DNA of 46,767 nucleotides from Chloroflexota bacterium (GTDB taxonomy: Bacteria > Chloroflexota > UBA11872), in assembly GCA_022820025.1 (NCBI GenBank), contig JAJEGF010000041.1, positions 1 to 46,767 of the forward strand. The letters are read 5' to 3'. Numbering within the stretch: position 1 is the first letter of the stretch; each line of letters starts with the position of its first letter. This document shows positions 1-46,767 of the stretch, piece by piece. The notes beneath the pieces were generated by a model. That model did not search any database. It saw nothing but the letters and a program-made list of their open reading frames with translations, and was not told where the DNA came from. The position numbers were made by a program, and so were the translations under genes.

Positions 1-55
1 CCACCCCACCCCAGCCGCCCCCAAACTCACCCCAAAAAGCACCCCGCGCAGCCTC

Positions 56-79
56 AAGAGTTTTTTAGAAAAAACTCTT
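56..79. repeat. Perfect A/T-rich inverted repeat
   Basis: The arms AAGAGTTTTTT (56-66) and AAAAAACTCTT (69-79) are exact reverse complements separated by 2 bases. It stands out as an AT-rich island in GC-rich DNA. It may be the terminator of a gene left of the window, since RNA from either strand would end in a U-run inside the stem. It could also be an operator for the following hydrolase gene. Confidence 0.6.
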
Positions 80-162
80 ACGCGCACGTGAGCCCCCAAT
101 TCCCCGCCCCCATCCGTCCCCGCGCCTATCATGGCGGCGCCGCCGCGCCACGGATTCGCAAT

Positions 163-1872
163 GTGACCACCACCAGCGCCGTCCAGGTTCAGGTCAATCG
201 CCGCGTGCGAATGCGCGACGGCGTCTATCTGTCGGCCGACGTCTACCTCCCCCGCGGCGCGGGCGAAGCGCCGGGCTCCAGCCTTCCCACCGTCCTGATT
301 CGCACCCCCTACAACAACGCCTCCTACCAGAACATCCGCAAGGGCCGCGCCCTCGCCGACAGCGGCTACGCCTGCGTGATCCAGGACGTCCGCGGACGCT
401 GGGATTCCGACGGCTCCTGGTCGCCCTTCGTCGCCGAGCCCGAGGACGGCTACGACACGCAGGCCTGGATCGCCGAACAGCCCTGGAGCAACGGCCGCAT
501 CGGCATGTCCGGCCGCTCCTACCTCGGCTCCGTCCAGTGGCTCAGCGCCCCGCTGAACCACCCGAGCCTCACCTGCCTCGCCCCCCAGTCCATTTGCATC
601 GACTACCTCACCGGCCTCATCCGCCCCGGCGGCGCCTTTCAGCTTGGCGTGATGATCAACTGGGGTCTCCGCGTCGACGGCCGCACCGCCCAGTCCATCG
701 ACTTCGAGAACTGGACCGAAACCTGCCGCGTCCTCCCGCTCCAGGACATCCCCGGCCGCGCCGGCCGCGACCTGGAATTCTGGAACGACTGGCTCCACCT
801 GCCCGCAGACGATCCCTACTGGACCTCCATCGACACCCGCCCGCACTGGAACGACATCACCGTCCCCGCCTTCGTCATGGGCGGTTGGTATGACCTCTAC
901 GCGCCCCAGGCCTTCGACCAGTTCAACGGCCTTCGCCTGCACGGCGGATCGGCCGCCGCCCGCCAGTCCCGCCTGATCATGGGCCCCTGGCCCCACCACC
1001 TGGGCAACGACCTCCCCGGCGCCCCGCGCTGCGGCGACATTGACTTCGGCGCCGGTTCCGTCGTCAACATCAACGGCCTCGAACGCGCCTGGTTTGACCG
1101 CTGGCTCAAGGGCAACGGCGAACCCCGCGCGGATGAGCCTCCACTCCGCCTCTTTGTCATGGGCGTCAACCAGTGGCAGGACGAGCACGAATGGCCCCTG
1201 GCCCGCACCGACTGGCAGCCCTGGCACCTGCACTCCGGCGGCGCGGCCAACTCCGCCCGCGGCGACGGATCACTTTCGCTCGACGAACCGGGCGATGAAC
1301 CCGCCGACACCTTCGTTTACGACCCCGAGTTCCCCGTCCAATCCCTCGGCGGCGCCAACTGCTGCACCCCCCACATCGAGCCCTGGGGCCCCTACGACCA
1401 GCGCCCCGTCGAAGCCCGCCACGACGTCCTCTGCTACACCACAGCCCCGCTCGAGCAGGACCTCCAGGTCATCGGCCCCATCAAGCTCATCCTGCACGCC
1501 GCCACCGACGGCCTCGACACCGACTGGACCGCCAAGCTCGTCGATGTCTCACCCACCGGCTACGCCATGAACCTCTGCGACGGCATCCTCCGCGCCCGCT
1601 ATCGCAATGGGCAGGATCAGCCCCAACTGCTCACGCCCGGCGCGGTTGAGGCCTATGAGATCGAAGTCGGCGTCACCGCCAACGTCTTCAAGCGCGGCCA
1701 CCGCATTCGCCTCGAAGTGTCGTCCTCAAACTTCCCCCGCTTCGACCGCAACCTCAACACCGGCAACGACCTCGCCACCGACGCAGAGATCCGCGTCGCC
1801 CACCAAACCGTCCTTCACAACCCCGCGCACCCGTCGCACCTGCTCCTGCCGGTGATTCCCGCTGCCTCGTAG
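163..1872 (+). CDS. CocE/NonD-family alpha/beta hydrolase (X-Pro dipeptidyl-peptidase S15-like)
   Basis: This is a serine hydrolase of the cocaine esterase / X-Pro dipeptidyl-peptidase family, which cleaves esters or amides; its substrate is unknown. Numbered from the GTG at 163 (569 residues), the N-terminal core begins with the family signature MRDGVYLSADVYLP. The nucleophile Ser119 sits in GRSYLG, the likely acid Asp244 in GGWYDLY and the likely base His278 in GPWPHH. These match the CocE triad in order and context. The last 200 residues or so form the usual beta jelly-roll domain (for example LILHAATDGLDTDWTAKLVD). No signal peptide is visible, so it is probably cytoplasmic. An in-frame GTG at 88 would add 25 residues, but it begins 8 bases after a hairpin and gives an N-terminus unlike the family, so 163 is preferred. 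Neither start has a clear Shine-Dalgarno site. The gene converges on the DUF429 gene. Confidence 0.88.
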   Translation: MTTTSAVQVQVNRRVRMRDGVYLSADVYLPRGAGEAPGSSLPTVLIRTPYNNASYQNIRKGRALADSGYACVIQDVRGRWDSDGSWSPFVAEPEDGYDTQAWIAEQPWSNGRIGMSGRSYLGSVQWLSAPLNHPSLTCLAPQSICIDYLTGLIRPGGAFQLGVMINWGLRVDGRTAQSIDFENWTETCRVLPLQDIPGRAGRDLEFWNDWLHLPADDPYWTSIDTRPHWNDITVPAFVMGGWYDLYAPQAFDQFNGLRLHGGSAAARQSRLIMGPWPHHLGNDLPGAPRCGDIDFGAGSVVNINGLERAWFDRWLKGNGEPRADEPPLRLFVMGVNQWQDEHEWPLARTDWQPWHLHSGGAANSARGDGSLSLDEPGDEPADTFVYDPEFPVQSLGGANCCTPHIEPWGPYDQRPVEARHDVLCYTTAPLEQDLQVIGPIKLILHAATDGLDTDWTAKLVDVSPTGYAMNLCDGILRARYRNGQDQPQLLTPGAVEAYEIEVGVTANVFKRGHRIRLEVSSSNFPRFDRNLNTGNDLATDAEIRVAHQTVLHNPAHPSHLLLPVIPAAS

Positions 1873-1925
1873 CAACAATCGGTCAGATGTGAGTCGGGGT
1901 CCTAAACGCTTTCAAATGGCGCCCG

Positions 1926-2555
1926 CTACTCGAACCACCAGTAATGGACAGGACACAACGCACGCTCCGAGGCGGCCTGCTCGCCAAAGAGTGGAGCCTG
2001 GTTCCCCAGGTCGTTCTTCCAGTTTCCGAGATAACCCTCCCGCGCAGCCAAGGCTGCCAGCACGGCGTCGCGCCGGCCGTCGTTCTCCTCTTGGACAATC
2101 TCGGAGTCCATCGCGAGGTTGAATTCCTGGGCCAAGCCTCCGAAGGCCTTCCTTCGCGCATGCAGTAGCAGCTTTGGGTGCGCTTCAGTCACCGGGACAC
2201 CGGGGAATCGCTCCCGCAATTCGGCGGCAAACAGAAAACCCTGGATCAACACGCCACCGAAAATGCTGTTGATCAGCATCACCCTGTTCCTGGCCCCGGG
2301 ATAGCGAGCCCGCAACCACTGGTCCGCCGACCGCGCGCCGGAAGGTCCTGCAGACCACCAAAGGGGCGCGTCAACGCCGACGCCGAGCAAATCCACATTC
2401 AACTCGGCAACCCACACCGCGGCCTCGCGTGCGCAGGAAAACCGGGTCGATTCCACGTGGCCGTTGGGAGACAGCGCCGCTACGCCGAACTTACTCCTTC
2501 CGCCCGGATCCGCGCCGATCCAAACCCCGCGCTGCTTCGAGATTTCCGACGTCAA
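1926..2555 (-). CDS. DUF429 domain protein, RNase H-like fold
   Basis: The 209-residue protein matches the DUF429 family, which is predicted to adopt an RNase H-like fold; no activity is established. Visible family features are an N-terminal strand with an acidic residue (VWIGADPGG, Asp16), a second acidic strand followed by Trp residues (VGVDAPLWW), and the motif TEAHPKLLL before a long helical C-terminus ending HYWWFE. The acidic residues would form the metal site if it is a nuclease. The start codon is TTG (2553-2555) without an obvious ribosome site, so the N-terminus is uncertain. It lies downstream of the amine oxidase on the same strand with a 48-base gap and may be co-transcribed with it. 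It converges on the CocE-like gene. Confidence 0.75.
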   Translation of the reverse strand: MTSEISKQRGVWIGADPGGRSKFGVAALSPNGHVESTRFSCAREAAVWVAELNVDLLGVGVDAPLWWSAGPSGARSADQWLRARYPGARNRVMLINSIFGGVLIQGFLFAAELRERFPGVPVTEAHPKLLLHARRKAFGGLAQEFNLAMDSEIVQEENDGRRDAVLAALAAREGYLGNWKNDLGNQAPLFGEQAASERALCPVHYWWFE

Positions 2556-2603
2556 AGCTGGTCTGCCGCTCGCTTGGCCGCGCGAGGCAGCGTCAGGCTA
2601 GAG

Positions 2604-4169
2604 CTAGCTCGCCGTAACCCGAGCGTGAATCGCCTCCACCGCTGCATGCGCCGCCAGCGCGGCGCCCTCCTGCCAGCCCGGGAGAGCCGTTGCCTGGTCC
2701 CCGGCGAAGTAGATCGCGCCGTCGGGCTGCAAGAGGGCCGCCGGCGCCTCGTAGTTTCGCGGCCAGCCTCCCTTCTGGAATGGGACATTCAGCCAGGCCC
2801 GGCTCACGCCCGACTCAATCTCGTCCGTGTAGCCGGGGTGGATTTGTTCGCCCTCGGCAATGGCCATGCGCAGGCGTTCCGGCGGCGTCATCCGGGTGAA
2901 ACGCAGTCCCTGCCCGGGCTGGTCGTCCCAAATGTAGGCGCCCATGACGACGCCCTTCCGTCGGTGGTAGCCGTTCGACGGATACCAGATCTGCGTAATG
3001 TCCTGGTCCGTCCACGAAATCCCGCCATAGATGGCGTGATCCTCTTCCCAGAACCGCCGCCGCGCCTGGAATCCGATTTTGACCGCGTGTTCGTACTCGA
3101 TCGACTCGATCGCGGCCTGCGTTTCCGCCGAGAAGTCGTTGGGAATGTCCTTCAGGACCGGCGCCGGTATCGTGCAAATGGCAAAGTCCGCCTCAATCGC
3201 CTCTTCTTGGTTGAGGCGTTGGTTGCGATAGACGATTCGTACGCCCTCCGGCCTCTTCAGAATCTCCTGGACGACGCTCTCAAACCGGATCAGGTGCCCA
3301 ATGCGTGCCCGAAATGCCCTCGCAATGGCGTCCATCCCGCCCACCGGCTGAAACATCGTCGGATTCTGGTTGAGGAAGTGGCCGAAGTGCAGCTTGTATT
3401 CCCAGAAGTCCGACTTGAGCAGCTCGCTAAAGTCCAGCGGGTCGTTCACGTCACCGGGCGAGATCCCGGCGTGGGTCTGGTCGCCTTGATAGCCGCTGCG
3501 ATTCGATCCGGCGTAGAGGTGGTCTGGGTTGAGCCCGCCGAACGACGTGAGCATCGCCAGCACGCGCTCCTTGTCGTCACCCGACAGCTCGTCGTCGAGC
3601 GCGTCGCGGCTGACCGCCTTCGCCAGCAACTCGGCGATGTATCCGCGAAGGTCCGTCATCACCTGCCGGCCGGTGACCGGTGCTCCGCCAAAGGCCTCCG
3701 CGTTATGGAACAAGGCGCCTCGGTTGTCGTTGGTGAAGACTTCCAGTTCCACCCCGAATTCCTTGCAATAGCCCAGGATGGTCCGGTGGTGATATGGAAT
3801 GCGCGCCGGTCCCATGTTGGCGTAGAGATGGTCCTCCTGGTCGAAGTCGACCCATTGGCGGTTGTCGATTTCTCGAATGACGTCCCCGCCCCGCACCGTC
3901 AAGTTCCGACCGCCAGCGCGGTTCGTGGCTTCCAGGATCGTGCAGTGATATCCGGCCTTCGAGAGCTCGTAGGCCGCCGTCATCCCGGAAATGCCGGCGC
4001 CCAGGATCACCACGCGCTTCCCGTAGCCAGAACCTAGCGGAAGCTCGGGCGCCGTCGCCTGCGCCATGACTGGCCCAAGGAGGCCCAATGCGCTCATCGT
4101 GTGATACGCCGCGCCTACCCCGGCAACCGCTCCAATTGACCGCAGGAAGTCTCGCTTGGTCATCCCCAT
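2604..4169 (-). CDS. Tat-exported flavin amine oxidase
   Basis: This is a predicted FAD-dependent amine oxidase (monoamine / L-amino-acid oxidase family) of 521 residues. The N-terminus carries a twin-arginine-like signal (TKRDFLRSIGAVAG) followed by a hydrophobic stretch ending near Ala-Gln-Ala, so the enzyme is probably exported folded. The Rossmann FAD motif is VVILGAGISGMTAAYEL, followed by the GGR motif (AGGRNLTVRGGD). The C-terminal FAD signature is IYFAGDQATALPGWQEGA. The substrate cannot be read from sequence. The start at 4169 is preferred over an ATG at 4202: the upstream ATG lies inside a likely -10 box, whereas 4169 has GAGGG about 7 bases upstream. It has its own promoter and is followed by the DUF429 gene. 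Confidence 0.87.
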   Translation of the reverse strand: MGMTKRDFLRSIGAVAGVGAAYHTMSALGLLGPVMAQATAPELPLGSGYGKRVVILGAGISGMTAAYELSKAGYHCTILEATNRAGGRNLTVRGGDVIREIDNRQWVDFDQEDHLYANMGPARIPYHHRTILGYCKEFGVELEVFTNDNRGALFHNAEAFGGAPVTGRQVMTDLRGYIAELLAKAVSRDALDDELSGDDKERVLAMLTSFGGLNPDHLYAGSNRSGYQGDQTHAGISPGDVNDPLDFSELLKSDFWEYKLHFGHFLNQNPTMFQPVGGMDAIARAFRARIGHLIRFESVVQEILKRPEGVRIVYRNQRLNQEEAIEADFAICTIPAPVLKDIPNDFSAETQAAIESIEYEHAVKIGFQARRRFWEEDHAIYGGISWTDQDITQIWYPSNGYHRRKGVVMGAYIWDDQPGQGLRFTRMTPPERLRMAIAEGEQIHPGYTDEIESGVSRAWLNVPFQKGGWPRNYEAPAALLQPDGAIYFAGDQATALPGWQEGAALAAHAAVEAIHARVTAS

Positions 4170-4197
4170 TGATGCGCCCTCTCTCGTCAGGTCTCTT

Positions 4198-4226
4198 AAC
4201 ATAATTCCTTAATCTTGCGCAGTCAG
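4198..4226 (-). promoter_or_regulatory. Probable sigma-70-type promoter for the amine oxidase
   Basis: Read on the minus strand, a CTGACT -35 element (4226-4221) and a TATGTT -10 element (4203-4198) are separated by exactly 17 bases in an AT-rich pocket. Each matches consensus at four of six positions. Transcription would begin about 20 bases before the ATG at 4169. Confidence 0.5.
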
Positions 4227-4266
4227 CACCAACCAGCCGGTTGTGATTCGACGGATTACGGTCGGC

Positions 4267-5058
4267 TTATCGCTCGTTCGGTCGCGTCCCCGCGATGCTC
4301 AGCCCGCCGTCGACCACCAACTGCTGCCCCGTCACGTACGACGACTCGTCGCTGGCCAGGAACAGCACCGCGTTGGCAATATCCTCGGCCTCACCGATCC
4401 GCTGCAAGGGAATCCGCGACGCCGATTCGTCGATCAAGGCCTGAATGTCTGGAACGGCGGCAACCTCGGCCCTCCACATCGGGGTGTCGATCCCGCCCGG
4501 CAACACGGCGTTCACCCGGATGCCGTGGCAGCCGTAGTCCACGGCCATCTGCCGAGTCAGGCCGAGCATCCCTGACTTGGCGGAGGCGTACGCCGAGTAC
4601 GTGTCAAAGCCCATGATTCCCTGCACCGACGAGGTGTTGATGATCGACCCGCCCCCCTGCGCCTGCATGATCGGCGCGGCCACGTGGCAGCCCCGGTAGA
4701 CGCTCAACAGGTTGATGTTCAGGCACTCCAGGAAGTGCTCCTCGCTGGCCTCGCCGATCAGGGCGTGGAAGTTCACACCTACGTTGTTGTGTAGTACGTC
4801 CAGGCGACCCCAGCGGTCCGTCGCCGATTCGATGGCACGCCGCACGTCGTCCATGAGTCGCACGTCGGCGGTCACCCCAACGGCGTGTCCGCCGGATTCC
4901 TCGATGTCGGCCGCATGCGTCGCCACGGCCTCGCCCATGTAGTCGGCCAGCACTACCTTGGCACCCTCACGCGCAAACAGTCGTGCCGTCGCTTCGCCGA
5001 TTCCACCGGCCGCGCCGGTAACCACCGCGACCTTGCCGTCCAGCCGTCCGCCGCTCAT
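4267..5058 (-). CDS. Short-chain dehydrogenase/reductase (SDR)
   Basis: This is a classical SDR of 263 residues that oxidises or reduces an alcohol or carbonyl group using NAD(P). The dinucleotide motif is TGAAGGIG (14-21), the structural motif is NNVG (91-94), and the catalytic residues are Ser144, Tyr157 and Lys161 (in SAYASAKSG). The C-terminal VTGQQLVVDGG is the usual late SDR strand. An acidic residue after beta-2 (VVLADYMG) favours NAD over NADP. The start at 5058 overlaps the stop of the upstream amidohydrolase (ATGA), indicating translational coupling. The longer open frame upstream is antisense noise within that gene. Pairing with a fuconolactonase-like amidohydrolase suggests sugar-acid or lactone catabolism, which is inference. 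Confidence 0.88.
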   Translation of the reverse strand: MSGGRLDGKVAVVTGAAGGIGEATARLFAREGAKVVLADYMGEAVATHAADIEESGGHAVGVTADVRLMDDVRRAIESATDRWGRLDVLHNNVGVNFHALIGEASEEHFLECLNINLLSVYRGCHVAAPIMQAQGGGSIINTSSVQGIMGFDTYSAYASAKSGMLGLTRQMAVDYGCHGIRVNAVLPGGIDTPMWRAEVAAVPDIQALIDESASRIPLQRIGEAEDIANAVLFLASDESSYVTGQQLVVDGGLSIAGTRPNER

Positions 5059-5933
5059 GCCAGCGAGTAAAACTCTCGCGCGTTTCCGCCCAGCACCGCC
5101 GCACGTTCGTCCGCGCTTAGTCGCTCCAGCGCCCCCGTGACCGTTTCGAATGTCTCCTGATACCCCGCTGCCAGCAGCGCCACGGGCCAGTCGCTCCCCC
5201 AGATCAGACGCTCGATCGGAAAGTTGTCCAGCACCGGGTCCACCGCCGCTCGAATCGTATCCGTCGTCGGCGACGTCGGGCACTCCACCAGCAACCCTGA
5301 AATCTTGATCCGCAGGTGTTTGTAAGGCGCCAGCACAAGGAAACGCTCCTGCCAAACCGCCATCTCAGGCGTCTCGAACGGCGGCTTGGCCAGATGGTCG
5401 ACGATCAGCCGACCGCCCTCATTCTCGTGCGCGATCAGCGGCACGTGCGGCAAGTGCGGTGTCTTCACCAGCAGTTCCACCACGTGCCCGCGGCTTAGCA
5501 CGGTGCTGATGCCACGCCGCACATCGTCGCGCGCCAGCCAGGCTGTATCCGCCTGGTCCTCGGCCCCGGCGCGGATTCCCTTGAACCACGGATTCGCCGC
5601 CAGCTCGTCTACCCGGTCTCCCACGTCCGGCGCCTCCAAGTCCACCCAGGCGATCACGCCGGTTACGTAGTCGTACGTCTCCGCCATTTCCAGGTACGCC
5701 AGCTGGTCATTCCACGCGTGCGACGCCTGCACGATCACCGACTGCGCCACGCCAACGGCGTCCATGTGCGGCTTCAGGTCCGGCGGCAGATAGTTCTGGC
5801 CCAGCACCGGATGCGTCGGATCGTCCAGCCAGTACAGGTCGTCAGTCCCCACCTGCCAATAGTGGTTGTGTGTGTCGATTATGGCTGGATGCTCAGGGGC
5901 CATTGGGAACTCGGTGGACTCGCCAGTCGCCAA
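5055..5933 (-). CDS. Amidohydrolase-2 family TIM-barrel hydrolase (fuconolactonase-like)
   Basis: This metal-dependent TIM-barrel hydrolase of up to 292 residues belongs to the Amidohydro_2 (PF04909-type) group, which contains L-fuconolactonase and 2-pyrone-4,6-dicarboxylate lactonase relatives. The opening IIDTHNHYW provides the HxH site. A mid-protein His is in LIVDHLAKPP, and the late LIWGSDWP provides the conserved Asp. The end, AAVLGGNAREFYSLA, is typical of the family. ATGs at 5933 and 5903 are both plausible starts. It is coupled by a 4-base overlap to the SDR downstream and lies 21 bases after the potassium channel stop, so it may be the penultimate gene of a long minus-strand operon. 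Lactone hydrolysis is the best guess; the substrate is unknown. Confidence 0.85.
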   Translation of the reverse strand: MATGESTEFPMAPEHPAIIDTHNHYWQVGTDDLYWLDDPTHPVLGQNYLPPDLKPHMDAVGVAQSVIVQASHAWNDQLAYLEMAETYDYVTGVIAWVDLEAPDVGDRVDELAANPWFKGIRAGAEDQADTAWLARDDVRRGISTVLSRGHVVELLVKTPHLPHVPLIAHENEGGRLIVDHLAKPPFETPEMAVWQERFLVLAPYKHLRIKISGLLVECPTSPTTDTIRAAVDPVLDNFPIERLIWGSDWPVALLAAGYQETFETVTGALERLSADERAAVLGGNAREFYSLA

Positions 5934-5954
5934 AGGCTAGCAGCGCCCCGTCCG

Positions 5955-6782
5955 TCACGCGCTCGGACCCTCGTCGTCGTGCAGTTCCTCACCGCAGTGC
6001 GGGCAGATCCGAGCCTCGGGTTCCCCTGCCCGCCGTCGGTCCAACTCCTCGACAAACGCCGAACCCAGGATTCCCGCCGGCAACGCAAACAACCCGATTC
6101 CCAGCAGCGCCACCACGGCTCCCAAACCACGCCCAAGCGGTGTCACGGGAAACAGATCGCCGTAGCCCACCGTGGTCAGCGTCACCATTCCCCACCACAT
6201 CGCCGCCGGGATGCTCGAAAACCCTTCGGGCTGCGCGTCCCGCTCCGCCAGGTACATCAGCCCGGAAGCAAAGAGCAAGAGCACCGAGCCCACAAACGTG
6301 GTGGATATCAAGGCGTCGCGCCGACTCTGCAACACGTCCCCGATGATTGACATGGATTCGGAATAGCGTGTCAGCTTTAGCAGGCGCAACAACCGCAATA
6401 CTCGGGCGAATCGCAAGTCGACACCAACGATTACCGGTACGTAGAACGGCACCACCGCAAGAAGGTCAGCGAGCATCAGCGGACGAAAGGCGTAACGTAC
6501 GCGTCCCCAGACAGGGTGGGCGAAGTCGGGATTCTCGGTACATGTCCATAGCCTCAGCACGTACTCGAGCGAGAAAATCGCGACCGTCACCACCTCAATC
6601 ACGTTGAAGAATCCGCCGGCAAACTTCGCGATGGGAGCAATGGTCTCGAGCACGATGGCCAGAGAGGTAAGGGAAATGAGCGTATAGATCGTTTGATCGA
6701 AGACTCGGCTTGCTCGATCGCCTTCTTCCGGCGGTGTCACGATCTGATGGGCGCGGCGCTTCAACCGGTGGTACATCGGCAC
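5955..6782 (-). CDS. Voltage-gated-type potassium channel (Kv-like, six transmembrane)
   Basis: This inner-membrane ion channel subunit has 275 residues and would form tetramers. Hydrophobic segments lie near 30-50 (S1), 58-78 (S2), 101-120 (S3), 124-140 (S4), 158-178 (S5) and 217-243 (S6). S4 has Arg residues spaced as in voltage sensors (RFARVLRLLRLLKLTR). The selectivity filter TTVGYGD lies at 203-209 after a pore helix. The short cytoplasmic tail ends with a CPHCGEEL half zinc-ribbon (260-267), which is unusual for prokaryotic Kv channels. It begins 5 bases after the ubiX stop and is therefore likely co-transcribed with the prenyl-quinone-type genes. A link between channel and quinone pathway is not established. 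Confidence 0.92.
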   Translation of the reverse strand: MPMYHRLKRRAHQIVTPPEEGDRASRVFDQTIYTLISLTSLAIVLETIAPIAKFAGGFFNVIEVVTVAIFSLEYVLRLWTCTENPDFAHPVWGRVRYAFRPLMLADLLAVVPFYVPVIVGVDLRFARVLRLLRLLKLTRYSESMSIIGDVLQSRRDALISTTFVGSVLLLFASGLMYLAERDAQPEGFSSIPAAMWWGMVTLTTVGYGDLFPVTPLGRGLGAVVALLGIGLFALPAGILGSAFVEELDRRRAGEPEARICPHCGEELHDDEGPSA

Positions 6783-6787
6783 CTCGC

Positions 6788-7375
6788 TCAGTGGGTCCAG
6801 GTGTGAGCCGGGTCGACTCTCGGAGTCACGCCCGCCGCATACAGAATCCGCTCCGCCAGCGCATCCACGATTGCTTCGACTGAGTCCGGACGCAGGTAAA
6901 ACGCGGGATCTGGCGGCAGGATTATCGCCCCCGCCTCCGCCAGCGTTGCCAGGTTCCGCAGGTGAATCAGCGACAACGGCGTTTCCCGCGGCACCACCAC
7001 CAACCGGCGCTTTTCCTTCAACGTCACGTCAGCGGCGCGGTGCAGCAGGTTCTGGCCCGCCCCGGACGCAATTGCGCCTACCGTCGCCATGCTGCACGGC
7101 ACGATCGCCATCCCTCGCGTCGGGTACGACCCGCTGGAGATCGGTGCGGCCACGTCCTGCGGCCGATGCACCGTCACCCGGCCCCGCGCAGTCCAGCGCT
7201 TCACGGCGTCTGCAAACCGCTCGTCCGTCTCCTGGTGCCACATCAGCGCCCCGTAGTCGCTGCACACCACGTCGAGCGCAACGTCCAGGTCCAGCAACCT
7301 GCGAACCGTCGCCTCGGTCAGGACGGCTCCGCTGGCCCCAGACACGCCGAGCACCAGCCCCGGCGGATCAGCCAA
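6788..7375 (-). CDS. ubiX: UbiX-family flavin prenyltransferase
   Basis: The 195-residue protein is a UbiX/Pad1 homologue, which joins dimethylallyl phosphate to reduced FMN to make the prenyl-FMN cofactor of UbiD decarboxylases. Evidence is the N-terminal GVSGASGAVL phosphate loop, the central VPCSMATVGAIASGAGQNLL segment, VVVPRETPLSLIHLRNLATL near the active site, and the LPPDPAFYLRP end. The start overlaps the ubiA stop by 8 bases, and ubiD lies two genes upstream in the same run, so cofactor maker and cofactor user are encoded together. In a futalosine pathway the corresponding role is sometimes called MqnM; the pathway is not determined by this window alone. Confidence 0.93.
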   Translation of the reverse strand: MADPPGLVLGVSGASGAVLTEATVRRLLDLDVALDVVCSDYGALMWHQETDERFADAVKRWTARGRVTVHRPQDVAAPISSGSYPTRGMAIVPCSMATVGAIASGAGQNLLHRAADVTLKEKRRLVVVPRETPLSLIHLRNLATLAEAGAIILPPDPAFYLRPDSVEAIVDALAERILYAAGVTPRVDPAHTWTH

Positions 7376-8237
7376 GCCACACCCCCAGGATCGTAAACAC
7401 CAACGCAGCCACGGCCACGTAGCCGTTGATGTTAAAGAACGCCAGGCTCAGACGGCTCAGATCGTCCGGCTTGAGCAACCGGTTCTCGTAAGTCAGCAGC
7501 ACCCCAATCACGGCCACGCCGACCCAATACGGCCAGCCCAGGGCAGCCACGAATCCAAGTAGCAGCAGCACGCCAATGGTCAATGCGTGCGACGCCCGCG
7601 CCACCCACAGCGCCACCGCCAGTCCGAATCGCGCCGGCACCGAGTGCAGCCCTTCGGCCCTATCGAAGTCCACATCCTGCGTCGCATACAGCACGTCAAA
7701 CCCGCCGATCCAGAACGTCACCACCAGCGCCAGGAGGGCCGCCTCCGTTGAAAACTCGCCGGTTACCGCGATCCATCCACCCACAGGCGCAATCCCGTCC
7801 GCCAGTCCCAGGATCCAATGGCTTGACCAGGTAAACCGCTTCGTATACGAGTAGAACGTCACCGCCACCATCGCCACCGGCGCCAGCGCCAGCGCCAGGC
7901 TGTTCAGTTGCCACGCCGCCACGTGCAGAAGGGCGAACCCGGCCAGCGCCAGCCCCAGCATCTCCAGTCTTGACATAATCCCCGTTGGAATCGCCCTTGA
8001 AGCCGTCCGCGGATTCCGCGCGTCCATCTCGGCGTCGATCAGCCGGTTCGCCGCCATCGCCCCGGTCCGCGCTCCGGCCATTGCCAGCGTGGTCCAGATG
8101 AACACCGGCCATCCCGGCCAGCCCCGCGCTGCCAGCACCATCCCGAGGTACGCAAACGGCAGCGCAAAAATCGTGTGCTCAAACCGAATCGCATCCAGGT
8201 AAACCCGAGCGCGCCGCACCGACACCGCCAGACTCAT
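7368..8237 (-). CDS. ubiA: UbiA-family polyprenyltransferase
   Basis: This integral-membrane prenyltransferase attaches a polyprenyl chain to an aromatic acceptor (4-hydroxybenzoate or a naphthoate). The first Asp-rich motif is NRLIDAEMDARNPRT, the second is ATQDVDFDRAEGLHS, and about eight to nine hydrophobic helices surround them. The opening IRFEHTIFALPFAYLGM is typical of the UbiA/MqnP subgroup. The start at 8237 (289 residues) is preferred; an upstream start at 8273 would overlap the preceding gene and add residues without family resemblance. It is followed directly by ubiX with an 8-base overlap. Together with UbiD and UbiX it can supply the prenylation and decarboxylation steps of menaquinone or ubiquinone assembly. 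Confidence 0.92.
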   Translation of the reverse strand: MSLAVSVRRARVYLDAIRFEHTIFALPFAYLGMVLAARGWPGWPVFIWTTLAMAGARTGAMAANRLIDAEMDARNPRTASRAIPTGIMSRLEMLGLALAGFALLHVAAWQLNSLALALAPVAMVAVTFYSYTKRFTWSSHWILGLADGIAPVGGWIAVTGEFSTEAALLALVVTFWIGGFDVLYATQDVDFDRAEGLHSVPARFGLAVALWVARASHALTIGVLLLLGFVAALGWPYWVGVAVIGVLLTYENRLLKPDDLSRLSLAFFNINGYVAVAALVFTILGVWLG

Positions 8238-8259
8238 AGAACCGGCCTGTGGCGCTCCA

Positions 8260-8742
8260 TCAGTCCAACCCAAACCAGGGCCCGCTGTTCAGCAGCCGGT
8301 CGAACACCGCCCGCTCCTGCGCATCCTCGATCAGTTCGCCCGCTTGCCGCGCCGTTTCGCGCCGGTTCGCGGCGTCCGCAAGGCCGGCGCACGCGTGCGA
8401 GCGCGCCAGGCACTCGAGCGCCGCCGCCCGGTCGAACGCCGTCTGCTTGTCGCCGTTCGCATCGCTCAGCTTGATGCACGCATCGGCGTGGTGCACCGAC
8501 AGCGAGACAATCCCAAGAAAGGAAACCGCCGTCGCCACCAGGTGCTCGGCGCGCTGCTTCTCCAGCGGCCCGCCCACCTCGAACCAGTGGCGATGCGACG
8601 CATACGCCCTCGAGAGCAATTCCGAGGCATGCAAGTAGTCGGGGCTGCTCTCGATCAGCTCCCACGCCTGGTTGTTGTTCTCGACTGCAAGCCGGCGCTT
8701 AGCTCGCTGAGTGTCAATCCCCGCGTCCTTGTCAGATCCCAT
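8260..8742 (-). CDS. Conserved-looking helical protein of unknown function in the ubi operon
   Basis: I do not recognise this 160-residue protein. It is soluble and appears almost entirely alpha-helical, with Ala-rich amphipathic segments that resemble TPR-like repeats (for example AAALECLARSHACAGLADAANRR). There is no signal peptide or metal motif. It overlaps the 3' end of ubiD by 11 bases and ends 22 bases before ubiA, so it is translated with the decarboxylase and prenyltransferase. Its position argues for an accessory role such as a scaffold or stabiliser for one of them, but no direct evidence exists. Frame openness, overlap with neighbours and an initiator at the ubiD end make it a real gene. 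Confidence 0.7.
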   Translation of the reverse strand: MGSDKDAGIDTQRAKRRLAVENNNQAWELIESSPDYLHASELLSRAYASHRHWFEVGGPLEKQRAEHLVATAVSFLGIVSLSVHHADACIKLSDANGDKQTAFDRAAALECLARSHACAGLADAANRRETARQAGELIEDAQERAVFDRLLNSGPWFGLD

Positions 8743-10189
8743 AGCTCAACCACCGCTCGTCGACCAGCTTTACGATCTCGTCGTCCATCCTGATCTCCGG
8801 CGGCCACTCCCGCGGGAAACCCTCCTCCGGCATCTTGCGTGTCGCGTCGATACCCAGTTTCCCGCCAAAGTGCTCGGTCGTCGTGGCGAACTCCAGGTGG
8901 TCCATCGGCCCGCGCGCCTGCTCCAGGTCCCGTGCCGGATCCGTGTTTGCGCCCACTCGCCACATCACTTCCTTGAGATTCTGCACGTCCACGTCGTGGT
9001 CCACCACGATGACGTACTTCGTGAACATCAGCTGACCCACGCCCCAGATTCCGTGCATCACCTTCCGCGCCTGTCCGGGATAGCGCTTGTTGATCGACAC
9101 GATGCAGAAGTTGTGGAACACCCCGTGCACCGGCAGATTCATGTCCACAAGCTCCGGCACGAAGAGCCGCACCAGCGGCAGGAATAGCCGCTCCGTCGCC
9201 TTGCCGATCCAGGCGTCCTCCATCGGCGGCACGCCCACGATCGTCGACACGAAGACCGGGTCCCGTCGACGCGTCACCGCCGTCAGGTGAAACACCGGGA
9301 ACGGTTCCGCCAGCGAGTAGTACCCGATGTGGTCACCGAATGGTCCCTCCAGCCGCGACTCCGACGGATCGACCCATCCCTCCAGCACGATCTCCGCGTG
9401 GGCCGGAACTTTGATGTCGACCGTTTTCGCTTGCACGGTCTCAACCGGCGCGCCCCGCAGAAAACCCGCGAAGACCATTTCGTCGATATCCGGCGGCAGC
9501 GGGGCGCTTGCTGCGTACATCAGCGTTGGGTCTGCCCCAATCGCCACCGCGACTTCCATTCGCCGGCGCGTTTCCTTGCTCCGCCGCCAGTGCTCCGCGC
9601 CGCCCTTGTGCCGTTGCCAGTGCATCCCCAGGGTGCGGTTGTCGAACTTCTGCAGGCGGTACAGCCCCACGTTCCGCTTGCCCGTCAGCGGGTCGTGCGT
9701 CAGCACCAGCGGAAACGTGATGTACGGTCCGCCGTCCAACGGCCAGCATGTCGGAATCGGTAACTCGGCCAGCGAAGGGTTCTCGGTATCGAACACCTCG
9801 TGTACCGGCGCGTTGCTCACCTCCCGCGGCCCGATCCGCCCGACCTTGATAATCTCGTTCAGCACCTGCAGCTTTCCCAGCAGGCTCTTCGGCGGCGGCC
9901 CCATCGCCATTGCCAGCAGATCGTCCAGCCGCCGCTCCAGTTCCGACCATTCCTCCATCCCCAACGCCCAGGCCATGCGCTGCGGCGACCCCAGCAGGTT
10001 GATGGCGAAGGGGATGTCGCTGCCCTTCACGTTTTCGAACAGCAACGCCGGACCGCCGGCCTTCATCACCCGGTCCGCGATCTCGGTGATCTCCAGGTGC
10101 GGATCGACTTCGACCCGGATCCGCCGCAGCTCGTCCCGCTCTTCGAGCAGGTCCAGAAACTCGCGCAGGTTTGTAAACGCCACGCCCAT
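8732..10189 (-). CDS. ubiD: UbiD-family decarboxylase (prenyl-FMN dependent)
   Basis: The 485-residue protein is a UbiD homologue, a reversible (de)carboxylase of aromatic or unsaturated acids that needs prenyl-FMN. Family signatures include INLLGSPQRMAWALG near the N-terminus, KFDNRTLGMHWQRHKG, and the active-site stretch ESRLEGPFGDHIGYYSL with its conserved acidic and Arg/Glu residues. Near the middle of the C-terminal part is STIVGVPPMEDAWIGKATE. Its length matches the menaquinone/ubiquinone-type UbiD branch. It follows the HAD gene after 6 bases and overlaps the unknown helical gene downstream. UbiX, which makes its cofactor, is in the same run. The substrate (4-hydroxybenzoate type or dihydroxynaphthoate type) is not decided by sequence inspection. 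Confidence 0.92.
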   Translation of the reverse strand: MGVAFTNLREFLDLLEERDELRRIRVEVDPHLEITEIADRVMKAGGPALLFENVKGSDIPFAINLLGSPQRMAWALGMEEWSELERRLDDLLAMAMGPPPKSLLGKLQVLNEIIKVGRIGPREVSNAPVHEVFDTENPSLAELPIPTCWPLDGGPYITFPLVLTHDPLTGKRNVGLYRLQKFDNRTLGMHWQRHKGGAEHWRRSKETRRRMEVAVAIGADPTLMYAASAPLPPDIDEMVFAGFLRGAPVETVQAKTVDIKVPAHAEIVLEGWVDPSESRLEGPFGDHIGYYSLAEPFPVFHLTAVTRRRDPVFVSTIVGVPPMEDAWIGKATERLFLPLVRLFVPELVDMNLPVHGVFHNFCIVSINKRYPGQARKVMHGIWGVGQLMFTKYVIVVDHDVDVQNLKEVMWRVGANTDPARDLEQARGPMDHLEFATTTEHFGGKLGIDATRKMPEEGFPREWPPEIRMDDEIVKLVDERWLSYGI

Positions 10190-10195
10190 CCCCGC

Positions 10196-11071
10196 CTACG
10201 GCGCTAGCAGAAGGTCGTACGGGAGCTGATAGAGATTATCGATCACCAGGTTCGGCCGTAAATCACCCGTTGCCGCCTCAGCGGCTTTGCGTGTCGTACT
10301 CCCCGTCAGCACCAGCACGCCCGTCGCCCCGATCGCGTTGGCGCCCGCAATGTCGGCGTCCAGAAGGTCCCCCAGGATCACCAAGTCCTCGGTCGGCACT
10401 CCGCTGCGCTCCGCCGCCAGGCTGAACAGGTGCGGCGATGGCTTCCCGACCACGAGTGGCACGATCCCGGTGGCGGCTTTCAGCGCCCCCACGATTGCCC
10501 CCGCCCCCGGCATCGGCCCGTTCGCCATCGGCAGCAACGAGTCCTGGTTGACCGCGATGAACGCCGCGTCGTGCATCACCAGTCCCCGCGTTGCTCGCGA
10601 GAGCCGGTCGTAGGTCAGCCCAAAGTCGCAGCCGGCCACCACCACGTCCACCGGCTCATCGTCGTCGAAGCTGGCCAGCCGGAACCCGGCCGCCTCGATG
10701 TTTGCCCCCAGCCCGATCCCGCCCAGTACCAACACCGAGTCCGGGGCGGGGTCCAGCCGCTTCAGATACTCCACTGTCGCTACCACCGCCGAGATGATCT
10801 CTTCCGGACCCGCGTCCACTCCCATCTGCTGCAGCTTGGCCGCAAGTTCCACCGGCGTTTCGCGGGAGTTATTCGTCACAAAGAACAGCGGCAGCCCGAG
10901 GTTCCGCACCGTCGCCACGGCCTCCGCGGCACCGTCGATCAGTTGTCCGCCGCGGTACATCACCCCGTCCATGTCGAACACGAACGCGCGCCGCCGCGCC
11001 GGGATCACGGCGGGCTCGCGGTCGGAATGCTCGTGGTGGTGGTGCGTGTTGCACGCACCGCGGACGGTCAC
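10196..11071 (-). CDS. HAD-superfamily IIA phosphatase (NagD-like)
   Basis: This haloacid-dehalogenase-type phosphatase of up to 291 residues belongs to subfamily IIA (NagD / 4-nitrophenylphosphatase / phosphoglycolate phosphatase-like). Motif I is FVFDMDGVMYRG with the nucleophilic Asp, motif II is FFVTNNSR, and motifs III-IV are VGKPSPHLFSLA and VILGDLLDADIAGA. The IIA cap lies between. It dephosphorylates a small phosphorylated metabolite, possibly to clear damage products such as phosphoglycolate. The GTG start overlaps the dehydrogenase stop by 4 bases. The N-terminus before motif I carries an unusual His-rich run (CNTHHHHEH), which may bind metal or be a non-conserved extension. It lies in the same operon as ubiD. 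Confidence 0.9.
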   Translation of the reverse strand: MTVRGACNTHHHHEHSDREPAVIPARRRAFVFDMDGVMYRGGQLIDGAAEAVATVRNLGLPLFFVTNNSRETPVELAAKLQQMGVDAGPEEIISAVVATVEYLKRLDPAPDSVLVLGGIGLGANIEAAGFRLASFDDDEPVDVVVAGCDFGLTYDRLSRATRGLVMHDAAFIAVNQDSLLPMANGPMPGAGAIVGALKAATGIVPLVVGKPSPHLFSLAAERSGVPTEDLVILGDLLDADIAGANAIGATGVLVLTGSTTRKAAEAATGDLRPNLVIDNLYQLPYDLLLAP

Positions 11072-12060
11072 GCGGGATAGACCCCGTTGACCACCATCTC
11101 GCGGTCCCAGTCGCCTTCCAGCACGCCCACCACATTCCTGGCGGCGCCAATGGCCATCCGCTCCACCGACTCGACGGCGACGCCCGCCATATGCGGTGTC
11201 GGCAGCACCTTCGGATGGGCGGCCAGGTCGTCGCCTTCAGGCGGCGGTTCGCTGGTCCGCACGTCCAGCGCCGCGCCCGCCAGGTGACCCGAGTCGAGCG
11301 CCGCCCGCAGCGCCGCCTCGTCCACCAGTCCGCCGCGAGCCGTATTGACCAGGAAGGAGCCCGGTTGCATCAACCCGAGCGTTCGTTCGTTCACCACCTC
11401 GCGGGTTTCGTCGTTCATCGGTGTGTGCAGCGACAAGAAGTTGGCGCGGGTAAACACTTCGTCGATGTCCACAAGTTCGACGCCGTGCTCTGCCACGAAC
11501 TCCGCGTCCGGGTACGGCTCGGCCGCCACGACATCCACCTCGAATCCCTGCAGCCGCTGCACAACCGCGCGGCCAATGCGGCCAAGGCCGATTAAGCCGA
11601 TCGTCTTGTCGCGTAACTCCGTGGTCGGAGGACGAACCCAGCCGCCGGCCCCAGTCGTCTCGAAGTACCGGCCCAGGTCACGCGCCAGCGCCAGCAACAG
11701 CGCCACCGTCGTCTCCGCAACCGTTGTGTCGTTCGTGCCAGCCGCGATCATCACCGGCACTTCGTGGTCTCGCGCCGCCTCCAGGTCTATGGCGTCATAG
11801 CCCACGCCCATCCGTGCGACCACCTGCAGGTCCGGGAACATCCGGAAAGTCTCGGCGGTATAGGGCTCGCTGCTGGCCATCGTGCCGGCGATCCCGGACA
11901 ACTGCTCGTGCAACTGCTCGCCGTTCAGATAAGCGCCGGGCACGGAGGCGATGACCGGCTCGTGTCCGGCATCTCTGAGGATGTCCAGCGCCGCTTCCGC
12001 CGGGTTGGAGGTGAAAATCCTGGTCGTGATCAATACGCGCGCCACGGAGGATCCAGTCAA
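11068..12060 (-). CDS. D-isomer-specific 2-hydroxyacid dehydrogenase
   Basis: This NAD-dependent 2-hydroxyacid dehydrogenase has 330 residues and is related to 3-phosphoglycerate, glycerate and hydroxypyruvate reductases. The NAD motif is IGLIGLGRIGRAVVQ. The substrate-binding Arg lies in NTARGGLVDEAAL, and the catalytic His in LPTPHMAG. It lacks the C-terminal ACT domain of long SerA proteins, so a role in serine synthesis is possible but not shown. It overlaps the HAD phosphatase gene by 4 bases. A dehydrogenase and phosphatase pair acting on glycerate or glycolate-type acids would be consistent, but this is inference. The fabZ-like gene lies 79 bases upstream on the same strand. Confidence 0.9.
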   Translation of the reverse strand: MTGSSVARVLITTRIFTSNPAEAALDILRDAGHEPVIASVPGAYLNGEQLHEQLSGIAGTMASSEPYTAETFRMFPDLQVVARMGVGYDAIDLEAARDHEVPVMIAAGTNDTTVAETTVALLLALARDLGRYFETTGAGGWVRPPTTELRDKTIGLIGLGRIGRAVVQRLQGFEVDVVAAEPYPDAEFVAEHGVELVDIDEVFTRANFLSLHTPMNDETREVVNERTLGLMQPGSFLVNTARGGLVDEAALRAALDSGHLAGAALDVRTSEPPPEGDDLAAHPKVLPTPHMAGVAVESVERMAIGAARNVVGVLEGDWDREMVVNGVYPA

Positions 12061-12139
12061 TGGGTGGGCGAGACTGCGCGCATTCTAGCCGCGAGCCGTG
12101 TGTGCTCTGCGGCTTAGCCTTCGCCGAAGAGGCGCCCTG

Positions 12140-12598
12140 CTACAGACCCTCCGGCCGATCCACAATCGCGAAGCTGATCTCCCCAGAAGCGCACAGCTTC
12201 CCGTCAATGCTCGCCCGACCCGCCGCCCGGCCGAACCCGCGCCGGTAGCGGATTACCTCAGCTTCGAGCCGCAGCTCATCCCCGGGACGCGCGGGGTGCC
12301 GGAATTTCCACTTGTCCAAGCCCGTCAACATGGCGATCTTTCCCGAGTTCTCTGGCATCCCCAGGGCCGCCACGCCGCCGACCTCGGCCACTGCCTCCAC
12401 GATGATCGCGCCCGGCAGTACGGGAAACCCGGGGAAGTGCCCGCTCAACACGTGCTCGTGGTGCGCCGCCACGTCGTCCATGATCCCAACCGCCCGCTGG
12501 CCGTACTCCAGTTCAACAATGCGGTCCACGAAGATGAACGGTTCTCGGTGCGGGATCAGTGCTTCGATCCCGTCACGGTCAAGCAGCGCGTCGGACAT
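12140..12598 (-). CDS. fabZ: 3-hydroxyacyl-ACP dehydratase, FabZ-like
   Basis: This hot-dog-fold dehydratase of 152 residues removes water from 3-hydroxyacyl-ACP during fatty acid elongation. The opening DGIEALIPHREPFIFVDRI and the active-site stretch GHFPGFPVLPGAIIVEA (His54, Glu68) are diagnostic. KWKFRHPARPGDELRLEAEV is the typical second half. The start at 12598 gives the normal FabZ length; the open frame continues upstream to 12715 but that extension is Arg/Pro-rich with no family match. It is divergent from the MarR gene, and the roughly 220-base shared intergenic region holds the MarR promoter and palindrome. It could be controlled by that regulator. It is the first gene of the long minus-strand run. 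Confidence 0.88.
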   Translation of the reverse strand: MSDALLDRDGIEALIPHREPFIFVDRIVELEYGQRAVGIMDDVAAHHEHVLSGHFPGFPVLPGAIIVEAVAEVGGVAALGMPENSGKIAMLTGLDKWKFRHPARPGDELRLEAEVIRYRRGFGRAAGRASIDGKLCASGEISFAIVDRPEGL

Positions 12599-12730
12599 GG
12601 GCGGCCTCTTCGGACGTGTGGTGGCGGCCAGCATGGCACAGGCGCTTCCTTGCCCTGCGCCGTGGGGAGGGCGCCCCTCGGAAGAATTCCACAGGAAACT
12701 AGTTCCGGCACACATTTACGCCGTCGCCAC

Positions 12731-12759
12731 TTGCGCAAAACGATTCCAGACCGTATAAA
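12731..12759 (+). promoter_or_regulatory. Promoter of the MarR-type regulator gene
   Basis: TTGCGC (12731-12736) and TATAAA (12754-12759) are separated by 17 bases, a good sigma-70-type arrangement. The predicted start of transcription falls at about 12766-12768, exactly where the perfect palindrome begins. Confidence 0.6.
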
Positions 12760-12767
12760 TAGATCAC

Positions 12768-12795
12768 CGAGTTTGTGAATCCCTTCACAAACTCG
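12768..12795. promoter_or_regulatory. Perfect 12-bp palindrome, probable operator
   Basis: CGAGTTTGTGAA (12768-12779) and TTCACAAACTCG (12784-12795) are exact reverse complements around a 4-base spacer. The repeat directly follows the -10 box of the MarR gene promoter. MarR-family dimers bind palindromes overlapping their own promoters, so autoregulation is likely. A role as an RNA hairpin in the leader is the alternative. Confidence 0.6.
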
Positions 12796-12817
12796 CCAAA
12801 TTCCCAATCGGCCGAGC

Positions 12818-13345
12818 TTGGTAAGCGTGCCGCCGGCCCAATGTCTCAAGAGAGGTGTTCCGATAGCCGCGCATCGCAACGGGTCCGCCAACGGGGCGGC
12901 CAATGGTCATCACAGTCTTCAGGAGTCCACCATCCACCGCTTGCTGGTTGGATCACACCGCCTCGCCGGGCACCTCAATTCGGCCTGCGACGAAGCTGGT
13001 GTGTCATTGCCGCTGGCGCGGGCTCTTCAGTTCCTCGCCGGAGCCACTGAACCAGTCACGCCCACACAACTCTCGCGTGAGCTCGGCCGCAGCCCCGCAG
13101 CTACGTCCGAACTCATCAAGCGTCTGGTGAAGACTGAGCAAATCACCGCCGACGTGGATCCGGACGACCGTCGCTCGTTCAAGCTCATGCTCACCGAGGC
13201 CGGCCACGCCAAGTGGAATGAGGTCCGCGGATCGCTGCAGCAAGCCGAGGCCGTGATCGAGAGTGGCTATGGCGGCCGACGCCTCGAGGCCCTCGCCGGC
13301 GAGCTCGACCAACTCGTGGTCGCCCTCGACAAAGTTCCCGCCTAA
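12818..13345 (+). CDS. MarR-family winged-helix regulator
   Basis: The 175-residue protein has a MarR-type winged helix-turn-helix: TPTQLSRELGRSPAATSELIKRL is the recognition region and DVDPDDRRSFKLMLTEAG is the wing with the characteristic Asp-x-Arg-Arg. MarR proteins are dimeric repressors or activators that respond to small phenolic or oxidising ligands. The start codon is uncertain: TTG at 12818 gives the longest frame, GTG at 12827 is close, and neither has a clear ribosome site. The first 40 residues look non-conserved. The gene stands alone with its own promoter, operator-like palindrome and terminator. It is divergent from fabZ, which it may regulate as well as itself. Confidence 0.82.
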   Translation: MVSVPPAQCLKRGVPIAAHRNGSANGAANGHHSLQESTIHRLLVGSHRLAGHLNSACDEAGVSLPLARALQFLAGATEPVTPTQLSRELGRSPAATSELIKRLVKTEQITADVDPDDRRSFKLMLTEAGHAKWNEVRGSLQQAEAVIESGYGGRRLEALAGELDQLVVALDKVPA

Positions 13346-13385
13346 CCCAAGCTGCCGCTGCCCCCGACAGCGGCGCCCCCGCCCC

Positions 13386-13430
13386 TCCCCCAGGGCGAGT
13401 TCGAACGATGTTCCGGCTCGCTCTGGGGGA
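13386..13430 (+). terminator. Terminator hairpin after the MarR gene
   Basis: Arms 13386-13399 and 13417-13430 pair over 14 bases with a single G-U pair and a 17-base loop, followed by TTCTT. A smaller GCCGCTG/CAGCGGC stem (13354-13374) lies just before it. The position between the MarR stop and the convergent glycosidase-like gene fits termination. Confidence 0.6.
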
Positions 13431-13534
13431 TTCTTCTGCCGCGCGACAACTGGACCGACACTGTGTTGTACGCAAGGGAGATTGTCCTTCGCAAGACTGC
13501 GATCCGCGCCTCTCCGCGGAGCCCATCCCACGCC

Positions 13535-14491
13535 TCACCCCGAGGTCGCGCTCAAGATTCGTGCTCGGCGTTCGCCGTCCCTCGCCTCGTAGAACATCCG
13601 GAACCGTCCGTCGGGCAACTCCATCACACACGGCTCCGAAACCATGCCGCAGTCCAACGGGACGTCCAGGTCGAGCAGCGGCTCGGGCGTCTTCGTCCAC
13701 TCGAGCCCATCGTCCGAAACCGCGGTAAAGATGCCGCCGTCGATCCCCGCGGCCCACCCGGCATAGAACATCCTGAATCTTCCGTCACCCAGGCGAATCA
13801 CCTCGGGGGCGTACACGGCGTACGTCTCCCGCTCGGTCTCCTGGGCAATGCGCACGCCCGGCTCCATCTCGAAGTTGAGACCGTCCCGGGACACCGCGCT
13901 CACGATGTGATTCTGCGCGTCCAGACCCGACGCCATCGGAAACGAGTAGTGGTGAAAGTAAAGCCGGTACACCAGCCCCCGATCGGTCGGAAAGTACACG
14001 CAGCGCGGCGACCCGTACGACCACGCACCGTCGCCGATCCTGATCCCCTCTTCCAACTTCCAGTCCAGCCCGTCTACCGACGTCGCACTCAGAATTACCG
14101 TGGGAGCGTCCGGCGTCCGGGCCTCGTAGTACATGCGAGACCCGCCCCCGGGAATCGGCACCACATCCGGGCACAGCGTGCGCTGGCTCGCGTGCGGACC
14201 GTGGACATTGATCCTCACGCCGTCGTCGTGCGTCCACGACCACCCGTCAGGCGAGGAGGCACTCAGGATGTGGCCCAGGAGGTCGGTGTTCGTAGACCCG
14301 GGCGCAAAACCCGTGTAGTACATCCGAAAGCCGCCCCTGGCCAGGGCCACCACGTTTGGAGTCAGCACTCCGTTCGCGGGCACCAGCGGGTTGAACTCAA
14401 TCGCGGGCGTCGCATCCTTCGTCCACCGGATTCCGGGGTCGGTCTGGTGGAAGTGGACAGAAGTCAGCGGATCGAATCCGGCTACAGGCAT
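13535..14491 (-). CDS. Five-bladed beta-propeller glycosidase-like protein (GH43/GH32-type fold)
   Basis: The 318-residue protein shows repeated blade motifs of the furanosidase-type propellers: FRMYYTGFAP, SRMYYEART, RLYFHHYSF, FRMFYAGWAAG and FRMFYEARDG, each separated by about 50-60 residues. SxDGLxW segments between them (SVDGLDWKLEEG, SDDGLEWTKTP) are typical inter-blade turns. Many such proteins in environmental genomes are annotated as glycosyl hydrolase-like with unproven activity. Catalytic acids cannot be assigned with certainty here. No signal peptide is present. ATG 14491 is the only sensible start, since the open frame upstream is Arg-rich and antisense-like. It lies 100 bases after the pafA stop on the same strand and may be read from the same transcript, without functional implication. 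Confidence 0.72.
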   Translation of the reverse strand: MPVAGFDPLTSVHFHQTDPGIRWTKDATPAIEFNPLVPANGVLTPNVVALARGGFRMYYTGFAPGSTNTDLLGHILSASSPDGWSWTHDDGVRINVHGPHASQRTLCPDVVPIPGGGSRMYYEARTPDAPTVILSATSVDGLDWKLEEGIRIGDGAWSYGSPRCVYFPTDRGLVYRLYFHHYSFPMASGLDAQNHIVSAVSRDGLNFEMEPGVRIAQETERETYAVYAPEVIRLGDGRFRMFYAGWAAGIDGGIFTAVSDDGLEWTKTPEPLLDLDVPLDCGMVSEPCVMELPDGRFRMFYEARDGERRARILSATSG

Positions 14492-14591
14492 GTGCCCCCT
14501 TCTCAGGCAGCCAGTGGCTGCGCGCCTCAACATCTGACCGGATCCCTTCTGGGTCAAATGCCTTGGCCCTGCCTTGCAAACACCCGACGAC

Positions 14592-16088
14592 CTAACTGCC
14601 CAGGAACCCCTCCACCGCCCCTGCAAACTCTTCCGCCTCGGCCTCATAGCTCTCAAATGGATCCGGCATCTCGAAAATCCGTCCCCGAACCCCAATCCCG
14701 TCCCAATCCACCAGGTACGGCACGAACGACCAGCCTCCGAATTCATCCAGTTCCCGCCAGTGCTCGATGTACTGGTAGACCAGGTACAGCTGGTTCTCCC
14801 AGCTCGCCAGCGCGCCCAGATTGTGCTGGATGTCCTTCCAGTCGATGTGCGAATCCGCCCGCGCCTCGGAAAGCGCCCGCACAATCCGCCCCCGCGCGCC
14901 GGCCCTCGTGCCTTCCGGAATCGCCAGCGGATTCACCGGCCCCGAAACCAGCCGGTACATCAGCCCTCGTCGCTGCAGCTCGCTGAACAGGCTCACCGTG
15001 GGGTCCACGTGGTGATACGCGAGGTCCAGCTTCACCAGGTCCGGGTCCGCCCAGCCTTCCGGCGAGTCTTCCGCGTACTCTCGCAGTTCCGCCAGCTTCG
15101 TTACCCAATCCACCTTGCCTATCAGGCGTTCGGGATCTGACTCCAACGCGTCCAGGCACTCGCTCCATTCCGCCAGCGTCCAGTCCGTATCGGCATCGCG
15201 GCCCGCAAACGCCGAAGTCGCGGCCGCCAGGTAGACCCGCTGCACGTCGATCGCCGAAATCGTCCGTCCGTCCACCAGTTCCACCGGCCACGGACCGCCC
15301 GGATTCCGCGAAATCGACTTGATCGACCGTACCGCCTCGTCCAGGTACAGATCGGGGTTCCATCCCGCTGCCAATAGCTGCGCAACCAACGCAGTCGTGC
15401 CCACCTTCAGCGCCGTCGCGAACTGTGATTGATTCGCGTCCCCGACCACCACGTGCAGCCTCCGCAGTCCCGTCCGCTCGCTCAGCGGCTCGTCCCGCAG
15501 GTTGATGATCGGGCGTCCCCCAAACCGCACCCGGTGGCTCACGTCCACCGACACGAACGCCGCCCGCTGCGACATGTGAAACGGGAGCCGCCCGCCCGCT
15601 TCCTTCGGATTCAGGGTCATCCCGGCGCCGGCGTACAGCTGGCGGGTTGTCAAGAATGGCAGTAGGCCAAGCACCATTTCCCGGCTGCGCGGACTCGACA
15701 CGATCGAGTAGTTCTCGTGGTACCCGAACGTATTGCCCAGGTGGTCGGTGTTGTTCTTAATGAAGAACAGCTTCCGGTTCATCTCCTGGCGTTCCACCGT
15801 GTCCAGCAGCACGGCCGAGGCCGCGTTCTCCTGCTCCACGATGTCCCGCAGCGTTCGGCACTCCGCCGAGGCGTACTCGATGTGACCCGAGTCCAGGTAC
15901 AGCCGCGCCCCGTTGAATAGGTGCCCACCATTGCCGGGCTCTTCGTCCCACTCGCGCGGCGCCGGATCGATCAGCCCGAAGCGACGGTCCTGGAACAGGA
16001 TCGACTTCACCAGCCGCGCCGCTTGCCCCGGCGGCAACGCCCCGGCCGACGCGAACTCGATTTCCGTTCCAAAGACGATATCGTCCAT
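14592..16088 (-). CDS. pafA: Pup-protein ligase, PafA-like
   Basis: The 498-residue protein belongs to the PafA/Dop family (glutamine-synthetase-like fold), which attaches the C-terminal glutamate of Pup to target lysines with ATP. The N-terminal metal/ATP strand is FGTEIEFA (Glu9, Glu11). The catalytic Asp66 sits in NGARLYLDSGHIEYASAEC, followed by FIKNNTDHLGNTFGYHENY and PIINLRDEP. It lacks the Dop-type insert after the first strand, and a late MPDPFESYE resembles the PafA C-terminal DPF segment, so it is called the ligase rather than the deamidase. It is about 45 residues longer than M. tuberculosis PafA, mostly through an aromatic-rich insert near residues 425-475. It begins 9 bases after the pup stop. 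Confidence 0.87.
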   Translation of the reverse strand: MDDIVFGTEIEFASAGALPPGQAARLVKSILFQDRRFGLIDPAPREWDEEPGNGGHLFNGARLYLDSGHIEYASAECRTLRDIVEQENAASAVLLDTVERQEMNRKLFFIKNNTDHLGNTFGYHENYSIVSSPRSREMVLGLLPFLTTRQLYAGAGMTLNPKEAGGRLPFHMSQRAAFVSVDVSHRVRFGGRPIINLRDEPLSERTGLRRLHVVVGDANQSQFATALKVGTTALVAQLLAAGWNPDLYLDEAVRSIKSISRNPGGPWPVELVDGRTISAIDVQRVYLAAATSAFAGRDADTDWTLAEWSECLDALESDPERLIGKVDWVTKLAELREYAEDSPEGWADPDLVKLDLAYHHVDPTVSLFSELQRRGLMYRLVSGPVNPLAIPEGTRAGARGRIVRALSEARADSHIDWKDIQHNLGALASWENQLYLVYQYIEHWRELDEFGGWSFVPYLVDWDGIGVRGRIFEMPDPFESYEAEAEEFAGAVEGFLGS

Positions 16089-16097
16089 GCGTTCTGG

Positions 16098-16274
16098 CTA
16101 TTGCCCGCCGGGTTGAGGGGTCGGGTCGGGAATCTCCCGGATAATCCGCCGCCTGCGCTCCCGCAGGTCCTCTTCTTTCTCCGGCGCCGCCGGCTCCGTC
16201 GGCGCTTCCGCCGGCTTGGTCGGCGCCTCCGTCTCGCCGCGCCACGCCGGTGCTACGCGTATCAATCGCTTCAC
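16098..16274 (-). CDS. pup: Pup-like ubiquitin-like modifier, 58 residues, C-terminal Gly-Gly-Gln
   Basis: This is a small GTG-start gene between dop and pafA. Its ribosome site GGGAGG overlaps the end of dop and is 8 bases from the GTG. The protein ends PQPGGQ, the Pup hallmark: the terminal Gln must be deamidated to Glu by Dop before PafA can ligate it. Residues 1-13 are basic, 14-32 are Pro/Ala/Glu/Thr-rich and probably disordered, and 33-48 are a charged helix candidate (EKEEDLRERRRRIIRE). Residues 49-58 are Pro-rich. Actinobacterial Pup is about 64 residues, acidic, with a long coiled-coil segment just before GGQ; this one is basic there and interrupted by prolines. It more nearly recalls the Pro-rich UBact-type modifiers of other Gram-negative phyla. 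Identification rests on position, size and C-terminus, not overall similarity. Confidence 0.82.
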   Translation of the reverse strand: MKRLIRVAPAWRGETEAPTKPAEAPTEPAAPEKEEDLRERRRRIIREIPDPTPQPGGQ

Positions 16275-16279
16275 GTCAA

Positions 16280-17782
16280 TTACCTCCCGTCCGCGTCCAG
16301 CGCGGTCAGCAATCCCTCCAGTGTCTCCGCCTCCGCAACCATCCGTCCCAGCCGATCGACCTCTGGACCAGCAACGTCGTCGAATCGCAGCGTCACGTCA
16401 TATCCATTTCGACGAAACACTACCCGGTCCCACTCCACCGCACTGATGTCCTTGCCAAACCGCCGCAGCACGTCTCCGCGCACGGCAGCCCGCGTGCCCG
16501 TCGGCGGCGTCGTCATCGCCCGCTCGATATCCGCATTGTTCACGATCCGCCGCAGTCGTCCTTCGTCCACCAGCATGTCGTAGACGCACCAGTCCGGATC
16601 CAGCACGTGGTACCCCAGGTCGACCCGCCGCGCATCCTCGTCACTCCACTCAGGCCCAAAGTCTTCCCGCATCTCGGCGATCAGGCGCTCCTTTGCCACC
16701 CAGTCCACCCGGTCGGCCGCCCGCGACCTGTCCCGCCCCAGGTCGTCCAGCACCGCCGCCCACTCATCGAGCACCCACGTTGTCTCCTCGTCTCGCCCCC
16801 GGAAGCGCTGCGCCGCCTCGCAATACCACCCCTGCACATCCAGCGCCGAAACCGGCCCGCCACGCTCCAGCTCCACGACGCCGCCAAAGCCCAGGTCGTG
16901 CGACACCCGTCGCACGGCCCGCACCGGGTCGGTCGGTCGGTCTGACGGTCGCCATCCCTCCATTGCCAGGTCTAACACCAGGGCGGTGGTGCCCACCTTC
17001 ATCGCTGTCGCCCATTCGCTGCGGTTTGCGTCGCCGGCAATCACGTGCAGCCGCCGGTACTTCCCGGCGTCGGCGTGCGGCTCGTCCCGGGTATTGAAGA
17101 TCGGCCGTCGCGCCGTGGTGTTGATCCCCGTCACTTCCTCGAAGAAATCCGCCCGCTGCGACATCTGCAACTGCAACGGGTCGCCCCCCTCGATCCCAAC
17201 CCGCCCGGCTCCCGCAAACGCCTGCCGCGTCGCCAGGAACGGCACCGTCACCCGGATCAGGTCGTCCGTCGGAATCCTCCGCGACGTCAGGTAATTCTCG
17301 TGGCAGCCGTAGCTGCGGCCGTGATAGTCCGTGTTGTTCTTCAGCAAACGGATCTGCCCATAACCCAGCTTCGCGTTCCGCGCCGTCTCCGCCGCGAACA
17401 TCACCCGCTCGCCCGCCTTGTCCTGGGCCACCAGGTCCTTGAGCGTCAGGCAGACGTCCGTGCAGTACTCGGGATGGTTGTGGTCGTTGTACAGCCGTGC
17501 CCCGTTGCGCAGCACGGTATTCGAGAGCAGCTCGTCGCGCGACATCCGCCGGCTGCGGTCCGTCGACCCCGTCAGATCCCGCGGGTCCCGCTCCAGCCGA
17601 TTCGCTCGTCCGCCCCGCAGGTCACGGTACGGGTCCTCGCCCACGTAGTCCCAGCCGCGAAACGCGCCCTCAACCGGCGCCGCCTGGATCAGTCGGGCCG
17701 CCTCGTAGGCGAAATCAGGTTCGCCCGCAAAGCCCTCGCAGTTGAGCCCGTATTCGGTCTCGATGCCTGCGGGACGGTTCAT
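16280..17782 (-). CDS. dop: Pup deamidase/depupylase, Dop-like
   Basis: The 500-residue protein is the second PafA/Dop-family enzyme. Dop converts the C-terminal Gln of Pup to Glu and also removes Pup from substrates. The metal/ATP strand is GIETEYG (Glu8, Glu10). A Dop-type insert follows (FRGWDYVGEDPYRDLRG, about 41-57), resembling the WDYE-SPLRDARG segment of mycobacterial Dop. The catalytic Asp100 lies in LRNGARLYNDHNHPEY, with LLKNNTDYHGRSYGCHENYL and FNTRDEPHADAGKYRRLHV afterwards. The end VEWDRVVFRRNG also matches Dop. Its length is close to the usual 500-505. The stop codon is 5 bases before the pup GTG. The gene follows the ornithine-cyclodeaminase homologue by 46 bases, so these four genes may form one operon. 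Confidence 0.9.
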   Translation of the reverse strand: MNRPAGIETEYGLNCEGFAGEPDFAYEAARLIQAAPVEGAFRGWDYVGEDPYRDLRGGRANRLERDPRDLTGSTDRSRRMSRDELLSNTVLRNGARLYNDHNHPEYCTDVCLTLKDLVAQDKAGERVMFAAETARNAKLGYGQIRLLKNNTDYHGRSYGCHENYLTSRRIPTDDLIRVTVPFLATRQAFAGAGRVGIEGGDPLQLQMSQRADFFEEVTGINTTARRPIFNTRDEPHADAGKYRRLHVIAGDANRSEWATAMKVGTTALVLDLAMEGWRPSDRPTDPVRAVRRVSHDLGFGGVVELERGGPVSALDVQGWYCEAAQRFRGRDEETTWVLDEWAAVLDDLGRDRSRAADRVDWVAKERLIAEMREDFGPEWSDEDARRVDLGYHVLDPDWCVYDMLVDEGRLRRIVNNADIERAMTTPPTGTRAAVRGDVLRRFGKDISAVEWDRVVFRRNGYDVTLRFDDVAGPEVDRLGRMVAEAETLEGLLTALDADGR

Positions 17783-17828
17783 GCGCCGCTCGTGCCGGGA
17801 AGTGACTCAATACTAGCGCCGGCGCCGG

Positions 17829-18779
17829 CTAGGGAACTTGTCGACCTCGTCCCGCGGCCTCCGCCCGTTCCACCACGGCCTGCGCCATCGCGATATCCCA
17901 CAGCGCGATTCCCTGCGAGGCGAACAGCGTGATCTCGTTGTCCGCCGTGCGACCCGCCACCTGCCCGGCCACCACCTGGCCCAACTCAATAACCTGCCCC
18001 CACTGCAACACCCCGGCGCGCTCCGCCGCCATCAGGTCGCCGGCCTCCACGTGCGCCCCGTCCAGGTCGTCCACGAACACCCGATCAGCGCGTGCCACCG
18101 CCGCCGGCTCCACTTCGCCATGCACCGGGTTGTTGCTCCCCATCGCCACCACGTGCATTCCCGGCTCCAGGTCGTCCGCCATCAGCACCGGCCCAGCCGC
18201 GATCGTCGCCGTCACCACAATGTCCGCGCCTCGCACAGCCTCCGCCACTGACGAACAGGCAACCAGCTCCGCATCAACCCGCTCGCTCATCGTCTTGACA
18301 TAAGTCTCAACATTTGCCGGATTTCGCGAATACACCCGCGCCTGAGCCAGCTCATGCACCCCATTCAGCGCTTCAAGCTGCGTTCGCGCCTGTCGACCGC
18401 TCCCAATCAGCCCAACCACCCGGCTGTCCGATCGCGCCAGGTACTTACTCGAAATCCCACTGGCCGCCCCCGTCCGTAGTTCACCCAGGCGCCCAGCCTC
18501 AAGCACGGCCCGCAGCAGTCCCGTCGCCACGTCAAACAGCACCACGACAAACCGCGCGCCGCCGCCAAACGTCCCATAGATCTTCGCTCCCGCCGCACCC
18601 AGTTCCTCGTCGGCCCCGCCCATGACATTCAGCGACCCGGCCGGAACCGAAGCCCGCCGTCGCCCAACGTTCCCGGCCACGCCGCGACCCTGCCGGTCAA
18701 ACGCCCCCTCAACCGCCTCCAGCGCCAGCTCCATGTCCCCCAGCGCATCCACATCCGCTTCAGTCAAGTAGAGGGGCAT
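17829..18779 (-). CDS. Ornithine cyclodeaminase / mu-crystallin family protein
   Basis: This NAD(P)-dependent enzyme of 316 residues belongs to the ornithine cyclodeaminase/mu-crystallin family, which includes alanine dehydrogenases, ketimine reductases and tauropine-type dehydrogenases. The dinucleotide motif is [18 protein letters not shown]. An early Lys lies in [11 protein letters not shown] and an Arg/Thr pair in [18 protein letters not shown], positions that bind substrate carboxylate. [14 protein letters not shown] and RVFVDD are typical later segments. The exact substrate is not predictable. ATG 18779 ([10 protein letters not shown]) fits the family start better than 18797. It is the first gene of the possible dop-pup-pafA transcript and is divergent from the sigma-vWA gene. 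Confidence 0.87.
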
Positions 18780-18927
18780 TTCGGTCTCCAGGTACACGCT
18801 GCGCAGGGCGGCTTCATTCTAGGCAGGCTCACCGTGTTGCCGGTCGCCGAATCATGGAACGAATCCCATCAATCCCGCGTATCTATCTGTGTGAACCCAC
18901 CGTCCCAATTCACAGAGGAGACCGTTA

Positions 18928-21093
18928 ATGACCGACAGAGAGGCGATTCAGCGCAGCCAGCAAGGCGACCGTCTGGCCTTCCGTCACTTGGTCGACCGCT
19001 ACCAGAACGACCTCTATGGCAGCGCCACCCTGATAACCGGAAGCCATACGCTGGCGGCGCAACAGGTCCGCGACGTTTTCCGCCTGACCTGGCGAGGCAT
19101 CCACGGCTTCAGCAGTGACTGCCCGGCCAAGCCCTGGCTCATGCGAATCCTGGTCCGCCAGAACGCTTCCCGGCGACGCCTGACGTCGTCTCCAACGGTC
19201 GCCTCGAGCAGTCGCTCGCAAACGCGGAAACACCCGGAATCCAACCGGCCCGGCCCCTCAGATTGCGAGCGCGGGACAGTTCGACAGGCATTCGCGGGAC
19301 TCGACCCAGACCACCGCGACGTTCTGATCCTGCGCTACTTCACCGACTTGCAGGGAACCCAGTTGGCACTGGCGCTGGGCGCCGACGAGCACACGGTCGA
19401 CTCGAGCCTGCAAGAGGCACTCGGCCAGTTTCGCGAACGACTCCACGATCTCGGCGCTATAGAAACGTCCGACCAGGGTGCGCCGTGCTCCGATCAGAGA
19501 CTTGCCGACTCGCTGCGGACCTACTTCCGCCAGGCCGCTTTCGCCGTGCACTGCCCTACGGACCTCGGGCCCTTCATCGAAAACCGTCTCCACGCCTCTT
19601 CCCGCCTCGCCGGGATTCGGCGCAAGCTGCTAGCCGCCGCCGGTCGGCTGTGGACCCCGGTGATGGCCAGTGGCGGAGCGGTCGCGGCCGCCTCGATCCT
19701 GGTCGGCGCGGCAACCGTCGCCTGCGGCGAGTCCGAGACTGTTGATCGGACGGCGGTCAGGGAGACGCCGGCCGCCGCGGCCGCCCCAGCGCCCGCCTCC
19801 ACGGCAGCGGCGATTCCCGCCCCGGCGTCCGCCGCCGCTTCCGTCGCGATGGCCGACCCACCTGCCGCCCTGCCCCCTGCGCCCTCCCTAGCGGCCGTCG
19901 CGACCGCAGCCCCGGCTCCCGCCATGGAGACGGTGGTCAAAGAGGTGCCGGCGGAGAGGGCTGTCGTCCGGGAAGCCCCGGTCGAGAAGGTCGTAGCCAG
20001 GGAGGTTGTCGTCGAAAAGCTCGTGACGGCCCCACCGGCCGCTGCCATCGAGGCTTCAGCCCCGCGGCGCGAGTATCAGCCTGTCGACCTCACCGCCGGC
20101 GAAGTCAACGACAACGAGAAGTGGACCGAGTACCTGAGCTACCGCGACAACTATCGCGGCCCGCCGGTCCACGACGTTGACGTATCCGAGCGATTCACTA
20201 TCACCGTGCTCGACTCACTCGAGCGACCGGTGCCAAACGCCGCGGTCTCCGTTACGGCCGGGGAATCCCTCATCTTTGAGGGCCGCACGTACGCCACCGG
20301 CCAGACCCTTTTCTTCCCGCGGGCCTTTCCCCTGGCATCCAGTGCCCGGACATACCGCCTTGACGTGGAGAAAGACGGCGTTCGTCAGTCGCTCACGGCG
20401 GAACGCGACGGAGAATCTGAGTGGTTCATCCAGTTAGACGTCGACCAACCCTACGGCGACCGCGTTCCCCTCGACCTACTGTTCCTCTTGGACGCCACCG
20501 GCAGCATGGCCGACGAGATTGCCCAGATCAAAGCCACGCTCCTCTCGGTCTCGCAGCGCATCGGCGCCTTGCCCTCGCGACCCGACCTCCGCGTTGGGAT
20601 GGTCACCTACCGCGATCGCGGCGACGACTTCGTCACCCGGCTCTACGACTTTGAGGCCAACGTCCCGACCTTCTTGAACACAATTCAGGATGTGGTCGCC
20701 GACGGCGGCGACGACTATCCCGAGTCGCTAAACGAAGCCCTGCACGTTGCCGTCCACACGCCGGCCTGGCGCCTCGACAACGCAATACGGCTCGTCATCC
20801 TCGTGGCCGACGCGCCGCCCCACCTGGACTACCCCCAGGACTACGACTATGCCTCCGAGATGATGGAGGCCCACCGCCGGGGCATGAAGATCTTCAGCAT
20901 CGCCTCCAGCGGCCTGGATGAGCAGGGCGAATACATCTTCCGCCAGCTGGCCCAGCACACCATGGGACGGTTCTTGTTCCTTCTCTATGGCGGCGAGACC
21001 TCCCACAGCGTCTCCGACTACTCGATCGAGCAACTCGACGATCTCGTCGTCCGCCTCGTCGAGGAGGAGCTCGACCACCTCAAGCCGCGCTAA
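18928..21093 (+). CDS. ECF sigma factor fused to a hydrophobic segment and a vWA domain
   Basis: This 721-residue chimera starts as an ECF sigma factor: region 2 at about 3-85 (AFRHLVDRYQNDLY, VFRLTWRGIHGF, PWLMRILVRQNA) and region 4 at about 117-172 (FAGLDPDHRDVLILRYF, GADEHTVDSSLQEAL). A single hydrophobic segment follows at about 245-266. It ends in GAATVACGES, which looks like a lipobox. Next comes an Ala/Pro-rich stretch (281-332) and Val/Glu repeats (335-366, such as ETVVKEVPAERAVVREAP). A beta-rich region (about 415-505) precedes a von Willebrand A domain (512-715) with an intact MIDAS: Asp522, Thr524 and Ser526 in LDATGSMADE, plus DGGDDYPES. The ATG has AGGAG upstream. The topology implies a cytoplasmic sigma tethered to an outside ligand-binding domain. 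It is read through one frame with no break. Confidence 0.85.
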   Translation: MTDREAIQRSQQGDRLAFRHLVDRYQNDLYGSATLITGSHTLAAQQVRDVFRLTWRGIHGFSSDCPAKPWLMRILVRQNASRRRLTSSPTVASSSRSQTRKHPESNRPGPSDCERGTVRQAFAGLDPDHRDVLILRYFTDLQGTQLALALGADEHTVDSSLQEALGQFRERLHDLGAIETSDQGAPCSDQRLADSLRTYFRQAAFAVHCPTDLGPFIENRLHASSRLAGIRRKLLAAAGRLWTPVMASGGAVAAASILVGAATVACGESETVDRTAVRETPAAAAAPAPASTAAAIPAPASAAASVAMADPPAALPPAPSLAAVATAAPAPAMETVVKEVPAERAVVREAPVEKVVAREVVVEKLVTAPPAAAIEASAPRREYQPVDLTAGEVNDNEKWTEYLSYRDNYRGPPVHDVDVSERFTITVLDSLERPVPNAAVSVTAGESLIFEGRTYATGQTLFFPRAFPLASSARTYRLDVEKDGVRQSLTAERDGESEWFIQLDVDQPYGDRVPLDLLFLLDATGSMADEIAQIKATLLSVSQRIGALPSRPDLRVGMVTYRDRGDDFVTRLYDFEANVPTFLNTIQDVVADGGDDYPESLNEALHVAVHTPAWRLDNAIRLVILVADAPPHLDYPQDYDYASEMMEAHRRGMKIFSIASSGLDEQGEYIFRQLAQHTMGRFLFLLYGGETSHSVSDYSIEQLDDLVVRLVEEELDHLKPR

Positions 21094-21099
21094 CCTCGC

Positions 21100-21151
21100 C
21101 CCGCCCTCGGCGAGGCCGTCCACTCCCAACGCCTGCCTCGCCGAGGGCGGG
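21100..21151 (+). terminator. Terminator-like hairpin after the sigma-vWA gene
   Basis: Arms 21100-21116 and 21135-21151 are perfect 17-base complements (CCCGCCCTCGGCGAGGC and its reverse complement) with an 18-base loop. The hairpin starts 7 bases after the stop codon. There is no U-run, so it may act as a transcript-end stabiliser or a factor-assisted terminator. Confidence 0.55.
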
Positions 21152-21267
21152 TACTTCCGTCTGGCCGGCACCCGCCCGAGACGACGGTTATCTACCGGCG
21201 TCCGCCCATTCGCCCGCCGCCCGCCAATTGCCAGCCCCGCTCCGCCCCCTGATCATGCGCCGTTGAA

Positions 21268-22140
21268 ATGGCCTTCCTCGCGCTCCACATCGTCTTTAAC
21301 GTGGGCTTCGCGCTCAGCACGCGCGTGGCCCAGTTCCGCCGTTACGACTACTTCCTGGTCGCCGCCGTCAATTACTGCCTGGCCGCACTGATTGCCTCGG
21401 TATGGGCCACTTTTAGAGGTCCGTTGGACTTCGACGCTCCTACGGTCGTCTTTGGCGCCGTCCAGGGCATCCAGTACGCCGGAACCATGATCGGCGTCTA
21501 CCTGCTGCTCGTGCGATCCGGCGTCGGCATCACGTTCATCTTCCTGCGACTGTCCGTCGTCGTGCCCACGCTGGCCGCCATCGTCTTCTTTGCCGAACGA
21601 CCCACCGGCCCCGCCATCGGCGGCCTGGTCCTGATGCTCATCTCAATTCCGCTGCTCGTCGGTCCGAGATCTGCCGTGCGCGGCCCACGGTCCCGCTGGT
21701 ACTGGCCGCTGGTCGTGCTCATGATGGTCTTCACAGGCGCCGGCCTCACCGCTTCGAAGGCCTTCAACGAACTCTCCACGCCCGACCGCGCTCCGGACTT
21801 CGTCATGGCCTCGTTCCTGGTTTCCGTCCCCGTCGCCCTCGCGATCTTTGCCATGCGCCGACGCTTCCAGGCTCAAACGCCTCCGCTACGCCAAAGCCTG
21901 GCAACACCAGGCGCGCTCGCCACCGGTGCTGCCATGGGCCTCTGCAACGTCATCCAGCTGGCGCTCCTGGTGGCCGCGCTTGAACTCATCCCCGGAACCA
22001 TCGCCTTCCCAATCCAGACCTCCGCCTCGGTGCTCCTCACCACCGCCGCTGGCGTCATCGTCTGGCGCGAACGCCACGGCCCGGTCGTCTGGCTCGGCGT
22101 CACCGCCGCCCTCGCCGGCATGGCCATCGTCAACTTTTGA
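21268..22140 (+). CDS. EamA/DMT-superfamily transporter
   Basis: This integral membrane protein of 290 residues has about ten hydrophobic helices in two homologous halves, typical of the drug/metabolite (EamA) superfamily. Recognisable pieces are the conserved end of helix 4 and start of helix 5 (FIFLRLSVVVPTLAAIVFFAERPTG), and at the end of the second half ALELIPGTIAFPIQTSASVLL with VIVWRERHGPVVWLGVTAAL. Each half ends with the usual glutamate-containing loop. The transported compound (metabolite efflux or uptake) is unknown. It is separated from the sigma-vWA gene by 174 bases containing a hairpin and probably has its own promoter. It converges on the ABC exporter genes. Confidence 0.87.
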   Translation: MAFLALHIVFNVGFALSTRVAQFRRYDYFLVAAVNYCLAALIASVWATFRGPLDFDAPTVVFGAVQGIQYAGTMIGVYLLLVRSGVGITFIFLRLSVVVPTLAAIVFFAERPTGPAIGGLVLMLISIPLLVGPRSAVRGPRSRWYWPLVVLMMVFTGAGLTASKAFNELSTPDRAPDFVMASFLVSVPVALAIFAMRRRFQAQTPPLRQSLATPGALATGAAMGLCNVIQLALLVAALELIPGTIAFPIQTSASVLLTTAAGVIVWRERHGPVVWLGVTAALAGMAIVNF

Positions 22141-22202
22141 CGGCGCGGGATATTCGTATGACCTTGCCGCCCTAGGGGACTGGATTTCCTCGCCCGCGGC
22201 GC

Positions 22203-23465
22203 TTAGTCGAAGCGGAACCGCCAAATCCCAAGCGCCGTAAACACCGCGGCAAAGATCAGCAGCACGCCGGCTTCCAGCCACACGCCGCCCACGCCCTGGC
22301 CCCGCACCAGCACGTCCTGGTAGCCCTGGATGGCCCAGGCCTGCGGCGTGACATTGCCGATCTGCTGCATCGCCTCCGGCATGATGAAGCGCGGCACCAT
22401 CACCCCGCCCAGCGCCGACGTCGTCAGCACTACGATCACCGCCAGCCCCGTCCCCTGCGTTTCCGAGCGAGCCACGCCCGCCAGTGCGATTCCAAGCCCC
22501 GTGGCCACCAGCGCCAGCGCCGCCGACACCATAACCAGCGCCGGCACAAATCCTAAGTCCAGCCCGAATGCCAGTCGCGCGATCGCGAACATGATCACGA
22601 TCTGGATCAGGTTCACGACGTAGAACGGCACGAGTTTGCTGATCAGGATTGGAGCCCGACCCACCGGCGCCGCCCGCAGCCGCCGCATCGCCCCGCTCCG
22701 CCGCTCCACGAAAATTGACTCGATCATCACCGTCGCGATGAAGAACACGCCCATCACGGTGTAGGCCGCCGCGTTCTGTTGGAACTGGTCAGGGAACTGC
22801 TCCCGCTCCACTCCCGGCGGAACCTGCCGTCGCGTAGTCACGGGCAACGCCCCGCCTCCCTGGCCGCCCTGCTGCATCGACGCCGCCAGCTGTTCGCGAA
22901 CCTCCGCCGGCAGGCCCACCGCGACCTGTTCGAACCACAGGGCAGCCCCCGCCTCGCCCAGCCTGCGTCCCACGACCTGCTGCAGCACGGCACTCAGCGC
23001 GCCTTCCAGCGGACCCGTCACCTGCGCCGTCGTTGCCGGATCCACGATCACGTCAACCTCCAGGGGCTGGACCTGCTCGCCACGGAGGATGCGCGGATCT
23101 TCCAGTAGCGCCGTCAATCCTTCGGGGAACACCACCCCCACCGGGTACTCGCCGTCTGCGACCAGTTGAGCCACCTTCTCGGCCGTCAGCGGTTGCCCAT
23201 TCTGCTCTCGCACCATGGCCAGCCCCGGCGTCGCCTCCAATTGCTCCACCACCTGCTCGGCCACTTCGCCAGCGCCGCCGATCGCTACGGGCACCTCCAG
23301 TGCCCGCGCCGATCCGCGCGCGGCTCCCTCCTCGAACAGCCCGCCCAACGCCAGGCTGAACACGACCATGAACATCACCGGCATCAGGAACAGCACGAAC
23401 AGCCCGCCCGGATCCCGCACCAGCACCTGGAACTCTTTGATCGTGAACGCCAACGTCGCCCGCAT
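22203..23465 (-). CDS. ABC-2 type exporter permease
   Basis: This 420-residue membrane component of an ABC exporter is in the ABC-2 permease group. The N-terminus has one membrane helix (LFVLFLMPVMFMVVFSLAL), followed by a large extracytoplasmic domain of about 200 residues, then five or six helices in the C-terminal half (VMGVFFIATVMIESIFVERRSG, VNLIQIVIMFAIARLAFGLD, MVSAALALVATGLGIALAG). That layout matches NatB/YhaP-like exporters. The ATPase gene ends 3 bases before its start, so the pair is co-translated. Substrate candidates include drugs, lipids, sodium or peptides; nothing in the sequence decides among them. Confidence 0.9.
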   Translation of the reverse strand: MRATLAFTIKEFQVLVRDPGGLFVLFLMPVMFMVVFSLALGGLFEEGAARGSARALEVPVAIGGAGEVAEQVVEQLEATPGLAMVREQNGQPLTAEKVAQLVADGEYPVGVVFPEGLTALLEDPRILRGEQVQPLEVDVIVDPATTAQVTGPLEGALSAVLQQVVGRRLGEAGAALWFEQVAVGLPAEVREQLAASMQQGGQGGGALPVTTRRQVPPGVEREQFPDQFQQNAAAYTVMGVFFIATVMIESIFVERRSGAMRRLRAAPVGRAPILISKLVPFYVVNLIQIVIMFAIARLAFGLDLGFVPALVMVSAALALVATGLGIALAGVARSETQGTGLAVIVVLTTSALGGVMVPRFIMPEAMQQIGNVTPQAWAIQGYQDVLVRGQGVGGVWLEAGVLLIFAAVFTALGIWRFRFD

Positions 23466-23468
23466 CGC

Positions 23469-24446
23469 TCAGTCCCTCAGGCTGCGACCCGTATAGCGCA
23501 GGAACACGCTCTCCAGGTTCGGCTCCAGGATTCGCACCGTTTCCACTTCCAGCGCCGCTGCGTTCATCGCCTGCATCACGTCTACCAGCGCGTGTCGGGC
23601 GCTTTCGGCCTCGATGTTCAGCAATCGCTCGTCAGGTCCCGGCCCTACGGCTTGCACCGATTCCAACGCCGCCAGGATCTCGGTGACCTGTTCCGCCTGA
23701 CCAGGATCGATTCCGATCTGGATTACCCCGCCGCCCAGCGACTCGATCAGCGCCCGCGGCGTATCCAGCGCCACGATCTTCCCGTGATCAATGATCGCCA
23801 CCCGGTCACACAGCCGCTCGGCCTCTTCCATGTAGTGGGTCGTGTAGACGATCGACACGCCCTGGTCGCGGTTCAGCCGCTCCACGTTGTCGAAGATGTG
23901 ATTCCGGCTCTGGGGATCCACTCCCACCGTCGGCTCGTCAAGGATCAAGAGCTCCGGCTCATGCAGCAGCCCCGCCGCCAGGTTCAGCCGCCGCTGCATG
24001 CCGCCCGAATAGGTTTCGGCCCGGTCATTCCCGCGATCGCTCAGCCCCACGACGGCCAGCACGGCTTCCACCCGCTGCCGCAGGCGTCGCCCACCCATCC
24101 CGTAGACCCGTCCGAAGAATCGCAGGTTCTGCCGGCCGCTCAACTTTTCGTACAGCGCAATGTCCTGCGGCACCACGCCGACCTGCCGCTTGGCCGCCCT
24201 TGACGTTGGCGACACCTGCCGGTCGCCTACGGTCACCTGCCCTGCCGTTGGCTCAAACATCCCGCTCCAAATCGATATCAACGTCGACTTGCCAGCCCCA
24301 TTCGGCCCCAGCAGCCCGAGCACCTCGCCCCGCCGAACCTCCAGCGAGACGTCATCGACCGCGGTCAGATCCCCATACCGATGCACAACCCCATCGGCTC
24401 GCAACAGCGTCCCGTTGTCCGCGCTACTCACGAGTGCCATCCCCAC
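23469..24446 (-). CDS. ABC exporter ATP-binding protein
   Basis: The 325-residue ATPase partners with the ABC-2 permease downstream. Walker A is [12 protein letters not shown], the signature is [19 protein letters not shown], and Walker B is [14 protein letters not shown], followed by the H-loop [15 protein letters not shown]. The DrrA/CcmA-like C-terminal extension of about 90 residues ([18 protein letters not shown] onward) is typical of drug or lipid exporters of this class. Several in-frame ATGs lie near the N-terminus (24446 and 24440), and the family core starts about 12 residues later, so the exact start is uncertain. It is the first gene of a two-gene operon. Confidence 0.92.
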
Positions 24447-24509
24447 ATGACCGCCGGCAGGTAAATCCCACCCCGCCTGTTGTTAGTTTGCATCGCAAAG
24501 TAGTTTGCG

Positions 24510-25625
24510 TCAATCATCATCGGCTGGCAAGCGGCCAATCCCAACATCTGTCGGCGCCGCCCATCGTCGAAGACTGTCCGAAGCCTCCAACCCCGCGTCC
24601 TGGCCGCTGGCGAACGCGCTCGCGATCAGGTTTCGCTCGCCCGCCACGATGTCGCCCGCCGCCCACATGCCCGGAATCGGCTCGCCCGACGAATCCAGCA
24701 CTTCGTGATCGTCGCTGCACCGAAGCAACCCATCGTCGGAGTGCGCCACGTCGAACCGGTGCAAAAACTCGTCGTTGGCCTTCAGCCCCTCGTCCACGAA
24801 GAACCCGTCGAAATACAGTTCCCTCCCGTCCGCCATCCGGAACCCCAGCAGGTTTAGCCCCTGCCCGATGTGCGCCTCGATCTTTCCTTCGTCCAGTTCC
24901 GTGCCCCGCTCACGCAGCGCCGCCAGCACGGGCGGCGACATCCCATGCGGCCGACCGTTCGTCAGCACCGTAATCCGGTCCGTAAAGTCCTGCGCCCCCT
25001 GCACCACGTCAAAGATGTAGTCGCCCACCCCTACGATCGCCAGGTGCTCGTCCACATGCAGGTGACCGTCGCAGCGAATGCACAGGTGCCAGCCGCGACT
25101 GTTTCCCGCGTACCTGTAGACCATCTGGTACTTGCGATACATCCGAGCCGCCGAGTCGTTCGTCTCAATATCTGGCCACCCGTCCTCGAATCCGCTGGCC
25201 ACCACCACCGTCCGACCCACCGCCGTCGTCGTCGTCCCCACCTGGCGGCCCCGCGACAGCGGCTCGGTCGCGTACGTCAACTGGAATGACCCGTTGTCCA
25301 ACCGCTCCAGGTCCAACGCGAACCCGTCTGCCCGCCGGATACCGGCCAGGCGTTCCTCGCCGCCGCGCTCGATCGAGCGTACCGGCTGCGCTTCCGTCCA
25401 CTCCCGCAGCGCCTTCGCGAACTGCCCCCCGGTAATCCCTGCAAACACCGGCGCGTCTTCGATCTTCACCGTCTTCGACCAGAAGGCCCGTCCCCGCCGG
25501 CGGCTCACCTTGCTCGCGTCCAGCAGCAGCACGTGCCGCATCTGGTGCGCGGCGCTCACCGCCGCCTGCGTGCCCCCGGGACCGGCGCCAATCACGAGAA
25601 CATCAAACACCTCGCTCATCGCCAT
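24510..25625 (-). CDS. Thioredoxin-reductase-like flavoprotein with CxxC
   Basis: The 371-residue protein is an FAD-dependent pyridine-nucleotide-type disulfide oxidoreductase. The FAD motif is VLVIGAGPGGTQAA. A redox-active pair, Cys182 and Cys185, lies in HLCIRCDGHL, in the place and with the following Asp-Gly of thioredoxin reductase (CATCDG). The C-terminal FAD segment is IPGMWAAGDIVAGERNLIASAFASGQDAG. The second Rossmann domain (HLAIVGVGDYIFDVV) lacks a clear HRRxxxR motif used for NADPH, so the electron donor may differ. Candidate roles are a ferredoxin- or flavin-linked thiol reductase, or an oxidase. It begins 25 bases after the stop of the Gfo/Idh/MocA gene and is likely transcribed with it. 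Confidence 0.78.
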   Translation of the reverse strand: MAMSEVFDVLVIGAGPGGTQAAVSAAHQMRHVLLLDASKVSRRRGRAFWSKTVKIEDAPVFAGITGGQFAKALREWTEAQPVRSIERGGEERLAGIRRADGFALDLERLDNGSFQLTYATEPLSRGRQVGTTTTAVGRTVVVASGFEDGWPDIETNDSAARMYRKYQMVYRYAGNSRGWHLCIRCDGHLHVDEHLAIVGVGDYIFDVVQGAQDFTDRITVLTNGRPHGMSPPVLAALRERGTELDEGKIEAHIGQGLNLLGFRMADGRELYFDGFFVDEGLKANDEFLHRFDVAHSDDGLLRCSDDHEVLDSSGEPIPGMWAAGDIVAGERNLIASAFASGQDAGLEASDSLRRWAAPTDVGIGRLPADDD

Positions 25626-25650
25626 CGTCCGTCTCGTGCAGCGCCTTGCT

Positions 25651-26649
25651 TCAGGTCGCTGGCTTGGGCGCCCACTCCTCAGCTCCCGTGATCTCGTCGA
25701 TCATTTTCATCGTACGCACGGCGTCGTCTAGCGTTGGTGCCGGAAACGACACAGGCTCGCCCGTCTTTACGGCTCGCAGAAACGCCCTCGACTCGCCCGG
25801 AAACCCCGGCTTCAGCCGCCGGTCGAGCCCCGTCAGATCAAACCGAACTGCCTCGCGTCCCCGCACTTCCAGGACGCACGAACTTAGTCCGCTGCGTGAC
25901 GTCAGGACCGCATTTCTCGTGCGGGCCTCGTAGAAGTGGCCGGTGCCCTTCGGCCCAAACTGATCAGATACCGCCCGTCCCACCGCGCCCGACTCGTATT
26001 CGAGCAGCGCGCTGAAGCTATCGGGCTTCGGCAGTCCACGTTGCCGCACCAGCGAAGTCACGCTGGCCACGTCACCGCCGAGGTACCGCAGCAGGTCCAG
26101 CGCGTGAATGCTGTTCGCGTATGCCCAACGTGCCGCGACTTCCGGTGGAAACTTCGAACCCTCCCAGTGAGGTGCGGCGACTTCGTCGGCGTGCACCGTC
26201 ACCGAGACAATGTCGCCCGTATTCAGCAGCGCTTCGCGACCTGCCTGCAGGCACGTATAGAAGCGACGATTGAGTCCCACCATCGCCGTGGTTCCGGTCT
26301 CCCGGACCGACTCCGCCAATCGCTCCGTATCAGACGAGTACAACCCCGGCGGTTTCTCCAAGAACGTCGGGATGCCTGCTTGGATAAACCGGTCCGCCAC
26401 CGCGGCCACCGCCAGCACGCTCACCAGCACGTACACCGCGTCAAACTCACCCCAGGCCTGCAGGTCGTCCACGCTCGTAAACGTCGGCTCAATGCCGAAC
26501 CGTCGCGATGTCTCGTCCAGCGCCTGCGCATCGATATCGCACAGCGCGGCCACCTCCGCCTCTGGCAGCGCCTGCAACACCGGAAGATGCTGGCCTGCGA
26601 TGTTCTTCGTACCGATCACGGCGCAACGAACGGGATTTGGCGCGGACAT
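25651..26649 (-). CDS. Gfo/Idh/MocA family oxidoreductase
   Basis: This NAD(P)-dependent oxidoreductase of 332 residues acts on sugars or cyclitols in the characterised members. The N-terminal Rossmann domain begins RCAVIGTKNIAGQHLPVLQ and continues VAALCDIDAQAL. The catalytic lysine motif is FLEKPPGLYSS, and the C-terminal alpha/beta domain opens with TAMVGLNRRFYTC. A His-containing helix (ANSIHALDLLRYLGGDV) corresponds to the family's active-site HxxxD. The glycine pattern GTKNIAG departs from the usual GxGxxG. It is divergent from the acetyltransferase gene across 60 bases and is followed by the thioredoxin-reductase-like gene. The substrate is unknown. Confidence 0.88.
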   Translation of the reverse strand: MSAPNPVRCAVIGTKNIAGQHLPVLQALPEAEVAALCDIDAQALDETSRRFGIEPTFTSVDDLQAWGEFDAVYVLVSVLAVAAVADRFIQAGIPTFLEKPPGLYSSDTERLAESVRETGTTAMVGLNRRFYTCLQAGREALLNTGDIVSVTVHADEVAAPHWEGSKFPPEVAARWAYANSIHALDLLRYLGGDVASVTSLVRQRGLPKPDSFSALLEYESGAVGRAVSDQFGPKGTGHFYEARTRNAVLTSRSGLSSCVLEVRGREAVRFDLTGLDRRLKPGFPGESRAFLRAVKTGEPVSFPAPTLDDAVRTMKMIDEITGAEEWAPKPAT

Positions 26650-26709
26650 GGCAGCCTCCTCAGACCCGGAGTCGTATCCTCGCAGGTCTTCAGTATCTAA
26701 CGGTCACGC

Positions 26710-27561
26710 ATGGTCCTCACCCGCGACCGACTCGCCGCCGACCTGCGCCGCCTCGGCGTGCAGGCTGGCGACCTCCTCATGATTCACAGTTCCCTCCGCA
26801 GCCTCGGCTTCGTCGTGGGTGGCGCAGCCACGGTCGTCGACGCCCTCCTCGACGTCCTGGGGCCCACGGGCACCCTCGTCGGCCCGTCCTTCAACTTCGA
26901 AACCGCTCTCGACCCCGACTTCGTCTTTGACCCGTGCAACACCCCGTCTGACATGGGAGCCATCGCCGACGAAATCCGCCGCCGCGCCGGCAATCAGCGC
27001 AGCCGTCACCTCACGCACAGCCTCAGCGCCATTGGTCCCCACGCCGAGACCATCGTCACCGCCGGCGGCCCCACCGCCTGGGCTGCCGATGATCCGCTCG
27101 GCACGATCTTCAAGCTCGGCGGACGTTTCCTGCTGCTCGGCGTCACCTACCAGACGTTTACCGCCTGCCACGTCCTCGAGGTGGCTTTCCGGCCCCATCG
27201 CCGCACGCTCGACACCCTGCGCCGCCGGCTCCGCCGGCCCAATGGCAGCCTCGTAGCCTTCGAGAACACCGTCTATTTGCGCGACGTCAACTATCCCGGC
27301 TACGACTTCAACCGAGTCGGCCAGGCAATGGAAGACGCTGGCATCACCGCCGTCGCGCCGGTCGGCAACGCCATCGCCCGACTCATCGCCGCCCAACCCT
27401 TGCGCGACTTCGCGACCCCCCGCATCCGGCGCGATCCCGACTACCTCCTGCAGCAGGGCTCCGCGGTAACCTCGCTCAGCCGGGGCATCTCGGTCACCCT
27501 TCCCGGTGGCGTCCTCGCTGTCGTCGATCCAGAGGCAATCTATTGGCCCGCCCGCCGCTGA
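26710..27561 (+). CDS. AAC(3)-family acetyltransferase
   Basis: The 283-residue protein has the fold of aminoglycoside 3-N-acetyltransferases (Antibiotic_NAT family), which use acetyl-CoA. Diagnostic segments are LLMIHSSLRSLGFVVGGA at the start, GTLVGPSFNFET, PSDMGAIADEIRRRAGNQRS, then THSLSAIGPHAE with the catalytic-type His, and GGRFLLLGVTYQTFTACHVLE. Many chromosomal members in non-pathogenic bacteria acetylate other amines, so antibiotic resistance should not be assumed. The residue before the family's HxxS differs (LTHSLS rather than xHPxxS). The ATG at 26710 lies 60 bases from the divergent Gfo/Idh/MocA gene. The small lipoprotein follows 66 bases downstream. Confidence 0.87.
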   Translation: MVLTRDRLAADLRRLGVQAGDLLMIHSSLRSLGFVVGGAATVVDALLDVLGPTGTLVGPSFNFETALDPDFVFDPCNTPSDMGAIADEIRRRAGNQRSRHLTHSLSAIGPHAETIVTAGGPTAWAADDPLGTIFKLGGRFLLLGVTYQTFTACHVLEVAFRPHRRTLDTLRRRLRRPNGSLVAFENTVYLRDVNYPGYDFNRVGQAMEDAGITAVAPVGNAIARLIAAQPLRDFATPRIRRDPDYLLQQGSAVTSLSRGISVTLPGGVLAVVDPEAIYWPARR

Positions 27562-27627
27562 CTCGCACGCCGCGGGTCGCCGTTTATGCTTAAGCGGTGA
27601 GACGGCAGTTGCCATACGGAGTCCGAC

Positions 27628-27795
27628 ATGCGTAGTGACACGACGTTAAACCGTGCACGCACGCCGCGTCTCAACCGCCGCCGCCTTCTGTTGAGCGGAG
27701 TCGTGGCCGCCGCGGCCCTCAGCCTCATGGCGGCCTGCGGCGATCAGGAAGTCGAGCACGGCAAGTTCAAGCTCCGCAGCGGGGCCAGTTGGTAA
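27628..27795 (+). CDS. Tiny lipoprotein with Tat-like signal
   Basis: This 55-residue frame has a convincing export signal: an Arg-rich n-region (LNRRRLLLSG), a hydrophobic core, and a lipobox LMAAC with Cys37. The predicted mature part is only CGDQEVEHGKFKLRSGASW. Triacylated peptides this short are rarely annotated. The Val/Glu-linked lipoproteins and the mini-lipoprotein array further right use the same signal style. I know no family for it. The lipobox and the downstream orphan binding-protein gene argue that it is expressed, but expression is unproven. The nearest ribosome-like site is GGAG 8 bases upstream (gccatacGGAGtccgacATG). Confidence 0.6.
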   Translation: MRSDTTLNRARTPRLNRRRLLLSGVVAAAALSLMAACGDQEVEHGKFKLRSGASW

Positions 27796-28055
27796 CCCGA
27801 CCAGCCTGACCGTCCGTAGGGATGGTCCATCGCCAAACGGTGGTGCATCGAAAGCCTGCGTAGCGATCGAGATCGGCTGATTGACCGTCGTTGGTGTGGC
27901 CACGTATTCAACGCGTCTCAGCTGCTCATCCGCCGGCTCGACGCAGCCTTGAGTTGAGGCCGAGCCAGTTCAAGGTTTCCGTAAGCTGCGCGCACGCGCT
28001 AATATCTGGTTGGCTGAGCCGAGGGCCCGGGGTCCTACGGGACGCAGGAGGGGAT

Positions 28056-29525
28056 ATGCGAAATCTGACACGTCGAGAAATGCTTCGAGTTGGGAGCGCG
28101 GGCGCTCTTGGGGCCGCTGGCGTTGCGCTCCTGGCGGCCTGTGGCGAAGGCGAAGTCGTAGAAGTCGTCAAAGTCGTCACCCAGGTCAAGCAGGTCGAGA
28201 AGATCGTCGAGAAGGAAGTCCCGGTCACCCGTGAGGAGATCGTTACGGTCGAGGCCCCTGCGCCTGCCGCCGGGCCGGTCAGCGTTCGCTTCGCCACGGA
28301 CCACACGTCCGGCCCACGTGGCAACGCCATGAAGTGGGGCATGGAGCAATTCTCGCGCCAGTACCCCAACATCCCGGTCAAGATCGACGTCATCGGTGGT
28401 GACTATTTCGACTCGGTCAACCTCCAGTTGGCCGCCGGCAGCATGGCCGAGGCCATCCTCTTCGAAGGCAACCTCTTCCAGGCCCACTACGCCGCCGGTT
28501 TCTTCCCGGACATCACCGACCTTGTCGGCAAGCTCGGCTTCTCGTTGGACGACTACTGGGTTCTTCCCACTGGCTGGCTCCCGTGGGAGGGCGCCCTCTA
28601 CCAGGCCAACGGCCGACTTCACGGCCTGCCCTTCCAGGGCGGCATGAATGGCATCGTCTACAACGTCGACCTGTTCGAGTCCAACGGTGTTGACCAGCCC
28701 GCCGAGGACTGGACGTGGGACGACGCCCTTGAGGCCTCGCGCGCGTTGACCGACACCGACGACGACCAGTACGGCATCTGGGCGCCAACCAGCGACCAGT
28801 TCGGCTGGGGGCCAATGGTCTGGTCCAACGGCGTCGAATACTGGTTCAACGAGCAAGGCGAGTCCCAGTTCGACTCAACCGGCGCTATCGAAGCCCTCAC
28901 CTGGGCCCACGGCACCATGCACACCGAAGGCGTGGCGTTTACCCAGGAGGTGCGGCAGCGCGTGGCCGGTGAGTTCGGCGACCCGTTCTCTGCTGGCAAG
29001 GTCGGCATTTGGCCCGGCGGCCGCGTGTACAGCACCGGCTTCGGCATCCCGCGCATCAAGGACCGCTTTACCTGGTCCGTTGGTCCGATGTACGTGTCGC
29101 CCAAGACTGGGCACACGCGCCACGGCTGGAACGACCAGCCGCACATCGTCACCATCGCGGCCGAGCGTCTGGGCAACCTTGAGCAGACCGTTCAGTTGGT
29201 CACCTACCTCGCCGGTCCGGAATACCAGACCCGCGTCGGCATTGACCGCGGGCACTTCCCGGTCTTCAAGACCGTGGCCGATTCGCCCGAGCAGCTCGCG
29301 GCTCCGCCCGAGGGCATGCACTGGCTCAAGACCTACGCCACGACGCCCGAACCGCGCACGCCAGGCTACTTCCCGTACTGGGACGAGTTCCGCGGCGCGC
29401 ACGGTGTCTGGCAGTCCAAACTCTGGGTCAACGAGGTTGGTCCCGAGGAAGCGGCCGTCAACATGGCCAGGGACACCAACGCCGTCATTTCTTCGTACGG
29501 CGACTGGAAGCCGGTCCCGGCCTAG
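28056..29525 (+). CDS. Extracellular solute-binding lipoprotein (family 1), Tat signal
   Basis: The 489-residue binding protein of an ABC importer is probably exported by Tat (NLTRREMLRVGSAG) and lipidated at Cys29 (LLAACGEG). After the Cys comes a Val/Glu/Lys linker of about 35 residues (VVEVVKVVTQVKQVEKIV and more). The binding domain shows family-1 features: FDSVNLQLAAGSMAEAILFEG, RLHGLPFQGGMNGIVYNVDLFE, DWTWDDALEASRAL and FSAGKVGIWPGG, typical of sugar-binding proteins. The ATG at 28056 has AGGAGG upstream. No permease or ATPase follows; the gene is followed by a terminator, so it is an orphan binding protein in this window. Substrate is probably a carbohydrate or glycoside, by family only. 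Confidence 0.9.
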   Translation: MRNLTRREMLRVGSAGALGAAGVALLAACGEGEVVEVVKVVTQVKQVEKIVEKEVPVTREEIVTVEAPAPAAGPVSVRFATDHTSGPRGNAMKWGMEQFSRQYPNIPVKIDVIGGDYFDSVNLQLAAGSMAEAILFEGNLFQAHYAAGFFPDITDLVGKLGFSLDDYWVLPTGWLPWEGALYQANGRLHGLPFQGGMNGIVYNVDLFESNGVDQPAEDWTWDDALEASRALTDTDDDQYGIWAPTSDQFGWGPMVWSNGVEYWFNEQGESQFDSTGAIEALTWAHGTMHTEGVAFTQEVRQRVAGEFGDPFSAGKVGIWPGGRVYSTGFGIPRIKDRFTWSVGPMYVSPKTGHTRHGWNDQPHIVTIAAERLGNLEQTVQLVTYLAGPEYQTRVGIDRGHFPVFKTVADSPEQLAAPPEGMHWLKTYATTPEPRTPGYFPYWDEFRGAHGVWQSKLWVNEVGPEEAAVNMARDTNAVISSYGDWKPVPA

Positions 29526-29543
29526 TCCACGACCGTTCGCCAC

Positions 29544-29574
29544 AACGGCCCGCCGCCCCAAGCGGCGGGCCGTT
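29544..29574 (+). terminator. Terminator after the orphan solute-binding gene
   Basis: A 13-bp perfect stem (arms 29544-29556 and 29562-29574) with a 5-base loop, core CGGCCCGCCGC, starts 18 bases after the stop codon and ends in a T-rich edge. The remaining 210 bases up to the next convergent gene show no gene or recognisable RNA. Confidence 0.75.
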
Positions 29575-29784
29575 TGGCATTCCTCGACCTATCGGAGCCC
29601 TTCGGAGAGCCCGGTCACGGTCCGGCCTCTTGTCCGCAACCCTCGGGAGCACGACGGATTGTCGCCTAACCTGCTCAAGGTGAGCCGGGCCGGAGACTTC
29701 CGAAGGCAGGTGTGAATCCCCCGAGCTTCAGCACCAACCCCTCGTCCTCATCTTTGTCTTCTGTCACTACGCACTCACTTCAAC

Positions 29785-31485
29785 TCACGGCGTCTTCAGG
29801 TCCACCGCCCCCTCCGCCGCCAGCTCCGCAATCACCGACCCGACGATCGGCCGCAGCGCCGCCGCATCCGTGCGCACGCTGCCGCTGAACCGTTCCGCCA
29901 TCGTCCGCGCCACCTGATCGCCGGTCCGCGTCCCGTCCATCAGGTTCAGTACCGACAACGTCGGCAGCGACATCAGGATTTCCCGCGTGTCCCCGTTCGC
30001 CCCGCCTGGAATCGCCACCCGCGTCACCGGCTGCAACCCCGTCTCCGTCTCCTGCATCCACGCCCGCACATCCGCCCCCGTCACAAAGGCCGGCCGCCCC
30101 GCCAGCGCCTGCTCCGCCGTTACCGCGCTCCCGCGTCGCGCTGCCGGGACAGTTGCACTCGCTACGCGATGTTCAGGAGCGCTGTCCGCCTCAAGTCCCA
30201 ACGCTTCATACGTCACCGCCAGCTGCCCCGGTGTAAATCCGCCCATATAGCGGATTGACTCCTCAGGCGTTTCCCGCGTCAGCCCGGACGAAATGAACAC
30301 AAACGCCTGCCGCAACGACAGATTCTGGCTCGGGTCCACCAGCCGGTGTGCCGTCCAGAACCACGACTCTTGTAGCCGCTGCCCGTGGTACCAGTGATTC
30401 GCCATGTCCACGAAATCATTCGCCTGCTGCAGATACCCCTCCTGATACCAGTCCATCGATAGCCCGGTCAGATCCGGCGCCTCCAGCGACGTCCGAATTG
30501 CCTTCGTCGCCCGCAGCACCCCTTGCAGCGCCAGCGCGATGCCCGAAGCGAGGATCGGATCCACAAAACACGCCGCGTCCCCCACCAGCAGGTAGCCCGG
30601 CCCGTGAAACTGCTTACAAATGAACGACCAGTCCGACACGATGTCGAAATCCCCCGCCCACCGGCCGCCCTCCAGCAGTTCCTCGTATTCCTCGCACGAC
30701 TCGATCTGCCGCTGCCAGTACTTGCGCCGTTCCGTCCGCGTCATTCCCCGAATCCGTTCCGGATCCGTCACCAGCCCGATGCTGCGCAGCCCCCCGGCCA
30801 GCGGGATATGCCACAGCCACCCGTCGTCCACCGCCACCACGTACACATTCCCGGCGTCCGTCGGCTCCATCTCGTCCAGGACGTCCGGCAGCGTCGTCGG
30901 CCCCCCGTGATAGTGACCGAACAGCGCCACGTGGCGCAGATTCTCGTTGTGTTCGCGTAGCCGGAACTGCCGCCCGAGCACCGACCACTGACCTGAAGCG
31001 TCTACGCACATCCGCGCCCGAACCTCGCCCGACTCACCGTCCTCGTTCGTAAACGACAGCCCCGTGGCCCGGCCGTCCGTCATGTGCGCGCGCGTTACCT
31101 GGTGGCCTTCGCGGACGTCCACCCCTTCGTCCCGCGCGTGATCCAGCAGCAGCTTGTCAAACACCTCGCGGTCGCACTGGAACGTGAACGTCCGGTCCTG
31201 CGGCACCTCGGAGAATCGAATCGTCCAGGGGTCCCGTCCGCGACCCCAGATGTACGTCGCCCCGTACTTTTTCGTGAACCCAGCCTTTTCTACCCGTTCC
31301 AGCGCCCCCGTCTTCCCTAGGGCAAACAGCACCCCCGGCAGCATCGACTCGCCCACGTGCGGACGCGGAAATCGTTCCCGTTCAAGCAACGTCACTGTGT
31401 ATCCGCTTTGCCGCAGCAACGTCGCCAGCGAAGACCCGGCCGGCCCCCCGCCGACCACCGCCACATCACACTCAACTGCCCGCAT
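29785..31485 (-). CDS. Flavin-dependent halogenase-like enzyme with C-terminal PqqD-like domain
   Basis: The protein has 566 residues from the ATG at 31485, which has GGGAG upstream. Its main part belongs to the FAD-dependent halogenase / geranylgeranyl-reductase-like group. FAD binding is by DVAVVGGGPAGSSLATLL, with HVGESMLPGVLF after it. The motif WLWHIP (about 223-228) matches the WxWxIP of flavin halogenases. GDAACFVDPILASGIALALQG is the late FAD segment. The final 60 or so residues form an appended domain (LSVLNLMDGTRTGDQVARTM ... VIAELAAEGAV) that resembles PqqD / RiPP-recognition-type winged helices. Halogenation of a carrier-bound or peptide substrate is therefore conceivable, but a monooxygenase or reductase activity remains possible. 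No RiPP precursor is evident next to it. Confidence 0.8.
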   Translation of the reverse strand: MRAVECDVAVVGGGPAGSSLATLLRQSGYTVTLLERERFPRPHVGESMLPGVLFALGKTGALERVEKAGFTKKYGATYIWGRGRDPWTIRFSEVPQDRTFTFQCDREVFDKLLLDHARDEGVDVREGHQVTRAHMTDGRATGLSFTNEDGESGEVRARMCVDASGQWSVLGRQFRLREHNENLRHVALFGHYHGGPTTLPDVLDEMEPTDAGNVYVVAVDDGWLWHIPLAGGLRSIGLVTDPERIRGMTRTERRKYWQRQIESCEEYEELLEGGRWAGDFDIVSDWSFICKQFHGPGYLLVGDAACFVDPILASGIALALQGVLRATKAIRTSLEAPDLTGLSMDWYQEGYLQQANDFVDMANHWYHGQRLQESWFWTAHRLVDPSQNLSLRQAFVFISSGLTRETPEESIRYMGGFTPGQLAVTYEALGLEADSAPEHRVASATVPAARRGSAVTAEQALAGRPAFVTGADVRAWMQETETGLQPVTRVAIPGGANGDTREILMSLPTLSVLNLMDGTRTGDQVARTMAERFSGSVRTDAAALRPIVGSVIAELAAEGAVDLKTP

Positions 31486-32015
31486 CACGCCACTCTCCCT
31501 AACGAACTTCGTCCAGTGTGTCAGATACCCCAACCATTCGTGGTGAGCCTGGCGACCGCGGCAGGACTCCGTCAGCAGCAGACCGTGTCAAACCAGATCC
31601 CAGCTCCGCCACCCGGCCCAACTGGCGGTTTCCCGGTCAACGACGCGTCCGTCCCGGGCTTTCAAGTGCCTTGCCCCATGTGCGGCAGACGTACTTCCGC
31701 CGCTCCCCGCGCTTTGTTGTAGCTGGAACCCGTCGAAGCCAGAGGTACCGCTTCATCCACCTCATACCGAGCACGCGCGTCAGCCGGAGACTTGAAGCGA
31801 ATGAGCGGACAAAGATGCGCCCTTCGGTGAACGACGCGCAGTCACATCGCCAACAGCTACTTTCCCACTCCCAGTCCCAGGAAGCGCCCTGCCGCGTCCG
31901 AAGATGCTCTCAAGAATTCTGGTGCCCTCGCGGATCCCAAGCACGGTCCGTGCGCCGGTCCCCGCACCCACCCACTAGAATGGCCGTCATTCAGCTTTCA
32001 TGGCCGGAGGCCGCC
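31486..32015. other. Non-coding divergent intergenic region
   Basis: This 530-base stretch separates the divergent halogenase-like and threonine aldolase genes. Open frames crossing it have no protein-like content. A TAGAAT box (31976-31981) about 35 bases before the aldolase GTG is a possible -10 element. I see no tRNA, repeat array or strong hairpin. Confidence 0.5.
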
Positions 32016-33071
32016 GTGCCGCCGTATCGCATCGAACTTCGTAGCGACACTCAGACCACGCCCACCGAGGAGATGCGGGCGGCCATGGCCCAAGCCGTGG
32101 TGGGCGATGACCTGGGAGGCGAAGACCCAACCGTCCGCGACCTGGAAGACCTCGCTGCCGAGATCTTCAATAAGGAGTCAGCCTTATTCGTGACCAGCGG
32201 CACGATGGGCAATCTTGTCAGCTTGCTGACGCTGTCACGTCGCGGCGACACACTGCTGGTTGATCCGGAGTCGCACGTGACGCTGGCCGAGGCCGGAGGG
32301 TTCGCAGCCTTGGCCGGCTGTAGTGTGATCCCAATTCAGACGCCCGGTTGGCTAACGCCCGAAGACATCGAGCCGCATATTGGCCCCGTCACGACTCACT
32401 CGCTCAACCCGGCCATCATCTGGACCGAGAACACCCACAATCGACGTGGCGGCGTGGCCTGGGGGCCCGGCGTCATGCACGAACTCGCCGATCTGGCCCA
32501 GCGCCACGGTCTCCGGATACACATCGATGGCGCCCGCATCTTCAACGCCGCCGCGGCACTCGACGTCCCGGTAGCCGACCTGGCCGACGGCGCCGACACC
32601 GTCCAGTTCTGTCTCTCCAAGGGCCTCGGCGCGCCCTTCGGATCGATGATCGTCGGCTCCAGCGACCTGATCGAACGCGCCCGCCGAACCCGCCAACTCG
32701 TCGGCGGGGGCATGCGCCAGGCCGGCGTGATGGCCGCGGCGGGCCTCATCGCCCTTCGCGACAGCCCCGGGCGACTCGCGGAGGATCACCGCCGAGCCAA
32801 ACAGCTTGGCGACGTAATCGACGACCTGCCCGGCCTGCGTCTGGTCTCGCCCGTCTACACCAACCTCATCTTTGTCACGTGGAACCCCGACGTGCTCGAC
32901 CTGGACGTCTTCGTCGATGAGGCCGCCAAGCGCGGCGTCGGTGTCGGCGGGGCACGCGGGGACATGTTCCGCCTGGTCACCCACCATCAGGTCAGCGACG
33001 CAGACATCGACGAGGCAACGGACGTCCTGGCCGCGGCCGCGGACGCCGCGGTGGTCTCGGCTCAGGTCTGA
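32016..33071 (+). CDS. ltaE: Low-specificity L-threonine aldolase
   Basis: This PLP-dependent fold-type I enzyme has 351 residues and cleaves threonine or allo-threonine to glycine and acetaldehyde. The opening IELRSDTQTTPTEEM is the family hallmark. VGDDLGGEDPTV, FVTSGTMGNLVSLL, HIDGARIFNAA (Asp171) and the PLP-lysine motif LSKGLGAPFGS (Lys202) follow in order. The GTG at 32016 is favoured over an in-frame ATG at 31980 because GGAGG lies 5 bases upstream of it and the ATG overlaps a possible -10 box. It is a stand-alone gene: the neighbours are a divergent halogenase-like gene and the next solute-binding protein. It could feed glycine and one-carbon metabolism. Confidence 0.92.
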   Translation: MPPYRIELRSDTQTTPTEEMRAAMAQAVVGDDLGGEDPTVRDLEDLAAEIFNKESALFVTSGTMGNLVSLLTLSRRGDTLLVDPESHVTLAEAGGFAALAGCSVIPIQTPGWLTPEDIEPHIGPVTTHSLNPAIIWTENTHNRRGGVAWGPGVMHELADLAQRHGLRIHIDGARIFNAAAALDVPVADLADGADTVQFCLSKGLGAPFGSMIVGSSDLIERARRTRQLVGGGMRQAGVMAAAGLIALRDSPGRLAEDHRRAKQLGDVIDDLPGLRLVSPVYTNLIFVTWNPDVLDLDVFVDEAAKRGVGVGGARGDMFRLVTHHQVSDADIDEATDVLAAAADAAVVSAQV

Positions 33072-33181
33072 TGGTCTGGCGATTGACTTGACACCACCTA
33101 GTACATTCAGGATGGCGGGATGTGGATGGACCGCATGCATAGTCGTTCATCCGGGCGAATCGGTCGTCGAAAGGGGAGTTG

Positions 33182-34600
33182 ATGTTTAGGAGTTTCAGGC
33201 TTGTATCCGTGCTACTGATCGCTGTACTTGCCATCGTCCTGGTGGCATGCGGCGAGAGCGACGGAACTCCAAGCGAGGTCGTAAGGACTGTCGAAGTCGA
33301 GAGAGCCGTCACCGTCGAAGTCGAGCGGGTAGTCACCGTTGAAGTCGAACGGCCGGTCGTCCAGGAAGTCGTCCGCGTTGTCGAGGTCGAAAAACCGGTC
33401 GAGGTCGTCCGGCAGGTGACCGTTGAGGTCATGCAGGAAGCGCCGACGCTTCCACCGTTAATCATCGGGCACCTCAACGCGCTTACCGGTTCGCTGTCCT
33501 ACTTCGGCGTTTCCCATGGCAACGCCGCTGATCTCGCCGCCAGCCACGTCAACCGCGCTGGAGGGATTCAGGGCGGATCCGTCGTCATCATCAGCCGCGA
33601 CACCGGCGTCAACCCCGTGCAGGGCGTCGACGCAGCCCGTGCGCTGGTGGACGTTGAGAGCGTGGCGGCCATCGTCGGTGCATTGGCCAGCGGTGTCACC
33701 ATCCCGGTAGCCACCTCCGTAACAGCTCCAAACCAGACGCTTCAGATATCGCACTCGTCCACGGCGCCCAGCATCACCGCGCTTGAAGACGACGATTTCC
33801 TCTTCCGAACAACCGTTTCGGACGCGGCGCAGGGCGTCGTCCTCGGCCGCTTGGCCTGGGAACAGGGCTACAAGAGCGCCGGAATCATGTACATCAACAA
33901 CGCCTATGGGCAGGGCCTGGCTGAACGATTCAGCCAGACCTTTACTGAACTGGGCGGAACGGTCACGGCTTCGGTACCGCACGAAGACAGCCAGCCGACG
34001 TTTACGTCTGAGCTGGAGAAGGCCACTGACGGCGACCCGGACGTCCTGGTCACCGTTAGCTATCCGGGACAGGCGGAGATCTACCTTCGCGAAGCCCTGG
34101 AAGGCGACTACGCGGATACGTTCCTCTTCGTGGATGGCGTGAAGTCCGATGACATGGTGCAGGCCATCGGCGGCGGCAAGCTTGACGGAACCCTGGGCAC
34201 CGCGCCCGGAGCCCCCGACAGCCCCGATCGCCAGGCCTTCTACAACGCCTACACCCTGACCTTTGGCGTGGAAGCGCCCCAGGAGCCATACCTGGCCGAG
34301 ACCTACGACGCGGTCGTGCTGATCGCGCTCGCGGCCGCCAGAGCCGGTACTACGACCGACTCCGTGGCCATCCGCGACGCGCTTCGCGACGTAGCCAACC
34401 CTCCGGGCGAAGTTGTCGGTCCTGGCGCGGCCGGCATCCAGAAGGCCCTGGCCCTGATCGCCAGCGGTCAGGACATCAACTACGAGGGCGCCTCTGGCCC
34501 CGTGGACTTCGACGAGAACGGCGACGTGTCCGGACCAATCGAGGTCTGGACGGTCGAAGGCGACGCCGTGACGTCCACCGGCAGGTTCGAACTACCCTAG
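33182..34600 (+). CDS. Branched-chain-amino-acid-type ABC substrate-binding lipoprotein (LivK/Peripla_BP_6-like)
   Basis: This lipoprotein of 472 residues has signal and lipobox VLVACGES (Cys23), then about 45 residues of repeated Val/Glu units (VEVERAVTVEVERVVTVEVE), then a type I periplasmic-binding fold of the LivJ/LivK type: IIGHLNALTGSLSYFG, AADLAASHVNRAGGIQGGSV, NPVQGVDAARALVDVESVAAIVG, YINNAYGQGLAERF. The substrate may be amino acids, urea, amides or aromatic acids. The ATG is preceded by GGGGAG. A complete permease/ATPase set (livM, livH, livF, livG) lies on the opposite strand converging on this gene and is very likely its partner. A strong hairpin separates them. Confidence 0.9.
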   Translation: MFRSFRLVSVLLIAVLAIVLVACGESDGTPSEVVRTVEVERAVTVEVERVVTVEVERPVVQEVVRVVEVEKPVEVVRQVTVEVMQEAPTLPPLIIGHLNALTGSLSYFGVSHGNAADLAASHVNRAGGIQGGSVVIISRDTGVNPVQGVDAARALVDVESVAAIVGALASGVTIPVATSVTAPNQTLQISHSSTAPSITALEDDDFLFRTTVSDAAQGVVLGRLAWEQGYKSAGIMYINNAYGQGLAERFSQTFTELGGTVTASVPHEDSQPTFTSELEKATDGDPDVLVTVSYPGQAEIYLREALEGDYADTFLFVDGVKSDDMVQAIGGGKLDGTLGTAPGAPDSPDRQAFYNAYTLTFGVEAPQEPYLAETYDAVVLIALAAARAGTTTDSVAIRDALRDVANPPGEVVGPGAAGIQKALALIASGQDINYEGASGPVDFDENGDVSGPIEVWTVEGDAVTSTGRFELP

Positions 34601-34613
34601 TTCGCACACCATT

Positions 34614-34655
34614 ACGGACACCCGGGGCGGCACCACAGCCGCCCCGGGTGTCCGT
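34614..34655. terminator. Strong bidirectional-type hairpin between convergent liv genes
   Basis: An 18-bp perfect stem (34614-34631 with 34638-34655) and a 6-base loop lie 13 bases after the binding-protein stop. The symmetric stem can terminate the plus transcript and also block the convergent livM transcript. Confidence 0.8.
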
Positions 34656-34746
34656 CTCTCATTCGAATCGCCAGATGACTCCGGTGGAACTCAACCGTCC
34701 AGGCGTAACTGAGGCGACTTCGTTGTTCCGGGCGTCTTGGTCCAGG

Positions 34747-35763
34747 CTAGTCTGAGCCGGTTGCGTCCCGGCCGGCCGCCGGGGCTGGGCGACGCGCAAC
34801 GATTCGCCGCCACTCGCCCAACAGCCCGCCCGGCCGCAACAGCATGATGGTGACAATCAGCACGCCGATCATGAGCAGGCGGAAACTCGGGTCGGAGAAC
34901 ACGCCCGGGAGAAACTGCGTACCCGCCCAGACGCCCCAAACAACAAAGGCTCCCAGAACCGCGCCAACATTGTTCCCTGAGCCGCCCACCATCAGCATTG
35001 CCCAGATGACGAAAGTGGCGAGTAGCGGATCGAAGGTTAGCGGCGAGAGAAAGCGGACGTGATGGGCAAACAGCGCGCCGCCGACCCCCATGATCATGGC
35101 GCCGAACACGAACGACTGAAGCTTGAAGTGAGAGACGTTCTTACCGCTCGCCGCCGTCGTCACTTCGTCTTCGCGAATCGCTCGGAGCACACGGCCCCAG
35201 GGTGACCGGGCCGCACGTTGCACAGCCACAAAGAGGATCAACAGGACGATCAGCACGACGACGATGTAAAGATAGTCGTAGTTCTCAGCCGGAATGAGAT
35301 CGCCCAGGAATTTGGGAATTCGATAGAGCCCCTTGGAACCGTTCGCGGCCCACTTCTCGTTCAGGAAAAACAGTCGCACGCTCTCCGCAATCCCGAGCGT
35401 GGCTATGGACAGATAGTCGTCATTCAGCCGCAACGTGATGGAGCCAATGATCAGCGCGACGAGACCGCACACCGCCGCTGCAGCCGCGATTCCCAGGAAG
35501 AACCACGCATCAATGCCCCAGGCGAGTACGTCGTGATGCGCGAGGTTGCCGCCAAAAACGAAGTCCTCGAATTGTTCCGGGTCCGGTGGTGGTGACGTCA
35601 GCAGCGCGGCGGTATAGGCGCCCAGCGCAAAGAACCCGGCAATACCGATATTGAAGAGACCCGTGAATCCCCAGTGGACATTTAGGCCCAATGTGAAGAT
35701 TGCATAGATCATCGCCATAATCGCAAAGCCAACCAAGTAATCGATTACTCCGCCAATATCCAT
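34747..35763 (-). CDS. livM: Branched-chain amino acid ABC transporter permease LivM
   Basis: This integral membrane permease of 338 residues has about ten hydrophobic helices. The family signature GLNVHWGFTGLFNIGIAGFFALGAYTAALL lies near the N-terminus, and the cytoplasmic coupling loop is GRVLRAIREDEVTTAASGKNV with the conserved Glu and Ala. The C-terminal helices include GALFAHHVRFLSPLTF and MLMVGGSGNNVGAVLGAFVV. LivM pairs with LivH to form the membrane channel. Its start is 12 bases after the livH stop, so it is the last gene of livG-livF-livH-livM. It converges on the binding-protein gene across a terminator hairpin. Confidence 0.93.
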   Translation of the reverse strand: MDIGGVIDYLVGFAIMAMIYAIFTLGLNVHWGFTGLFNIGIAGFFALGAYTAALLTSPPPDPEQFEDFVFGGNLAHHDVLAWGIDAWFFLGIAAAAAVCGLVALIIGSITLRLNDDYLSIATLGIAESVRLFFLNEKWAANGSKGLYRIPKFLGDLIPAENYDYLYIVVVLIVLLILFVAVQRAARSPWGRVLRAIREDEVTTAASGKNVSHFKLQSFVFGAMIMGVGGALFAHHVRFLSPLTFDPLLATFVIWAMLMVGGSGNNVGAVLGAFVVWGVWAGTQFLPGVFSDPSFRLLMIGVLIVTIMLLRPGGLLGEWRRIVARRPAPAAGRDATGSD

Positions 35764-35775
35764 GCTAGTTGTCCA

Positions 35776-36795
35776 CTATTGAGAGTCGCCAAAGATACCG
35801 CGAGGCCTTGCCAGCAGTACACCGATCATGATGGCAAATGCTACGGCAGGCTTATAGCTGGGATTAATCCACTGTGTGGATACCTCCATGCTTACTCCGA
35901 CAACCAGGGCTCCAATCAAGGCGCCGTAGGGGTTGCCGATTCCGCCAAGAATCACCGCCGCAAACAGAGGTATCAGAAACTTCCAGCCCATGATGGGTAG
36001 CAGTTGTGCCTGTACGACGGCAAGAAGTACACCCGCGATGGCGGCGAGCGCACCGCCGATTCCCCACGTCCACCAGACGACGTGCTTTGTGTTGATTCCG
36101 GTGACCAACGCCAGCGACGGATTGTCCGAGGTTGCTCGCATGGCTTTGCCTATTTTAGTGTAGGTTAGCAGCACGTAAACACCCGCCACCAGAATCACCG
36201 CCACGATTGCGACGAATAGGCCGTCAGGCGGAATTCGAACATCCATTGGCAGGTGGTAGACCTGCCGAGACTCACGCGGATAGTGCTGGGTATCCCCTGT
36301 CCAGATCAACTGGACCAATCCACGAATGGCTATGGCCACGCCCAGCGAGGCCATCATGAGAATCGCCGTGCTGGCCCCTCTCTGGCGCAGCCTGCGGTAG
36401 ATCAAGAGATCTAGTGCAATAGCTCCGAGCGCTACGACGATCGCCGATAGCGGCAGCGCAATCAGTACGGGAAAACCGAACGTAAAGGGTCCAAGGCCGG
36501 CGCCTTCAATGCCAGCCCGGGGGAGGAGTCCGTCGACGATAAAGAAAGCTACATAGGCTCCAAAGGCCATGTAGTCACCATGTGCAAAGTTCCCCAGCTT
36601 CAGGATTCCGTAGACCAACGTCAGACCTATTGCCCCTAATGCGATTACCGAGCCAAAGATGATTCCATTGGCAACAAGTCCCAGCTTGACGAAGGGCAAG
36701 AATCCCATAGCCAGTATCGCGACTACGATTAACGCGACAAGACGGCTTGCTGATAATGTGAGTCCAGCTCGATGTCGGAAACGCAGTGCCATCAT
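35776..36795 (-). CDS. livH: Branched-chain amino acid ABC transporter permease LivH
   Basis: The 339-residue membrane permease is the partner of LivM. Family segments are GIIFGSVIALGAIGLTLVYG, LGNFAHGDYMAFGAYVAFF, and the coupling loop TKIGKAMRATSDNPSLALVTG. The late GWKFLIPLFAAVILGGIGNPYGALIG is typical of LivH. The open frame extends upstream to 36969, but that part is Arg/Cys-rich and overlaps livF, so the start is set at the ATG 36795 (36792 is equivalent), 46 bases after the livF stop. The DNA of this gene is visibly poorer in GC than the pup or ubi regions, which may reflect transfer or simply membrane-protein codon content. Confidence 0.92.
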   Translation of the reverse strand: MMALRFRHRAGLTLSASRLVALIVVAILAMGFLPFVKLGLVANGIIFGSVIALGAIGLTLVYGILKLGNFAHGDYMAFGAYVAFFIVDGLLPRAGIEGAGLGPFTFGFPVLIALPLSAIVVALGAIALDLLIYRRLRQRGASTAILMMASLGVAIAIRGLVQLIWTGDTQHYPRESRQVYHLPMDVRIPPDGLFVAIVAVILVAGVYVLLTYTKIGKAMRATSDNPSLALVTGINTKHVVWWTWGIGGALAAIAGVLLAVVQAQLLPIMGWKFLIPLFAAVILGGIGNPYGALIGALVVGVSMEVSTQWINPSYKPAVAFAIMIGVLLARPRGIFGDSQ

Positions 36796-36841
36796 CGCCA
36801 GGTCTTGCGGTTGGGACCGAACATGGTGCAGGCGCTTCGTC

Positions 36842-37546
36842 CTATCCTCCGAGATACAGGCGGCCGACTTCGGGATTGTTAAGCAGAGCCGGTCCGCTGT
36901 CCTCGATCTGGTTGTCGCCGCCCGATAGCACGTAGCCCCTGTCTGACATTCGCAGCGATTCCCGGGCATTCTGCTCCACCAGCAGGAGAGACACTCCGGT
37001 TTCGTTGATGCCGCGAATTCGTTCGAAGACTGTATGTATGAGCCCTGGCGCCAGCCCGGCGGACGGCTCGTCCAAGAGCAGTAGCACCGGATCCAGCATC
37101 AACGCTCGGGCGATGGCGAGCATCTGACGCTGACCGCCGGAGAGCCTGCCAGCCTTCATTCGCGCACTGCGCTTCAGGTCGGGAAAGAGCTCGAACATCT
37201 CATCAATTCGATGCCGAAAGTCGTCGCGCCGTACGAAGGCGCCCATCTCCAGGTTTTCTCGAATCGTCATGGAGGGAAAAATGTTGTCCGACTGCGGCAC
37301 GTAGCACAACCCGCTCCGCACGGTCTGTTCCGGTTCGAGCCTCGAGATGTCGACGCCGCGAAATCGCACGGCGCCGGTTCGAACTCGTACAAGACCGACA
37401 ATTGCCTTCATGAGTGTTGACTTGCCGCAGCCGTTGGGCCCAATGATCGTCACGATTTCGCCCTTGTTTACCGAGATTGATACTCCGTGCAGGATCTCGG
37501 TCTCGCCATATCCGGCGACAACGTTTGATGCCTCAAGCAGGGCCAT
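36842..37546 (-). CDS. livF: Branched-chain amino acid ABC transporter ATPase LivF
   Basis: This ATP-binding subunit of 234 residues is a normal LivF length. Walker A is IIGPNGCGKSTLMKA, the signature is LSGGQRQMLAIARAL, Walker B is VLLLLDEPSAGLAP, and the H-loop lies after NETGVSLLLVEQNARESL. The N-terminal VVAGYGETEILHGVSI and the ending NNPEVGRLYLGG are standard for LivF. It overlaps livG by 14 bases, so the two ATPases are co-translated and would form the heterodimeric motor. It powers LivHM import of the ligand captured by the nearby LivK-type lipoprotein. Confidence 0.94.
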   Translation of the reverse strand: MALLEASNVVAGYGETEILHGVSISVNKGEIVTIIGPNGCGKSTLMKAIVGLVRVRTGAVRFRGVDISRLEPEQTVRSGLCYVPQSDNIFPSMTIRENLEMGAFVRRDDFRHRIDEMFELFPDLKRSARMKAGRLSGGQRQMLAIARALMLDPVLLLLDEPSAGLAPGLIHTVFERIRGINETGVSLLLVEQNARESLRMSDRGYVLSGGDNQIEDSGPALLNNPEVGRLYLGG

Positions 37547-38393
37547 TGACGTATCCGCCCAGGTACGCCTCGAGGACTCTCGGATCTCGCTGGATCGTGG
37601 TGGGTGGACCTTCGGCTATTACTCCACCGTTGGCCATGACAATGACTGGATCGCACATGGCCATGACGAAGCGCATGTCGTGCTCAATGATGAAGAACGT
37701 CACATCTCGCTCGACGCTGGCTCTCACAATGTTCGCGGAGAGATCTCGGAGCAGGGTTCGGTTGATCCCGGCTCCCGGCTCGTCGAGAAGCACCATCTTG
37801 GGTTGGGCCATCAGCGTCCGGGCCAATTCCAGGAGTTTCTTCTGGCCGCCTGAGAGATTGCCGGCCAAGTCGTTTGCCAGGTGCGCGAGATTCACGAGTT
37901 CCAGGACGTCGATCGCCCGGGCCTGAATCTGGCGTTCCTGCCTCGCGACCTTCCACGGCGTCAGCCAGGTCGACCACAGGCGCTCGCCCGACTGGCGGGC
38001 AGGCACCAGCATCAGATTCTCCAGCACGGTCATCCGCCGCAGTTCCCTGGGTATTTGGAAGGTGCGCATCAGACCGCGCGCGAACGTCTGGTGCGGTCGC
38101 AGTCCACTGATGACCCTTCCGTCAAAGAGGATTTGCCCGCTGGTCGGGGACAGGTCGCCGGCCGCCAGATTAAAGAGCGTGGTCTTTCCGGCGCCGTTGG
38201 GTCCGATCAACCCGGTGATCGTGCCCGGCATCACGTCCAGCGTGCAGCGATCCACTGCTCGTACGCCGCCGAAGTCCTTGGTGACGTTACGCACCTGGAG
38301 GATCGGAGACGAGTCAGTCAATTCGCTCGCGCCTTCATCCCGGACCGCACGGACCGCATTGCCCGGGAGTCGAGGTTCCGAACTCTGGTGCAC
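37533..38393 (-). CDS. livG: Branched-chain amino acid ABC transporter ATPase LivG
   Basis: This ATP-binding subunit has up to 286 residues. Walker A is GLIGPNGAGKTTLFNLAA, the LivG-type insert is GLMRTFQIPRELRRMTVLEN, the signature is LSGGQKKLLELARTLM, and Walker B is KMVLLDEPGAGINRT. The end VLEAYLGGYVNGPA matches the LivG C-terminus. The ATG at 38393 leaves only 17 bases to the divergent hydrolase gene, which is too little for a normal promoter. A TTG at 38321 (L-T-D-S-S-P before the first family strand) would leave about 90 bases and gives a usual LivG N-terminus, so the true start is unsettled. It is the first gene of the liv operon. Confidence 0.92.
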   Translation of the reverse strand: MHQSSEPRLPGNAVRAVRDEGASELTDSSPILQVRNVTKDFGGVRAVDRCTLDVMPGTITGLIGPNGAGKTTLFNLAAGDLSPTSGQILFDGRVISGLRPHQTFARGLMRTFQIPRELRRMTVLENLMLVPARQSGERLWSTWLTPWKVARQERQIQARAIDVLELVNLAHLANDLAGNLSGGQKKLLELARTLMAQPKMVLLDEPGAGINRTLLRDLSANIVRASVERDVTFFIIEHDMRFVMAMCDPVIVMANGGVIAEGPPTTIQRDPRVLEAYLGGYVNGPA

Positions 38394-38410
38394 TCCGTAC
38401 CATATATCAG

Positions 38411-39199
38411 ATGCAGACGGTCAATCTCGGTCCACTCCGGGCGTTGCACTGGCCCACAAATGATCTCCGGGCGCCCCAAACGCTACTCGCCATTCACGGA
38501 ATCTGGGTGGGCGCGCACGTCTGGAAGCAATTCGGCGCGTATCTGGCCGCCGAGGGCTATGAGACATATGCGGTGTGGCTGAGGCACCACCAGCCAGGAT
38601 CCGATCACCGGAATCTCGAAGGCCTGGGTCTCCAAGACTATGCGGAAGACGTGGCCGCGGCGACGCACGCGTTGGGCGCTCCGGTACTCGTCGGGCAGAG
38701 CATGGGTGGCCTGGTTGCGCAGATCGTGGCCACGATGGCCAATCCAGCCGGTCTCGCACTTCTGTCGAGCGCTCCGTCGTTCGGTATCCCCGTTATTCCC
38801 CGGCTCTCGCTTCTGATGACCGGTATCCGCAACTGTTTTGGTCGACCATTCAACTCAGACCCAATGCCTCCATTCGCTGACGATGCGTTCCTGAAGCGGC
38901 TTGATGATGAGCAGCGAGCCGCCGTGACCTCTCACCGTGTGCCCGAGCCGCGACGCCTTGCTCGGCAGCTGGCGTTTTGGCCACCAGTCGTCAGGGCCTC
39001 GCAGATCCGGTGTCCGGTCTTCGTCGGCGCCGGCGATGAGGATCCAGTAATCGTTCCGTGGGTCACGCGCCGAATCGCCGCGCGCTACCGCGTGATTCCG
39101 ACCTTTTATCAGGGACGCGGGCATATGTTGAACCTCGAACCCGGCTGGCAATCCGTCGGCGATGATCTAATGCGTTGGATGGAACGATTTGTCGCCTGA
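38411..39199 (+). CDS. Alpha/beta hydrolase
   Basis: This serine hydrolase of 262 residues has the alpha/beta-hydrolase fold. The oxyanion stretch is LLAIHGIWVGAHVW, the nucleophile elbow is VGQSMGG with Ser97, the acid is Asp209 or Asp211 in VGAGDEDPVIVP, and the base is His238 in GRGHMLNLE. There is no signal peptide. It may cleave an ester, lactone or other acyl bond. The ATG at 38411 is only 7 bases after a TACCAT element (38398-38403) that could serve as a -10 box, suggesting a leaderless message, which would fit the very short divergent region with livG. It is followed by the aldo/keto reductase after 18 bases. Confidence 0.87.
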   Translation: MQTVNLGPLRALHWPTNDLRAPQTLLAIHGIWVGAHVWKQFGAYLAAEGYETYAVWLRHHQPGSDHRNLEGLGLQDYAEDVAAATHALGAPVLVGQSMGGLVAQIVATMANPAGLALLSSAPSFGIPVIPRLSLLMTGIRNCFGRPFNSDPMPPFADDAFLKRLDDEQRAAVTSHRVPEPRRLARQLAFWPPVVRASQIRCPVFVGAGDEDPVIVPWVTRRIAARYRVIPTFYQGRGHMLNLEPGWQSVGDDLMRWMERFVA

Positions 39200-39217
39200 T
39201 TCGCCAAGGAGGCCGCC

Positions 39218-40153
39218 GTGAATAGCCGACCGCTCGGGACGACTGGGCTACAGGTCAGTGCTCTCACCATGGGATGCTGGGAAATCGGTGGGCTGGCGTG
39301 GGGACCGATGCCTGCCCCGGAGGCCGTGGACCTGGTGCGGGCCGTGGCGGACGCCGGCATAACCGCATTTGATACGGCCGAGGCCTATGGCAATGGCCGT
39401 AGCGAGGTGATCCTCGGCCACGCCCTGCGAGACCGGCGTGACGAAGTCACATTTATTACCAAGACTGGATACTTGCCAGGTGTCGATGGCGCCCAAATGC
39501 TGCTCGACGAGCAGCCGCGGGACTACCGGGCAACTTCGATCCGGCGAGCCTGCGAACTCTCGCGGCAACGGCTTCAGACCGACTACATCGACGTCTACCT
39601 GCTTCACGATCCGCCCATGGATGCCGTGATGCACGAGGAGCCGTTTGCCGAACTCCGCCGCCTTCAGGATCGAGGCGAAATCCGTGCCTGGGGAGTCTCG
39701 TCGAGCCCCGCGGTCGTAGCCGAGGCGGTCAGGCGCTGGGGTGCACAGGTCGTCGAGACGCCATTCAACGCGGCCAATCCGGAGGCCGCGACTGACCTCT
39801 TCGGGGTCGCGGCTGGGTCAGGCACCGGGGTCTTGGCCCGCAGCCCGTTCGCGAGCGGCAACCTGATCCTGACGCCGGAGGAACGCCAGGCCCTGTACGA
39901 GGGGGACTGGCGGCACTTTCATGACCCGGCTCAAGTAGCTGCCGACGCAGCCGTGGCGGAACGGCTGGAGATTCTTGCCGACCTTCGCGACGAGCCGCCG
40001 ACCGATACGGCCATCAAGTACGTGCTCGGACATCCGGAGGTCTCGACTTGCATCGTGGGCATCTCTGCCGTGGCCGAAATCCAGCCAAACGTGTGCGCTG
40101 CCGGCGAGCCATACCTCGACGCGCAGAGCCGCCTGCGGCTGACACAGGCTTAG
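39218..40153 (+). CDS. Aldo/keto reductase
   Basis: This NADPH-type oxidoreductase of 311 residues belongs to the AKR superfamily. The barrel opening is LGTTGLQVSALTMGCWEIGG, and the catalytic tetrad is Asp52 and Tyr57 (FDTAEAYGNG), Lys82 (FITKTGY) and His130 (VYLLHDPP). Later segments AWGVSSSPAVVAEAV and GVLARSPFASG are typical of the bacterial YajO/PdxI-like branches. The start is GTG at 39218 with AAGGAGG immediately upstream. Carbonyl reduction of sugars or ketones is expected; the substrate is unknown. It shares a transcript with the alpha/beta hydrolase. Confidence 0.9.
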   Translation: MNSRPLGTTGLQVSALTMGCWEIGGLAWGPMPAPEAVDLVRAVADAGITAFDTAEAYGNGRSEVILGHALRDRRDEVTFITKTGYLPGVDGAQMLLDEQPRDYRATSIRRACELSRQRLQTDYIDVYLLHDPPMDAVMHEEPFAELRRLQDRGEIRAWGVSSSPAVVAEAVRRWGAQVVETPFNAANPEAATDLFGVAAGSGTGVLARSPFASGNLILTPEERQALYEGDWRHFHDPAQVAADAAVAERLEILADLRDEPPTDTAIKYVLGHPEVSTCIVGISAVAEIQPNVCAAGEPYLDAQSRLRLTQA

Positions 40154-40346
40154 CGATTTCCGACAGAGTCGCGGGTGGTGCTGTGCCACGATGGGCTCGA
40201 ACGGTGTCCCACCTATATCTGGGGCTCGGGACTTGGCTTCGGTTCCTTTCCGCAGCGATGACGGTGGGCGGAAATGCGATGTTGGTATAGACTGCGCTGT
40301 TGATCCCGCCTTGGCGGGTTGGCGCACCGAGGGAAGGATGAGGCAG

Positions 40347-41852
40347 ATGGCTCGAGATCTGACACGACGGCGATTTCTGAAGGCCAGTTCGGCGCTTGGT
40401 GTCGGCGTCGCCGGCGCAGCCACGCTGGCTGCTTGTGGTGAAACCCAGGTCGTCGAGAAGATCGTGACGCAGATTGTTGAAGAGGAAGTCATCAAGGAGG
40501 TGACGAAGGAAGTCGAGGTTGTCGTTCAGAAGGTCGTCACGCAGGCGATGGCGGCACCTCAGCCGACCACGGTTGAGTTCGAGTTCGTCAGCGACCACGT
40601 GTCCGGCGTTCGCGGCAAGTCGACGACCTGGGCCTTGGCCAACTTCCAGCAGGAACGGCCCGACATCAAGATCAAGTTCACGCCGCAGGGCGGGGGCTTT
40701 GACGACTCGTTCGGCATCCGCATCGCGGCGGGCAGCGCCCCGGCCACGGCGTTGTTGAGTTGGGGATTCTTCGGGTCCCATCAAGACTCATTCGTCCAGA
40801 TCAACGACGTGCTGGACCGCCACCCCGACTTCGACGGGGCGGACCTGATTTACGAGCCGGACTCCTACACGATCAACTACGACACGACCTGGCCGTTCGT
40901 GGACTCGTTCCAGGGGCACGCGTTCGGTCTGCCCTATCAGGGCAATGTGAGCGGCCACTACTACAACATTGATCTGTATGACCAGTACGGCGTGCCCGAG
41001 CCGTCGGCCGACTGGACCTACAGCAACGAGTGGCTGGACGCCGCCAAGCAGGCAACCGACCCGGACAACGAGATTTACGGAACCCGGATCGGTGGCGGTG
41101 GCGACATCCACTACTGGACGCCCATTTCCTGGGGCTTCGGCGCGAAGCAGTTCATCTCGTCAGACGGCACGCACACGGAGCACTTCGACAACGGTGGGGA
41201 CCGGGGCTTCCAGTTCGCGGTAGACCTCATCCACAGGCACGGCGTCTCGCCGGCGACGGACGCGCAGCGCGAGTTGGCGGGCGAGTTCGGCGACGCCTTC
41301 TCAGCCGGCAAGATCGGGGCCGAATTGCGACGTGGCGACGCCAAGGGCAACGCCGTGATCAGCATCGGCGACCGCTTCCGCTGGGCGCTGGCGCCACAGC
41401 CCAAGGGTGACGTGACCGGCACCGTGGCCGTGCATCGCACGAACCAGGGACACTACGTCATCGACTCGGCGCGGCGACAAGGCGTCGTCGAGCCAGTCGT
41501 GGACTTCCTGGTCTGGATGGCCGGGCCCAAGATGCAGGCGCGCGCGGCGACCGACCGCGGGTTCCTGCCGTGCCGGTGGGACGCACTGGAGTCGCCGGAG
41601 AATCTGGCGGCCCCGCCCGAGCGGCAGGACTTGCTTGTCACGTTCGTTCGCGGCGAATTCCGCACCTGGCAGGGTTATCACCCGAACCAGCGCGAATGGC
41701 TGGCCTGGCGCGGCCGCGCCCACCTGGCTATGACCGGTGAGGCGTCGGTTGAAGAGGCCATCGAGAGCGCCGTGAACGAAGGTGACCGCATCCTTCGTCA
41801 GGACGTGGACTTGCTGAACAAGCGCATCGAGCGCTGGGGCCGTACCGCCTAG
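40347..41852 (+). CDS. Solute-binding lipoprotein, first of a tandem pair
   Basis: The 501-residue extracellular binding protein has a Tat signal (LTRRRFLKASSALG) and lipobox TLAACGET with Cys30. A Val/Glu/Lys linker follows (VVEKIVTQIVEEEVIKEV), then a family-1-type binding domain: FVSDHVSGVRGKSTTWALANF, FGIRIAAGSAPATALLSWGFF, FGLPYQGNVSGHYYNIDLYD and FSAGKIGAELRRG. The ATG at 40347 is chosen by comparison with the paralogue (MARDLTRRRF versus MVRNLTRRRF); ATG 40338 is an alternative. It is close in sequence to the next gene and identical to it in length. No permease is nearby. It is followed by a perfect hairpin. Confidence 0.9.
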   Translation: MARDLTRRRFLKASSALGVGVAGAATLAACGETQVVEKIVTQIVEEEVIKEVTKEVEVVVQKVVTQAMAAPQPTTVEFEFVSDHVSGVRGKSTTWALANFQQERPDIKIKFTPQGGGFDDSFGIRIAAGSAPATALLSWGFFGSHQDSFVQINDVLDRHPDFDGADLIYEPDSYTINYDTTWPFVDSFQGHAFGLPYQGNVSGHYYNIDLYDQYGVPEPSADWTYSNEWLDAAKQATDPDNEIYGTRIGGGGDIHYWTPISWGFGAKQFISSDGTHTEHFDNGGDRGFQFAVDLIHRHGVSPATDAQRELAGEFGDAFSAGKIGAELRRGDAKGNAVISIGDRFRWALAPQPKGDVTGTVAVHRTNQGHYVIDSARRQGVVEPVVDFLVWMAGPKMQARAATDRGFLPCRWDALESPENLAAPPERQDLLVTFVRGEFRTWQGYHPNQREWLAWRGRAHLAMTGEASVEEAIESAVNEGDRILRQDVDLLNKRIERWGRTA

Positions 41853-41888
41853 TCGGTCAGCTCATTGGCGCCAGTACGGCGCACTGCC

Positions 41889-41921
41889 ATTCGGGCGCGG
41901 TCCGCAAGACCGCGCCCGAAT
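41889..41921 (+). terminator. Terminator after first tandem binding protein
   Basis: A 14-bp perfect stem (ATTCGGGCGCGGTC at 41889-41902 and its complement at 41908-41921) with a 5-base loop lies 36 bases after the stop. A related hairpin follows the second copy. Confidence 0.8.
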
Positions 41922-42024
41922 GCTATGGCAGCGCAGTTACGCGTGGCTCCCCTTCGAACCCTTATACTCCCGGTGCGAAGCGCTGCCGCGTTTGCGGACT
42001 GGCGCACACAGGGAGGGGAGCGCA

Positions 42025-43530
42025 ATGGTCCGCAATCTGACAAGACGGCGATTCCTGACGGCGACTTCGGCACTTGGAATCGGCGCCGCGGGTGCGGCCG
42101 CGCTGGCGGCGTGTGGCGAGACCGAGGCCGTCGAGACGAGCGACACGCAAGCAGTTCAACAGGAAGCTGCCAAGGAAGTGACCCAGGCAACCCCCGTCGC
42201 CGCTGAGAAGGTGGCGACGCAGGCGATGGCGGCGCCTCAGTCAGAGACCGTGGAGTTCGAGTTCATCAGCGACCACGTCTCGGGCGTGCGCGGAAAGTCC
42301 ACCACCTGGGCGCTCGCCAACTTCGCGCAGGCACGGCCCGATATCAGGATCAAGTTCACACCGCAGGAGGACCTGTTTTTCGAGACGTTCGCGATTCGCA
42401 TCGCGGCGGGCAGCGCCCCGGCTGCGGCGTTGTTGAGTTGGAACTTCTTCGGCGCCCATCAAGATTCGTTTCACCAGATCAACGACGTGCTGGACCGCCA
42501 CCCCACCTTCAATGGGGCCGACCTGATCTTCGAGCCGGACTCTTACACGATCAACTATGACCTTGACTACCCGTTCGTCGATTCGTTCCAGGGGCACGCG
42601 TTCGGGTTGCCGTACCAGGGCAACGTGAGCGGCCACTACTACAACATTGATCTGTATGACCAATACGGTGTTCCGGAGCCGTCGGCCGATTGGACGTACA
42701 GCAACGAGTGGCTCGAAGCGGCCAAGCAGTCCACCGACCCGGACAACGATATTTGGGGTACCCGTATCTCAGGTGGTGGCGACATCCACTTCTGGACGCC
42801 GATTGGCTGGGGCTTCGGTGGCAAGCAGTACATCTCGCCTGACGGCACGCACACCAGTCAATTTGACGATGGTGGCGATCAGGGCTTCAAGTTCGGGGTC
42901 GACCTCATTCACAAGCACAAGGTCTCGCCGCCGACCGAGGCGCAGCGCGAGTTGGCGGGTGAGTTTGGCGACCTCTTTACGGCCGGCAAGGTGGGGGCCG
43001 AGTTGCGCCGCGGCGACGCGAAGGGCTTCCTAATCGGGGGCATCAGCGACCGTTTCCGATGGTCGCTGGCGCCGCAGCCAAAGGGTGACGTGACTGGCAC
43101 GGTGGCCGTACACCGCACCAACCAGGGGCACTACGTGATCGACTCGGCGGCCCGCCAGGGCGTGGTTGAGCCGGTCGTGGACTTCCTGGTCTGGATGGCG
43201 GGCCCCGAGATGCAGGCGCGGGCGGCGACCGACCGTGGCTTCCTGCCCTGCCGGTGGGACGCGTTGGAGTCGCCGGAGAATTTGGCCGCGCCGCCGGAGC
43301 GGCAGGACCTGCTGGTCTCGTTCGTGCGCGGCGAGTTCCGGACCTGGCAGGGCTACCACCCCAACCAGATCGAGTGGTTGGCCTGGCGCGGGATTGCTCA
43401 CACGGCTATGACCGGCGACGCATCGGTGGAAGAGGCCATCGAGAACGCCGTAACCGAGGGTGACCGCATCCTGGCGCAGGACATCGACTTGCTGAACGAG
43501 CGCATCGAGCGCTGGGGGCGAACGGCCTAG
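42025..43530 (+). CDS. Solute-binding lipoprotein, second of the tandem pair
   Basis: The 501-residue paralogue of the preceding gene has the same Tat signal (LTRRRFLTATSALG), lipobox ALAACGET with Cys30, and most binding-domain residues identical by eye. The segment FGLPYQGNVSGHYYNIDLYD and the final LLNERIERWGRTA are shared almost exactly. The part after the Cys has diverged most: the Val/Glu repeats are replaced by a mixed Glu/Ala/Thr linker (AVETSDTQAVQQEAAKEV). GGGAGGGGAG precedes the ATG, and TATACT (41963-41968) is a likely -10 box. The copies probably bind related ligands. It is followed by a terminator and then the mini-lipoprotein array. Confidence 0.9.
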   Translation: MVRNLTRRRFLTATSALGIGAAGAAALAACGETEAVETSDTQAVQQEAAKEVTQATPVAAEKVATQAMAAPQSETVEFEFISDHVSGVRGKSTTWALANFAQARPDIRIKFTPQEDLFFETFAIRIAAGSAPAAALLSWNFFGAHQDSFHQINDVLDRHPTFNGADLIFEPDSYTINYDLDYPFVDSFQGHAFGLPYQGNVSGHYYNIDLYDQYGVPEPSADWTYSNEWLEAAKQSTDPDNDIWGTRISGGGDIHFWTPIGWGFGGKQYISPDGTHTSQFDDGGDQGFKFGVDLIHKHKVSPPTEAQRELAGEFGDLFTAGKVGAELRRGDAKGFLIGGISDRFRWSLAPQPKGDVTGTVAVHRTNQGHYVIDSAARQGVVEPVVDFLVWMAGPEMQARAATDRGFLPCRWDALESPENLAAPPERQDLLVSFVRGEFRTWQGYHPNQIEWLAWRGIAHTAMTGDASVEEAIENAVTEGDRILAQDIDLLNERIERWGRTA

Positions 43531-43567
43531 TCAGGCGGGTCGTCCAGCGCCAATACGGCGCACAGGT

Positions 43568-43600
43568 ATTCGAGCGCGGTCTGCCAGACCGCGCCCGAAT
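43568..43600 (+). terminator. Terminator after second tandem binding protein
   Basis: Arms 43568-43581 and 43587-43600 pair with one mismatch; the right arm is the same 14-mer as after the first copy. The hairpin ends 86 bases before the first mini-lipoprotein start, implying that the array has its own promoter. Confidence 0.75.
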
Positions 43601-43686
43601 GCTGTACCGTGACTAATGTCTCGCGGGGACCAGACGTGGCTTGGCATCGAGCCGGAGCAAGTAGCCGTGAGCTGCGGGTAGGATTG

Positions 43687-43926
43687 ATGCGTGTCAGCTG
43701 CTCCATCAGGCGCCTAGGCCTTACGGTGGCCGCGGGGGTGGTCGCTGCTGGGCTGATGGCCTGTGGTGGCGACTTCGAGTACAAGACGAGCGGCGATCGA
43801 ATCGACGGCGGGAACCGCGCCGGAATCGCCGACTGGGATGGCGCCTCGACAACCTCTCACGAAAACCTGATGAGCATCCAGGAGCAATACCAGGCCAAGG
43901 TGAAGGCCGAGAGTGGACAGAAGTAG
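43687..43926 (+). CDS. Mini-lipoprotein 1 of a five-gene paralogous array
   Basis: The 79-residue lipoprotein has a hydrophobic signal ending LMACGGD (Cys26). The mature 54 residues open with CGGDFEYKTSGDR, contain a variable Gly/Asn-rich middle, and end with an amphipathic helix, HENLMSIQEQYQAKVKAESG. The ATG at 43687 follows GGTAGGA; a longer frame from GTG 43609 is less likely. I recognise no known family. It is the first of five similar genes separated by 15 to 25 bases. The opening and closing motifs are conserved while the middle varies, which suggests a common partner or shared assembly with different specificities. Confidence 0.8.
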   Translation: MRVSCSIRRLGLTVAAGVVAAGLMACGGDFEYKTSGDRIDGGNRAGIADWDGASTTSHENLMSIQEQYQAKVKAESGQK

Positions 43927-43951
43927 GTCGGCTAAAGGGGGCCGATGGGTA

Positions 43952-44227
43952 ATGCACCAATCAGGCATGTGGCGCCGCATCTGGCGTTGGCTTCGCTGCG
44001 TTCCCCTTCTGGCTCTTATCGGCGCCGCGTTGCTGGCGGGCTGCGGCGGGGATTTCGAATTCAAGACCAGCGGCGACCGGACGAGCGAGGATAACGTTGG
44101 GCCCAGCGAGTTCAACAACCCGGATGCAGCTGGCCTGGGCGGAGCGTCCACGGCGTCGGACGAGAAAATGAAGAGCATCCAGGAGCAGTACCAGGCCAAG
44201 CTGAAGGCCGAGAGTGGGCAGCCGTAG
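43952..44227 (+). CDS. Mini-lipoprotein 2 of the array
   Basis: The 91-residue member has lipobox LLAGC (Cys31) and the mature opening CGGDFEFKTSGDR. The middle is the longest of the five (about 61 mature residues; it contains SEDNVGPSEFNNPDAAG). The tail is DEKMKSIQEQYQAKLKAESG; here the usual His before Glu is replaced by Asp. The signal is Trp/Arg-rich (WRRIWRWLR). ATG 43952 is the chosen start, and ATG 43967 is possible. It begins 25 bases after copy 1 and ends 17 bases before copy 3. Confidence 0.8.
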   Translation: MHQSGMWRRIWRWLRCVPLLALIGAALLAGCGGDFEFKTSGDRTSEDNVGPSEFNNPDAAGLGGASTASDEKMKSIQEQYQAKLKAESGQP

Positions 44228-44244
44228 GAGAAAGGGGTGCCATT

Positions 44245-44505
44245 GTGACGCTGCGCCAGTTGCAGACGTACTTCCGTCGCAAGCTTCGTAGGGTTGGGGC
44301 AATGCTTGCGGCGGCCATGATTGCCGTGCTCGCCGCGAGTTGTGGAGGTGATTTCGACTACAAGATCAGCGGTGAGCGCCCCGCGAACGAAACGCGCACG
44401 GGAACTGGCGACTTTGGAAGCATGTCCACGAGCTCTCACGAGGATGTGCTGAAGCTCCAGGAGCGATACCAGGCGAAGGTCGAAGCCGAGGCCGGCAAGA
44501 AATAG
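44245..44505 (+). CDS. Mini-lipoprotein 3 of the array
   Basis: The 86-residue member starts with GTG and has AAAGGGG upstream. The lipobox is LAASC (Cys33). The mature opening is CGGDFDYKISGER, the D/I variant, followed by a Thr/Gly-rich middle and the tail HEDVLKLQERYQAKVEAEAG ending in two lysines. Members 3 and 5 share the DFDYKISG form, and members 1, 2 and 4 share DFE(Y/F)KTSG, so two subtypes alternate along the array. Confidence 0.8.
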   Translation: MTLRQLQTYFRRKLRRVGAMLAAAMIAVLAASCGGDFDYKISGERPANETRTGTGDFGSMSTSSHEDVLKLQERYQAKVEAEAGKK

Positions 44506-44520
44506 TCCCGAGGAGATTTA

Positions 44521-44781
44521 GTGGACATGCGGGTACGTTGGATGGTCCGAGGCTCGCGAGTAGGCTCACTTCTGCGGACAGCCTTGGTCGCATTGGCGGC
44601 CGTGCTCCTCGCAGCTTGCGGTGGCGACTTTGAGTACAAGACCAGCGGCGACCGAATTCAGGGCGAGACTCGTGCCAACACCGGGCAATTCAGCGGAGCG
44701 TCAACCGCCTCGCACGAGAACCTGATGAGCATCCAGGAGCAATACAAGGCTAAGATTGAGGCGGAGGCCGGCAAGAAGTAA
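44521..44781 (+). CDS. Mini-lipoprotein 4 of the array
   Basis: The 86-residue member starts with GTG preceded by GAGGAG. The lipobox is LLAAC (Cys33), the opening is CGGDFEYKTSGDR as in copy 1, and the tail is HENLMSIQEQYKAKIEAEAG plus two lysines. Its mature part closely matches copy 1, differing mostly in the middle (IQGETRANTGQFSG), which suggests a duplication within the array. It lies 15 bases after copy 3. Confidence 0.8.
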   Translation: MDMRVRWMVRGSRVGSLLRTALVALAAVLLAACGGDFEYKTSGDRIQGETRANTGQFSGASTASHENLMSIQEQYKAKIEAEAGKK

Positions 44782-44802
44782 GGCGATAGGGGGCAGGCGG
44801 CC

Positions 44803-45060
44803 ATGGCTGGGAACGGAAAACCAAGCCGCACTGGTGTCCTGGTTGGTCGTATATCGCTTCTGGCCGTGCTGGTCGGCTCGCTCCTCGCGGGCTGCGGCGG
44901 TGACTTTGACTACAAGATCAGCGGTGACCGGGCAATCAATGAAGTCCGGGGCGCAAGGGCTGGCGGCGGTGGGAAGACCGCCACCCACGAAGACTTGATG
45001 AAACTCCAGGAGCAATATCAGGCCAAGATCGCTAACGAGGAGTCCGGCGCGAAGAAGTAA
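44803..45060 (+). CDS. Mini-lipoprotein 5 of the array
   Basis: The 85-residue final member starts with ATG, with a GGGGG-rich region upstream. The lipobox is LLAGC (Cys31), the opening is CGGDFDYKISGDR, the middle is a Gly-rich GARAGGGGKTAT, and the tail is HEDLMKLQEQYQAKIANEES ending in lysines. Unlike the others it has no Arg-rich n-region beyond a few basic residues. The sulfatase-superfamily gene starts 66 bases downstream on the same strand. Confidence 0.8.
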   Translation: MAGNGKPSRTGVLVGRISLLAVLVGSLLAGCGGDFDYKISGDRAINEVRGARAGGGGKTATHEDLMKLQEQYQAKIANEESGAKK

Positions 45061-45126
45061 GCGCTTGGTCTACATGCAGACCACCGTGCGCCGCGAGGCC
45101 ATGCGTGGCCAAAGGGAGAGGTCGCT

Positions 45127-46767
45127 ATGAACGTGATCACGATCATGAACGACACGTTTCGACGCGACCACGTCGGGGCCTACGGGCTGGAAGTGCCGTG
45201 GTCCAACCCGGGAACCGGCCACGGGCGCATTCACACGCCGAATCTGGATGATCTCGCCCGCCAGTCGGTGCGATTTGATCGGTTCTATGCCGGCTCCTAC
45301 CCAACGATCCCGACTCGCTATGACCTGTGGACCGGCAGATTTGGCTTTCCCACTCGACCCTGGCAGCCGCTGGAGCGAGAAGACCTGACGCTCGCCGAAA
45401 TCCTGAACTCGGCCGGCCACTCGACCATGTTGATTCACGATACGCCGGGACTTACGGCCGCCGGGTACAACTTTCAGCGAGGTTTCATGGGCTGGGAACG
45501 AGTGCGCGGCCAGCATGGCGATAGTTGGCGCACCGATCCCGGGCAACTCTGGCGACCGTGCGCTCCGCACAAGCACAAGAACCACCTCGGCGTGCGGGCC
45601 TACCTGCGAAATGTGCTGGACCGGCGTCACGAGGCCGAATGGATGGCCGGCAAGTCGATTCTGGAGTCCATGGACTGGCTGGAACGCAACGCGGCTCACC
45701 AGGACTTTTACCTCTACATCGACATGTGGGACCCGCACGAGCCGTTCGACGCGCCGCCGGCGGACCAGGCACGGTACGAATCGCCGGACTTTGATGGCGA
45801 CTGGCTGATTTACCCGGCCTATGGGCGTGGAACGTATATGACGGACGAAGAACGAGCGCACGTTCGCGCGTCCTACGCCGCGCTCTGCACCTACACCGAC
45901 CGCTGGCTCGGCCACCTGTTCGAGAAGCTGGATGCACTAGGCCTCTCCGACGACACGCTGGTGGTCTGGCTTACGGATCACGGACACGGGCTCGGCGATC
46001 ACGATCTGCAAGGTAAGCCGGGCAGCCAACTTGGACGACTCTATGACCAGAACGTGCGCTGCCCGATGTTCATCCGGCACCCGGGAGGCATTGGCGCCGG
46101 TTCGAGCCGCGGCGAGGTGTGTCAGCACGTGGACATCTTTGCGACGGTGCTCGACGCCTTCGGCATGGAACCGCCAAGCGGAATCGACGGCGAGTCACTG
46201 CTGCCGCTCATCACGGGCGAATCCGCCTGGTCTCGCGTTACGGCCTTCAGCGGACGGTTTCCGCCCGGATTACTGACCAGCGGCGTGATTGGCGGCGCCG
46301 ATCATGATGGCTTCGTGGGTCGGGAAGACCTGCCCGAACCGCTGACCGTTTCAAATGGGCAATGGCAACTGATCGCATCGCCGCGAGGCCACGTATCCGA
46401 GCTTTATGACCTGGAGAACGATCCGGACCAGCAGCGAAACGTCGTGGACGAGCATCCGGATGTGGCCAGCCAACTTCAGCATCAACTGCTCGACTTTCTG
46501 GAGGCGCACCACGCGCCGCCAGAACTTGCTCAGGCGTTCGAGGATCAGCCGACGGCGAATCCCACGACGTCGCCGCCGCTCATCGCCGGGCCGGATGCCG
46601 TGCTCTATGCCTTCACGGACGCGAACGGCAAGATGATCGCAGTTGAGAACGAAGCTCAAGCCATCGAATTCGCGCACGGCAGTCCAGGCGCAAGCGATGT
46701 GCGACGCGTGAGGCTTCGCGACCTACGCCCCGAAGGTCGCAACGCGCACGTCGGTGCTCATGGCCAG
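45127..46767 (+). CDS. Sulfatase / alkaline-phosphatase-superfamily hydrolase, partial
   Basis: The frame runs open to the window edge, giving 547 residues without a stop. It belongs to the sulfatase/phosphonate-hydrolase branch of the alkaline phosphatase superfamily. The metal-binding opening is VITIMNDTFRRDHVGAYG. The nucleophile segment is PTIPTRYDLWTGR, where Thr60 replaces the Cys or Ser that is converted to formylglycine in true sulfatases. The later metal motif is VVWLTDHGHGLGDHDL, and a C-terminal SELYDLENDPDQQRNVV is typical of bacterial sulfatases. With Thr as nucleophile it may be a phosphodiesterase or phosphatase rather than a sulfatase. There is no signal peptide. GGGAGAGG precedes the ATG. 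The C-terminus lies beyond the window. Confidence 0.87.
   Translation, partial: MNVITIMNDTFRRDHVGAYGLEVPWSNPGTGHGRIHTPNLDDLARQSVRFDRFYAGSYPTIPTRYDLWTGRFGFPTRPWQPLEREDLTLAEILNSAGHSTMLIHDTPGLTAAGYNFQRGFMGWERVRGQHGDSWRTDPGQLWRPCAPHKHKNHLGVRAYLRNVLDRRHEAEWMAGKSILESMDWLERNAAHQDFYLYIDMWDPHEPFDAPPADQARYESPDFDGDWLIYPAYGRGTYMTDEERAHVRASYAALCTYTDRWLGHLFEKLDALGLSDDTLVVWLTDHGHGLGDHDLQGKPGSQLGRLYDQNVRCPMFIRHPGGIGAGSSRGEVCQHVDIFATVLDAFGMEPPSGIDGESLLPLITGESAWSRVTAFSGRFPPGLLTSGVIGGADHDGFVGREDLPEPLTVSNGQWQLIASPRGHVSELYDLENDPDQQRNVVDEHPDVASQLQHQLLDFLEAHHAPPELAQAFEDQPTANPTTSPPLIAGPDAVLYAFTDANGKMIAVENEAQAIEFAHGSPGASDVRRVRLRDLRPEGRNAHVGAHGQ

Follow-up and report, generated by a model that had tools for sequence, protein, structure and literature searches.

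Pup and UBact, two small bacterial protein modifiers, are seen mainly as proteasome tags. The Pup system of Actinobacteria consists of the modifier, Dop, PafA, Mpa/ARC and the 20S proteasome, and the UBact system (as in locus L026) contains ARC, Dop, PrcBA and PafA. Corynebacterium glutamicum possesses Pup, PafA, Dop and ARC without 20S subunits. ARC of C. glutamicum is proposed to unfold tagged ferritin, some Actinobacteria are described as having no 20S proteasome, and proteasome-independent functions are reported for Actinobacteria (PMC8223512).

None of the open-access papers examined describes Chloroflexota as having Pup, Dop or PafA (preprints and most subscription papers lay outside the search). 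In the passages checked, PMC3056875, PMC10991733, PMC10693628, PMC7448276 and PMC11354881 contain both words, used apart from each other, and the part of PMC7203096 covered has none of the terms. The small frame analysed here very probably encodes the modifier of a dop-pup-pafA operon and belongs to a third Pup-like lineage, distinct in sequence from Pup and UBact and known to date from a single Chloroflexota class. The basis for this reading is the conservation of the frame, the selection acting on it, its retained GG(Q/E) end, its strict co-occurrence with the two enzymes, the folds and conserved motifs of these enzymes, their separate clades, and the lack of a detectable 20S proteasome or Mpa/ARC in most genomes tested.

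A small gene between dop and pafA

The window, which is the whole stretch of 46,767 nucleotides analysed, contains a compact locus of three genes (Table 1). The original prediction described a 58-codon frame with a GTG start, a GGQ end and a good ribosome site, flanked by genes of the Dop and PafA types; the coordinates, the Pfam Pup_ligase matches of both flanking genes and the GGGAGGT stretch upstream of the GTG all bear this out. The gaps around the small gene measure 5 bases on the dop side and 9 bases on the pafA side. In locus L003, as in other close relatives, ATG takes the place of the GTG, and the GGGAGGT motif also precedes this ATG. When the 191-base gap was shuffled base by base 20,000 times, an open reading frame of at least about 50 codons ending in GG(Q/E) appeared once. 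The small frame is not a chance product, because copies are present in relatives and show the codon-position pattern described below; together with the shuffles, these rule out a chance ORF. The small frame is a real gene. A promoter scan found none, and four terminator-like sites were observed versus 2.1 in shuffles.

Table 1. Features of the dop-pup-pafA locus in the window.
Feature	Position	Strand	Remarks
dop-like gene, 500 aa	16280..17782	-	Pup deamidase/depupylase homologue with Dop-loop segment; PF03136 E 1.6e-144
ribosome-site-like GGGAGGT	16282..16288	-	8-14 bases upstream of the small gene's GTG; overlaps the dop end
small modifier gene, Chloroflexota Pup-like, 58 aa	16098..16274	-	GTG start, TAG stop, ends PQPGGQ
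21-base repeat, two copies, within the small gene	16187..16231	-	EAPTKPA / EAPTEPA; Tandem Repeats Finder
pafA-like gene, 498 aa	14592..16088	-	modifier ligase homologue without Dop-loop segment; PF03136 E 3.6e-103

The PF03136 enzyme family was detected in 39 of 400 Chloroflexota genomes, all of them in the class of the window and distributed over five families. A profile of the peptide (A1) matches 38 of these 39 genomes, and the 39th (G248) has a 100-N assembly gap exactly at the position of the small gene. The peptide was read in 37 of the 38 and ends in GG(Q/E) in all 37; the one not read (G061) is represented by a profile match that extends to the last profile position. In a separate set of 25 loci, 23 carry the small gene, the other two being the N-gap locus (L011) and the UBact locus (L026). 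An additional profile match in G115 (E 6.6e-4, positions 14-50) contains two internal stops and was dropped as chance. The small frame is a conserved partner of dop and pafA, as had been proposed.

The conserved end, I(I/V)RE(I/V/M)P(D/G)PTPQPGG(Q/E), is nearly invariant. Among 37 distinct sequences, the last 15 codons have 3, 1 and 15 variable sites at codon positions 1, 2 and 3, respectively. The pooled pN/pS over the last 44 codons of 83 close pairs is 0.049, compared with 4.3 and 7.9 when the reading frame is shifted, in line with the anticipated GGQ/GGE end with Ka/Ks below 1. These sequence comparisons support strong purifying selection on the GG(Q/E) end. The Arg-rich helix noted originally occurs in the genus of the window only and was rejected as a hallmark of the lineage; in the remaining genera and families that were read, the helix is DLDEEIKRIIRE-like and net acidic.

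The tight spacing of 5 and 9 bases seen in the window would also suit a leader peptide whose sole role is to couple the translation of dop to that of pafA, with the GGQ end being incidental. This possibility is highly improbable and was rejected on the codon pattern and on the spacing in family f3, where 311-549 bases separate the small gene from the pafA that follows and its end is still kept (three loci measured). Conservation at the protein level with third positions free, and retention of GG(Q/E) in all copies read, also argue against a leader peptide.

Relationship to the Pup and UBact systems

Membership in the Pup or UBact family was tested with the family models of Pfam and NCBIfam. 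None of 18 members matched the Pup models (PF05639 and TIGR03687) or the UBact models (PF20513 and NF033388) at E up to 10, whereas a control Pup from Nonomuraea matched PF05639 (E 1.5e-30) and TIGR03687 (E 8.9e-21) and two control UBacts matched NF033388 and PF20513 with E from 1e-21 to 1e-23. By these models the peptide is a member of neither family, in line with the original prediction. Profile-profile comparison gave no link of the peptide to Pup or to UBact (hhalign probability of 0.7% against UBact) and is without power either way, because the control pair of UBact and Pup also gave no signal (1.2%).

The locus nevertheless shares features with both systems. As in the Pup system, a small modifier ending in GG(Q/E) is encoded beside dop, the enzymes are homologues of Dop and PafA whose folds match, and their genes adjoin the small gene, except for the more distant pafA of f3. 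The acidic helix found in most families recalls LDEIDEVLEE of Pup, but the Chloroflexota tail is PDPTPQPGG(Q/E) whereas that of Pup is EEFVRSYVQKGGE. Likeness to UBact lies in the sister ligase clades (see below), the proline-rich N-half, the helix-like stretch, the G(Q/E) end and the position of the small gene directly after dop. It differs from UBact in ending with GG(Q/E) rather than SG(E/Q), and the compact dop-pup-pafA arrangement is without adjoining prcBA and ARC.

The dop-like protein scores higher with the Dop model TIGR03688 (412 bits) than with the PafA model TIGR03686 (334 bits), and the pafA-like protein scores 282 bits with TIGR03686 versus 253 with TIGR03688; all four values are under the curated NCBIfam cut-offs (492 for TIGR03688 and 551 for TIGR03686). 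In the PDB, the former matches Dop (5lrt/4b0r, E about 1e-103), and its predicted model is best matched by Dop 7oxv (E 2.1e-35). The latter matches PafA and Dop about equally, both in the PDB search (E about 1e-57) and with its predicted model (7oxy, 5.3e-28; 4bjr, 1.1e-27). The Dop-loop residues and the NDHxHPEY motif are invariant in all 16 rows of alignment A2, and so are the Asp of YxD and the HxEY motif in all 13 rows of alignment A3. The Dop-like protein combines the PF03136 fold with the Dop-loop segment and the conserved catalytic Asp region; the PafA-like protein has the fold and the conserved Asp without the Dop-loop and lies on the PafA side of the tree.

The tree was built from 46 chosen rows, leaving out near-copies and any fragment not longer than 440 aa, and included ten UBact-type genomes, in nine of which the UBact peptide was read (not in L119). 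Dop and PafA split with support of 78/97, and the Chloroflexota sequences form one clade on each side (chlx_dop and chlx_paf, 100/100 each). The chlx_paf clade is the sister group of UBact-type PafA and is not nested in it (99/95, with three groups sampled), whereas the placement of chlx_dop relative to other Dop has a branch support of only 56/32. The originally proposed position between Pup and UBact stands in so far as the ligases are concerned; the Dop branch and the profiles of the three peptides, among which no link appeared, do not sustain it.

The sister relationship of the ligases, together with the proline-rich N-half and the helix-like stretch before the tail in both peptides, would be compatible with a highly divergent UBact, in which UBact descent was followed by rebuilding of the C-terminus and later loss of the proteasome. 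Such an origin concerns ancestry rather than mechanism and is not wholly exclusive of a third lineage, but appears rather unlikely. True UBacts are recognized by NF033388 and PF20513, which none of the 18 members match, and the UBact end RRMKRVDPDxARRYRQRSG(E/Q) is replaced by IIREIPDPTPQPGG(Q/E). Profile A1 matches the 38 Chloroflexota genomes but gave no match in the UBact-type phylum, for which 101 genomes were searched. The low hhalign probability points the same way, by a method without power here.

Proteasome searches and possible function of the tag

The apparent absence of proteasome and unfoldase had gone unnoticed in the original prediction. The 20S proteasome family PF00227 had no match in the window's own genome, weak matches in 2 of 18 Chloroflexota genomes and matches in 2 of 21 of a second set (genomes partly the same). 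The ARC OB domain PF16450 was matched in none of 19 genomes and, marginally, in 1 of 21 in the second set; UBact-type genomes were matched in 1 of 1 and 3 of 3 cases. With TIGR03689 (Mpa/ARC), matches in the window's own genome and in 12 further Chloroflexota genomes were confined to the AAA core, from model position 169 onwards.

The exceptions are weak or doubtful. G001 and G002 carry a 247-aa Ntn-type ORF over the PF00227 family cut-off, and G224 is probably G002 (same coordinates). The PF00227 match in G313 looks like a fragment of a proteasome alpha subunit at the end of a contig, with PF03136 on another contig only, and may be either a contaminant or a true gene. The PF16450 match in G104 (22.2, or 23.1 with neighbours) barely exceeds the cut-off, and the ORF that contains it resembles DUF58 by eye. 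The 20S proteasome and Mpa/ARC of Pup systems, which are not strictly defining for them, were not found in most relatives tested, one single-contig chromosome included and the rest mostly draft genomes. C. glutamicum is similar in keeping pupylation without 20S subunits, and differs in keeping ARC, which was also not found in most of the Chloroflexota genomes tested.

The function of the tag module can be inferred by analogy with the biochemistry of Pup. In species with GGQ, Dop would deamidate the terminal Gln to Glu, a step that species with GGE would skip. PafA would activate the terminal Glu with ATP and join it to target proteins through one of their lysines, and Dop would remove the tag from them. 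The IIREIPDPTPQP segment may act as the enzyme grip, with a short helix and a proline-rich stretch leading GG(Q/E) into the active site, and the Pro/Thr-rich N-half may dock on a putative reader. In the AlphaFold read-through with PafA, the peptide helix has a pLDDT of 80/72 (about 30 around it) and GGE is not placed (27); with Dop, the helix reaches only 45-50. The models thereby lend weak support, and the docking of GGE asked for originally was not seen in them.

Because the proteasome and a cognate unfoldase were not found, the tag would most likely be a reversible regulatory mark or hand its targets to another AAA protease. A bolder reading, slightly more likely than not, is a third, separately diverged Pup-like system of tag, ligase and tag-remover, operating without proteasome or unfoldase across a whole Chloroflexota class. 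If true, this would be a bacterial ubiquitin-like mark for reversible regulation, not proteasomal degradation. A lineage keeping tag, ligase and remover across five families, with hardly any trace of proteasome or Mpa/ARC, would provide a natural test of pupylation without degradation, and of whether conjugation preceded or followed the link to the proteasome. A third set of modifier and enzymes with a different tail would also be useful for understanding how PafA and Dop read the modifier, and might serve as a tool for orthogonal labelling.

It is also possible, though doubtful, that the tag still serves degradation via a non-20S protease such as FtsH, Clp, Lon or a Cdc48-like AAA protein. 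Two FtsH-like AAA proteins (by eye) are encoded in the window's own genome, the AAA-core matches to TIGR03689 were obtained from each of the 12 other Chloroflexota genomes searched, and the proline-rich N-half could provide an unfolding start site. However, no protease or AAA gene common to the families was seen beside dop-pup-pafA in a survey of ten loci with partial flanks. In this survey, ORFs of at least 90 aa were compared by crude calling and clustering and functions were judged by eye; apart from dop and pafA, it revealed no clear neighbour shared by different families. Some neighbour clusters were artefacts of overlapping antisense frames. Within family f4, a frame that looks mandelate-racemase-like by eye recurs beside dop.

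A small frame between divergent Dop- and PafA-type genes

The original prediction had placed a GTG-initiated frame with a Gly-Gly-Gln end between a Dop-type and a PafA-type gene, and this arrangement was borne out by direct reading of the sequence. The small frame is separated from its two neighbors by 5 and 9 bases, and a GGGAGGT stretch lies upstream of the GTG of the small frame. The dop-like protein scored 412 bits against the Dop model and 334 against the PafA model; the pafA-like protein scored 282 bits against PafA and 253 against Dop. All these scores are under the curated cut-offs, which marks both proteins as divergent family members. In a comparison with solved structures, the dop-like protein best matches Dop (E about 1e-103) and the pafA-like protein is about equally close to PafA and Dop (E about 1e-57). 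A WDY..EDPYRDLRG stretch in the dop-like protein, missing from the pafA-like protein, aligns with the Dop-loop region of Acidothermus Dop and presumably is the Dop-loop here.

Features of the modifier locus in the window
Feature	Position	Strand	Basis
dop-like gene, 500 aa	17782-16280	minus	Pfam Pup_ligase member
Small frame, 58 codons, GTG start, Pro-Gln-Pro-Gly-Gly-Gln end	16274-16098	minus	Read from sequence
pafA-like gene, 498 aa	16088-14592	minus	Pfam Pup_ligase member

Conservation and architecture of the peptide

A scan of genome contigs yielded 25 loci, and at 23 of them a similar small frame precedes pafA; the others are L011, which has a run of N at this site, and the UBact locus L026. 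The enzyme family (PF03136) was present in 39 of 400 Chloroflexota genomes surveyed, all within the window's genus, family, order or class, and was missing from two listed class members, G216 and G292 (76% complete). A profile of the peptide matched 38 of the 39, and the single miss (G248) is the N-gap locus. A match in genome G115 was set aside as chance. The peptide was read in 37 of the 38 matching genomes (for G061 the evidence is a profile match that extends to the final position), and every end read was GG(Q/E). Across the last 15 codons of the 37 distinct sequences, variable sites at codon positions 1, 2 and 3 numbered 3, 1 and 15. Counted over non-independent pairs, pN/pS was 0.049 for the last 44 codons (83 close pairs) and 0.22 for the last 24 (all 666 pairs); it exceeded 2.5 in both shifted frames. 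The relatives display the conserved end and the ratio below 1 that the original prediction called for.

The commonest C-terminal end is IIREIPDPTPQPGG(Q/E), with the variants IVRE, REV, REM and PGP. GGQ is found in the window's genus and at two further loci (L019 and L063), and GGE in all other copies read. Pro, Thr and Glu abound in the N-half (EAPTKPAETPTE-like), which includes two copies of a 7-residue repeat in the window's peptide and is followed by a short predicted helix and then a Pro-rich tail. The helix is DLRERRRRIIRE in the window's genus, with a net charge of +1 over 14 residues, but resembles DLDEEIKRIIRE elsewhere among the sampled genera and families, with net charges of -2 to -4; comparison segments carry -7 in a Pup and +1 in a UBact. 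The Arg-rich helix of the original prediction is therefore a local trait.

Peptide and enzyme were folded as one read-through chain, Pup-PafA from locus L018 and Dop-Pup from locus L014. The PafA part of the former matches Dop and PafA structures (7oxy, 5.3e-28; 4bjr, 1.1e-27), and the peptide helix (54-64) next to it has pLDDT 80/72 in surroundings of about 30, but the GGE was not placed. The Dop part of the latter matches Dop structures (2.1e-35), with pLDDT 45-50 for the helix. The models are weakly compatible with docking of the peptide helix on PafA.

Relation to Pup and UBact

None of 18 peptide members matched the Pup and UBact models at E up to 10, a search in which HMMER filters hide most weak matches; one Pup and two UBacts, used as controls, matched at 1e-20 to 1e-30. 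Profile-profile comparison linked the peptide to neither modifier, and UBact against Pup gave nothing either. The Dop/PafA tree comprised 46 sequences from three groups (22 Chloroflexota, 20 UBact-type and four actinobacterial, two of the four from a record filed as phage). The UBact peptide was read in nine of the ten UBact-type genomes of the tree, which we guess to be Armatimonadota. Each group and each enzyme formed its own clade with support of 100/97 or better, and the Dop/PafA split received 78/97. The suggested position between Pup and UBact held in part: PafA of the Chloroflexota branches as the sister group of UBact-type PafA (99/95), but their Dop clade has no firm position (56/32) and the profile comparison provides no link.

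The text of Hecht et al. does not mention Chloroflexi. A 2024 review (PMC10991733) still terms pupylation a modification absent outside Actinobacteria, and a term search of a sponge Chloroflexi genome paper (PMC6306507) gave no occurrence of ubiquitin, proteasome or pupyl-.

Proteasome, Mpa/ARC and other PF03136 loci

The proteasome family PF00227 was not found in the window's own genome (93.6% complete) or in 16 of 18 locus-bearing Chloroflexota genomes, including the single-contig chromosome L012; in the other two the match was a 247-aa ORF (38-41 bits). This stand-alone proteasome-superfamily ORF (L032:1243-1983 and L033:1492-2232, in two close relatives) lies beside a 165-167 aa ORF, and the search of the window's genome did not find it. 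Another 21 Chloroflexota genomes, in part identical to the first set under other handles, gave two matches, one of these 247-aa ORFs again and one fragment at a contig end. This fragment (L125/L129; G313:C256) is proteasome alpha-like, looks actinobacterial by eye and belongs to a Chloroflexota bin whose contamination is 6%. The UBact-type control G018 matched both times. For PF16450, which models the OB domain of proteasomal ATPases, 19 of 19 genomes gave no match and the set of 21 gave one marginal match; it matched every UBact-type genome tried (G018; then G018, G440 and G485). The Mpa/ARC model TIGR03689 matched only FtsH-like frames in the window's genome. Twelve other Chloroflexota genomes gave matches confined to the AAA core, starting no earlier than model position 169; these did not exceed 153 bits except for a 721-aa frame of G341 with two AAA stretches (221 and 197 bits). 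Matches starting near the model's beginning came from G440 (position 22, 445 bits) and G423 (position 15, 230 bits). Absence of ARC from the Chloroflexota genomes tested is therefore well supported, as is that of the 20S proteasome, save the 247-aa ORFs and the contig-end fragment.

Given the enzyme families and the kept peptide end, Dop would deamidate GGQ to GGE where needed, PafA would join the terminal Glu to lysines of targets, and Dop would reverse the linkage; the chemistry is expected to be the same as Pup's. As neither the proteasome nor Mpa/ARC was detected, the tag most likely serves regulation or delivers its targets to a different AAA protease. Taken as a whole, the modifier, its enzymes and the missing downstream components resemble neither the Pup nor the UBact system. 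According to a 2021 review (PMC8223512), some Actinobacteria lack 20S genes, a role proposed for ARC in C. glutamicum is to free iron from ferritin that carries Pup, and phenotypes suggestive of proteasome-independent roles have been reported.

A second kind of PF03136 locus, possibly a further Pup-like system, occurs in genomes of the UBact-type phylum (L131:2174-5500, L132:51-5201, also L133). It encodes an ARC-like AAA ATPase with an OB domain (TIGR03689, 221-242 bits), a PafA-like protein, a second PafA/Dop-like protein (with weak TPR matches in L132) and a frame of 64-65 aa with a GGE/GGQ end and no match to the models of Pfam or NCBIfam; L133 has a frame with a DGGQ end. Loci L134 and L135 have PF03136 genes and no clear small frame. 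One Chloroflexota genome has a third, divergent PafA-like gene (L130:4656-6113, G341:C77; 486 aa frame); a neighboring GG(Q/E) frame of the type expected was not seen. MT835496.1 (L113), filed as an unverified bacteriophage, encodes Dop and PafA together with a Pup of canonical look and a frame that by eye is Mpa/ARC-like; it resembles actinobacterial chromosome rather than phage. The 11.85-Mb Nonomuraea record NZ_LT559118.1 (L112/L123), filed as a plasmid but evidently a chromosome, also has dop, pup and pafA. Elsewhere in the window are a tandem repeat (33290-33348; 24-base unit, 2.5 copies) and a 721-aa frame (18928-21093) that combines a C-terminal von Willebrand A domain with weak, below-cut-off matches to sigma-70 regions 2 and 4.
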